Shown: in pieces, positions 1-64,000 of the stretch
How the letters are laid out: every line of letters starts with the position of its first letter
Numbering within the stretch: the first letter of the stretch is position 1
Assembly: GCA_036925085.1 (NCBI GenBank)
Contig: JAUPFP010000031.1
Span: 2,294,001-2,358,000, forward strand
DNA length: 64,000 bases
DNA from: Brachycybe producta
Taxonomy: Eukaryota > Arthropoda > Diplopoda > Playtdesmida > Andrognathidae
Direction: 5' to 3'
Translations under genes and position numbers: made by a program
Notes under the pieces: generated by a model
Databases searched by the model: none
Told to the model about the DNA's origin: nothing
What the model saw: only the letters and a program-made list of their open reading frames with translations

Positions 1-260
1 AGTCTCTGTTGTTCAAAAATTTCATTTTTGATATCAAAAAATTTCTTTTCTAATATCAAAAAGATTTGTTGTGCAGACTTTTTGATATCAGAAAACGACA
101 TTTTGATTATTTGATATCAAAAAACTATATAAGAACATTTCCTGAAATACCACAGAATTTAATTTTTTTTCTATTGGTTAAAATCGTTGGAAGGCTTATT
201 TTTTTTAGCCAATAGGGAAAGAGCTTTGTCTTAGGCGCTGAACAGAATACTGGAAGAACA
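1..260. repeat. Degenerate TGATATCA-rich sequence
   Basis: Loose repeats of TTTTTGATATCAAAAA in both orientations lead into the regular array that follows. No gene seen. Confidence 0.5.
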
Positions 261-740
261 ACTTTTTGATATCAAAAAGTGACTTTTAGCCTCTAAATGG
301 ACTTTTTGATATCAAAAAGTGACTTTTAGCCTCTAAATGGACTTTCTGATATCAAAAGCTGACTTATGAAAATGACTTTTTTAGCCTCTAAATGGACTTT
401 CTGATATCAAAAAGTGACTTTTAGCCTCTAAATGGACTTTCTGATATCAAAAAGTGACTTTTAACCTCTAAATGGACTTTCTGATATCAAAAAGTGACTT
501 TTAGCCTCTAAATGGACTTTCTGATATCAAAAAGTGACTTTTAACCTCTAAATGGACTTTCCGATGTCAAAAAGTGACTTTTAGCCTCTAAATGGACTTT
601 CTGATATCAAAAAGTGACTTTTAACCTCTAAATGGACATTCTGATATCAAAAGGTGACTTTACAGCCTCTAAATGGACTTTTTAATATCAATAAGTGGCT
701 TTTTACGCCTCTAAATGGGCTTTCTGATATCAAAAAGTGA
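261..740. repeat. 40-bp tandem array
   Basis: About 11-12 units of a 40-bp repeat built from CTGATATCAAAAAGTG and CTTTTAGCCTCTAAATGG, with point differences (AGCC/AACC, CTGAT/TTGAT). One unit near 360 is rearranged. The GATATC core also occurs in A elements and the CCTCTAA segment recurs in H-type arrays. Confidence 0.85.
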
Positions 741-2030
741 CTTTTAGTCTTAGTTATTAGATGGCTTATGTACAGCTGATTTTTGAAATATTGATTATTC
801 TATCAGAAGAGCAAAATGAAGAGAAACTAGAAAGGTTGCTTTAATTTCTTTCAAATTAAGCTTTCTACAGACAAAAAAAATTGTTTGCTTAAAGTTGCAT
901 CTTTTTCAAATTGACATAAAAAGTTTATTTTGAAAGATATCAAACATGAACCTTCTAGTTTCTAAAACATGTATAAGTTTCTCTTCATTTTGCACCTAGA
1001 CAGAAATAGTCAAGTGTTTCTGAGGCGTTTACACTGTAAAGAGATTTGTCATAGCGTCTAAATGACTAAGCTATGGTCATATTTTCATTGATTAAGCTAA
1101 TAAAATAAGCGGTTATTCCGCTTAATCATAAAATAAATCAGTGTTTCCAATGTCAACATACCAAGTTCATTGGAAATTATAAGGGGAAAGGTTCACACTT
1201 GTGTGTGAAATGGTTTTTTTTTTGTTTGTTTGTTCAAATAAGTTATGGTTAAAGGTTGTAATAATTATTTTTGATAAATGATAAAGCAGTTTCTTAAATA
1301 TTATGCAAAAATAGCAAACATATTACTGAAAACATCATGCAGAAACACTTCACCCCCTTGTTAGAATAATGTGGCATCAAAATTCTGACGTCATAACCTC
1401 TTTTATATTTACTTTCATGAAAATACACAGAAATGACGTCACACAAATATAGCTAAATCATTAAATTTTAAAAGAATATCAGCATGGTGTGGTCACTTTT
1501 TAATATGACGAGATATAACACGTCACAAGTCTGTATTTTATTAGTTCAAATATTCGATGTATCGCAATTAGGCTAAATTTATGTTCAGCTAATTGTTTAT
1601 TTTAGGCATTCTTACCTTCCTGATAAGTTTCTAAAAGGAGATCAGTAGCTGGCAACACTGTTATCGCATTTACCCAAAGAAGATGACATTGGGATTGAAT
1701 CTCGTATGCTATCTAATGAATATATACTTGCGAATTATGACGTCAGACGGATTAACGAAAAATTCAATATTTTGTTATATCTGTCCGATAAAAAAGCGTA
1801 ATAAATGTTTTCAATAATTTAATATTTATTAAATATTTTGTAATTATTCATTTTTATAAGACAAAAACTATACAATCTTAAATTTATTGTAACTCCCTCT
1901 GACGTCACAAGCTTTCTCTAAGGGCGATAATTCATATAAAGTGAATCTTAGTAATGATTCTTTTCTATGTCGTCCCCTTTGCATAATAAATTTAATTTTG
2001 ACGTCATCACCTAGAAACTAACCACTGAAA
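741..2030. other. Intergenic, no gene; A-like arms and TGACGTCA sites
   Basis: No supported ORF. About 775-1010 is an A-like fold-back (GAGAAACTAGAAAGGTTGC ... AACCTTCTAGTTTC). TGACGTCA octamers occur near 1385, 1434, 1737, 1900 and 1999. CTCGTATGC near 1700 resembles family F. Confidence 0.5.
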
Positions 2031-2092
2031 GCGTCTATGGAGCATAGCATTAGCCACTGCAGTGGCGCCATCTGCTGAGACAAATCATATAT
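2031..2092. repeat. B-family terminal fragment
   Basis: TCTATGGAGCATAGCATTAG followed by CCACTGCAGTGGCGCCATCT matches one arm of the full B elements; the other arm is missing. Confidence 0.6.
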
Positions 2093-2499
2093 AAACATAA
2101 AAATATTCTAAACTTTCTGGAGTGATTGAGCTACCCTTCTAGTTTTTAAATCGGTTTCTAGTTTTTTCTTAAATTTACTAACGAAAGACAGAATACACAA
2201 AATTCGAAAAAAAACACAGCTATTTATAAAAATAAAAAAAAACTTCAGAAATGTAAAGGGTTTTAGAAACTAGAAGAGTAATTGCATCATGTAAGAAATT
2301 ATAAGTTTTTACAAAGTAGAAGAGTAAATGTGTCACGTGGAATAAACAAGGTTTCGAAAATCAGCTGTTCATAAATTCATCTATCCTAAAAGCGCATAGC
2401 GTAAAAAAGCTATTCAAATTTCTAGTCGCCAGACGCTGATAGTAAAACAGTCCGCACTCCATAGATGGCGCCCTATTTAATATTATAACCAAGATAAAT

Positions 2500-2815
2500 G
2501 ACTAAAGGTAAAGCAACTCCATGTTAATAGAAAAGCGCTAAAAGTGAGTGAAGAATCGTCTGCTTTTTGAAGCTAGAAGGAAGACATTTTGCCAAGGAGC
2601 ATGTCACAAACGATGAATCTCGTACGGTATAGCTAGCTGTTCTAAAGGGGGACGACATTGGGGGTGAATCTCGTATGCCCTGTAAGCGTATAGTAACTGA
2701 ATCTTTTAAGTACATTTTGCGCCATCTATTGGCTACACTCAGTTTTGCCATGAAATGCTCCTATAAGAAAAAACTATAAGTTGATTTACCTCTGTATATT
2801 TATCTTGATTAAAAC
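2500..2815 (-). repeat. F-family element next to the NDUFV1 start
   Basis: Contains GAAGCTAGAAGGAAGACAT, GAATCTCGTACGG, GACGACATTGGGGGTGAATC and a terminal TTTATCTTGATTAAAAC. Matching sequence in the opposite orientation fills 63095-63760. It ends about 20 bp before the NDUFV1 ATG, so it probably overlaps the promoter or 5' UTR. Confidence 0.65.
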
Positions 2816-2835
2816 GAGTCAAGGGGAATACAAAA

Positions 2836-8390
<5,555 letters not shown>

Positions 8391-8508
8391 AACACAAATT
8401 TAAATGTGAAATTTTATCTTATTTAGTAGATTGGTCAAAATTTAATTTCTTCTCTCTCTTTATCGTTGGACTGTGTATTTTGAAACATTGTAATATAACA
8501 TAACGAAT

Positions 8509-8514
8509 AATAAA
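8509..8514 (+). promoter_or_regulatory. Polyadenylation signal of NDUFV1
   Basis: AATAAA lies 119 bp after the NDUFV1 stop codon, in AT-rich sequence and just before a B-family element starts at 8541. Position and motif fit a 3' end signal; the cleavage site is not proven. Confidence 0.6.
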
Positions 8515-8540
8515 AGAGGTTGTTGCAGTGTGAGTCGATC

Positions 8541-8965
8541 TTAAGGTGGCTTTATAAATATTTATTTTGTTTTTATCCTCTCAGATGGCGCCACTGCAAT
8601 GGAGGTCTCTTCCTCCTCCAACCCATGGTTTTCAGAAAAATTTTTATTTTTCAAGCTGAACGTTTTTCAGAAGAAACATTACGGAAAAATTCAAAGTGTT
8701 TTAGAAACTAGAATAGCCGGTGATAATGCTAAAACTTCTTTCATGATTGATATCTTTCAAAATAAACTTTTTATGACAGTTTGAAAAAAAGCCAAAATTG
8801 AAATGTCAACAGGAAAACTTTAAAAACGGGTCATTTTTCAAACTGAACTATAAAATTGTTTATTTTTTAAGATATTATCATGAAAAACTTTTTTAACCTT
8901 AATCTTTTACCATTCTAGTTTTGAAAACGATTTGAATTTTTTTCTTTTCATAATATTGTTTCTAG
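8541..8965. mobile_element. B-family element, right terminus missing
   Basis: Starts TTAAGGTGGC, has AGATGGCGCCACTGCAATGG and the inverted core, but the GGCGCCATCT right arm is absent. Confidence 0.7.
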
Positions 8966-8989
8966 TTTCTAAGAAACTTTTAATTTTAT

Positions 8990-9820
8990 TCTCAACATTG
9001 CAATTTTTCATTTTTTCATAATAATTCTACAGACGTAAGCTAACCCATCCCTCTATAAATTTATGAAGCTTATGAGTCTATCATAATTGAGATGGGTGCA
9101 CTAATATGGCGTCTTATAAAATCTTATATATACATCAGAGATACACCCTCGAAATACTTTGACTCAGAAATCAGAAGTCATGCCTTTTCTTCTGAGACAC
9201 GTTACCATGGCAACAAAACCCTAAATCTCAAGATGAAAATTTAGTAGAAGTACAGCTAATAAATACTAGAGGGAGCCACTAAATCCCATATAAACCTTTT
9301 TAAAGCTGCACTTGCAATTTATAGAAAATACTTCACACAATTGCATCACACACACAACGTGTTTCTCTTTTTATTAAAGGGGTGCGCCCCCCCCCCTTTA
9401 AAATTATATTTGGCAATCAGAACACGACATAAGACACTATAATAGGGGCCCCCTACTATATCTCAATTCGTTATTATTATTGTCTATACAAACAGCAGAC
9501 TTGCAGAAAAATTAAATTAAGACTAAAACGAATCCGCAAGAAAAAATAGTTCCGCTTTAATTTCATGATTGGAAATCTATAGGAAAACCCTTTTAAATTC
9601 CTCTAAAAAAATCGCAATCATCCTTAAGGCCCTAACTTATCTTTCTAAGGGCCATTTGAAAATAATAGCCCCTTTTATCTAATATGCTAATGAGCTCAGA
9701 ATGTCGGAAACGCACAAACTTGATTGCACAATAGGCATAAATTTGTGCCAAATTGCCTAAATATGGGCCCCCAACATTCCACTGAAATGCAAATAAAAAA
9801 TTTCCAAACTTATAAAAATT
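8990..9820. other. Intergenic, nothing identified
   Basis: Low-complexity AT-rich sequence without a supported ORF. It has a TAATATGGCGTCTTA motif near 9100 that recurs at 14.6-16.1 kb and poly-C tracts near 9390. Confidence 0.5.
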
Positions 9821-9825
9821 AATTG

Positions 9826-10680
9826 TTTCTTAGAAACTAGAATAGTAATTGTATGTAGTAAAAAGATTATTCGATGATTATATTATTTGTCAAAATAAAA
9901 CTTTTACTAGCAAATTTTGAAAATCATTTTTTTTTTCAAAATTTGATACAAAAAAAAATGTGAAATTACATCATTTTTGCGAAATATCGTTTAAAATATA
10001 CTAGAAAATATCTTAAATGAAATAAGATCATTAAACTACTCTTCTAGTTTGTAAAACACATTTAATTTTTTTTAATGAACAGCTGATTTCCTGATTATTC
10101 TTGTTGTTCATGCAGAACAGCAAAATGACGAAAAAAACTAGAAAGTGTTTAAGAAACTAGAAAGGTAGCTCAATCAATTAATAACTTAATTTCATGTTTT
10201 TAATCTTTCAAATTAAGCTTTTTATTGCAATTTGAAATTGTCCTAACTTTAAAACAGAAGATATTTTTTTAAAATTTGTGATCTATAAAAAGTTTATTTT
10301 GAAAGATATCAACATGAAAATTACATTTAAGTGATTCAGCTACCCTTCTAGTTTCTAAAACATATTTAAATCATTCTTAAGTTGGTTTATGAACAGCTGA
10401 TTTTTTTATTATTCTTGTCTTTCAGAAGAGCAAAATTAAGAGAAAAAAAAACTAGAAAGTGTTTAAGAAACTAGAAAGGTAGCTCAATCAATTAATAACT
10501 TAATTTCAAGTTGATTTATCTTTCAAAATAAGCTTTTTATTCCAACAGAAGATATTTTTTTAAATTTGTGATCTATAAAAAGTTTATTTTGAAAGATATC
10601 AACATGAAAATTACATTTAAGTGATTGAGCTACCCTTCTAGTTTCTAAAACACTTTCACATTTTTTTTATCTTAAAGACT
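9826..10680. mobile_element. Cluster of three A-family fold-backs
   Basis: Consecutive copies at about 9826-10075, 10085-10380 and 10390-10680. The last two share long direct similarity (AGGTAGCTCAATCAATTAAT, AGTTTATTTTGAAAGATATC), suggesting local duplication. Confidence 0.75.
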
Positions 10681-10854
10681 TTAAGAAGACGGTTTATATT
10701 TAAAAACCAGCTTATCATTTCAAAATACAAACATAACCTGGACTAGAAACCCCCTTTTTTTTGTAAAAAAAAAATGCTATCAATAAAAAAGTAGAAAGTT
10801 CACATAAAAATACACATGTTGTTCTAAAAAAATATGGAAAACAACCTCATCAAT

Positions 10855-11050
10855 GAACAGGCAGTTCTGCTCAGCACAAACTTTTCGTTTTGCTCCGTCC
10901 TTTTATGAGCGTCATCAATTTCTAATTGGTTAGTTACTTAATCTGACGTCACATTCTCCGTCCTTTTCAATTTCTAATTGGTTGAAATTTAGTGTGACGT
11001 TCATAAAAGAGGCGGAGCAAATAAAAAGTTAGTGCTGAGCACACATGCCT
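10855..11050. mobile_element. Divergent C-like palindrome
   Basis: Starts ACAGGCAGTTCTGCTCAGC and ends in inverted GCTGAGCACACATGCC; the interior has TCCGTCCTTTTATGAGCGTC, TTTCTAATTGG and CTGACGTCACAT as in C elements. Confidence 0.6.
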
Positions 11051-11594
11051 TTCATCGAATGATGATGATGATGATGATGATGTTGATGACGCACGCAATG
11101 ACGCACACAACACAGACACACAAAATATGCGATTTTATAATTGTATTCCTACGCCAAATGAGGGGGGGGGGGGGTGGTGAAAAAAAAACTTCCTGGTGCT
11201 GTCAGTCAATGTCTGTAATATTGTACGGCTTTTGTATGTATTGAACGCCGTGTTTGAGAGAGACTTGAGGCTGAAGCGAGTTGGTTGGTTGTGTGTCTCT
11301 CTGTCTGTGGTTGTGTGTGGCACAATGGCGACCCGTTTTACAATTTGCGCGATTTACGTTTTTTGACCTGTGAGACTTTTAAAAAAAAATTTTTTTAAAA
11401 AAATAATTTTCTAATTAATTATTAATTTTAAAAAAAAATTTAATTTCGAGAAAAAAATATGTTTTAATTTCAACAATATTTAAAATAACTCTTTTTAATT
11501 AAAAGAGGGGAACAATCTTTTAAAATACACAACGGGTAAGTCATTGATTTTCTAATTATTTCCTCTATTTCCCGACAATATCATAAATTTTAAT
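11051..11594. other. Simple-sequence region, no gene
   Basis: GATGATGAT run at 11060-11083, a G-run at about 11162-11174 and poly-A/T stretches. Short ORFs here are simple-sequence artefacts. Confidence 0.5.
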
Positions 11595-11885
11595 CTTAGA
11601 AACAATATTAAGAAAAAATTCAAAGTGTATTAGAAACTAGAAGAGTACAGTAATATGTTAAAACAATTTTCATGATGATATCTTTCAAATTAAGCTTTTT
11701 ATTACACTTTAAAAATAACCATATGTGATAAATTTCACATTTTTGAGTGAAACTAAAAAAAACACATCCGCACATTTTTTTAAACAGCTATAAAAAGTTT
11801 ATTTTGAAAGATATCAACATGAAAATAATTTTAATGTGATACTTTACTCTTCTAGTTTCTAAAACAATTTGAATTTCATCTTAAA
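11595..11885. mobile_element. A-family fold-back
   Basis: GTATTAGAAACTAGAAGAGT ... ACTCTTCTAGTTTCTAAAAC with an inverted GATATCTTTCAAATTAAGC core. Confidence 0.75.
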
Positions 11886-12680
11886 ATTGATTCTAAATCG
11901 TACAATATTGACGAGAATTGTGTTTTTTCATTGTTTTCTTTGCAATTTTGGCGGCCATTTTTATATAAAGGTAATAGTTGTAGGCCTTTTTTTTCTTAGA
12001 TTTTGAACCAAATATTTCATTTTTAACTAACAATCATCAATATCTTAGATGTAATTTCACTAAGGAAATTAAAGATTGTTAATATTAGGACATCTTAAAC
12101 CATAATTTAACTATAAGGACCATTTCTAAAAATGACACAAAAGAATAAGAAAAGGGCAGGTGTGGTTCCACCTCTCTCTCTCCATCCCTCTCCCTTTGTA
12201 GGTGTTTTCTTTAGGCCTTTTTTAATATAACTAACTTAACTATTTACTAATATTTCAAACGCCTCATTTCAGTTGCCCTTTTTGCCTTTAGGGCCTTAAT
12301 GTAGGCCTTCACAACCAAAAACTAAAAAATTTGGCGGGTTTTTTTTATTATTCAACATTTTAAATATTCAAAGAAAGGAATTTCTTTTGTCTGGATTTTT
12401 CAGGAGGGATGTTAGTGGTCACTAAGGGGAAGGAAAGGGGGCTCAAGGGGGAGGAGAATAGACAGATAGTGTGTCTATAAGAGAGGCGAAAAGAGGTTAG
12501 GACAGTTCATTTCTTTGTTCTCCCCGGAACTATTTTCTTTCTTATAAGAAGAAATAGGCATTGAGCAATGTTTTTTTCCCTTTTGATTTATCTTTCATTT
12601 TGAAAGATTCTTCTTAAATATTAATAATTTATAATTTCTTAATGTGGTTTTATAATTATTTAAAGGTTGCCAAAATGAGG
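11886..12680. other. Intergenic, nothing identified
   Basis: AT-rich, with CTCTCTC and short G-rich purine tracts (about 12420-12460). No supported ORF or clear repeat. Confidence 0.4.
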
Positions 12681-13565
12681 AGAAACTTGAATGTTTTTTT
12701 TTATTTTAGAAACTAGAAGGGCAAACCTTTGATATCTTTCAAAATAAACTTCTTATAGACAAAAATAGCCTTTTTTTATTTGGCTACCCTTCTAGTTTCT
12801 AAAACAATCTAGTTTCTTTTAATTTAGCTCCTGAAAGACATTGGAGAGAATATCTTAAGGAGAAACTTAAATGTGTTTTAGAAACTAGAAGGGTAACTCA
12901 ATCACTTAAAGAATCACGTTTGATATGTCTTTTTAAATTTAAAATATAAGCTTTTTATGTCAAGTTTGAAAATAACTAATAATTGTTTATAAAAAGCTAT
13001 AATTTGAAATATAGAGCAACCCTTCTAGTTTCTAAAAAAACATTCAAATTTATCTTCATTTTAGAAACTAGAATAGTAGCTCAATCACGTTGTAGTATCT
13101 TCATGTGTGATATTTTTCAAAATAAAACATTTTATAGACAAAATTTAAAAAAAAAAACTGATATAAAAAGTTTATTATGAAAGATATCAACAACACATTA
13201 CGATACTACAACGTGATTGAGCTACTATTCTAGTTTCTAAAACACTTTTTCTATCCTTCAGGTGCAAAATGAAGAATAAATATGAATGCATTTTTATAAA
13301 CTAGAAGGGTTGCTATATTTCAAATTAAAACTTTTTATATAGACAAATATTATTGTTTATTTTCAAACTTGTGACATAAAAAGCTTATATTTTAAATTTA
13401 AAATACATATCAAACATGATTCTTTACAATTACAATTAGTACTCTGCATGGCAGCCAAATAGGCCTATGGCAGAGGGACAATAAAAGTCCACATGCAACA
13501 TTGTAAGTGATTAAGCTACCCTTCTAGTTTCTAAACAACTTTCTAGTTTCTAAGAGGCATTTACA
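12681..13565. mobile_element. Four adjacent A-family fold-backs
   Basis: Copies at about 12700-12815, 12850-13045, 13060-13250 and 13275-13550. The third is an especially clean palindrome (TAGCTCAATCACGTTGTAGT / ACTACAACGTGATTGAGCTA). Confidence 0.7.
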
Positions 13566-13576
13566 CTTTAAATCCA

Positions 13577-13697
13577 CCTTAAGGCCTTGTTCCCCACTTG
13601 GTGTGAAAATTTCAACTGGTGAAAAATTGAACAAACGTGGCCATGTTTCTTCTACTTGAAATTTTCTAATTTTCACACCAGTGGAAACAAGGCCCTA
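13577..13697. repeat. TTAAGGCC hairpin, about 120 bp
   Basis: TTAAGGCCTTGTTCCCCACT pairs with the inverted GGAAACAAGGCCCTAAG; inner arms GGTGTGAAAATT / AATTTTCACACC. Fold-back element or stable RNA hairpin. Confidence 0.55.
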
Positions 13698-14589
13698 AGC
13701 GTTTTTCCAAAGTTAATCTTTTGAAAGCCTCTAAGCTCTAGTCTCTTTAATTATAATATAATATTGAAATATTAATAAAGATGCATTGTGACAATATGTC
13801 AGCAATATTCAAGCAATTGTAGATATTTTTTTTTATCTGCTTATAGCCGTCCTTGGGACACTTTCACCATACAAATAAGAGAGAGAGACACAACCCAGAA
13901 GGATGCAATAATAATTTCGAAACATATTACAATATATATTATTAAAAAAAGTCTTATTATTACAATTGTGATAAAATTTCTAACGAAAAAAAAAATTTTA
14001 GGGTGCGGAGAAGAGAGAGGCTTTGATTTTTATGCAAAAATATCAAACAAATGTTTCTCAATCTGTGGCTCAACAAAGAGCTAATTATGGGCCACACAAA
14101 TTGAAGAAGAAAAAAACATTTGCTTATGATATTTGCATAGAAATCCGATCACTTACTCATCAAATATTGTCAGAAATTCAGAAAAATTGATTAAGTTTAG
14201 CAATAAAAGATTTTTTTTTTAAAAAAAATATTGTGGGTCATTGATGAAATAGACAAAAAAAAGGTCTTGAGAGAGTTGAATTGAGAAGAAGAGGAGGGAG
14301 GGGGTGAGGAGGAGGTTAGGAAACAACATAAAGGACATTGTCCTACTTTTGATATAGGCCTATTTATTATAAGAATTCACAAAGCTCAAGAAAATGTTCT
14401 CTATGTATGCGCAACATCTCAATACAAAGTTCAACAAAGATGAGATGTTGCAATATGTACTTTTTTTTTTTTTTGCACAATGGAGTTACAAATTACAATC
14501 AGTGTCATTTGTAATAGAAATTTCTGCTAAAGAAAACTGTTACAGAACAAACAAAAAAAATGTGCTGAAGTGGGCATGCGCCGAATGCC

Positions 14590-14955
14590 ATATGATAACA
14601 TTTTGAAGTTGGTTTATAGAACCGAACTGCAATAGAGACTAATGCTGTGGGTGACCGAATATGGCGTCTTATCACTAATAAATTTTATATGAAGAAAAAA
14701 AATCATCCGCCATATTTGTTCATCTTTTAGTTTCAAAAATGGGATTTACTGTCGCTTAGTTTCATATAAGATTATTAAACGATGGTCAATGAGACATGAG
14801 CCGAACTTGATATGATAACATTTTGAAGTATAGAACAGAATCACGATAAACCTAGAGATCAATACTATTAATGAACTAATATGGCGTCTTATCACCATTG
14901 ATTTTTATATGAATCCTTCCGCCATATTCGTTCAACTTTTCGTTTCAGAAATTGG
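14590..14955. repeat. Two direct copies of an ATATGGCGTCTTATCA repeat
   Basis: Copies start near 14594 and 14813 with GATAACATTTTGAAGT, followed by ATATGGCGTCTTATCAC and an inverted CCGCCATAT. A shorter relative is at about 15965-16110. Confidence 0.6.
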
Positions 14956-16434
14956 ACAATAATGTCTCTAATTTACTGTAAGCTTCTACGTTTATAAAAT
15001 GAAAAGAGAACTTTTAAGAATCATATAATTAAGTAAATACTTAAATATTCTTAGAAACTAGAATAACAGGAAAATATTTTTAAAGCATTTGATATTTTTA
15101 AAAATAAACTTTTTTATGAAATAATATTGTTTTAAATTCATGTTAAAGATATTATCAGCAATCACGAAAATACTTTTAAGATATTCGCCTTTTATTCTAC
15201 TTTCTAAGAAAATTTGCATATTTTTTTTTTTTAAAAAAAAGGTGACGTCAAAAATTAAATTATGCAAAAATCTTTTTTTATCTGAACTTATGCACTTTTA
15301 ACAAATTTACTGATGAGCCAACTCTTTATTATTAAAATGAAATTGATTCCTCAATTCGTAATCCGAGGTCTTAAAAAAAACCCTGAAAATGTCAGCATCA
15401 AATGGAAAAACCTGAGTTCTTGACGTCATCATCATGTTTAAAGACGTCAAACCTTTTAAACACAAAAAGCGCATGCGCAGTTCAGTACAACATTTTTTTT
15501 TTCTCTCTCTTCATGTACTCAACACCCCCCTTTTTATTTTCTTTGATATTAATGGAATAATCCTTACATTGATCCATTTATAATGAAACCTAATCCATTT
15601 TCTTATTTTTAGGGGTGGAAAGGGAGAAAATTATATTTTTTTTTATCTTGAAAAATGATAAACATTACTAAGATATTAATGTAATAATATATTATAGGCC
15701 TACACATTGTTCAAAGTACACTTGAGAATTTTTTTTTTCATCATCATCATCAAATCATGTGAATTATTAATCTTTGTGTCCTGAATTTTTTTCTTATTAA
15801 GCAACTTTCAAAGTTATTATAGAAAAAAAAAGTCTCATGATAATTACGTTATGTTTACATATCACTTTGATCTACATTGATACCCAATGATAAGTGTCAG
15901 AATTTAAGTTCTCAAGATAATTAATAAATTGCATACACATGAGAACACGAGTATAACTTACTGTATTCACAGTATGAAGCTATAGTGTTGCTGTATTAGA
16001 AAAACCACTGAAGAACTAATATGGCGTCTTAACGTTATACAGTTTAATGGTAGACAACGCCATATTGATACATCCGAATTGAGCTTCAAATAATAGACGT
16101 TGCGCCATACTAATGCTAGTCTTTGAATGTTACAATTGATCGATTTTTCTTCTTATTCATTGATCCAAATCTAATAAATTAAAAGAGGGGGAGGAGGGGT
16201 GGAGAGACTTAGGTAACGATAGTGAGAAATTTCTAGGGTGGAGTAGGATACTAAAATACAATTGAATCATGATTAAAGGGGTGTTTCACAAGTGAATTTA
16301 ACAATCAGTTCAGAACAAAAGAATTAATAGCTTTGTTTTTCTATTTGTAACTAACGAAATTTATAGTTTTTTTAAAAAAAAAAAACTAGAATAGTAAATT
16401 CATTTTTGAAAAAAGTAGAAAAGAATTAAACTGT
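14956..16434. other. Intergenic, no gene; A-like fold-back and TGACGTCA sites
   Basis: A degenerate A fold-back lies at 15045-15215 and TGACGTCA at about 15242 and 15421. No supported ORF. Confidence 0.4.
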
Positions 16435-16814
16435 TTAAGAATGCAAGTAGATGATTTATTTCGTCCCTGTAGCGTTAGATGGCGCCACTAGCCCTCCCAT
16501 ACAAATGTACTGACACTTCTTCAACTCTTGACTCACATTCTCTTCCTTTGGTTTCACGTGGCAAAATTTCAAATTGCGTCATCGCTATTTCTCTACACGT
16601 GCTCTGTCTCTTCACTTATATTATGTTCTGGGTATAAGTTTGTCCACGTGCTCTGATAATTAAGGTTGTTTTGGACGCACTTTTAGAGTTAAAAGGGTGC
16701 ATTCTATTTCAACTAATTGGCGACGAGTGTAGTTTGTCACCAATGGAGAGGTTGTAGGCGCCATCTACCTTGCAATTTACACAAGTATTTTTTTTTCTAT
16801 GGAACCCGTCTTAA
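16435..16814 (+). mobile_element. D-family element, complete, TTAA at both ends
   Basis: Starts TTAAGAATGCAAGTAGATGA and ends GGAACCCGTCTTAA. Near the ends are inverted AGATGGCGCC and GGCGCCATCT modules; the interior has CACGTG boxes and AATTAAGGTTGTTTTGGACG. No ORF. Confidence 0.75.
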
Positions 16815-17227
16815 TCATCTAAGGGTAACCAAGGCCTATTAGAGGTGCATTTACACTTTAAAAACGCCTTAGTCACTATTTAATATATAATAATTTACAG
16901 TTCGTTTTCATGTTTTTTGTGCAACAAAAAAATTACACTACTGTTGAGCCACACACACACAGAATTTAAAAAAATTGAGCAATTTTAATTATAATTTTAC
17001 TAAACACAATTGAAATACAAGGGTTGCTATTGAGCAACACCACAACTAAATAAGACAAATCTACAAAGTGTTTCAAAAAAAAAATGTATATCCACTTTGA
17101 TTTTTAATAACTAACTGCCATTGTTTATTTTCTTAAAATTTAATTTAAGAATTAAGATTAAAATGTTACATTAAACATTAGATAGAAACAGCATTACACA
17201 TGTTTTATAATAAAACATGTAAAAGTT

Positions 17228-17684
17228 TGAAGAAACGTTTTTCATGAGAAACATTGCGAATAAAATTCAGAAGTGTTTTAGAAACTAGAATAGTCGGTGG
17301 GTAATGTTAAAATTATTTTCATGATTGATATCTTTCAAAATAAACTTTTCATGACAGTTTGAAAAATGGCCGAAAATTATTTTATTTTATATGAAATATC
17401 AAACAAAAACCTAAAGATGAGTCATTTTTCAATATTTTCTATATAAAATTGTTTATTTTAAAAGATTGCCATGAAGAAGAAAAAAAAAACGTTTACTATT
17501 CTAGTTTTGAAAACAATTTGAATTATTTTTTTTTTCGTAATGTTGTTTCAAAAAAAAAAAAAACGTTCACTTTACATTTTCGCGTCCATATTTTACATAA
17601 ACATCTATGAAGCTTAGCATTAGTCATTGCAGTAGCGCCATCTAGAGGAGAAGGGAGGAAAAAATATCTATTCAACAACCTTAA
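17228..17684. mobile_element. B-family element, left terminus missing
   Basis: Internal palindrome and right arm CATTGCAGTAGCGCCATCTA then TATCTATTCAACAACCTTAA. Its TTAA is shared with the adjoining D element. Confidence 0.65.
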
Positions 17685-18045
17685 GAGGGTTCCGTAGAAA
17701 AAATACTTGTGTAAATGTAAGGTAGATGGCGCCTGCAACCTATATAGGTGGCCAAACTACACTCGCAGCCAGTTAGTTGAAATCGAATGCAGCCTCCTTT
17801 TTTATCTCTAAAAAAGCGTCCAAAACAACGTTAATTATCAGCACGTGACAAACTTATACCCAGAACACAATATAAGTGAAGAGAGAGAGAGAGCACGTGT
17901 AGAAAAATAGCGATGATGTAATTAAAAGAATGCCACGTGCAGAAAAAAAGGAAGAAAGTGAGTCAAGAGTTGAAGAATGTCTGCAGTCCATTTCTATGGA
18001 AGGAAGGCTAGTGGCGCCATCTAACGATACACGCACCAAAATAAA

Positions 18046-18255
18046 ACAGGCAGTTAGAAATCGGGGAGAACTTCAGTTGGCTTCGCCCTTGTTATGACGA
18101 CTGGCAACTTCTAATTGGTTGGTTATTGTAGTCTGACGTCACATGCTCTCCGCCCTTTTTCAACGTTGAACCACACAACAAACCAATTAGAAGTTGCCAG
18201 TCGTCATAAAAAGGGCGGAGCCAACTTCTGTTTGTCCCTATTTCTAATTGCCTGT
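18046..18255. mobile_element. C-family palindromic element (C1)
   Basis: ACAGGCAGTTAGAAATCGG ... CTAATTGCCTGT; inner arms GCAACTTCTAATTGGTTGG and its complement; CTGACGTCACATGC off-centre. Short ORFs inside are artefacts of the palindrome. Confidence 0.85.
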
Positions 18256-18273
18256 GGAGAATGGTCCTTTTTT

Positions 18274-18484
18274 CCAGGCAATTAGAAATCGGGACGAACA
18301 GAATTTGGCTCCGCCCTTTTTATGACGACTGGCAACTTCTAATTGGTTAGTTATGTAGTTTGACGTCACATGCTCTCCGCCCTTTTTCAACGTTGAACCA
18401 CACAACAAACCAATTAGAAGTTGCCGGGTCGTCATAAAAAAAGGCGGAGCCAACTGAAGTTCTCTCCGATTTTTAACTGCCTAT
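18274..18484. mobile_element. C-family palindromic element (C2)
   Basis: Second copy, separated from C1 by the spacer GGAGAATGGTCCTTTTTT, which resembles the spacer in the 47.7-kb cluster. Confidence 0.85.
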
Positions 18485-18508
18485 AAAATGATTTACTTGC
18501 AGCCTTAA

Positions 18509-19271
18509 GTAGAAAAAAAATATTTTTGAGGTCATCCTGTATATATAACAACACTCGTTTGAAACACCTTATGACGTCATTTAACAATCGCTCAAAACAT
18601 CCAAAGTGACATACACGCATACACATAATTGTAATTGAGCATCAATTGCGCCATCTCGTGTCACGCCTCTGTCATGCTGCTTACTTTGCTCCTTTCTGGG
18701 ATGATGTCAATAGAATGCAATGTTTGTATGGTGTTTTGTTAATATTTTAAAAAAAGAAGTATTGAATGTTGCACAAAGTCTATATTATGACACCATATTT
18801 AATAAAAAGTCCATCCACTTAATATCATAAAATAGTCGTATCATCATCATTAATAATATAAAAACTGGTTAGTTTTATCATAACTAATTTATTATATATT
18901 TTTATATCAGGTACTGTGAATGTGCTGCTGCTGCACTCATAAAAGTGGACCAAAGACAAAAGGAAAATATTTTAATTATTTTTTTTTTCAATTTAATTAA
19001 TTGAAGAAAAAAAAAATCAGCAAAGAAGAACCTACATAAGTGGGACCAATTGACGTCATCATCATCAACCCACGAAAAAATAATGGATTTCTGTTCATTC
19101 GATTGGATTTAAAAAAAATCATCTCAAAGGATTATTAATTATTGATTATTAATTTTAACGCGTGTGTGTGTGTTTTGTGTATTTGTGCCAAAAAAAAAAA
19201 TTAATAATTTTATAATTATAATTTTTTTTTTCTCCGTGGATTTTAAACCAACAAAAAAACAACCCACCGCA
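18509..19271. other. Upstream region and probable 5' UTR of the Tribbles gene
   Basis: No other gene seen. TGACGTCA at about 18562 and 19051, a CA-rich stretch near 18620, T/A-runs and TGTGTGTGT just before the coding exon. No clear TATA box can be assigned. Confidence 0.4.
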
Positions 19272-22200
19272 ATGCATTGCGTTACGCGTCGTCCACCACT
19301 TTTATTAGACTTACATCGCGCTCGACTTAAACAACAAAATGATGCAGAAATTATTACGGATAATATTAATAATAATAATAATAATAATAATTTGAAACAT
19401 TTAACAGAAGGTGTCGTTGTTGTTGTTGTTGGACCTCCTGGATCCACAACAACAACAACTAATTCAGAAACCTCCGTAAATGGGACAACGGAACCTTCTG
19501 AAATAAATCCTCCGCCTCATCATCATCATAATCATAGCCCTAATGGGAACTTAACGCCGGACCTTCAACTCACTACGAGTCCTCCTAATTTTCCAAAAAG
19601 TGGAAGGTTCTTTTCACCCTGTAAAGTAGGTCGTTATGTTCTACTTGACCAACTGGACGAAAGACCTATGTATAAATGTGTAAATATCGACAACAACGAA
19701 GAATTCACTTGTAAAGTAAGTTATTTTTTTAAGAGTATTTCTGTAATTTGTCACTAGAGGCGCTGTTTTTTGTTAGCCCATTGCTTTCCATTATTAAATA
19801 TACCACATTTAACAGGATCCAGTGGTAAGCCAGGGATTAAAAGGGCCTGAACAGTAATAGTAATTTGATAAACAACTATAACTAAGGGCACCATTCATTT
19901 TTGGAGCATTTCTGTAATTTGTCACTAGAGGCGCTGTTTTTTTGTTAGCCTATTGCTTTCCATAACTAAATATACCACATTTAACAGGATCCAGTGGTAA
20001 GCCAGGAGTTAAAAGGGCCTCAACATGTAATATTAATTTGATAAACAAGTATAACTAAGGGCACCATTCATTTTTAGAGCATTTCTGTAATTTGTCACTA
20101 GAGGCGCTGTTTTTTGTTAGCCCATTGCTTTCCATTAATAAATATGCAACATTTAACAGGATCCAGTGGTAAGCCAGGGGTTAAAAGGGCCTCAACATGT
20201 AATATTAATTTGATAAACAAGTATAACTAAGGGCACCATTCATTTTTGGAGCATTTCTGTAATTTGTCACTAGAGGCGCTGTTTTTGTTAGCCTATTGCT
20301 TTCCATAACTAAATATACCACATTTAACAGGATCCAGTGGTAAGCCAGGGGTTAAAAGGGCCTGAACAGTAATAGTAATTTGATAAACAACTATAACTAA
20401 GGGCACCATTCATTTTTAGAGCATTTCTGTAATTTATCACTAGAGGCGCTGTTTTTCCAAATGAAAACGCGCCTCGCCTCCATTAACAGAATTCAGTTAT
20501 AACCAATGGTTAATTTATGCAAGGGCCAGCAGCTGTCCAGGGGGAGTGGGCACCTACATATTAAAAGGGCCGCTCACAGCCTCTAAATTTTAATAATTAA
20601 GGACAGCATTTTGTTTTACCCATAACACCAAGAGTTCTATATTAGCTTTCATTGGTATTGCCGCCGCCTAGCGAGGAATTTAGACATTACTTAAGTAAAA
20701 CAAATGTTAGATTATGTTCCAAGGAGAATCCAATAATAATCCATGTATTTCATTTTGGAACATAACACCTAATGTTTCCATATTTAACCTTTTTATTGTT
20801 TTAAAAAAAAAACCATCAAGCAATTGATTCCACGTTTTTATATTCTCAACGAGTTAAATCGGTCATGACGTCACAATCATAGATATCAATAAGATGACGT
20901 CACAACAAGTGAATAATTTTGATATTTCCTTATATAACGGGTGATATAAATAAGGAAGAACAACAATATTAACTGTGTTCTAAATTCCTTGTTCTTATTT
21001 GACAAATTTCCAAAAAAAAAAAAAAGAAAAATGGAACCTTTTTTTTTTTTGGTGAAAATAAAAATGGCGGCGGGTTTTTTGACATTTTATGTTTTGGCCC
21101 ACTTGAAGGAGGGAGGGGGGGGGCAGGCAGGCAGGCCCCATTAAGTATGGTCGTTTGTCCAAATATCTTGTTTCGGTCTGATAATTTCTTAACATGTACG
21201 GGAAGTTATTTATTTTAAACCTTAAAATTTTTATTGAATAATAAACTTTCTTGGCAAACGACAAAATTTGTCATTTTTAGTTTGTCTACAATTTTCTTCC
21301 TCCATTGAATAGTTTTTTTTTAAGGAGTGGAAACGCGAAGGTTGGCCTACTTATTTTTTTCCCCGTCTCTTGTGTGTGTTTGTGTCTACATCCGGGGTAG
21401 TTTGCCTTGATCATCTTGACCAGTGGCCAAGTACAAAACAAAATATATACCCTTGGAAGTTGGACCCTCTAAACTGCCCACGTGTACAATTATTTACCAA
21501 AAAAGAAACCCCTCTTTTTACCGGATGTGGGTGGGTTAGGGCAACCCACTTTTAAGTTTCACTTTGGCTTAAGTAACGTTTTAGAATAATTCTATCTAAT
21601 ACGTTGTCCACAACACATGAGTTAAATGAATTCAAATTAAATGTGTTTAGGTGAATTATACGGAATCCAGTTAAGGACATGAACACCAAATAAAAATTGA
21701 CTTTATTATTAACATTTTAAATTAAAATATTAAATCAATATTTTGTCAATAGTTTATATAAATTATATTTAAGTTAATTAACTCAATATTTTCAGATTAA
21801 TTAACTGAATAAATTGAATGCGACATATTGTTTGTTTGTCCTTCACAGGGCTCTGTAGAACGTGTTTAATATTTAAATGCATTTAAATTAGCAGGTGTTA
21901 TTATTAATATTTTTATGTTCATTAAGCTCTACCCCTTCTAGTTTCTAAACATTCAATTTCTCTTTTTAGTGGTTGCTTTTCTGAAACTTCAGAATAAACC
22001 AAAGTTTGAAAAACCCAGCATCTTAAGGTGGCTGAATAGATATTTATTTTGTTTTTTTCCTCTCAGATGGCGCCACTGTAGTGGCTATTATGTTCTATAA
22101 GAAGGGTCTCTCCCTCCAAATCCGCGGTTTTGAAAATATATTTTTCAAGCGAACGTTTTTCAGGAGGAAAAAAACATTCGTAAAAAAATTCAGTGTTTTA

Positions 22201-25200
22201 GAAACTAGAATAGTTGGTGATAATGTTAAGTTTTTTTTTAAATGATGATATCTTTCAAAATAAACTTTTTATGACAGTTTTGAAAAATGGCCGAAAATAG
22301 TTTTTTTCATGAAATCTCAATGGAAAAACCTAAAAACTAGTCATTTTTCAAACTGAACTATAAAATTGTTTATCTTTTAAGATATTTCGATGAAACAACT
22401 TTTAGCATAATTTTTTACCATTCTAGTTTTGAAAACAATTTGAAATTCTTTCATAATGTTGTTTTTATAAAATGTTCAAATTGATATTTTTGCGTTCAAA
22501 TTTTACAAAAAAAAAGGTCTATGAAGTCTATTAGCCACTACAGTGGCGCCATCTGGAGGGCCAAAAACTAAATATCTATACAGTATTCAGCCACTTTAAG
22601 TGACCTTTGTTATATTATATACAAAGGGAGGGAAGGAATGGGGGGGGGGGGGGGTATTATGAAGCTCCACCCCTTCGTGCATAATTAATGAGATATCAAC
22701 CAATGGCGTCATTGCAATGTATGAATTTACGTCTCTGAAGGTTATATAGAGATAATATATTTAATATATACGGCGAGAGAGAGAGAGAAGATCTAGATGG
22801 GCGATTTCGAAATATTTTTTGTGTTTTGAGCTAATCAGTCTGCGTTTTTTTTTTTTGAAGAGAATAAAAAAAAATGGAAGGTCATTTTTATCAAATGCAA
22901 AACACAAAAAAAACATGTTGCAATTGATATTATAACCTCCCTCGCTTCTTTTTTTTTTTACTATTTGCATTTATCGCGCAATAAATAAAAAGTCCTCCGA
23001 AAAATCGAGCCATTCTCAACGAGTCGCTCTTGAAATTAAAATATAGAGGTAACTCAACTTAACGTTTTTAGAGACAAAAACGTCGTTTAGTGAGTGAGCA
23101 TATTAAGAAAGGTTACAGAAGTTGGCTCCGTCCTTTTTTATGACGACCGGCAACTTCTAATTGGTTGGTTATGTAGTTTGACGTCATTTTCCAACCATGG
23201 TTGGTTATGTAGTCTGACGTCACATGTTCCGCCATTTTCAACGTCGAACCTACACAACAAACCAATTAGAAGTTGCCGGTCGTCATAAAAAGGGCGGAGC
23301 CAACGTCTGTATGTCCCGATTTTTTAATTGCCTGTTTAAGAAGGGGTTCCGTAGAAAAGAAACTTATAAATGCAAGGTAGATGGCGCTTGTAACCTCCAT
23401 ATAGGTGGCAAATTACACACGTGCCAATTAGTTGAAATCGAATGCACCTTTTTATCCTCTAAAAGCGTCCAAAACAACCTTAATTATGAGCACGTGACAC
23501 ACTTAACCCAGAACATAATATAAGTGAGGAGACAGAGCACGTGTAGAAATAGCGACGACGCAAATTAAAAGTTTGCCACGTGCAGAATAAAAAGGAAGAA
23601 AGGTGAGTCAAGAGTTAAAGTGTCTGCAGTACATTTCTATGGGAGGAGGGCTAGTGGCGCCATCTAACGCTACACGCACAAAATAAATGATCTACTTGCA
23701 TTCTTAATTGTGTAGCCTCTTCCAGGGAGTTTCTCTTTTATTTCCTTCAAGCCACTGTTTTTTTTTGTATGTTCACGGAATTGTGGTAGGCTTGGTTATA
23801 TGCTCTTAAGAAATTCAGCTTTAAGTAGAGGTGGCACCATCTATCGGTGATACTCAGTCCTGCGTGTTTCTATATTTATTTTATTGTCTACAAGAATAGA
23901 ATTTTTTTATTTGAGAGGTATTATTTTTTATAGTGACTATAAAAATACTATAGCCTCTAACCAGTGTTCTAAATTGAAAATTATGTAATATTGACTCCCC
24001 GCTATTCATTGGTCAATTACGCCTAACCAACAATGACGTCACACATCAGTTGAGATATTTTTATTCAGCGATTGAATTTATTTAAATGAGTTTAAAAATA
24101 TACTGAAAAGTTTCAGTTCCTATTGGCACTCAAATCACTCATTGTGTGACGTCATGAAATTAGAAGAAAAAAAAGTGGGCATGACTATGTAATGACGTCA
24201 CTGTTGCTATTGGTTACATTGCAGCTGCGTCAATGCTTTACCTCGTGTTCCGCAGCCACTATGTTCTTTTCAAGTGTTCTTTTTAGTTTTAAGAACGGAA
24301 ATGACGTCAATTTTGCATGAATCGCTGAAATTCATGCATAGTGTTTCTTGGTATTCTTACAAGAAAACCAGCAGCATTAATCAGTCTCTTTTGGTTGCAA
24401 AATCAAATAACACTGGTTTGAGGCTAAAATTCTGTAGTGACAAAAGAAGTCTAGCCTCTAACCAGCAACTTCTCAACTGAAAAAAACGTGGTGGTTGTTC
24501 TTAAAATCACTCAAAAGTCGCTCTGATTGCGAAATAATACTGGCTTGAGGCTAGAATTATATGGTTCACAGTTGCAAGTGACCAGATAAGTCTTCTAGCC
24601 TCTAACCAGTCCCCTTTTTCGACTGGAATAAAACAATGTGGTTCTTAAAATGACTTAAAAGTTTAACAGAATCTAACCAGTCCCTTTAATAAAAAAAAAC
24701 ACTGGTTTGAGGCTAAAATTCTGTGGTTAAAATGCAAGTGACTAGAGAAGTCTAGCCTCTAACCAGCTACTTCAAAACGTGGTGGTTCTTAAAATCACTC
24801 AAAAGTCGCTCTGATTGCGAAATAATATTGGCTTGAGGCTAGAATTATATGGTTCACAGTTGCAAGTGACCAGATAAGTCTTCTAGCCTCTAACCAGTCC
24901 CCTTTTCACCTGAAAAAAAAACCAATGTGGTTCTTAAAATGACTCTAAAGTTAACCAGAACCAGTGTTTTTGATTAAAAGAAATCAAAAACACTGGTTTG
25001 AAGCCAAAGTTCTATGGTTGACAGTTACATTTGCAAGTGACTAGATAAGTCTAGCCTCTAACAAGCAACTTCTCAACTGAAAAAAACAAACAATGTTTAT
25101 GATTGCCTCCTAAAAATGAGTTATTAAAATATTTAGCTATAAAAAAGACAGCTGATGTCCTACAAATAAATAAGGGGTGGTGAAAAGACCCTAAATATAT

Positions 25201-28200
25201 ACATTGATTTAGTCCTATATATTACTTTCTAATATTTTATGAGTCATTTGGAAAACGAGACTAGAAAAGCCCCCCTTCATTCATTTATATATTTATAATT
25301 ATTACGAAACAAATGTAATGTTCAGACGAAACTAATAATTTAGAAAGTTATAAAAACACTCTCCTCCCTTGAGGCCCCTCCCCCTTTAACCTGCCTCTCC
25401 ATCTGTTTTGTTTTTTTTGGAAATTATGGGACCCACATTCTGCCTAAGTAAACTGCGCTTAGGATAAGTCAGGTCAAAATACGGCTGCGGTCATGTCACT
25501 CTCATTCAGGCGTATTTTATTTAACACGCAAAGATGAACCGAAACAGAGCAAAAATGCCACTGAACTCAAAATCACTCCCCTTAGCAAACTCCCCCCTTA
25601 CACATAAACAACTGATAATGTCTTTTCAGGTTGCAAAATCAAGAGAAACTTGAATGTGTTTTAGAAACTAGAAGGGTAGCTGGAATAGTTTCATGTATTT
25701 TTTGATATCTTTCAAATTAAGCTTTGTATAGAAGACATTATAATAAATAACAAAGTGACATAAAAAGCTTATTTTGAAAATAGCCTTATGTGATTGAGCT
25801 ACCCTTCTAGTTTCTAAAAAAAAATTCTAGGTTTTTCTTAATTTTTTTTTGCACGAGAAGCGCGTTTACACTTCAAGGTGGCTATCAGGGTGTCTATAAA
25901 AAGTTTATTTTGAAAAATATCGACATGAAAATTTCCTGAACTGATTGAAGCTACTCTTCTAGTTTCTAACACACTTTCTTAGTTTCAGATGGTTTTAGGA
26001 CAAATGTCCCTTTATGGCAATGTCCCTTTAAGACACTCTTCCCTTTAGGGCAATTGACATTAGAGCAAGTGTCTTTAGGGCAAGATGGTTTTAGGGCAAT
26101 CATCCCTTTAGAGGCGATTGACATTAGGGCAAGTGTCTTTAGGGTAAATGCCCCTTTATGGTAAGTGGATTTAGAGCAATTGGCATTAGGGTGAGTGTCT
26201 TTAGGACACAGATCGTTTTAGGGCAAAGTTTCCTTTAGGACAAATGGTTTTAGGGCAGTCGTCCCTTTAGAGGCGATTGACATTAGGGCAAGTGTCCTTA
26301 GGATAAATGTCCCTTTATGGTAAGTGGATTTAGGGTAATTGGCATTAGGACAGATCGTTTTAGGGCAAAGTTTCCTTTAAGACAAGTGGTTTTAGGGCAG
26401 TCATTCCTTTAGGGCAAATGTCTACATATTCTCTTGCAAACAGCTTTTTTTTTCAAATTTGTTTTCTCTCTCTCTCTCTCAGCTTCTCATTATTTAATAT
26501 AATTTATTATTCACTTTCGCAATATTGTTTCAACTAAACAATTCGTTGTTATTCATTACATAGTGAGAGGAAGGGGGGGGGGGAAGTTGTCCATCATGAT
26601 ATTTAATTTTGTAACCTTGATTAAGTCTAGTTTAATTAACGGGGAATAAACAGAAACAACTCAAGCAAGTTGTCTCTCTCTGCCGCCGCCGCCATTTGTA
26701 ATTATAAAAAAATAACAACATCAACTTGACCAATGGTCAAGTCAGTCGGCGGAAGTCACGTGCAATTTGTAATATCAGATATTATTATTAAAAGGGTTAA
26801 AAATTCAAGGCCGCGTTTTAAATACCAGAAAAGAAAAAGCAATTTCACAACAACATTTATAATCGTGAAAAATGAAAGAATTGTGGAGAGAAGTAGAAAC
26901 TTATCATAATTTGTAATATTTTCACACTAAGTGGTCAGTCAAATCTGGTTTTTTTTTAATATAAACGGGGGTCAAGCCTAAGAGGTCAGTGTACCACAGA
27001 TCAAACTATCATAATGCAAAAAATCATATTACCAAAAATAATAAATAATAAACTCATTTAAGAGAAGAAGAAAAAATCTCAAAGTCTAATTATTTTTCAT
27101 AAAATTTTATAAGTAAATCACATGATTTATCTAAGGGCCGAATCCCCTGACAAAACACAATTGTTCTGAGACAAATTGGCGACAATTTTAAAACATTTTT
27201 TGCGGCTTTTTATATGTTTTGTCTGCAATTTCACGAACTTATTTCGTGCAATGTCCCGTGGACAGCTATATAAAATACAACACCCAATTGTGCCCCAAAT
27301 TTGTTGTGGTTTTGTCTTGTTTTGCTGAAAGTGTTGTTTCAGGGCTGTTTCCATCCCCCTTGAACTCTGGATTATTCTGTCTTTCAGGTGCAAAACGAAG
27401 AGAAACTTTAATGTGTTTTAGAAACTAGAATGGTTACAGGTTGAAAATGGTCCAACTTCTAGAAAACAATATTTTTTTGAAAATATTTTCTTATAAAAAA
27501 AGGTTTAATTTGAAAGATGTGTTAAATATGAAAATTATCTTTAAGTGATTTGGACTACTCTTCTAGTTTCTAAAATACTTTCAAGTTTCTTTTAAATTTT
27601 ATTCCTGAAAAATAAAATAAAAACGTCAAGAAGTTCGAGGAGGAGTTTACACTTTTAAAACCACCTTAAAAGAAGTTTGAATGTGTTTTAAAAACTAGAA
27701 GGGTAACTTAATCCCTTAATATTATTTTCATGTTTGATATATCTTTCAAAATAAACTTTTTATGTCATCAAAAAGTTTATTTTGAAAGATACCAAAAACA
27801 TGAAAATACAATTAAGTGATTGAGCTACTCTTCTAGTTTCTAACACACTTTCCAAATTTCTGTCTTTAGTTTGTTGCTCTTCTGAAAATGCAGAATTAAA
27901 CCCGAGTTCGAAATTCAGCCCTCCGTTCAATATATATTGCAAAATGGAAGTTGTGATGTTTTAAAATGAAATATCTTTTGTTATCTTGTTTCATTCAGAT
28001 TGTAAATAACGACGGTCATAAGACGCTGTCGGCCCACTTTCGAGTGGACACTCACGAACACATCAACGAAATCGTCGAAGTGATGGTCGGCGATCGACAC
28101 ACCTACCTGATATTCCCTCGAAGTTACGGCGATCTCCATTCGTACGTTCGTACTCGAAGGAGGTTGAGAGAACCCGAGGCTCAGAGACTCTTTAAACAGG

Positions 28201-30279
28201 TGGCCGAAGCCGTCAAACATTGTCATCAGAACGGAATCGTCTTACGAGACCTCAAACTCAGACGATTCGTCTTCAAAGACTATGAAAGGTAAAAAACAAA
28301 CGAAAAGAATATATCACCCTATAAAATATATCAGACCGGATTTATATGCAAATTACATATGTTGTTGTTGTACTTTGCATAAGTTTCAAAATAACAACAA
28401 CAAAACATTATTATTATTTTATATATATATATATATATATATCCCAGGTCTGTGTGTGTGTGTAACATCGGAATTTATATAAATTTGAATAAATGAACTG
28501 CTTTTTTTTTTCTCAAGGTCAATTATATGTTGCACCCTTCCCATCCAAGAACCCCATGATATTAAATTGGAGAGGGGAGAAGGTTGGAAAGTGTAGAAGG
28601 GGGGGAGAGAGAGAAATGAGGAGGGAGGAAAAGTGGGAGGGGGTGACTGAAATTGAAAATTATCACAGGCAATTGTGCCCAGCATTAGAATTTCTTTTCC
28701 TCCGCCCTTTTATGAACGTCATCAATTTCTAATTGGGTTTGTTACTTGGTCTGACGTCATAAAAGGGTGGAGGAAAAGAAATTCTAATGCTGGGCACAAT
28801 TGCCTGTGAATTGTGCTCCCCCCACTTGTGTTTAATATTGGGTTTCGAAACAGCCACCCTAAAAATTGGAAACTAAATAAAAATAATTATAATTAATGAA
28901 AAATTAAAAAAATTGATGAAAAATTAAAAAATGTAAAATTAATGTAAAATTAAAAAAAATTAATTGATGAAAAAATTAATGAAAAATTCGAAAAACTATA
29001 AATTAATGAAAAAATAGAAATTTTTAAAAAAATTAGAAATTTTAAAAAAATTAGAAATTTTAAAAAAATTAGAAATTTTTAAAAAAATTAAGAAATTAAA
29101 AAAAAAAATTTTAAACTTAAAAAAAAAATTAATAAATGTTTACTAAATATAGGTTTCACAGTTAAATGTAAATTATGAAATTTTATTTAGCATTTTTTTA
29201 ATGCATATTTCTCATAAATGTTGAAAAGCTAAAAAAATATCTGAAAAATTAAATTCTAAATTAAAATTCTGAAAAATTAGAATCCTGAAAAATTAAAATA
29301 TAAATTTTTACTAAATATAGTTTCAAAAATAATAAAATGGTAAATTACCAGATTTTATTGAGCATTTTTTTTACATATTATTGTAAAATTTTTAGTCTCC
29401 TTTCCGAGCATATTCAAATGCATATTAACAAAAAAAAAAGCAAAAATATCTATTCAGCCACCTTTAAAAACCATTCATAAAATATAATATAAATTTTTGC
29501 TGAAATATATTTAAAGGATAATTAATTACCCATTTTTATTAGGCAATCTGCAAACAAAAAACAAACATATTTTCTGACTTTTTTTAATGCATAATTTTTT
29601 TGTGCGAACACTTTTTCACACTAAACATTTTTAGTGCATATAAATCCGCTCTAAACATGCCCGGAACAAACTAGAATAAAAATAATAATTGCATTTTTTT
29701 CTTCTTTGGAATATCTTTTACAGAACGCAGTTAAAGCTCGAAAGCCTTGAAGATGTGGTCGTCATCGACGACGATGACGACGATACGTTAGACGACAAAC
29801 ACGGTTGCCCGGCTTACGTGAGCCCGGAAATTCTAACACCGAACGAAAGTTATTCGGGAAAAGCAGCCGACATCTGGTCCATGGGAGTCATGTTATACGC
29901 AATGCTCGTCGGACGATATCCGTTCCACGATACGGAACCAAACAACCTCTTTAACAAGATACGTAGCGGTCATTATACGATTCCAGACACGGTGTCCTCG
30001 AAAGCAAAGTGCCTCATAAGGAGTCTCTTGCAACACAATCCGACGGAACGATTGATTGCGGAAGACGTAATCAATCATCCGTGGTTGAAACAGAGTTCCG
30101 ATACGAAACGGTGTTACGAACCGAGATTATCGCCTCAGTACGATAATAAGAGTAATAATAAACCCGATCAACTCGTACCCGAAGTTAACTCGTTAGATAG
30201 GGTGTCCGTTACGAAACAACGTATTCATCATCACCATCATCATCATCATCATCATCATCAGCAGCAGCATCGGAATTAA
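19272..30279 (+). CDS. Tribbles pseudokinase
   Basis: Pseudokinase scaffold that recruits substrates to the COP1 ubiquitin ligase and interacts with MAPKK and AKT signalling (family knowledge). Exons: 19272-19715, 27999-28288, 29724-30279, all in frame, about 429 residues; longer than human TRIB1-3 and shorter than Drosophila tribbles. Seen: a low-complexity N-terminus (poly-Asn, Val run, Thr run, His run); kinase N-lobe from GRYVLLDQL with the beta-3 lysine K148; [10 protein letters not shown]; a catalytic loop LRDLKLRRF (about 230-238) instead of HRDLK; SLED (about 252-255) in place of [34 protein letters not shown]; and a C-terminal COP1-binding motif DQLVPEV (about 393-399). It ends in 11 histidines, QQQ and HRN. 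An in-frame ATG at 19164 would add a poly-Ile/Phe stretch from T-runs, so the ATG at 19272, followed by [10 protein letters not shown], is preferred. Intron 1 is about 8.3 kb, intron 2 about 1.4 kb. Closest vertebrate match by eye is TRIB2/TRIB1; the orthologue is not assigned. Confidence 0.95.
19734..20455. repeat. 172-bp tandem array at the start of Tribbles intron 1
   Basis: Units start near 19734, 19904, 20077, 20249 and 20419 with GAGCATTTCTGTAATTTGTC, then CACTAGAGGCGCTG, AACAGGATCCAGTGG and AAGGGCACCATTCATTTTT. It begins 18 bp after the exon-1 donor. Confidence 0.9.
20456..21600. other. Tribbles intron 1, no further gene
   Basis: Low-complexity intronic sequence with TGACGTCA near 20866 and 20895, A- and T-runs at 21010-21055, and GGGAGGGGGGGG near 21111. 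ORFs here are simple-sequence based. Confidence 0.4.
21601..21895. mobile_element. E-family palindromic element, degenerate copy
   Basis: Carries TTAAATGAATTCAAATTAAA, TACGGAATCCAGTTAAGGAC, AATTAATTAACTGAATAAA, GGGCTCTGTAGAACGTG and AAATGCATTTAAAT, as in the copies at 46.5 and 57.5 kb; outer ends are eroded. Confidence 0.75.
22023..22599. mobile_element. B-family palindromic element, full copy in Tribbles intron 1
   Basis: TTAAGGTGGCTGAATAGATA ... inverted end with CAGCCACTTTAA; AGATGGCGCCACTGTAGTGG and CCACTACAGTGGCGCCATCT as inner arms. Confidence 0.85.
22600..23114. other. Intron sequence with simple repeats
   Basis: G-run at about 22640-22654, a GA microsatellite near 22773-22789 and A/T-runs. 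No gene. Confidence 0.4.
23115..23335. mobile_element. C-family element (C3), left end truncated
   Basis: ACAGAAGTTGGCTCCGTCC ... TTAATTGCCTGT. It contains an internal duplication (GGTTGGTTATGTAGT... twice, two TGACGTCA). It abuts the TTAA end of the next D element. Confidence 0.75.
23336..23707 (-). mobile_element. D-family element, TTAA at both ends
   Basis: Reverse orientation: TTAAGAAGGGGTTCCGTAG ... GATCTACTTGCATTCTTAA; CACGTG boxes and both GGCGCC modules present. Confidence 0.75.
23708..24265. other. Intron stretch with clustered TGACGTCA
   Basis: No gene. TGACGTCA near 24033, 24148 and 24193 (a fourth at 24302), each in different flanking sequence. Confidence 0.45.
24266..25085. repeat. 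Tandem array with GAGGCTAGAATT / TAGCCTCTAACCAG
   Basis: Several diverged units, each with ACTGGTTTGAGGCTA, TATGGTTCACAGTTGCAAGT and TCTAGCCTCTAACCAG. The same core lies inside the H elements at 33.4 and 37.3 kb. Confidence 0.75.
25086..25640. other. Tribbles intron 1, nothing identified
   Basis: AT-rich, no supported ORF or clear repeat. Confidence 0.35.
25641..25990. mobile_element. A-family fold-backs
   Basis: GTTTTAGAAACTAGAAGGGT ... ACCCTTCTAGTTTCTAAAAA, then a half copy ending CTACTCTTCTAGTTTCTAAC. Confidence 0.7.
25991..26430. repeat. Imperfect tandem array of TTTAGGGCAA units
   Basis: Many variants of short modules (TTTTAGGGCAAATGTCCC, GACATTAGGGCAAGTGTC, TTTATGGTAAGTGG); higher-order blocks at about 26060-26230 and 26230-26410 resemble each other. 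Confidence 0.8.
26431..27375. other. Tribbles intron 1, nothing identified
   Basis: CT microsatellite near 26465, a G-run near 26573 and a GCCGCC run near 26685. No convincing exon. Confidence 0.35.
27376..27870. mobile_element. A-family fold-backs before Tribbles exon 2
   Basis: Two copies, about 27380-27600 and 27670-27860, with GTTTTAGAAACTAGAATGG, CTACTCTTCTAGTTTCTAA and an inverted AAAATAAACTTTTTATG core. Confidence 0.7.
28422..28441. repeat. (TA)n microsatellite
   Basis: TA run in Tribbles intron 2. Confidence 0.9.
28665..28807. mobile_element. Short C-family variant
   Basis: 143 bp. ACAGGCAATTGTGCCCAGC and GCTGGGCACAATTGCCTGT are perfect inverted ends; arms continue through GAAATTCTAATG, TCCGCCC and TGACGTCA. 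Confidence 0.8.
28870..29115. repeat. AT-rich AAAATTAGAAATTTT repeats
   Basis: Irregular short repeats of AATTAATGAAAAATTA and TTAGAAATTTTTAAAAAAA in Tribbles intron 2. Confidence 0.8.
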
Positions 30280-30630
30280 GACGACGATGACGACATGAAA
30301 AAGGATTTTATGGGGAACATCTCTCGTATTTTTCTCTCGGGTCGGAAAGGGGAATTTGGAAACAAAAATTTAAAGGGTTCGGGTGGGTTCGCGGCTGTCT
30401 TTTTTTCTCTCTTTCCCTCTCTCTCTTAGTAACTGATGGGACCGGTTTTCATCTTTTACCACTTTTTGCGAGAATCCTCCTCCTCCTCATTTCGTTTTAC
30501 CCGTTTTCAGTACAAAACACGAGAACCAATAACAATGAAAAATTTCTTTTACGAATCCCGAAACCCACGTTTTTGTAAAAAAGTTTTAAGATTCACTTTC
30601 CAAATGGAAACTTATAAGCCAACCTTTTTC
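30280..30630 (+). other. Probable Tribbles 3' UTR
   Basis: Follows the stop codon; contains CGACGATGACGACATG and pyrimidine tracts. The ORF here has no recognisable content. No close AATAAA was seen. Confidence 0.35.
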
Positions 30631-30634
30631 CTCT

Positions 30635-31230
30635 TCAGAAAAAGTAACTTAAGTTAAATTTCAAGTTAACTATAAGTTAACTGTTAATGGTCTTAAGTTA
30701 CTAGTTACTCTGTTAGTAGAAGAAATGATTGCAAGTTACTTTTCAGTTGAATTACTCTTTTCAAAGTAACTGTTACAAGTAACTTGTCATTTCATTTATA
30801 TGAAAATTTGAACAACAACAAAAAAAACTTCTTCAAAAGTAACTTCAATTTTAGTTACCTGAAAAGTTAACTGTTCAGTTTCAGTTACTTTACAAGAGTT
30901 CTTAGAAGAAGAAGAAAAGCTATTTAAAATTTTAGTAACTTGTAACTTGTTAGTTTAGTTATATTAAAAATTAAAAGAAAAACATCTTCAAAAGTAACTG
31001 TTCAGTTTCAGTTACCTGAAAGTTAACTACTCCGTTTCAGTTACTTTTATAAGTTAGAATCTTAGAAGAAGAAAAATAACTTTCAATTGAGTTACACTGT
31101 AATTACTCATTTTAGTAACTTGTAACTTGTTAGTTCAGTTATGTTAAAATCTTCAAAAAAAAGTATCTGCTTACAGTTTCAAGTTACTTTGAAAGTTAAA
31201 TTTTCTTAGAAAATCATAAGAAAAATAACC
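30635..31230. repeat. AGTTACTT-rich imperfect array
   Basis: Dozens of AGTTACTT, AGTTAACTG and CAGTTTCAGTTAC words in loose order, with two larger blocks ending in TTAGAAGAAGAA. Confidence 0.75.
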
Positions 31231-31283
31231 ACCTTCATTACGAGCTGGAGTCCTCTTGTTTCGCAAAAATACAAGTGAAATTA

Positions 31284-31457
31284 TACGGAGTCCTGTAAAG
31301 GACATGAGATCGCAAATTCACAAATTTGTCATAACGGATTGTTAATTCTAACAATCCGTAATAAGAAATTGTGAATTTTCGATGCAATTAATCCTGTAAA
31401 GGGGATACGTTGCGAATTGTTGAATTTGTGACGTGTGTCTTTTAAAAGCCTCCGTAG
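31284..31457. mobile_element. Palindromic element with TACGGAGTCC ends
   Basis: TACGGAGTCCTGTAAAGGAC ... CTCCGTA; CGGATTGTTAATTC / ACAATCCG in the centre. The flanks ACAAGTGAAAT and GATTTCACTTGT are themselves inverted. Confidence 0.6.
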
Positions 31458-31538
31458 ATTTCACTTGTATTACAAGTAGACTTGCCACCTTGTGGAGGAC
31501 AGTCCTCTCCATTCGGAAAAACTGTTCTCCGGCCAGGG

Positions 31539-31744
31539 ACAGGCAATTAGAAATCGGGACAAACAGAAGTTGGTTCCGCCCTTTTTATGACGACCGGCAA
31601 CTTCTAATTGGTTTGTTGTGTGGTTTGACGTTGAAAAGGGCGGAGAATGTGACGTCAAACTACATAACCAACCAATTAGAAGTTGCCGGTCGTCATAAAA
31701 AGGGCGGAGCCAACTTCTGTTCGTCCCGATTTCTAATTGCCTGT
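31539..31744. mobile_element. C-family palindromic element (C4)
   Basis: ACAGGCAATTAGAAATCGG ... CTAATTGCCTGT, central CAACGT and TGACGTCA. Short ORFs on both strands are palindrome artefacts. Confidence 0.85.
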
Positions 31745-31789
31745 CTTAATGTTTGGTATGGAGAATAAATTTTAAGGTCTCTATAGCCA

Positions 31790-31995
31790 ACAGGCAGTTA
31801 GAAATCGGTCAAAACTTCAGTTGGCTCCGCCCTTGTTATTATGACCAGCAACTTCTAATTGGTTTGTTGTGTTGTTCGACGTTGAAAAGGGCGGAGAATG
31901 TGACGTCAGACTACATAACCAACCAATTAGAAGTTGCCGGTCGTCATAAGAAGGGCGGAGCCAACTTCTGTTCGTCCCGATTTCTAATTGCCTGT
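31790..31995. mobile_element. C-family palindromic element (C5)
   Basis: ACAGGCAGTTAGAAATCGG ... CTAATTGCCTGT, 45 bp from C4. Confidence 0.85.
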
Positions 31996-32105
31996 AGACC
32001 AGGACCATCCTCCACGAACGTATTTACACAATTTATTGTGTGGAAGACATGTTTGCCTTCGTGGAGGAAACGGTCCTGGTTCGGAGGACTGTCCTCCACA
32101 AAGGA

Positions 32106-32557
32106 GGAATGGTGGCTAGCCTAATTACAAGACTCGTATTTTTGAGAAACGTACGGCTCGTAAGTCTTTTTTCTTTAAAAACAAAGGCTTTTTTAAAGTT
32201 TAAACTTCCACGAACTTTTTAAATATCCTTGACATTTCAAGGCTGAATCCAGAAAAAAAGAAAATTTTTGTTGTTGTTGTTGTTCTTGTTTATTAAAAAT
32301 TATTACTTTTTTTTAAAAAAAGAGACAAAAGGCGGGTACCTTTTATAAAATAAACAATCTTAGCATTTTTTTGTTGTTGTTGTAAAAATTGTCTCTCTAA
32401 AATAATAACTTCTTATGAGCAAAACAGAAATTGTCAGAATAAAAAATGCTCATCTCGTAAAAAAAGGTTTGAAAATTTTACGAAATAAAAAAAAAGTTCC
32501 GAAAATTGTTTAAAATAAACTTTTTCGTTGGTTGAGAAGAGAACATATTCGAAAGCG
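32106..32557. other. Intergenic, nothing identified
   Basis: AT-rich with TTGTTGTTG runs; no supported ORF. Confidence 0.35.
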
Positions 32558-33137
32558 TTAAAGTGGCTTCTGTACATATTCATTTTGCTTTTGGTTCTCC
32601 ATCAGATGGCGCCACTGCAGTGGCTAATACTGTGCTCCATAGACGTTTTTTTTGGTAAAAAATTTCGATGCAAAAATGTCAAGCGAACGTTTTTTTTTAG
32701 AAATAATACTTTATGAAAAAAAAAAAAATTCAAATTGTTTTCAAAACTAGAATAGTAAAAAATTATGCTAAAAGTTTTTTCAAAATGTTTCAAAATAAAC
32801 AATTTTATAGTTCATTTTGAAAAATGACCCGTTTTTTTAGGTTTTTTTCCATTGAAATTTCATGAAAAAGTATTTTAGGCCTTTTTTTCAAACTGTCATA
32901 AAAAGTTTATTTTGAAAGATATCATCATTGAAAATTTTTTTACCATTATCATCAACTATTCTAGTTTCTAAAACATTTCTGAATTTTTTTCGTAATGTTT
33001 CTTCTGAAAAACGTTCGCTTGATGAATAGAAATTTTCCTCAAAACCGCAATTGGAAGACGGGAAGATTACCTTTCCTCCTCCTTCTATAGAACTGCAGTG
33101 GCGCCATCTGACATAAATATCTATTCAGCCACCTTAA
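32558..33137. mobile_element. B-family palindromic element, full copy
   Basis: TTAAAGTGGC ... GCCACCTTAA; AGATGGCGCCACTGCAGTGG at one side and CTGCAGTGGCGCCATCTG at the other. Confidence 0.85.
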
Positions 33138-33437
33138 CTACGAAAAGAAGTTTTAAAAAAACAAGTCATTTTATTATTAGAATTTAAAAAGTAGGAATTT
33201 AAGAAAAAAAAATTGGCTGCTGGCAGTAAATATATATTTAATAAATTTTTTGTTTTGTAATATTGCGAATTTTGCATTTTTTTTTTCCTGTTTTATTTTG
33301 AAAAATTTTTCAAAATATTGAAAAACTTTGATTTTTTTTTTCCTCTTTCAACTTTTCAAAGTTTGCATTTTTCTGTATAGTAAATTGTTTCGCAGCATTT
33401 TTTTAGTGTCTTTAGGACATTTTTATTGTCTCCTTAT

Positions 33438-33732
33438 TAGGGCTCGGATTTTTATGCAATATCAAGCAACCGTTTCTCAATCTGTGGCCCAAGAGCCAAT
33501 TATATATGAACTAACACACCCGTTTAGATCAACCAATAATGATTTTTTTAAAAAAAATCAAAAACACTGATAAGAGGCTAGAATTCTAGTTGACAATTGA
33601 TAATCAAGACATCTAGCCTCTAACCAGCCTATTTGATTTTAAAAAAAAGCTTAATTGCAGTTGCAAACTTCAGTTGGCACTCGGGCCACAAATTGAGAAA
33701 CGTTTGCTTGTTGCATAAAAACCCGAGCCCTA
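33438..33732. mobile_element. H-family element
   Basis: Inverted ends TAGGGCTCGGATTTTTATGC and GCATAAAAACCCGAGCCCTA, then CGTTTCTCAATCTGTGGCCC and its complement. One GAGGCTAGAATT...TAGCCTCTAACCAG unit in the centre. Confidence 0.75.
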
Positions 33733-33869
33733 CTTCTTATGAAGAAATTGAATTTTTTGTTAGAAAACTAGAAGAGTAAAAAAAAAAGAATCTAAATAAC
33801 TGAAAATTTCGAATATGGCCAACAAAAGGCCATAAAAAAGTTCATTTTAAAAGATATCAACGTGAAAAA

Positions 33870-33980
33870 TACCACTAAGTTCTCTAACCGCACATTTTGT
33901 TATTCAACGGTTTTGCATCCGTAAATATATTTCTATGGACGTGACGTCACACTGATGAATAACAGAATGTGCAGTAAGTT
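33870..33980. repeat. Small palindrome beside D4
   Basis: CGCACATTTTGTTATTCA pairs with TGAATAACAGAATGTGC; TGACGTCA near 33952 close to the centre. Confidence 0.5.
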
Positions 33981-33982
33981 GG

Positions 33983-34349
33983 TTCAAAGGGCTCCATTGA
34001 AAAATACTTGTGTAAATGCACGGTAGATGGCACCTGCAACCTCCATAAGGTGGTAAACTACACTCGCCGCCAATTAGTTGAAATAGAATGCAGGCCTTTT
34101 AGCTCTAAAAGCGCGTCCAAAACAACCTTAATTATCAGAGCACGTGGACAAACTTACATCCAGAACACAATATCAGTGACGAAGAGAGCACGTGTAGAGA
34201 AAGTGATGACGCAATTTAAAAGTTTGCCACGTGCAGAATAAAAAGGAAGGAGAGTCGAGTTGAAAGATTTGTCTCAGCACATTTCTATGGGAGGGCTAGT
34301 GGCGCCATCTAACGCTACACGCACAAAAATGATCTACTTGCATTCTTAA
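33983..34349 (-). mobile_element. D-family element (D4)
   Basis: Reverse orientation, from GGGCTCCATTG to GATCTACTTGCATTCTTAA. The left TTAA is not preserved. Confidence 0.7.
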
Positions 34350-34376
34350 ATGATCTTTATTGTAATATTTTTACTC

Positions 34377-34751
34377 TTAAGACTACAAGTAGATCATTTA
34401 TTTTGGTGCGTGTAGCGTTAGATGGCGCTACTAGCCATCCTCCTCTAGAAATGTACTGACACTATTCAACTCTTGACTCACCTTCTTCCTTTTTTTTCTG
34501 CACGTGGCAAACTTTTAATTGCGTCATCGGCTATTTCTCTACACGTGCTCTCTCTCTTCACTTATATTATGTTCTGGGTATAAGTTTGTCCACGTGCTCT
34601 GATAATTAAGGTTGTTTTGGACGCTTTTAGAGCTAAAAGGGGTGCATTCTATTTCAACTAATTGGCGACGAGTGTAGTTTACTACCTATGGAGGTTGCAC
34701 GCGCCATCTACCTTACATTTATACAAGTATTTTACTATGAAGCACTCTTAA
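34377..34751 (+). mobile_element. D-family element (D5), head-to-head with D4
   Basis: TTAAGACTACAAGTAGATCA ... CACTCTTAA, TTAA at both ends; 27 bp from D4 in opposite orientation, so the pair forms a giant inverted repeat of about 770 bp. Confidence 0.75.
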
Positions 34752-35418
34752 GGACACGTTTTCATGTTGATATTTTTAAGAATTACTTTATATCACAATT
34801 TCACGTTCTCAATTATCGTTATTTTTATCATTAAAAATGCAGCATTCGGGGAAACTCTTCTTGTTTCTTCTGCAAGATTTTCAAGTTTTTCTTGAAGTTA
34901 TTTTTCAAGCAAGTGTTTTAATGACTTTTTTCTTCAAAAGTTAAGTTGAAAATAATTCTTAGGACAAAACAAAAACACGAAACAATTATTCCATGTTATA
35001 AATTTTAATACCCTATTTGTAAAATTGTATTAAAAAAAAAAGCTTCGTTTTTAAAATTGTCGAATTAATTATTATATATTTAGTGCCGTGTGTACCTTTT
35101 TTTATTATTATTTGGTTGCTCTTTCTAGTTTTCTTTTATTCCGAAACTCAAATTGTATTAAAAAATAATTACCTTTGATATTATTATTATTATTATTATT
35201 ATCGAGAAAGAAAAATTAAACAACAATAACGAAAAATTTTGTTGTTTTTTTAAAATTAAGCTTTTTTTTTTTCGATTAAAAAATGCTTTATTATTATTGC
35301 CAAAAGGGTTGTTTCATTTAAATCGACATTTTTACAAAAAAAATTCCGGTTATTCCGCAATTTTAGAAGAGCTAACACTAAAGAGAAATTGAAAAGTAGA
35401 AACTAAGACTGGATAGTA
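34752..35418. other. Intergenic, nothing identified
   Basis: AT-rich with a TTATTATTA run near 35180. No gene. Confidence 0.35.
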
Positions 35419-35424
35419 TTAATA

Positions 35425-35726
35425 TACGGAGCCCTGTAAAGAACATGAAAGATTTTTTTTTTAAATCTCGACATGTCGATTTTTAATGGCGACTTTTTAT
35501 AAAACTGGACATGTCGACTTTTAATCTCTTTTATTATGCCATGTAGTGCGCGCCATACTCTAATAATTAATTATTGCAAGCGCCCTCTTGTAGAAGCAAT
35601 AATTTTAATTATTAAGAGTATCGTGCACACAACATGGTATACTTAACATGGCGGAATAAAAGAGATTCAAAGTCGACATGTCGAGATTGAAAAAAAAATC
35701 TCGCATGTCCTTTTCAGGGCTCCGTA
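35425..35726. mobile_element. TACGGAGCCC palindromic element with TTAATA flanks
   Basis: 302 bp between identical TTAATA at 35419-35424 and 35727-35732. Arms: TACGGAGCCCTGTAAAGAAC / GGGCTCCGTA, TCTCGACATGTCGA, AATCTCTTTTATT, CTCTAATAATTAATTATTG. No ORF. Confidence 0.75.
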
Positions 35727-36525
35727 TTAATAGTATTTGCCATATTGTGAATATATATCTTTCAAAATAAAACATTTATTAGACGAAAATTCTTAAAATA
35801 TCGTCTGCTGTTGGATCATTTTCTAACTGAACATAAAAAAAGCTTATTTTAAAAGATATCATCAAACCCTTAAATGAGTTACCCTTCTAGCTTCTAAAAC
35901 ACTTTCCAATTTCTCTTAATTTTCGTTTACACATTAAAAAACCAGCTTAATATAAACTTATCCATTTCAAAAAAAAAAGTTCATATATCAGACTTTAATT
36001 TAATTTGCATAATTAATAATTTTAATTAGGCCTACTTTTATGTTAATAAAAACAAATTTTAAATGACGGAATTTCTCAAATACTTCGATTATTTTCTTCT
36101 AAATTTCGTTATAATAGCGTTTAATATAACGAAGTTTTTTTTTTTTTAAATTCTTACGAATTTTGTTTGCTTATTTTAAAAATTATGATTTATTTTGAAC
36201 AATCCCTTATTGTGCAATTGATGTTATTTTAATTCTGATGTTCACCCAATGTTAAAAAAATTGTCTACATGTTCCTAACTGTGTATTAGTCGTAGTTTTC
36301 AAACACGACTTTCTCTCACCCCTCTCTCTCTCTCTCTCTCTCTCTGTAAAATTATGAAAAAAAATGTTTTGCCTAAAATGAATTTCGTAGGCAATTAATT
36401 AGCTGTATGAGTAAAATTAGCTTAAACTCCTTTAAAAGAGCACAAAAACCCACTTAACTTGGTTTTAAATGGTGTAAACACGGCACATCTCGAACTTTGT
36501 TCTTTCTGATTCAGAAATTAGGAGA
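35727..36525. other. A-like fold-back and AT-rich intergenic sequence
   Basis: A degenerate A copy at about 35745-35915, T-runs and a CT microsatellite near 36315-36345. No gene. Confidence 0.45.
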
Positions 36526-36529
36526 AACT

Positions 36530-36990
36530 TACGGAGCCCCTTTTAGGACACGACAAGAAATAAATGGTTGTTCAAGTTGAAAAGGTTGTTCAGTCATATT
36601 TTCATTCTTTCAAAATAAACTTTTTATAAATAAAAAAAAAGTTGGGTCATTTTCAAACCTTAAAAGTGATTGAAGCTACCCTTCTAGTTTCTAAAATATA
36701 CTTCAAGTTTCTACGGGAGCCCCTTTTAGGACATGAGACAGAATGCTGCTCCAATATGTTGAGATACTAAGTCAATATATTGAAATACTGAGTATATTGA
36801 CTTAGTATCTCAACAAATTGGAGCAGCATTCTTTCCAATGTCCTAAAAGGGGCTCCCGTAGAAACTTGAAATATATTTTAGAAACTAGAAGGGTAGCTTC
36901 AATCACTTTTAAGCTTTGAAAATGACAAATTCAAAATGACCCAACTTTTTTTTATTTATAAAAAGTTTATTTTGAAAGATTATTCACAAC
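36530..36990. mobile_element. Large nested palindrome: A arms around a TACGGGAGCC element
   Basis: Centre 36712-36860 is a TACGGGAGCCCCTTTTAGGA ... CTCCCGTA palindrome. Both sides continue as inverted A sequence: CTACCCTTCTAGTTTC on the left, GAAACTAGAAGGGTAG on the right, out to GGGTCATTTTC and AAGTTTATTTTGAAAG. Confidence 0.75.
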
Positions 36991-37338
36991 ATGAAAATAT
37001 GATTGAACTACCTTTTCTAGTTTCTAACCTTTCTTTCTAGTTTCTCGTTTTTTGTTCTTCTTGAAAGACAGAAGGAATTATCAAAAATCAGCTATTCCTT
37101 AAACCATCTTTAAAATTCAACCCTTTATTCATACAGTTAAATTAGATGTTGTAATTTGTAAATTTTGTTAAAAATTAACAAAAAAACGTCATTTTTGTTA
37201 AATATTGTAGAAATATTGAAAATTAATAAATATGTAATATCTTCATAAAAAAAACACTTGCCATCATTTGAGAGATGAATAATTTCAAGATATTAAAAAA
37301 TAACCTCTTTTTTTAAAAAATTAAAAACATTGTTATTA

Positions 37339-38137
37339 TTAGGATTCGGATTTTTAATGCAAATATCAAAGCAAAGTGTTTCTCAATCTGTGGCCCCCAA
37401 AGTGCCAATTGAGCAGTAATCCTAATCCTCATCATCATCATCATTAGAATAAATGTAATCAAAAAGGCTTGTTAGAGGCTAAATGTCTAATTACTATTAG
37501 TTGTCAACTAGAAAGTGCTAGCCTCTAACCAGTATTTTTGAATTAAAAAAATTGTTGGTTGATCTAATCACCCTCCTCATTATAGCAACTGTAACTATGA
37601 TTTTTTCTAACAAAAAAAAGCTTGTTAGAGGCTAAATGTGTGATTACTATCAGTTGTCAACTAGAAAGTTCTAGCCTCTAACCAGTGTTTTTAATTGAAA
37701 AAAAAAAGCAATTGTTGGTTGATCTAATCATCTTCATCATTATAGTAATTCCAATTATGACTTTTATTACCAAAAAAACGCTCATTAGAGGCTAAATGTT
37801 TAATTACTATTAGTTGTCAACTAGAATGTGCTAGCCTCTAACCAACCAGTATTTTTTGAATTAAAAAAAATTGTTGGTTGATCTAATCACCCTCCTCATT
37901 AGAGCAACTGTAATTGACTTTTTCTAACAAAAAAAAGGCTTGTTAGAGGCTAAATGTGTCTGATTACTATCAGTTGTCAACTAGAAAGTTCTAGCCTCTA
38001 ATCAGTGTTTTTGATTTAAAAAAATTATAATTGTTGGTTGTTCTAAATAGGAGATTGTTACGTTCACAATTGGCTCTTGGGGGCCACACATTGAGAAACG
38101 TTTCCTTTTGATATTTTGCATAAAAATCCGAGCCCTA
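37339..38137. mobile_element. H-family element with internal tandem units
   Basis: Ends TAGGATTCGG ... CCGAGCCCTA. Inside, four units of about 155 bp: TTGTTAGAGGCTAAATG, TAGTTGTCAACTAGAAAG, CTAGCCTCTAACCAG, TTGTTGGTTGATCTAAT. Confidence 0.8.
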
Positions 38138-38575
38138 TTTATTATATTACAAAATTTGACATTTTGTTGTGTTTGAAACATTTGTTTAAAAAAAACTGCT
38201 GGATTTCAGTCAATTTTTTTTTTGTATTTTAACCCAACTTTTTATTGTTGAAGATAAATTCTTAATTAAGAATTCCGTAATTTTAATTATGTTTTTATGG
38301 AAAATGTTTTTTTTTTCTCCAAATTTCTCTTTAAAAACATCGTTTAAATTAAAACATGTAAAAAGAAAATGGGTATATTTTCTAGAATAACCATTTTTGA
38401 TCGTATTTGTTGTTGTTGATGAAAATATTGTTTGTGTTCCCTGTTTTTTCTCAATTTTAAATAAAACCGTATTTCACTCCAGAATTAAAAAAAGTCTTAA
38501 TTTCGCATTATCGATTAACATTATCAATCGATTAACATTATCGATTTGAAGGGGGTTTTGGGGCACAGGAGCAAA
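38138..38575. other. Intergenic, nothing identified
   Basis: AT-rich, short TATCGATTAACAT repeats near 38510. No gene. Confidence 0.35.
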
Positions 38576-39440
38576 ATCAAGAAAAACTTAAATGTGTTTT
38601 AGAAACTAGAAGGGTAGCTCAATCACTTTAAGACAATTTTTCATGTTTGATATATCTTTCAAAATAAACTTTTTAGAAACAAAAATATGTTCTGCTTAAA
38701 AGTTTGGTCATTTTCAAACTGACATGAAAAGCTTATTTTGAAAGATATCAAGATGAAAATACTCCATAAGTGATTGAGTTACCCTTCTAGTTTCTAAAAC
38801 ACTTTCTAGTTTCTTTTAATTCATACCTGAAATACTTGAAGCGTTTACACTTTTAAAAATCACCTCTCACATAAAAACGCTTATTTTGAACGATATCAAC
38901 ATGAAAATACTCCTTAAGTGATTGAGTTGCCCTTCTAGTTTCTAAAACACTTTTAAGTTCTCTCTAAAATAATCAGAGTTTGAGCGGTGTTTACACTTTA
39001 AAAAGCCACCTCTGACATAAAAAAGCTCATTTTGAAAAATATCAAACATGAAAAATAACTAAGTGATTGAGCTACCCTTCTAGTTTCTAAAACACTTGAG
39101 TTTCTTTTAATTCGCACCATAAAGACTAGAATAATCAGAGTTAAGAGTGACGTTTACACTTTTAAAAGTCACCTCTTACATAAAAACGCTTATTTTGAAC
39201 GATATCAACATGAAAATAACTAAGTGATTGAGTTGCCCTTCTAGTTTCTAACACACTTTCAAGTTCTCTCTTCATTTTGCACCTGAAAGACTAGAATAAT
39301 CAGAGTTTGAGCGGTGTTTACACTTTAAAAGCCACCTCATGACTTAACAAAAAGCTTATTTTGAAAGATATCAAACATGAAAATAACTAAGTAATTAAGC
39401 GACCCTTCTAGTTTCTAAAACACTTAATAGTTTCTTTTAA
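38576..39440. mobile_element. A-family array with repeated right halves
   Basis: One full fold-back (38585-38810), then four successive right halves, each GCTTATTTTGAA...CCCTTCTAGTTTCTAA plus GTTTACACTTTAAAA, spaced about 120-180 bp. Confidence 0.75.
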
Positions 39441-39442
39441 TT

Positions 39443-40135
39443 TTGCACTCGAAAGATATGTTGCAACTGTGGCATGAAACCAAAGTGTTGTTCACAAAAG
39501 ACAAAAGTGATTCTTTCCAAAACGATTTCCTAATCCGCAAACCGAAAGCCAAAAAAAAAAAGTTGATTTTGAAATCGTCTTCTCTTGAAATTGAAACGAT
39601 GTCCAAAATAAATGTTTGCTTATTTAGAAACAGGTAAAGAGGGGGGCTTAAAATTAAACCCCCTCTCTTCTCGAAGAAGAAGACCGAGAGACGTTTCCAA
39701 AAAAGGGAAGTTGGAATCTTCACCCAGACATTTTTTTTCGAAAAAGAACATTTCAGGAATGTCAATCCAAGATGGAGAAGAAAACAACTCAAAATTGTTA
39801 CTCAATGAGTCATATTTTTTTTAGGAACGAGACAGGCAGTTAGAAATAGGTGAAAACTTCAGTTGGCTCCGCCCTTTTTATGACGACCACCAACTTCTAA
39901 TTGGGTGGTTATGAAGTCTGACGTCACATGCTCTCTGCCCTTTTTAACGTCAGACTACATAACCAGCCAATTAGAAGTTGGTGGTCGTCATAACAAGGGC
40001 GGAGCCAACTGAAGTTTTCACCTATTTCTAACTGCCTGTAGGAACGAGTCAAAAAATCTAAGAAATCAAGATGGAAACTTGGCACATTTTTATAACTTGA
40101 AATCACCCCTTGTAGAAAGAGAGAGTTCAAGTTAA
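39443..40135 (+). other. Coding-like island of unknown identity, interrupted by a C element
   Basis: Between A repeats and a palindromic array is a non-repeat stretch whose frame at 39443-39633 is open, Lys/Ser-rich (SDSFQNDFLIRKPKAKKKK) and ends in CAG with GTAAAG, a good donor. A TTTTTTTTAG acceptor-like site at 39815-39824 leads into GAACGAG, where a C element (39832-40039) has inserted. Joining 39633 to 40042 keeps a frame open to TAA 40133-40135. No family is recognised. It may be a partial gene, a pseudogene fragment or chance. Confidence 0.2.
39832..40039. mobile_element. C-family palindromic element (C6) with exact 9-bp duplication
   Basis: 208 bp, ACAGGCAGTTAG ... CTAACTGCCTGT, flanked by AGGAACGAG at 39823-39831 and 40040-40048. 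This gives the element ends and its duplication length directly. Confidence 0.9.
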
Positions 40136-41035
40136 AGTTCAAGATACAAATCATCTTCTTGAATTTGCACCTTTTTTAAGTTTTAACTTGAAATCTCTAA
40201 ACACAATTTCAACATAGGAAAGTGAAGAAATATTTTTCTATGTTGAAATTGTGTTTAGAGATTTCAAGTTAAAACTTAAAACATTAAGGTGCAAATTCAA
40301 GAAGATGATTTGTATCTTGAACCCTCTCAGCAGGGTTTCAACATGGAGAAACTTAGGAATGAGAAGAAATGTTTTTCTATGTTAAAATTGTGTTTAGAGA
40401 TTTCAAGTTAAAACTTAAAACATTAAGGTGCAAATTCAAGAAAATGATTTGTATCTTGAACTTTAACTTGAACCCTCTCAGCAGGGTTTCAACATGGAGA
40501 AACTTAGGAAAGTGAATAAATGTTTCCATGTTGAAACTCTGCTGAGAGGGTTCAAGTAAAAGTCCAAGATACAAATCATCTTCATGAATTTGCACCTTAG
40601 ATCTTTTTAAGTTTTAACTTGAAACCTCTAAACACAATTTCAACATAGAAAACATTTTTCTTTCCTAAGTTTCTCTATGTTGAAACCCTGCTGAGAGGAT
40701 TCAAGTTAAAGTCCAAGATACAAATCATCTTCTTGAATTTGCACCTTAATGTTTTAAGTTTTAACTTGAAATCTCTAAACACAATTTAAACATAGAAAAA
40801 CATCTCATTCCTTAGTTCTTCTATGTTGTGAAACCCTGATTAGAGAGTTCAAGTTGAACATCATGCAATAAGTTTTCTTCTTGAATTTGCACCTTAGCAC
40901 TTTTCACTTCAACTTGAAACCTCTGAACAGAGTTCCAAAATAGTAAAACCCTCCCTTCAAGGATTCTTTTTCTATGTTTTCTGTGCTGAAACCCTTGTTT
41001 AGAGGGTTTCCAGTTAAAAGTTCATTATTTTCTTC
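40125..41035. repeat. Palindromic array of AAATTCAAGAAGATGATTTG-type units
   Basis: Modules AGGTGCAAATTCAAGAA, TTGTATCTTGAAC, CCTCTCAGCAGGGTTTCAAC and TATGTTGAAATTGTG recur in both orientations at least six times, just beyond the ERGIC3 3' end. Confidence 0.75.
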
Positions 41036-41239
41036 CATCATTTTTGTCTAGAAATAGTTTATTTTGAAAGATATCAAAATAAAAACACCCTAATAAGTGA
41101 TTGGAGCTACTCTTCTAGTTTCTAAAACATTTTCAAGTTTCCTTTAATTTTATTCCTGATAGAAGACAGAAATATTCCTGAAGGAAAATGATGAGGATTC
41201 AAAAATACGAATTATTTCAATTTTTGTTTTTAAAATTTT

Positions 41240-41245
41240 TTTATT
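41240..41245 (-). promoter_or_regulatory. Polyadenylation signal of ERGIC3
   Basis: Reverse-strand AATAAA (TTTATT on the + strand) 44 bp beyond the ERGIC3 stop codon. Position fits a 3' end signal. Confidence 0.5.
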
Positions 41246-41288
41246 GATTTTTCTAGTCTTTTTTTGGAAGGTGTGTCCTTTCTAGCTT

Positions 41289-44200
41289 TTAATGTGCTTT
41301 TCCAAGTTCTATTTTCTGTTGAATTATTCTGCTTGAATGGTAGATCAAAGCATCAATCAATCCTGCGACTGTTAATAAAATAGGGAACTAATCAATAAGC
41401 ATAAGGACTAAATTCAAGAAGAAAAAAAAAACTTGTCACTTGTAGCCTTCAAACAGGGTTCCAAACATTTAAAAAAAAACTATTCAAAGGTTAACAACTC
41501 AATGAAACAATTTTCTTTCAAATGTTGGAATATTCTGTTCAAGAGATTTTCAAAAGTGCTAAATTTCCTTCTTGAATTTGAGCCTTTAGGTTTGAGTTAG
41601 TTTCTGAATCTGCCAAAAGGGGGCAGTGGTGGTGGAGGCAACAATTAATTAATATTTATTTGGTTACAATTAATTAAAAAGTATTAAAAATGGTTACCTG
41701 TAAAAACACCTCCAATTATAGCACAGACTCCAGTAAGAAAATGCATAAAAGACCTTTAGGAACCACAAAAACAAAAATAATATCCAATTTAGTCCTTGTT
41801 TTGGTTAAGCTTTCATTTAATTTAGCCCTTTGTCCAGTTCAAATTCAGGTGTTGTTTAGCCTTTTGTATACTTTAGCTCTAGTTTGCTTATTTGCTCTTA
41901 CTTGTATGGAGGTTTTAAACTGGTCCAGTTTTAGCTCTCATGTGATTTAGCATTTTTGTAACATATTTCTTGTCCAGTTTAGCCTCTGTTCAATCTTTGC
42001 TTCATAAAACTTAGTTGTTGTCATGTTCAGCTCTAGTCCAAATTAATTCCTGCCCACTTTAGCTTTTGTTAAGATTGATTTCTGTCCAATTTAGCACTTG
42101 TCAAGTCTAGCTCTCATCAAGTTCAGCTCTTGTCTAGATTAGCTCTCATCAAGTTCAGCTCTTGTCCAGTTTAGCTCTCATCAAGTACAGCTCTTTTCCA
42201 GTTTAGCTCTCATCAAGTACAGCTCTTGTCCAGTTTAGCTCTCATCAAGTACAGCTCTTGTCCAGTTTAGCTCTCATCAAGTACAGCTCTTGTCCAGTTT
42301 AGCTCTCATCAAGTACAGCTCTTGTCCAGTTTAGCACTCATCAAGTACAGCTCTTGTCCAGTTTAGCTGTCATCAAGTACAGCTATTTTCCAGTTTAGCT
42401 CTCATCAAGTACAGCTATTGTCAAGTTTAGCTCTCATCAAGTTCAGCCATTGTCAAGTTTAGCTCTCATCAAGTTCAGCCATTGTCAAGTTTAGCTCTCA
42501 TCAAGTTCAGCTATTTTCCAGTTTAGCTCTCATCAAGTTCAGCTCTTGTTCAAGAATTTTAGCTGATTAATCGGTACAAAAAACCGCTAGTTGTAGTTCA
42601 TATTAAGCATTTTTGTACAGTTTAGCTGTCATTATTTTTTTTAGCTCTTATTTTATTTCTATCTTATTTATGGCCTATTTTGAACAAAAAATCTCAACAC
42701 ATTTGCATTTTAAAGCACTTCTTGAGCTTCAATTCTACATTCATAATCTATTGACAAGAATACACAACAGAATCTCGATTATCCGGACGCTCGGATAATC
42801 CGGACCGACTTTTTTTTAAAAAAAATTAAGATTATCCATTTCATCAATGTTTTTGACTTTTAAATTCCCGATTGTAAAAGAGACAATTCAAGATTTTTTC
42901 TTTAAAAACCTAGTCATTTTCCGGATTATTGGTAATCCGGAACAATTCCGGGCACCCATTTAGTCCGGATAATAGTGTTTTTACTTTAATTCCAAAAATA
43001 GCTGCTTGTTTACGTTGTTTTTTTTCTGTTAGAAGATTTTGAAATATTTTTTATTTTCTTCATAAAAAAATCACTTGAAAAAAGATCGTAAAAAATACAA
43101 TTTTCAACCCTTTTTTGGGCCAAAAAAAAAACCAACAAATTTTTTTAAAAAATCTAATAAAAAATGTAAAAATGTGATGAAACTTACTTTTCTTTTTCTG
43201 TGTATTTCACCATAAGTGGAGACAGTTCGTAAATAAGAAAAACTCCCGGCATTCCTTGTTCTCCACTAAAAAACGAAGCCACTTTCTTATGTCTCGTTAC
43301 CGAATATTGATTCGTTTCGAACGTCTATTTTTAACGAAAAAAACAAAACAAAAAAAATATTTTACGATTATGACATTTTTTTTCTTCTTCTTAATTTACA
43401 AAAAATATGCAAATTAACAACAACAAAAAAGCGAAAGTATTAAAAACTAGAACGGATATCTCTGAATCACATAATAGGATTTTCATGTTGAAATCTTTCA
43501 AAATAAACTTTTTATAGGCAAACCATTAAAAAAAATATCGTCTGCTTAAAGTTGAATCATTTTCAAACTTGACATAAAAAGTTTATTTTGAAAGATACCA
43601 ACATGAAAATACCCTCTTAAGTGATTGAGCTACCCTTCTAGTTTCTAAAACACTTTCTGGTTTCTATTAAAATGTTTTTTTGAACAAGATGACTTTTGAA
43701 CTTTAATTATTCAGACTTTCAGAAGGAATAAATAACGTGTTTTAGAAACTAGAAGAGTAGCTGAATCACTTAATAGTATTTTCATATTGATATTATCTTT
43801 TAAAATAAACTTTCTATTGATACAAATTAAAAAATATCGTCTGCTTAAAGTTGGGTCATTTTCAAACTGAAACAAAAAGCTCATTTTGAAAGATATCAAC
43901 ATGAAACTACTCCTTAAATGACTGAGTTACCCTTCTAGTTTCTAAAACACTTTCTAGTTTCTTTTAATTCACACCTGAAAGACTAGAATAATCAGAGTTA
44001 GAGTGACGTTTACACTTTAAAAGCCACCTCTTGACATAAAAAAAGCTTATTTTGAACGACATCAACATGAAAATACTCCTTATGTGATTGAGCTACCCTT
44101 CTAGTTTCTAAAACAATTTCTAGTTTCTCTTGATTTTTCTCCATAAGACATAATTAATAGTTCAAGAGGCGTTTACACTTAACTTGAAAGGGATTTAGAA

Positions 44201-47200
44201 ACTAAAAGGGTAGCTGAATGACTTAATAAGATTTTCATGTTGAAATCTTACAAAATTAACTTTTTATAGAAGTTTTTTTCATGAAAATATCTTTTTAAGT
44301 GATTGAACTACCCTTCTAGTCTCTAAAACACTAGATCAATGTCTTCCTGAAATACAGAATAAATGTATTCAAAATTCCAGTCTATTCGTGAATTTTCATA
44401 ATTTTCATATTTCATAATGGCTAATTCACAAGTAAATTTATTAATATTTATATTTTTTTGATAATAATTTGCATAATGAACGTTTTTTTTTTTAATTAAA
44501 AAATATTAGAAATTTGAATAAAAATAAATTTAGAGAAAAACATCGCCCATAATCTTTTTTTGGCAGAATTAATGATATTTTCTAATTAAAAACATCCGGT
44601 TAACATTAAGTTCCACTTCCGGTTTAGTTAACTTACATGTTTATCTTTGCGAACATACATTGTTGGCACGATTTTTACGTAATACTGGAACATCATACCA
44701 CCTTTAATAGAAAATACAAAGAAGAAAAATTTATATAAATTGTGACATTTTCTAATGGGTGCAATCGGAAACATCAAAGACTTAAGCCGCGCTATCACAC
44801 TAGCAACTTTTAATGCAATAAAATGTGCAATGTGACATTGCAACTTCAATGTTTATAGTGTGATATGACGTCATGTAACTTGGATAAAACTTTCCTTTTA
44901 ACTAGTTTGAGAGGTGTGTTCCCTTTCCGTCGACAACCCTCAGGGATTGGATTGGAGGCTAAACAGTGACGTCAATAAAAAATATATAGACCTTTTTTTC
45001 ATCACTACAGATACCGGGAGGTAGCTGCATCGATTAGGTTTAGGTTAGGATCGTTAAGGTTCGGTTACGTTAGGGAGAAAGGGTTCTTTTTTTAGGTGTA
45101 GTGACGAGAAAGTGATAAAAAAGGTCTATATTTTGTCCCCCTATGACGTCACTGTTAGCCTTCAATCCAATCCCTGCGGCTTGTCGACGGAAAAATACTC
45201 AGTCTCACCGAGTTGAACAGGTTCAACTTCTGACAGACTTTTCATGTAACTTTTCTGACAAACAACCAATCAGGCCGTTTGCCAGAAATGATATATGTAA
45301 CGTTGAACGAATTCCCCGGTTTCATGACTTCCGGTTTATGAACTTCCTATTAGTTGATCACAATATGGACACACAAACCAAGGGGGCAGACATTGAACAG
45401 AAAATCATGTACGATTTTCCCTAAGATTCACAGCATATCTTCGTGTCGATGGAAAGTCATTTTACTTTTTAGCCGCAATTTTACTGGATATTCAGAATAT
45501 AAATTGAAATTTTAAAATTCAGTAAAAACGCGGATTAAAAGTAAAATGGCTTCCGATATACCGTAAGAGATTCATCCGAATGTGTCGGCCCCTTTGACAT
45601 AAACGAAGTTTTGAAAACTTGATTGGGGACTTAGGTTGCATAATGTGATATAGAACTTTATTACAAAGTTCTAGTTGCAAGTCACATCACAAGTTGCTTG
45701 GCATTAAAAGTTGCTAGTGTGATAGGGGCTTAAGGGTAAAAACATAGTGGAGAGGCAAAGTCACGAGCCAAGCTGTGATGGTAGCTGCGAGCTAATATTT
45801 CACACAGGCAATTAGAAATCGGTACAAACAGAAGTTGACTCCGCCCTTTTTGATGATGACCGGCAACTTCTAATTGTTGGTTATGTAGTCTGACGTCACA
45901 TGCTCTCCACCCTTTTCAACGTCGAACCACACAACAAACCAATTAGAAGTTGCTGTTCGTGATAAAAAGGGCGGAGCCAACTTCTGTTTGTCCCGATTTC
46001 TAATTGCCTGTATATTACACCTCCTCACTAAGTACAAAAATTGTAAATCTGCAGCACTGCTAGCATCTAGCATCGTGAAACTCGCAGCTTGCGTCCCAGT
46101 TTGGCTCTTGACTCATCGTTCCACTATGTTTTTACCCCTAAGATTCACCAAGATTCACCATTTTCTAAATTTGTTTAAGAAGTTGATTGACATTTATTAA
46201 TAATTAAAACTCGAATCGATCTCTGCGTTTCGCATTGAAGGCAAATAAATATTTTAGAAAAATCAAAATCGGTCGGATATTTTTTTTTTAAAAAAAATAC
46301 TTCAAAAGACCTCAATGCAAAGGTGGCGCCACCTTCATGTGCTTCATTGTTACGCAAGAGAAATGTCCGTAAACACTCATAATAATAAAGCAATTGTTTA
46401 AATATTCTATTTCCGAGTTTATTGCTAAACACGCATTCCAAATTTATAATTAGTTTCGTGTAATACCTAGTACACACCCGATAATTTAAATGCATTTAAA
46501 TAATAAATGTGTTCTACGGAGCCCCGTGAAGGATAAACAAACAATATGTCGAATTCAATTTATTCAGTTAATTAATCTGAAAATAATTGAATTAATACTT
46601 ATATATAATTTATAGAAACTATTGATATAGTATTCCATTTTTAAAATATTAATAATAAAAGTGAATTTTTATTTGGTGTTCATGTCCTTAACTGGATTCC
46701 GTATAATTCACCTAAACACATTTAATTTGAATTCATTTAACTCATGTGCTGTGTACAAGGTATAAAGGAGGAGCTTCATGTTAAAGGTGCTTAAGATGAG
46801 GCCAAAATTCAAGAAGAAAACTTGACACTTGAACCCTCAAAACAGGGTTCCAACACAACAAAACGCTCTTTTTATTAAAATGTATCCTTGAACAACGTTT
46901 TTCCATGTGGAAACCCTGTGCTGAGAGTTCAAATCGAAGTTTAAGGTGGTTTAAACGTGTAAATTCCTTTCGAACTATGATTATTCTGTCATTCAAGTGT
47001 AACAAAAGAGAACTTGAATGTGTTTTAGAAACTAGAAGGGTAGCTCAATAACTTACTTGTATTTTTCAATATCTTTCAAAATAAACTATTCATGTGAAGT
47101 TCAAAATGACCCAAACTTTAAGCAGACCATATTTCTTTTTGAAATTTTTGTCTAGAAAAAGTTTATTTTGAAAAAAATATCAGTTGACGTAAAAAATACA

Positions 47201-50200
47201 CTTAAGTGATTGAGTTACCCTTCTAGTTTCTAAAGAAACACATTCAATTCTCTCTTTAATTTGCACCTGAAAGACAATAATCAAAGAGTTAGAAAATCAA
47301 CTGTTCATTAAACAACCATCTGATAAATTTACAGGAAATTAGAAATCGGGACAAACAGAAGTTGGCTCCGCCCTTTTTATGACGACCAGCAACTTCTAAT
47401 TGGTTGGTTATGTAGTCTGACGTCACATGCTCTCCGCCCTTTTCAACGTCGAACCACACAACAAACCAATTAGAAGTTGCCGGTCGTCATAAAAAGGGCG
47501 GAGCCAACTTCTGTTCATCCCGTTTTATAATTGCCTGTAAAAAAAAGAACCGTACTTCACAGGCAATTAGAAATCGGGACAAACAGAAGTGTGCTCCGCC
47601 CTTTTTATGACGACCAGCAACTTCTAATTGGTTGGTTATGTAGTCTGACGTCACATGCTCCGTCCTTTTCAACGTCGAACCACACAACAAACCAATTAGA
47701 AGTTGCCGGTCGTCATAAAAAGGGCGGAGCTAACTTCTGTTCATCCCATTTTCTAAATGCCTGTGGAGTACGGTCCTTTTTTTTTACAGGCAATTATAAA
47801 ACGGGATGAACAGAAGTTGGCTCCGCCCTTTTTATGACGACCGGCAACTTCTAATTGGTTGGTTATGTAATCTGACGTCACATGCTCCGCCCTTTTTAAC
47901 GTCGAACCACACAAGAAACCAATTAGAAGTTGCCGTTCGTCATATAAAGGGCGGAGTAAACGTCTGTTTATCCCGATTTCTAATTGCCTGTGATAAATTT
48001 CTCTTCTTGAACTTGAACCCTTATAAATCGAAAGCTAGAATGACGTCATAAGAGAAGACGCGTTGCCATGACAACTCGTTATAGAAATGTACAAATTGCG
48101 TCAACACAAGAAGACACATTACAACATTTTAAACGCGATTTTCTCATCATATAACCACGTAATAATTACCAATAAAAAAAAAACAAGTTGCAATCAAAAA
48201 AAATAGTTGAAACAAAAAAAAAATTGTAAAGTTTAAAATGTTCTACGCAATCTCCGGTTTTCCAAGAAAATTTCATTGATCATTCACGTTGTTTACATTT
48301 TAATATATTATAAAAAAAAAAGACCCTGAAGCCACCCCCTCTAACGATGAGCAATGCAATCAATTGATCAACATCCGGGATCTTAGAGAGACATATATAA
48401 AGCAAACAATCCTTCCTCCCTCCCCCACACTCCTCCTAACAGCAAAATGTTCAATGTCAAAATTAAATTGCTAAATATTACATAGACAATATCTTACAAC
48501 ACAATCCAATTTCGTTATATTACAAATCGAAATGTAAATAAATTACCTAACTTTCAATTATTATCTCTTTCAACAACTAGCGTTAGCCCATTAGAATTTG
48601 CAGAGCGCATGCGCATTACCATCTTATCGTTTTATATAGGAAAACGATCGAAAATGCACGCTAGCAGTAACATATATTGTTTCCATTGGTGATCAATAGA
48701 TGGCGCTGCTAACGCAAATCTGCAATAACTTTCCTATATAAAACGATAAGATGGCAATACGCATGCGCTCTGCTAATACTAATGGGCTAACGCTAGTAAT
48801 CATCACTTACAATATAACTTGTAAGTAATCCAGCAATGTGTTGCCGTTGCCAGTGCCACCTATCAACCAATAAATAATTAATCCCTTTTTATCAACAGTG
48901 CAGCAACCTTATCCAATAGAAAAACAATAAAAAAATACAGTGTTGCCAGATCCTTTTCCAATAACATCGCCCCGTACAAAGCCTGCCTCATCCGGGTCAT
49001 CCCTCATGCTCAGTCAGCATAAGAAACAGACGACGTCGCAGGAGTCGACGTAAAATTTAAGTGTGTCATTTAGCCTGTCAGAAAAAGGACGATAGAACGT
49101 TCTCAACAGTTTTAACAAAAGAATTATTGCTTTCTTTTGTTATTACATTCTTTTTAATCAAGTTAAAAACTCACAATCCTAAATTTTTTATCAACCCCTT
49201 TGACGTCACAACCTTACTTTTACGACGAGGCAGAAATACTTCAGTATTATTAATCCTGATTGCCCCTAATATTGTTTTGAGTTGAAACTTGAAAATTCGT
49301 CGGCGCCTAATCGACCACTCGTAGCCTAGCATGTGTGTTTTCCCATTAACTTATCAATACTTCAACCAAGGATACTTAAACTCGTCCCCATTGATTGACT
49401 TTTGGCATGCAAGGCTACATGCGATCATCAAGGCTTTTGACCCAACTGAGGACTCCCACACAGTAAAATTGAAGCATATATTAACTAAATAAAAAATGAC
49501 CTACTATGGCGACTTTGCATTGTTTGCGACATAGAGGACAATATATAAACACGCCATTTTGGTGCACACTTTCAAATCTACGCCTGACTTCAGTAATTGA
49601 CGTCATCTAACGGGTGTCCGAAGATGGCGCAATTTCAAGTCGAAATGCATAGACAAGACGCCATATTGCGTCACTCATCAAAATCAAATATATAACCACA
49701 GAATAAGGATATAAATATAATATATATCCTTATTCTGTGATATAACTATAAAGAGCATCCCATTCAACCCCATGTTATTTTGCTTGTTTTCACTTTTATA
49801 AATATTTGTTTTCACTGTATGTACATTATTGTATTTATCTGTATTCTGAGTTTTCTGTCGTTTAGTCACGTTGATGACCAGGGAGCAAAAACAGTTGTAA
49901 AAACAGCTGTGAGAATGCATTAACAAGAACCAATGACGTAACATCCGCTAAAGATGTCGACCTCTACCTAATAACCTTATCATAACCATACCATTGTTGT
50001 TGTTTCCATTAAAAGGTATACTTTAAACGCAATTGTTTTTTTTTCTATTGTTTATTTTTGCTGTTGTATTTAATCATTTTTCGATCCTCTTAATTAAAGA
50101 AGTAATAATGCCAGTTCCTGTACCAGGAGGCTCTTATCAGTCCGGACCCAGCTGTTGGGATCGAGTTAAAGTGGGATTTACAATTGGATTTTGTGTTGGT

Positions 50201-52968
50201 TTAGCATCAGGAGCGCTTTTTGGAGGGTTTTCCGCTCTGAGGTTCTTAAATAGACCCACGTGGATCCACCCCCTTCCCAGATCAAAGCGCACGTGCTAAC
50301 CCGTGTTTCCGTTTGTTTTTTGTCTAACCCCCCCCCCCCCCCCCACTACACGTGGGTTTTCATTTAGGTACGGAATGCGAGGCCGAGACCTGATTCAGAA
50401 CGTTGGAAAAGTCATGTTGCAAGGAGGAGGAACGTTCGGAACATTTATGGCTATTGGAACCGGAATCAGATGTTAATTTGATACAGTTTTTTCAACGTAC
50501 TTGTCATTTTTTGTTGTTGTTTTTTTCTGTATGAAATTCATGTATTTTCAATAAAAAAAGCTACCGATAATAATAATAATAATAATAATAATAAAGAGAA
50601 ACGGCTCCTAAAATACGTATGAGTTTCTGTGTCTTACCGTCGTCCGCAACGTTGTATGAGTCGTCTAAAGGTCCCTTTTTCTGTAGTTTATGTTCTCCGA
50701 ATGCGACGTGTCGTATTGTATGAGTTAAATTAAACTGAAAAATACGAAAAGTATTTTAGAGAAATGAACATAAAAGTTAGTTTTAAAGTTTTAAGCAGAC
50801 AATATTTTTTAATTTTTGTCTATGAAAAGTACCTTTCTAGTTTCTAAAACACGTTCAAGTTTTTTTCTTAATTTCGGTATTCATAAAGACAGAATAATCA
50901 GAGTTCAAAAATCAGCTGTTCATAAATCATCTTAAAGTGGGTTTAAAGCGTAAAAAGGCCCCCTCGAAGTTTAATTTTTCTATTAGAAATCACTCTGACG
51001 AGCAGAATTTCATTTTACTTTCGGATTAAATTTAAAGCTGATTCATTTTAAAATATCTCGACAATATTTATTATTTCACGGTCAAAACAAAACAAAAACT
51101 TACATCCGTAGTTGAATACGGCTGCAAATCGTGAACTGTTAATAACAAACAAAAACCAAACATTAATTACAAAAACAAAGATTAAAAACTAACGACAAGT
51201 TTAAAACCGTGAACATGATGTTGTTGATAACTGCGGCCGGGAGCGATATGAAAGTTTCCAGCAACCTATGGAAAGAATGTCGATTAGATTGAATTTTCAT
51301 AATTTAGAACATAAAAATTAAAACGGCTCTATGTTTTACTCGATTCACGTCCAAGTATCCGTATACGTGACATCCCTCGTTTTGTTGCTCTTTTAGTTTC
51401 GCTGACCAACCTTCACGTTGACACTGATCGTAATTATCCGGATCGGAAAAAGCCCAACTCATTTTACGATATGCTTCTCGTATCTCTTCGCACGTATTAC
51501 AGCACCTAAGATCGTTAATGAAAATAATCTATTAATACACCGTTCTGTCTTTTTTTTATCGAATATTAACCCTGTTTCTGTACGGGCGCCGTAACAACTT
51601 CCACATTCGGTTCCGTTTTCCGTCGTTTTAATCTTTAGTTTACGAAAACATAAAACAAGAATTCAGTTTAAAAATGAAATTTCTTTTTTAGACAAAGAAA
51701 AAAACGACGAAAACGCTTTTTAAAAAGGTTTTATCAACAGCTGATTTACAAACTCTTGGGTTATTCAGCAGTTTTTGAAAAAGCAAAATTGATGAGAAAA
51801 TTTGAAGTTGAAAGTAAGTTAGAAACTAGAAAAGTAGCTGAATCGCTTAATAGTATTCTTTATAGTGATTTTTTTTATTTCAAACTCACATAAAAAGCGT
51901 ATTTTAAAAGATATCAATGTCAAAATGTCCTTAAGGTTTTTAGCTACCCTTCTAGTTCCTACCAGCCTTTCTAGTTTCTCTTGGTTTTGCTTCTGAAGGA
52001 CTGAATAATAATCAGAGTTCAAACATTTTACACGTTGTTTAAAAAAAATCATTTTGGTCATTTTTCTATATCAATAATGATTTCGGTCGATGTAAATCTT
52101 CTTCCACTTCCTTACCGTCGCAAGAGCCTTTGATGGGTCACCAAGATCTGAAAAAAAAGAATACACGAAGAACAGAAATTAGATATAACTGAATAATCAA
52201 TAAACGACGTTATTTTAAAACAAACTCTTTTCTTTCTCTGGATCTTGAACTGGTTTTCCGTTCAAATCCAACCTTCTTTTATACATATTATGCTCAACAT
52301 TAATCTGTTGGACACCGGAAACGTCCATCGCATCGATACTCAACACTGAAATAAAACAAAACTTGATGATTAAGAGAATTTCGAGCTGATTACGAAGTTT
52401 TTAAATTCCCATACTTGCACATGGTATCCTATGAAATATCATGTCAACGTTGATTCTAAGTTTGCTTCCTCGACTCATGTCCACAAAAAGCTCTTCAGTG
52501 GTTTCCGGCGTGAGAAAATCATTCAATTCGGACAGGAACAGTGTTGTCATAAGTAAAGCGCTGATTATGGTGACTAAAACCAAAGAAACAACGAAAAAAC
52601 CCGCTAAAACCAACGAAAAAACCCGCTAAAAACAATAAAAAAATTGCGGTTGGACATCAGATAACGCATTAACAGTAATAAATTGAAGCATACGGCGTGG
52701 CTTAAAACGCCACAGCGATTAATACAAATGGGTGAATTATTATGGCCTCATGTTTCCATACGACTGCACAGAACGACGCCATATTTATACACCTCTTTCC
52801 CCTGACAAGACATGCTTCAGAGTTATGACGTGTCACTTCTTTTATATGACAGGCCTTTTTATCTTTCATACCTAGAGCTCCACTGAATGTTTTAACACGA
52901 AAATCTTCCAGTGTCTTTGGATAGGCATCGAAACGCCTTATTTTACTAAAAATCTGACTGACAAACAT
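41289..52968 (-). CDS. ERGIC3: Endoplasmic reticulum-Golgi intermediate compartment protein 3 (Erv46 family)
   Basis: Cargo receptor cycling between ER and Golgi in COPII/COPI vesicles, in complex with ERGIC2/Erv41 (family knowledge). Thirteen exons on the minus strand, 5' to 3': 52968-52872, 52573-52415, 52345-52226, 52147-52116, 51632-51571, 51505-51340, 51265-51208, 51135-51104, 50734-50638, 44701-44637, 43324-43188, 41753-41698, 41368-41289 (stop TAA). All phases agree, giving 386 residues; human has 383. Seen: [17 protein letters not shown] near the N-terminus; TM1 [17 protein letters not shown] (about 33-50); [13 protein letters not shown]; paired cysteines CGSC (146/149) and CCNTC (158-162) followed by [38 protein letters not shown] split over exons; [45 protein letters not shown]2 [20 protein letters not shown] (about 347-366); tail [10 protein letters not shown]. 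Intron 9 (about 5.9 kb) carries ROMO1 on the other strand, a 952-bp element and several C and E copies. Confidence 0.96.
42060..42560. repeat. 32-bp tandem array in ERGIC3 intron 11
   Basis: About 14 units of AGCTCTCATCAAGTACAGCT plus CTTGTCCAGTTT, with variants (TTCAGC, CATTGTCAAG). Diverged units extend back to about 41770. Confidence 0.9.
43430..44345. mobile_element. Cluster of A-family fold-backs in ERGIC3 intron 10
   Basis: Copies at about 43435-43670, 43735-43960, a right half at 44030-44130 and one at 44195-44335. Confidence 0.75.
44782..45733. mobile_element. 952-bp TTAA-bounded element in ERGIC3 intron 9
   Basis: TTAAGCCGCGCTATCACACT and AGTGTGATAGGGGCTTAA are inverted ends, continuing AGCAACTTTTAATGC. 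A second palindrome is nested at about 44926-45194 (GTCGACAACCCTCAGGGATT / AATCCCTGCGGCTTGTCGAC). A 93-codon ORF at 45143 has no recognised domain. Confidence 0.75.
45804..46011. mobile_element. C-family palindromic element (C7) with 9-bp duplication
   Basis: 208 bp, flanked by ATATTTCAC (45795-45803) and ATATTACAC (46012-46020), 8 of 9 identical. Confidence 0.85.
46466..46760. mobile_element. E-family element, TA-flanked
   Basis: CCTAGTACACAC ... GTGTACAAGG between TA dinucleotides (46464-46465, 46761-46762). Interior: TACGGAGCCCCGTGAAGGA, TTCAGTTAATTAATCTG and ATGTCCTTAACTGGATTCCG. A non-autonomous Tc1/mariner-like origin is possible. Confidence 0.7.
46940..47290. mobile_element. A-family element with outer sequence
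   Basis: TTTAAGGTGGTTTAAACGTG leads into TTAGAAACTAGAAGGGTAGC, the inverted core, and GAGTTACCCTTCTAGTTTCT. A good copy for defining the outer boundary of family A. Confidence 0.7.
47331..47538. mobile_element. C-family element, first of a triple (C8)
   Basis: ACAGGAAATTAGAAATCGG ... ATAATTGCCTGT. Its left flank GATAAATTT (47322-47330) matches the right flank of C10. Confidence 0.85.
47559..47764. mobile_element. C-family element, middle of a triple (C9)
   Basis: Flanked by spacers AAAAAAAAGAACCGTACTTC and GGAGTACGGTCCTTTTTTTT, which are inverted copies of each other. Confidence 0.85.
47786..47991. mobile_element. C-family element, last of a triple (C10)
   Basis: ACAGGCAATTATAAAACGG ... 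CTAATTGCCTGT, followed by GATAAATTT at 47992-48000. Confidence 0.85.
48001..48570. other. ERGIC3 intron 9, nothing identified
   Basis: AT-rich; TGACGTCA near 48032. No gene. Confidence 0.35.
48577..48798. mobile_element. 220-bp palindrome CTAGCGTTAGCCCATTAG
   Basis: CTAGCGTTAGCCCATTAG at the left pairs with CTAATGGGCTAACGCTAG-type sequence at the right; arms continue through GCGCATGCGCATTACCATCT and CGTTTTATATAGGAAA. AGATGGCGCTGC in the loop. Confidence 0.7.
48799..50030. other. Sequence upstream of ROMO1, no other gene
   Basis: TGACGTCA near 49200 and 49598; a perfect AT-rich hairpin at 49688-49746. ORFs show no recognisable content. The ROMO1 promoter should lie near 49.9-50.1 kb, but no element can be assigned. 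Confidence 0.35.
49688..49746. repeat. Short hairpin CACAGAATAAGGATAT
   Basis: CACAGAATAAGGATAT and ATATCCTTATTCTGTG separated by a TA-rich loop; about 25-bp arms including flanks. Confidence 0.6.
50108..50476 (+). CDS. ROMO1: Reactive oxygen species modulator 1 (mitochondrial inner membrane)
   Basis: Small inner-membrane protein linked to ROS production, cristae/OPA1 processing and the TIM23 machinery (family knowledge). Two exons, 50108-50241 and 50368-50476, joined in frame (AG plus GTAC gives Arg-Tyr), 80 residues; human has 79. Seen: [11 protein letters not shown] with Cys16; a Gly/Ala-rich first membrane helix [20 protein letters not shown]; the loop [14 protein letters not shown]; a second helix [15 protein letters not shown]; and the terminal Cys80 (human has cysteines at 15 and 79). 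The 126-bp intron contains a run of 14 C. The gene lies wholly inside ERGIC3 intron 9 on the opposite strand; its poly(A) signal is about 80 bp from ERGIC3 exon 9, so the two transcripts overlap antisense. Confidence 0.97.
50550..50555 (+). promoter_or_regulatory. Polyadenylation signal of ROMO1
   Basis: AATAAA 73 bp after the ROMO1 stop, followed by an A-run and a TAA/ATA microsatellite (about 50567-50594). Confidence 0.65.
51735..52030. mobile_element. A-family fold-back in ERGIC3 intron 4
   Basis: GTTAGAAACTAGAAAAGTAG ... CTACCCTTCTAGTTCCTA, with TATTTTAAAAGATATC. Confidence 0.65.
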
Positions 52969-53344
52969 TTACTAAAGCTAATAATTAGAAAAAATAACTA
53001 GAAAAGTCACTGTTCCAGGTTGTAAAAACAAGACTGGGAAAAAAAGGTCAAAAATACTTAACCGGAAACGGAAACAACTAAATTGCAAAGGAAATGGCGC
53101 GAAATTGTAACAAACATGGCGCCAAATCAAAGCTAAATAACAACTGAGACATGACGTCATATATTTGACGGTCCGTATTAGTACAAAAGGGTGTATTAAA
53201 AAAAGCTTTATATAGTCACAAGCAATAGGATCGAAGCCATTTGCGTTTACCCCTATTCATTCAAAAGCTTACTTCAAACAATTTTTGTGCAATAAAATAA
53301 AAATTTTGTATTTACTAGAACCTAATAATTATAACGTATTATTA

Positions 53345-53855
53345 CAGTGAAAACCATTTAGAAACTAGAAGGGTAGCTCAGCAGTACATTTAAGGGTATT
53401 TTCATATTAATATCTTTCAAAATAAAATTTTTTATAGACAAAAATTTAAAAAAATAATCTACTTTAAAGTTTATTTTGAAAGATATCACCATGAAAATAC
53501 CCTAATAAGTGATTGAGCTAACCCTTCTAGTTTCTTAAACACTTTCAAGTTTCTCTAAAGATATTTTATGAACAGCTGATTGTCGAACTCTTGTTTAGAC
53601 AATGTTTTTCAGGAGGAAAATTAAAAGAAACTGGAATGTGTTTTAGAAACTAGAAGGGTAGCTCAATCACTAAAGGGTATTTTTATGTTGATATCTTTCA
53701 AAATAAACCTTTTAGAGACAAATGTTTTTTTAAAAAAAATATCTTCTGCTTAAAGTTTCGTCTTTTTCAAACTCACATAAAAAGTTTATTTTGAAAGATA
53801 TCAACATGTAAAGGTGTCTAAGTGACTGAGCTACCCTTCTAGTTTCTGAAAGACA
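53345..53855. mobile_element. Two A-family fold-backs upstream of ERGIC3
   Basis: Copies at about 53355-53560 and 53625-53850, both with GAAACTAGAAGGGTAGCTCA and GATATC cores. Confidence 0.75.
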
Positions 53856-54059
53856 GAATAAACAAGAGTTTAAAAAAAAATAACTTTTATTATTTCAAGC
53901 GCCATAAAAAGTTTTATTAAAAAAAAAATATAAGAAATATATATTTTTTTTTATAAAATTAATTATTATCGGCTTTATTTGGATAAAAATAAACAATTAA
54001 AAGAAATTCATTATAAAATACAAGGAAACTAAGTAACTGTGGCAAGTTCTGAATTTATT

Positions 54060-54769
54060 TTAAGAGCCTAGGTACACCGCCATCTTGTTGTTTTGAGTAG
54101 ACGACAACGAGGCAAATGAGTGTTCTTATATGGTGTTACTAAAACTGAAAGAAATCGCCTCACAATCGCTCAATTAAAACACAGTAAAGCGCAAAATGCA
54201 ATAAAAAGTATTGTTCTTCACGTGCTCGATTTATATAATTTTTGAAAAGGTCCTTCTATTTTTAAACAACGTTCAAAGCCGTTCGTTTTTTAACCCCATG
54301 TTAAATCCCATTGGCCCCCAAACCGTCCCACAAACATTTGAAAAACTCTCGTTAAAAACGATTTAGAACAATAACAAAATAATTAGCACATACTTTCATG
54401 TATTGGCTTCACGGTGTTTCCTTTTCATAAATTTTGAAAAGGTCCTTCTATTTTTTAATAACGTTTAAAATCGTACGTTTTTTAACTCCATGTTAATTCC
54501 CATAGGACCAAAAAACCGTCACCCAAACATTTGAAGAACTCCCATTAAAAACGACTTAGAACAATCACACAAAAATTAGCACGTGCATTAATCTATTGGC
54601 TTCACGATGTTTCCTTTTTATAAGGTTAGCACGCGAAATTATTTTTCTATTAATTATTATGTGACTTCGAACCGGGAGAAAAAAACGTTTTAACGTTTTT
54701 CAATCAACAACGATCGCAGCGCCTACATTCGGAGAAATTTTGAACTAAACGATGTATCTAGGCTCTTAA
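54060..54769. mobile_element. 710-bp TTAA-bounded element
   Basis: TTAAGAGCCTAGGTACACC and GTATCTAGGCTCTTAA are inverted ends. Inside are two diverged direct copies of about 185 bp (TTTGAAAAGGTCCTTCTATT ... TTGGCTTCACGGTGTTTCC). Confidence 0.7.
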
Positions 54770-54794
54770 AGTTTTATAATAATAGGTTATATAT

Positions 54795-55184
54795 ATGACC
54801 TAAGGAGGTTAAAAAAGTTTACCCCCCCCCCCCCAAAAAAAAACTGGTTCTGTTTTTAGTTCTAGGTTTCTATAATAAAAATCCTCCTTAGGCTATTTTC
54901 ACACTAGGAGGATACATGTATGACAGATACTGAATTTACATGTACGCCAATAGAAGCGGTTCGTACGGTGGCGGCGGCGGCGGTGATACTAGTAAGATAC
55001 AGTATCGCGATACTGATTTTGAGCATCGCTGTGAACCTCAGCCGCCGCCAAGCGACTTTTTCTAGTATGAAGGCGGCTGACAACACATTGAAAATTTGAT
55101 GCAAATCTGTATCTTTCAAACTAGAGCTACAGTAAAGCACTTGTGGTGTTTTTCAAATGTTTTATTTTCATTTTCATTTTTAGC
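54795..55184. other. Upstream of the MADF gene
   Basis: CCTAAGGAGG/CCTCCTTAGG small palindrome (54799-54894), a GGCGGCGGCGGCGG run near 54970 and ACAGTATCGCGATACTG. Possible promoter or 5' exon; not assigned. Confidence 0.35.
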
Positions 55185-56413
55185 ATGGAAAGCATTTTTG
55201 ATACTGATAAATTTATTAGCACAATTCAAACATTTCCTCCACTGTGGGATAAGAAGGACCCTGATTATGCAATTAAAGCTAAAAAAGAAAATGCCTGGAG
55301 AATGGTGATGGTAACCATGTATGGTGAGGAGGAGATTGACAAATGGAAAACAGACAAGAAAAATCAAATTGGTACGTTTACATTGTATTTTATGTAATTA
55401 GTATATATTCTACCAAAGGAAAAATTAACAATTTATTTTGTGCGTGTAGCGTTAGATGGCGCCACTAGCCCTCCTCCCATAGTCCCATGTCCTGACACTA
55501 ATTCAACTCTTGACTCACCTTCCTTCCTTTTTTTTCTGCACGTGGCAAACTTTGAATTTGCGTCATCACTATTTCTACACGTGCTCTCTTCATCACTGAT
55601 ATTGTGTTCTGGGTATAAGTTTGTCCACGTGCTGATAATTAAGGTTGTTTTGGACGCACTTTTGGAGCTAAAAGGGTGCATTCGATTTCAACTAATAGGC
55701 AAGTGTGTAGTTTACCACCTATGGAGGGGTTGCAGGCGCCATCTACCGTGCATTTTACACAAGTATTTTACTAGGTAACTGGAAATAAGTTTATTTCAAA
55801 TTTTGCAGGAAAAGAAATCCAAAAAAAATGGAAGAATTTACGTAATTCGTTTGCCAGAGAAGTGGCAAGAAGAAAAAACTGTAAATCCGGATCAGAAAGA
55901 ACATGGAAAACTTATATGTACTTTGAGCAGATGTCATTTTTAATACCATTTATGTCTCATTATGTCAGTACATAGTAAGTATAATTTAATTGCATGTAAT
56001 TTCGAAACATATTTATAATCTGCAACACTTTCATGTTCTATAGTTCAGATACAAATTTCAGTCAAGTAACAGAGGATGAAATTGAGGCTGAGGAGGCATA
56101 TGAGGCGTCTTCATTAGACATACCTAGTAGACCTCAAGGAAGAATGTCAAGAAAGAGGAAGCGTACTAGAAATTAATCCAAGGCTGACTTAGCAGCTGTT
56201 CTCGTCAAATGCCTCAAGTGGAAGCAGGAGAACGAGGAAGCCTTGGGAAGTGACCCAGATAGACTTTTCTTGCTTTCACTTTTGGAAGACTTTAAGAACA
56301 TTCCGAGTTCAAGGAAGGCTGATGTGAAGATTGGGATGATTATTGCCATTAGAAATGGCTTGTATCCGCAACATTTTCATCGTCCTCCGCCTCCTTCTCC
56401 TCATACACCATAA
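55185..56413 (+). CDS. MADF domain protein with a BESS motif beyond an in-frame stop
   Basis: MADF domains are Myb/SANT-like DNA-binding modules common in insect regulators and in genes beside Harbinger-type transposons; BESS motifs mediate protein contacts. Exons 55185-55371, 55809-55974 and from 56044, phases consistent. Seen: MESIFDTDKFISTIQTFPPL, PPLWDKKDPDYAIKAKKENAW, then IQKKWKNLRNSFAREVARR, SERTWKTYMYFEQMSFL: a full MADF pattern over about residues 8-105. An acidic linker and a basic RKRKRTRN follow, then TAA at 56174-56176 (161 residues). The same frame stays open for 79 codons to TAA 56411-56413 and encodes DRLFLLSLLEDFKNIPSSRK, a recognisable BESS motif. The break could be a disabling mutation, an assembly error or readthrough. 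CATGG sits right after TTTTTAG, so an upstream 5' UTR exon is possible. A D-family element fills intron 1. Domesticated or transposon-borne origin is open. Confidence 0.75.
55429..55774 (+). mobile_element. D-family element in intron 1 of the MADF gene
   Basis: TTTATTTTGTGCGTGTAGCG ... GCGCCATCTACCGTGC and ACAAGTATTTTACTA; both GGCGCC modules and the CACGTG boxes are kept; ends slightly truncated. Confidence 0.75.
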
Positions 56414-57466
56414 TCTTCTTACTATTCCTCACACATCCCATATAATACCTTTTCCACAAAATGCAACTAGTCCCATTTCTGATTTTCATTCCTGAAGTTC
56501 TACAGCATCAGAGATTCAACTTTATACTAAGTTTGTTTTTTGTACCACGTGTGGAGGGGAAACACCTCCTATAGTGAAACAATAGTCGCTGCAGTAAATA
56601 TCTATTCAGCCACCTTAATATATAATTTATATATTTTAAAATAAAAGCGTTTGTTCCGCAGGTGTAAGACGACATTAGAAAATGGTGTTATTTGGTTGCA
56701 TTTTATGCTATTTTCTGCCCAATTTAGTTCTTTTCATGTTTGGAAGTGTTCATTTCCAGAACGTTGTAAATGCCATATAAGGGTAAAATGTTTTTAATCA
56801 AAAATAGGTTGTAAACGCCATTCTTTTTTTTTTTTGCAGGGGAATTTGCTTGTCACGCCAAAGTGCTGTTCCTAATGGGAAAAAAAAAACTGAAGTAGAA
56901 ATTGTTGTGCAATTCATAACGTTGTAACAGCCAATAGTAGCAACATGGCCAGTCAGTTAGTGACTATAGTCATGTTGTAAACGCCAACAATGTCAATATT
57001 GTGACAACTTGTCAGCATATTATGTTGCATGTTGTTGGCATTTACAACGTTTTTTTGGGGAACTGAAGTGAAGTTTAAAATTTTTTTAACCAATATTCTT
57101 AATACTGATTAATAATTTTTAATAAATTCTCTTTATTTCTTAGCTTCCTTTGTAAATTGTATTACAACATTTCATAGCCTTGAATGTAATTTGGTTTAGT
57201 AAGAAAATTTATTTTTTCTATTTCCTGAAACATTTAAATTTTGGCATTTACAACGTTTTTTTTTGGAAATGGTACGGCTTCATTTATCCTTTGCCATTTG
57301 TCCAGGCCTGCGGGCCTAGAATGATTGAGGTCTGGAGGGTACGGATATTGGTGGTAGGGGACACGTTTTAATTCGGCCCAGATAAGAATGAAAGAACTGT
57401 GTAAAACTGAGGTATAAATGCCACTCACCTGAGGGAGGGTTTTGATTATTTTTTTGGTCCATTATA
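56414..57466. other. Downstream of the MADF gene
   Basis: Probable 3' UTR, then a B terminal fragment (about 56548-56618, ATCTATTCAGCCACCTTAA). The words ACGTTGTAAATGCCA / TTGTAAACGCCA / GGCATTTACAACG recur at 56765-57255, partly inverted. No ORF recognised. Confidence 0.4.
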
Positions 57467-57772
57467 CCTAGTACACACATGTCATAATTTAAATGCATTT
57501 AAATAATAAACGTGTTCTACAGAGCCCTGTGAAGGACAAACAAACAATATGTCGAATTCAATTTATTCAGTTAATTAATCTGAAAATATTGAGTTAATTA
57601 ACTTAAATATAATCAGATAAACTATTGACAAATTATTGATTTAGTATTTCAATTTTAAAATATGAATAATAAAGTCAATTTTTATTTGGTTCGTATGTCC
57701 TTAACTGGACTCCGTATAATTTACCTAAACACATTTAATTTGAATTCATTTAACTCATGTGTGTTTACAAGG
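57467..57772. mobile_element. E-family element, TA-flanked
   Basis: CCTAGTACACACATG ... CATGTGTGTTTACAAGG between TA dinucleotides; interior as in the 46.5-kb copy (CAGAGCCCTGTGAAGGAC; TCCTTAACTGGACTCCG). Confidence 0.7.
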
Positions 57773-58130
57773 TATTAGGTCGTGGCAGAAAGAAGAAAAA
57801 TGGTTGTAATAGAAAGTAGAAAAAGGACAACATTAGGGATAATAACAATATTTAGAACACCACAAATTCTACCTGAAAATAACTTAAAAAAAAAAGTCTT
57901 GTAACTTTTTAGTTCCATGTTTGTTCTAAATTTTAGATAAGAAAAAAAAAATTGAGGTGTCATCAAGAGTGGTTTTTTTTTTTGTTATTTTTTTTTTTAC
58001 AAAGAAAAATGAGTTTAATTATATTTTGGGCTAAATTTTTTTTATCCATTTTGATCTCATTTAATGAAGTTTCGAGGTTTAGACAACATTTAGATGTGAC
58101 AATCGTGTCCAACTCATAAGTTGTTAGAAA

Positions 58131-61100
58131 ATGTTTCTTCCTTCGAATACTATGACAAAAATCATCTTGGTATTATTGTTGATTTCTGCTAAATTTTCTA
58201 CCGGAATTGTGACTGATGATATTATGAAATTTTTGGAAACATTTGACTTATTACCGGACCTTAATAAAGGAGGACCTTATGTGACACCTCCTGAAGTTGG
58301 CCTTTCTGCCGTAAGTTGTTCCAAAAGTGGGGTATGATGAAAATTTCCACAATGTTTTAAAATAAACTTTTTTTAAAGGGCAGTTTGAAAACAATTAAAT
58401 TTTCAATTAATTGAATCAAGAAAAAAAAGTTGTAAATTGTGACTACCTTTTAAAAATGTCATAAAAAGTTCATTTTGAAAGATATCGTAAAACTTTTTTT
58501 ATTGATTTATTATTTAATTTATTAATTAATTTATTAATTAAAACGTTCAGCCAGATTAATTTTTAATCCTGGATCCTCCACTTTAATCTGTGGTTTTGAT
58601 GTAAATAGTTGGAACTCATACGCTACTACGGTTATCCGGCCGAACGGCACATCGTTACAACTTCCGATGGATACCTTTTGGAAATTCATCGTATTCCACA
58701 CAGACGTGGAAAACGAACGACATCCAGAGGGCCACCGGTCTACCTTCAACATGGGCTCATGGGAAGTTCGGCACATTTTTTGTTATGTGGACTTAAAAAT
58801 AGTTTAGGTATTGAAAGTGTTGCTTAAAATCAAGTTTATGAAGAGCTGATTTTCGAACTCTTTGTTTTATTCCTGTCTTTCAGAAGAGCAAAATTAGGAA
58901 TAACTTGAAAATGTATTAGAAACTAGAAGGGTATTTTCATATTTGATACCTTTCAAAATAAGCTTTTTATATGACGATATTTTGTAATTTTTGCATAGAA
59001 AAAGTTTATTTTGAAAGATATCAATATGAAAATACTTCAGCTACTCTTCTAGTTTCTAAAACACTTTCTAGTTTCTCTCTTCTGAAAGAAGTCTTTCTTC
59101 AAGAGTTCAAAAATCAGCTGTTCATTAATCCGATCTTAAAAATGTGATGTTTTTTCTTCTTCTTACCAATAATTATAGTTAATTTTTCAAAATGTGTTTC
59201 TGTTTGTAATAGCTTTTATTTTAGCCGAAGAAGGTTACGATGTTTGGCTCGGAAATTTTCGAGGGAATAGATACAGTCGGACTCATCGAAAGTTATCCGC
59301 TGATGATCCTTTATTTTGGGAGTTTAAGTAAAGTTTTTTTTTAATCTCGATATATCGAATGTCCTAAAAGAGGCTCCCCCGTACGTTTACTGTTACAGTG
59401 TTTCAAAAACAACCCAAAGAGAGAATCAACCGAAACAAGTATGGAACTTCTTAGAAACATCTTTAAAACAAAATTCAAAGTGTTTTTAAAACTAGAATAG
59501 TAAATTAACAGGGTGGTTTCCTTTTTATAACGATCTGTTCGAAAACAATAATTTTATTGTCGGTTTTAAAGTACTGATTTTCGTCTTCGACTTTTATCGG
59601 GTTTTTAAAACTGCTGTTCAAACGATTATTTCGAATGAGATTGTCACAGAAATGTAATCAACACAGTAATTTACTCTTCTAGTTTCAAAAACACTTTGAA
59701 GTTTGTTTCTAAGATGTTTCTAAGAACCACCATACTTGTTTTTGTATAAAAGTGCCCCTTAAATCGACGTTTCTGCGAATGCGTACCGACAGTAACGATA
59801 CCTAGAAGGGCCATTTGTAATCAGTGCTAATCACAAAACATCATCTTAACCTTCAAGTTCAAAAACATTAAATCATTTCAGTGGAGACGATTTCGGCATT
59901 AAGGATGTTCCGGCCACGATCGATTACATTCTGGAAGCGACCAATCAGAGGCAATTGACTTATATCGGTCATTCCTTAGGAGGAACCGCGCTTTTTTCTA
60001 TGTTATCGACTTTACCAGCTTATAACAATAAAGTGTGTGATTTTGAAATTTTTTTTTAATAATATTACGAATTTTGAAATTTTTTTTTAATAATATTACG
60101 AATTTTGAAATTTTTTTTAATAATATTACGAATTTTGAATTTTTTTTAATAATATTACGAATTTTGAAATTTTTTTTTAATAATATTACAAATTTTGAAA
60201 TTGATTCTTTTGTATGCGTTTTCTCTTTTCGATTTAGCTTAAAATCGCCATTACTTTAGCTCCTGTCGTTTACGTAAGATATTTACGTACCGCAATACGC
60301 ATCGTTTTGAACAATATGGAAACATTAAAAGTATAAAATTTGCAATTTTGATTCTAAAATATGTCTTAAGGCAACTCAAAAAAGTAATTTCTAGCATTTA
60401 AAAGATTTTTATAACAAAAAATTAAAATTAAAATGGTTATTCTGTCTTTCAGGTGTAAAATAAAGATAAACTTGGAAGGTATTTTAGAAACTAGAAGGGT
60501 CACTGAACCACTTAACAATATTTTCATGTTGGTATCTTTCAAAATAAACTTTTTATAGACAAAAATAAAAAAAAATTATTCATGAATTTGGATGATTTTC
60601 AAATTCACATAAGTTTATTTTGAAAGATATCAAACATGAAAATATCTTTAAGTGATTCAGTGACCCTTCTAGTTTCTAAAACACTTTCAAGTTTCTCTTC
60701 ATTTTACATCTGAAATTCAGAATAATCAAAGTTTGACAGTCGTTTACACTTTAAAACCACCTTAAAGATGGTTTAGAAAGAGCTGATTTTCAAACTTTGA
60801 TTATTCTGTCTTTCAGGTGTAAAATGAAGAGAAACTTGGAAGTGTTTTAGAAACTAGAAAGGTAACTCAACCACTTGAAGAAAATTTTCATGTTGATATC
60901 TTTCAAAATAAAACTTTTTTTTAGACAAAAATTAAAAAAAAAAATTATTCAAATTCACATAAAAAGTTTATTTTGAAAGATATCAATATGAAAATATCTT
61001 TAAGTGATTCAGTGACCCTTCTAGTTTCTAAACCACTTTCAAGTTTCTTTTGATTTTGCTCCTGAAAAGACATCAAAACTATTATTTTTTTTGGACTGCC

Positions 61101-62818
61101 TTAATCATTGAATTTAACGAAAATATCTCTGTATAACTTTGAAATATTTAAATTTCGTTATGACAAAAACAGTCTCTCATTTTGCCGATTTCGTCAACTA
61201 AAGAACTTTTCCGATCTTCGGAATGGTTACGACAACTTCTTTTTAAAGTCTGTTCCAATCGTTACGGCAAATTAATATGCGAGTCAGTATTTTACCTTTT
61301 CGTTGGTTATAACGAGGAATTAATTGACAGAGTTAGTTAAAAAAATTCCGACATTTATATTTTATTTTTAACAATATCTTTGATTTTTCACGTTTAACAG
61401 GCTCGACTTGGTGCATTAGTGACACATACGTCGGGAACCTCGGTTAATGTCCTGGACCATTTCGCTCAGGCATAATAACGAATGCCGATTTATTTATAAT
61501 ATTTGCAATTTAAAAAAAAATTGTGATTTTTCTGTTTTATTTTAGTTGCTTCGAGCGAATAATGCCGTAAGGTACGATTACGGCCGTAAACGTAACCTAC
61601 AAGAGTACGGAACGGTAAGATACGATCAACGTAACGCGTAAACGCCCTTTGAACTTCTAATTACTCTTGTCTTTCAGGCGCAAAATGAAGAAAAACTAGT
61701 TAAGTGTTTTAGAAACTAGAAAGGTAAGCTCAATTTTCATATTGATATCTTTCAAAATAAACTTTTTATAGACAAAAATATCGTTCTGTTTAAAGTTGGA
61801 TGATTTTTAAATTGAAATAAAAAGTTTATTTTGAAAAATATCAACATGAAAATACTTGAGTAACCCTTCTAGTTTTTAAAACACATTCAAGTTTCTCTTC
61901 ATTTTGGTCTCAAAATAACAAAAGTTCGAGAAAAGCGTTTACATTTTAAAACCAGTTGCTTTCGTTATTAAAATTTCCTTTTTTGCTACAACCACTCTTT
62001 AAAAGTGGCTTTATAGATATTTATTTTGCTTTCATCCCACCAGGTAGCGCCATTGCAGTTGCGATTATGTTCTATAGGAGGTCTCTTCCTCTCAGAGAAC
62101 ATTTTTAAGCAAACGTTTTTCAGAAGAAAAATTACGAAAAAAGTGTTTTAGAAACTAGAATAGTTGGTGATAATGTTAAAAGTTTTTTCATGATGAAATC
62201 TTTCAAAATAAACTTTTGAAAAAGGGCCAAAAATTAGTTTTTTTTAATAGAAACCCCCCCTCCCCCCCCCCCCAAAAAAAAGAGCCATTTTCAAAGTGAA
62301 CTATAAAATTGTTTACTATTTAAGATATTGCCATGAAAAAACTTTTAAAATAATAATTTACTATTCTAGTTATTAAAACAATTTGAATTTTTTTCGTATT
62401 CTTGTTTCCAAAAAACGTTCGCTTGACGTTTTTGTGTCCAAACTTTACAAAAACAGTAGCAGTGTAGGGTGCAGTGTAGGGAGACAAAAGCAAAATAAAT
62501 ATCTATTCAGCCACCTTAAGAGATATGTTTTAATTAGAATAATGTTTTTGTCTTCAGGTGTTTCCTCCAGCATACAATGTTACGGCCATTAGTACTAAAG
62601 TGGCCATATTTTGGGGTTACATGGACGCATTTACCGATAAAAGGGATTTGGACCGATTGGTTAATCAGATACCTAATTTGTATCTGTTGGAAATGGTTAA
62701 ACACGATCTTTGGAACCACGGAGATTTCATTTTTGCGTTAAATGTAAAGAAATATTTATACGATCGACTTTTTGAAATTGTCAACGAATTTAATTCCCCA
62801 TTTTTTTTAAATAAATAG
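58131..62818 (+). CDS. Acid lipase family protein (lysosomal acid lipase / gastric lipase-like)
   Basis: Alpha/beta-hydrolase that cleaves acyl or cholesteryl esters in lysosomes, gut lumen or other extracellular space. Exons: 58131-58310, 58609-58807, 59213-59327, 59882-60032, 60238-60330, 61173-61331, 61401-61469, 61546-61614, 62558-62818; all in frame, 431 residues (human LIPA 399). Seen: signal peptide with hydrophobic [10 protein letters not shown] (Met1, or Met8 at 58152); [20 protein letters not shown]; oxyanion region [30 protein letters not shown]; nucleophile elbow GHSLGG with Ser196 (vertebrate enzymes have GHSQGT); candidate acid D368 in FWGYMDAF; and His399 in WNHGDF, completing the triad. 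An NVT glycosylation site is near residue 352. Exon 7 ends CAG followed by GC rather than GT. Introns hold several A elements and one B. The exact paralogue is not assignable by eye. Confidence 0.93.
58865..59105. mobile_element. A-family fold-back in lipase intron 2
   Basis: TATTAGAAACTAGAAGGGT ... CTACTCTTCTAGTTTCTAAA with CTTTCAAAATAAGC core. Confidence 0.75.
59438..59742. mobile_element. Fold-back element in lipase intron 3
   Basis: CAAGTATGG...CTTCTTAGAAACATC pairs with GATGTTTCTAAGAACCAC and CATACTTG; inner arms CAAAGTGTTTTTAAAACTAG / CTAGTTTCAAAAACACTTTG. Confidence 0.6.
60043..60200. repeat. About 33-bp tandem array in lipase intron 4
   Basis: Five units of TTTTTTTAATAATATTACGA plus ATTTTGAAA, ending just before exon 5. 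Confidence 0.9.
60430..61065. mobile_element. Two A-family fold-backs in lipase intron 5
   Basis: Nearly identical copies at about 60440-60720 and 60800-61060, separated by GTTTACACTTTAAAACCACC/TTAAAG; recent tandem duplication is likely. Confidence 0.75.
61670..61920. mobile_element. A-family fold-back in lipase intron 8
   Basis: GTTTTAGAAACTAGAAAGGT ... ACCCTTCTAGTTTTTAAAAC. Confidence 0.75.
61998..62519. mobile_element. B-family element in lipase intron 8
   Basis: TTAAAAGTGGCTTTATAGAT ... ATCTATTCAGCCACCTTAA. Left module GGTAGCGCCATTGCAGTTG is mutated; a C-run near 62256-62273. Confidence 0.75.
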
Positions 62819-62883
62819 AATGGTTTTTATTTATGTTTCAAATTTGAGCGTTTTTTTTAGTTAAATCATAAATTATAATTATA

Positions 62884-63060
62884 ATCTAGTTTTTAAAACA
62901 CTTTGAATTTTTTTCCGCAATGGTTCTCCTGAAAAACGTTCGCAAACGCAAAACGTTTCTCAAAATCGCAGGTTTTGGGAGGGGGGGGGTGAGTCTTCCT
63001 ATAGAAGTGGCGCCATCTAGGGAACAAAAACGAAGTATATATCTATTCGGCCACCTTAAG
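62884..63060. repeat. B-family right half
   Basis: From CTAGTTTTTAAAACACTTTG to AGTGGCGCCATCTAGGGAAC and CTATTCGGCCACCTTAA; no left arm. Confidence 0.65.
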
Positions 63061-63094
63061 GTTATTTTATCGTTGGTATCTTTCAAAATAAGCT

Positions 63095-63760
63095 TTTAAT
63101 CAAGATAAGCACGATAACTTCCTTCTAGCTTCAAAAAGCAGACGACTCTTCACTCACCTTTGGCGGTTTTTTTTATAACATGGAGTTGCTTCACCTTTAT
63201 ATATGTATCTTACTTTTTATCAAGATAAATGTAGAGGCAACTGAACTTAGAGCTTTCAGTGATAAAGCTGAGGGTGGCCACTAGAGGGCGCAAACCGTAA
63301 GGTTTGAGTTATAAACATAATACGACTACAAGGCGTACGAGATTCACCAAGTGTCGTCCCCATTGAAAATACCTGTTATGCTGTACGAGATTCACCCACC
63401 GGTGTCGTCCTCCTTGGCAAGATGTCTTCCTTCTAGCTTCAAAAAGCAGACGATTCTTCAGTCATTTTTGGCGTTTTTTCTCCTAATAATGAGTTGTTTT
63501 ACCTTTTATATATTTAATAACTTGCTTTTTATCAAGATAAATGTACAGAGAAAACTGAACTTCTAGCTTTTCGTGCGACACCTGAGTGTGGCCAATAGAG
63601 GGCGCAAACTGTACTTATAGCTTCAGTTACAATACGATTCAATGAATAAAGAAAAACAAACATGGATGACATTTTAAGCAAGATGTCTTCCTTCTAGCTT
63701 CAAAACGGTTTTTTTTTCTTCTAAAATAAAAGTTGATTTACCTTTAGAAATTTATCTTGG
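63095..63760 (+). repeat. F-family elements, two tandem copies at the window edge
   Basis: CTTCCTTCTAGCTTCAAAAA occurs at about 63118 and 63427 (partial again near 63688). Each copy has GCAGACGA, TTATCAAGATAAATGTA, a GAGGGCGCAAAC module and GTACGAGATTCACC/GTCGTCC. It matches 2500-2815 in reverse. Confidence 0.7.
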
Positions 63761-64000
63761 TTGCAGGTTTTCAGCAATTATTGCCAAAAGTACATTTTAT
63801 CACTAGATGACGCTGATGGCATTGTGCGCGGTCCAAAATGCAGTTAGAAACTTATTTTAGACAAAAAAATGCTGGTGAAAGAATCCATTCCAATGTACAT
63901 CCAATGAGTGGCGAGGAAATGTGCGTTCCAATTTGAAATCCCTTATCGAACGAAGGTGGATTTCTCTGTAATCCATACTACTAAATCCCCACACATAAAA
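63761..64000. other. Window end, nothing identified
   Basis: No ORF or repeat that can be supported; CACTAGATGACGCTG near 63800. Confidence 0.3.

Follow-up and report, generated by a model that had tools for sequence, protein, structure and literature searches.

Tandem multimers of a palindromic MITE in Brachycybe producta share spacers between loci and carry matched outer ends

Introduction

Tandem transposon dimers are thought to seed satellite DNA, and both their origin and their continued mobility are hard to see. McGurk and Barbash 2018 are said to have put forward the double transposon insertion as the seed of such dimers. In bacteria, IS911 and IS30 give rise to tandem dimers and to junction circles, in which the ends abut with a short scrap of flanking sequence.

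Tandem arrangements have also been described for MITEs. The portions of the Acropora coral account considered here describe CMITEs as full-length MITEs in tandem with near-identical inter-repeat sequence, ascribed to replication slippage (PMC2872659). At Atlantic cod inversion breakpoints, the corresponding portions report tandem hAT-derived MITEs with units of 167-169 bp, whose inverted repeats were proposed to promote inversions (PMC12368964). Double transposon insertions are cited in passages of the same study and of a review (PMC12368964, PMC9659126), and the latter passages also cover foldback elements such as Tetris, with satellite-forming arms (PMC9659126).

Here we analyse tandem multimers of a palindromic element, C, starting from a triple array. 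The window, i.e. the whole 64,000-nucleotide stretch under study, corresponds to positions 2294001-2358000 of contig C31 in the 295.3-Mb, 442-contig genome of Brachycybe producta, and its coding pieces match a complex I subunit and protein kinases. An original prediction, made from the letters of the window, had described three C palindromes in a row that were either mobilised together as one composite or produced by internal insertion into a symmetric site.

Results

The triple C locus

Three near-palindromic C units of 208, 206 and 206 bp, in the same orientation and head to tail on the plus strand, occupy 47331-47538, 47559-47764 and 47786-47991, in agreement with the predicted row of palindromes. 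Unit 1 is a palindromic MITE with arms of about 93-96 nt and a centre of about 20 nt. From the first ACAGG to the last CCTGT the composite spans exactly 661 bp (47331-47991), so that the predicted length of roughly 660 bp holds for the whole; the spacers, given there as 12 bp, include an A/T run and are therefore 20 and 21 bp long. Identities between whole units are 0.95, 0.91 and 0.90 in the same orientation and 0.81-0.83 when reversed, and the centres of all three units share one orientation. Units 1 and 2 are alike in each of their two arms (0.96, 0.95), and the left arm of unit 3 is an inverted match of the right arm of unit 1 (0.97 over 80 nt; 94% over 101 nt including the T/A runs).

The triple is enclosed by a 9-bp target-site duplication, recognised by flank match, with copies of GATAAATTT on the plus strand at 47322-47330 and 47992-48000 (9/9 match). 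The chance of a 9/9 match is 0.0001, as derived from mismatched flank pairs of 92 records with offsets allowed, and GATAAATTT has four further occurrences within the 64-kb window, both strands counted. Each unit's own two flanks agree at only 4/9 positions, and thus the triple has no inner duplications. A single outer duplication without inner ones is as expected for a jointly moving multimer, and a direct repeat outside units 1 and 3 only is what had been predicted. A corresponding empty site was not found among 40 scored of 419 candidates in this one genome; a query joining the two flanks returned only the triple locus with its right half, the left half being repetitive (39 other places). 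About 90 bp to the left of the triple lies another inverted-repeat element (47024-47234) with 43-nt arms that are 91% complementary, and the sequence between this element and the triple is the one that matches those 39 places.

The two spacers were predicted to be inverted versions of each other, and this is correct: spacer 1, AAAAAAAAGAACCGTACTTC (47539-47558, minus strand), is identical at 18/20 positions to the reverse complement of spacer 2, GGAGTACGGTCCTTTTTTTTT (47765-47785, plus strand), a match that was reached or exceeded by 3 of 200,000 random 20-mer pairs from the window. Relative to the unit centres, spacer 2 has the orientation usual for its lineage (see below) and spacer 1 the opposite one. 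Two changes set spacer 1 apart from the lineage spacer, and they leave its ends complementary (GGA...TCC to GAA...TTC), which at two sites only may be due to chance.

The related sequences on either side of the middle unit might suggest that the array grew when a unit inserted into a dimer's spacer. One spacer would then be split, with a direct 9-bp repeat as the trace, whereas both spacers are complete and inverted, and two complete spacers of like orientation are found in the other trimers of the lineage. Internal insertion into a symmetric site, as originally considered, should likewise have produced a direct 9-bp repeat next to the middle unit, where the match is 4/9. Contradicted by the sequence, growth by insertion is rejected for the triple and must be regarded as highly improbable.

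C is a palindromic MITE

The C unit is a near-palindrome of about 207 bp with ACAGG...CCTGT ends and the terminal sequence ACAGGCAATTAG. A 31-base arm-end pattern, allowing at most two mismatches, matches 8,441 places in the genome and gives no control match; if each unit yields at most two of these, there are at least about 4,200 C units. The flanks of solo copies agree at 7/9 positions or more in 33/47 cases, compared to 2.4% of mismatched pairs, and many of these duplications are perfect, e.g. TATTCGAAC, CGATTTGTG and TGTGTTTAT. Copy number and flank matches together identify C as a palindromic MITE with 9-bp target duplications: it is short, has inverted repeats, is present in high copy number and makes duplications of constant length. 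Solo C units are thus independent transposons, and C is a non-autonomous palindromic DNA transposon. Its ends fall into the types CAATT..., CAGTT...GAGAACTTCAG and CATTT.... Two solo copies that lie 12 kb apart (L013, C67:827704; L014, C67:815550) agree in the 15 nt compared on each side, which suggests a segmental duplication.

Mutator-like elements (MULEs) make target duplications of about 9 bp, as does C. Merlin elements likewise give 8-9 bp, so this length does not decide whether C is a MULE. A MULE transposase domain is present at 21 places in the genome; a C-like end is absent from three pieces flanking such domains (L109 beside a C5 pair, L110 and L111 around a C13 place). Some MULE domains form inverted pairs (C2:4233697-4236531, C5:5402932-5405766 and C38:896639-898720) that measure 1.8-2.6 kb start to start and have long open frames of 844-1088 aa, resembling a head-to-head double transposon.

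The window harbours further C copies. A solo at 45804-46011 (plus strand) is flanked by the duplication ATATTTCAC/ATATTACAC (8/9), and another at 39832-40039 (plus strand) has G-type ends (CAGTT...) on both sides and the duplication AGGAACGAG. A dimer at 18046-18484 (plus strand) belongs to the spacer lineage of the triple (GGAGAATGGTCC-T) and has G-type outer ends, its outer duplication being unclear (4/9). An incomplete copy is found at 23115-23335 (plus strand), and two head-to-tail units on the minus strand at 31539-31995 are separated by a different spacer of 45 bp. The latter pair is bracketed by an 18-nt perfect inverted pair of TTGTGGAGGACAGTCCTC (31490-31507 and 32084-32101). Related sequences of the form GTGGAGGAC(A/G)GTCC are widespread in the genome.

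Tandem C arrays across the genome

We tabulated 45 array rows, one of which is a part of L086, and these together with 47 solos make up the 92 records. The 44 distinct arrays comprise 33 dimers, 10 trimers and one tetramer. Most were retrieved with the triple itself as query, so this sample leans towards its lineage, unlike the junction searches. The outer flanks match at 7/9 positions or more in 25/44 distinct arrays, whereas only 7/102 units of the 45 rows have a match between their own flanks, three of these in arrays seemingly born in place (L097 twice, L074). The 19/44 arrays with no such outer match thus include some that are old or truncated, chance neighbours or not the product of one insertion. 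One dimer (L085, 553-975) is enclosed by a 17-bp direct repeat (TGCATTGACACTCAATG) instead of the usual 9 bp.

Once units with a match of less than about 175 nt had been set aside, the 45 rows contained 57 junctions between full-length units, every one of them head to tail; some partial units (L020, L047, L070, L074, L094) were scored in the opposite orientation. Exact tail-to-head junctions, for which the control gave no match, number 77 genome-wide at spacings of 5-35 bp and 19 at 36-66 bp, i.e. a four-fold excess of short spacings; four of the 19 come from two tandem pairs on C3.

The abundance of C raises the question of whether the triple simply represents three independent neighbouring insertions of single units. 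L090 resembles such a case, as its second unit is flanked by a duplication of its own, ATTAATAGA. In the triple, by contrast, the units have no duplications of their own, and the uniform head-to-tail arrangement and the excess of short spacings are not expected from independent events. Most directly, its spacer is common to other loci; this contradicts independent insertion, which is rejected for the triple and retains a negligible probability.

Spacer lineages

Spacers are near-identical within an array, and the same spacer recurs at other loci. The lineage spacer of the triple consists of GGAGTACGGTCC followed by six to nine T. It is found with at most two mismatches at 36 places in the genome, corresponding to 28 arrays, and the presence of the spacer in other clusters, on which the prediction hinged, is thereby borne out. 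Of the 28, C6:708341 and C20:1143402 may belong to another repeat, as do most of 30 further matches with three mismatches. Contig C31, which makes up 1% of the genome, carries 19 of the 28 arrays. The widespread GTGGAGGAC(A/G)GTCC repeat resembles GGAGTACGGTCC, and the birthplace of the lineage may therefore have been a copy of it.

Spacer diversity was analysed among 50 listed junctions of the 77, taken in contig order up to C52. Of these, 37 have spacers of 18-32 bp, and they form 20 or 23 clusters at thresholds of 0.5 and 0.6, respectively, including one whose six junctions are all on C22. Junction pairs of the same lineage lie on one contig in 80/121 cases compared to 16 in shuffles (threshold 0.6; the same 50 junctions). 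Nearly all same-contig pairs come from the two largest lineages, indicating that these two spread mostly nearby. Together, the data suggest that spacers form lineages that tag multimers dispersed as units, be it by jumping or by recombination.

Outer ends are matched in pairs

Within the first 30 columns, the ends of a solo copy match each other (0.931, with 0/5000 shuffles as high), and columns 31-60 are without an end pairing signal (2895/5000 shuffles). Arrays behave in the same way with respect to their outermost ends, which match over the terminal 30 columns at 0.880 compared to 0.804 in shuffles (0/5000) and are without pairing in columns 31-60 (3058/5000). The outer arm matches the inner arm of its own end unit at only 0.838. 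As the outer ends of an array match each other better than the inner ends of their own units, the outer pair was mobilised together. This is further supported by the end types, scored by one base in the 44 arrays: G-type ends are present at both outer positions in nine and on one side in three (Fisher 7e-7). Inner arms of the nine G/G arrays are A-type in 23/28 cases, and since they thus differ in type from the matched outer ends, the inner junction has another history.

Matched outer ends fit two readings. The multimer may jump whole, sometimes exchanging ends, or a solo may jump and then be filled in by recombination. In the second reading, a solo would insert with a 9-bp duplication and the broken palindromic centre would be repaired by copying a nearby multimer, placing spacer and inner arms between resident outer ends, so that the lineage would spread by recombination and not by jumping. 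This predicts matched outer ends that vary by locus around inner arms of one lineage. Indeed, outer-end types differ between loci although the inner junction is of one lineage, and four changes are needed on the inner-junction tree. With all 28 junctions, shuffles have a mean of 7.8 changes and only 1-3/500 are as low, a count in which junctions of the same array enter repeatedly. With one junction for each of 20 arrays, outer type shows no significant association with the inner tree (shuffle mean 5.3; 63-65/500), and shortened arms give the same picture (55-72/500 as low). The tree thus does not demonstrate that the ends are passed on with the multimer, and it does not distinguish between the two readings. 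Exchange of ends or in-place conversion is therefore needed for part of the data. On the basis of this test we lowered our estimate for whole-multimer transposition from fairly probable to evenly balanced, and raised that for conversion from unlikely to a tentative alternative.

Conversion also fits the local clustering of the spacer lineage and the variable orientation of spacers relative to the unit centres. It predicts solo and array at the same place, and no such pair was recognised among the listed flank comparisons of the 92 records, where two pairs agreed in both flanks, though with unequal distances or a different arrangement. Moreover, conversion alone leaves the missing pairing signal in columns 31-60 of solos and arrays unexplained.

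Origin, growth and spacer reversal

A few loci have a spacer that is a copy of the flank next to it. In L075 a 30-bp spacer recurs without a change where the right flank starts; its first letters, AACTAAAC, are close to AACTAAAT, which stands at the left edge. L074 has a 25-bp spacer between its units, the last 21 bp of which recur after the truncated last unit, followed by flank. In L097 two units are bordered on both sides by CTGTGTCTC, with a damaged copy between them and a low-complexity flank. These three arrays suggest births in place. Several other spacers resemble a recurrent target, GTCTACAGA, inside another repeat, either left- or right-sided and in varying lengths. Targets of this kind are involved at L098, L099, L074 and L101 as well as at C3:4051817, C3:4553413, C14:3066528, C14:3452435 and C40:439078, so C insertion may prefer that site.

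These spacers can be read as a target duplication plus a variable length of flank from one side, ending at the unit end, by a mechanism that we infer. Plain slippage need not respect the unit end. The exact boundary rather suggests that a cut end was joined to the flank, or that a second unit inserted with one cut at the edge of the first.

Seven arrays have at least two junctions of the triple's lineage. In three of them (L002, L004, L008) the array's own junctions are nearest relatives on starred branches; the grouping is ambiguous in L005 and L040, and junctions of L003 and of the triple are not grouped on the tree. Units 1 and 2 of the triple plausibly look like a local duplication. Given the three self-grouping arrays and the similarity of these two units, a smaller form may have inserted and subsequently grown.

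The grouping of junctions by locus in three arrays and the apparent in-place expansion of L074, L075 and L097 would also be compatible with a satellite-like expansion of one insertion by replication slippage, in which the array does not spread, as proposed for the coral CMITE arrays. Under this explanation, however, the same spacer should not turn up at numerous loci that differ in flanks and outer duplications, and only a few of the spacers analysed match their own flank. We therefore consider it improbable.

In 3/20 arrays of the lineage, spacers have the reverse orientation with respect to the unit centres: the triple (one of two spacers), L072, and L004 (3/3). The reversal of spacer 1 fits an exchange or template switching within the inverted palindromic arms. 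Grouping of the reversed spacers in a single clade was not clearly upheld. It received 99/99 with whole arms, partly an effect of the asymmetric centre; with the centre removed, the AU p values were 0.033 (60 nt a side) and 0.135 (50 nt) for a group named after the first tree. Without a clear single group, reversal is perhaps recurrent.

Discussion

Taken together, we favour a multimer of one spacer lineage that would have been born by tandem duplication, jumped whole, grown in place and undergone spacer reversal, a scenario to which we give about an even chance. Initially, a unit together with the target duplication and a further 0 to about 22 bp of flank would have been duplicated in tandem to give unit-spacer-unit, as is visible at a few other loci and presumed for the triple's lineage. 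The spacer, as tandem-duplicated flank, would then be a fossil of the birthplace. The transposase would subsequently take the outermost two ends, and the whole multimer would jump, mostly to sites on the same contig, making a fresh outer 9-bp duplication and carrying the old spacer along, a step that we favour. Dimers would become trimers and tetramers in place by unequal exchange, which is supported for three arrays and plausible for the triple. Finally, as every unit is a palindrome, the spacer could be reversed when the right arm of a unit and the left arm of the unit after it undergo exchange or strand switching, and this would apply to spacer 1 of the triple and to two other arrays. For the original prediction of a one-event composite, the single outer duplication, the matched outer ends and the recurrence of the spacer lineage at many loci, of which most have outer duplications of their own, speak in favour. 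The joint arrival of all 661 bp does not follow from them, since a smaller form that has grown would be compatible too, as would a resident solo completed by recombination.

A more specific and rather unlikely version is that the element's own transposition chemistry makes multimers. An exact unit end would be joined to a point in the neighbouring flank, at a distance of 9 to about 31 bp, e.g. between sister chromatids. This would yield tandem repeats of unit, duplication and flank, and their outer ends would then act as one transposon with the spacers as heritable birth tags. If this were true, spacers would trace multimer lineages, their local spread and exchanges of ends. More generally, a spacer tag can show the birthplace of a dimer, the spread of its descendants (mostly on one contig, for the two largest lineages) and recombination between palindromic arms.

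In the literature searched, which covered few subscription journals, we found no account of MITE multimers that disperse with a fossil spacer and have matched outer ends. The head-to-tail C dimers resemble those that McGurk and Barbash 2018 are said to regard as a satellite substrate, and spacers of 9-10 bp, the length of the target duplication, would fit a double insertion; many C spacers are longer, however, and are found again at other loci. IS911 and IS30 share with C the abutted ends with a scrap of flank; they differ from C in enzymes and kingdom and in their circles, which are not in evidence for C.

As corals and cod also have tandem MITE arrays, the C multimers vary a known theme. In the portions of the coral account considered, CMITEs resemble C as tandem full-length MITEs with similar inter-unit sequence and differ in their length of about 100 bp, TTAA duplications and piggyBac-like ends; cross-locus spacer lineages, matched outer ends and inverted spacers are features of C not met in those portions (PMC2872659). 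As far as the cod account was covered, its elements are likewise inverted-repeat MITEs in tandem, but they are hAT-derived and form kilobase arrays, whereas C has two to four units, a 9-bp duplication and an inversion inside the array (PMC12368964). Tetris, as treated in the passages of the review, shares with C the long inverted arms and the tandem repetition; in C, the repeated module is a complete transposon that is also abundant alone (PMC9659126).
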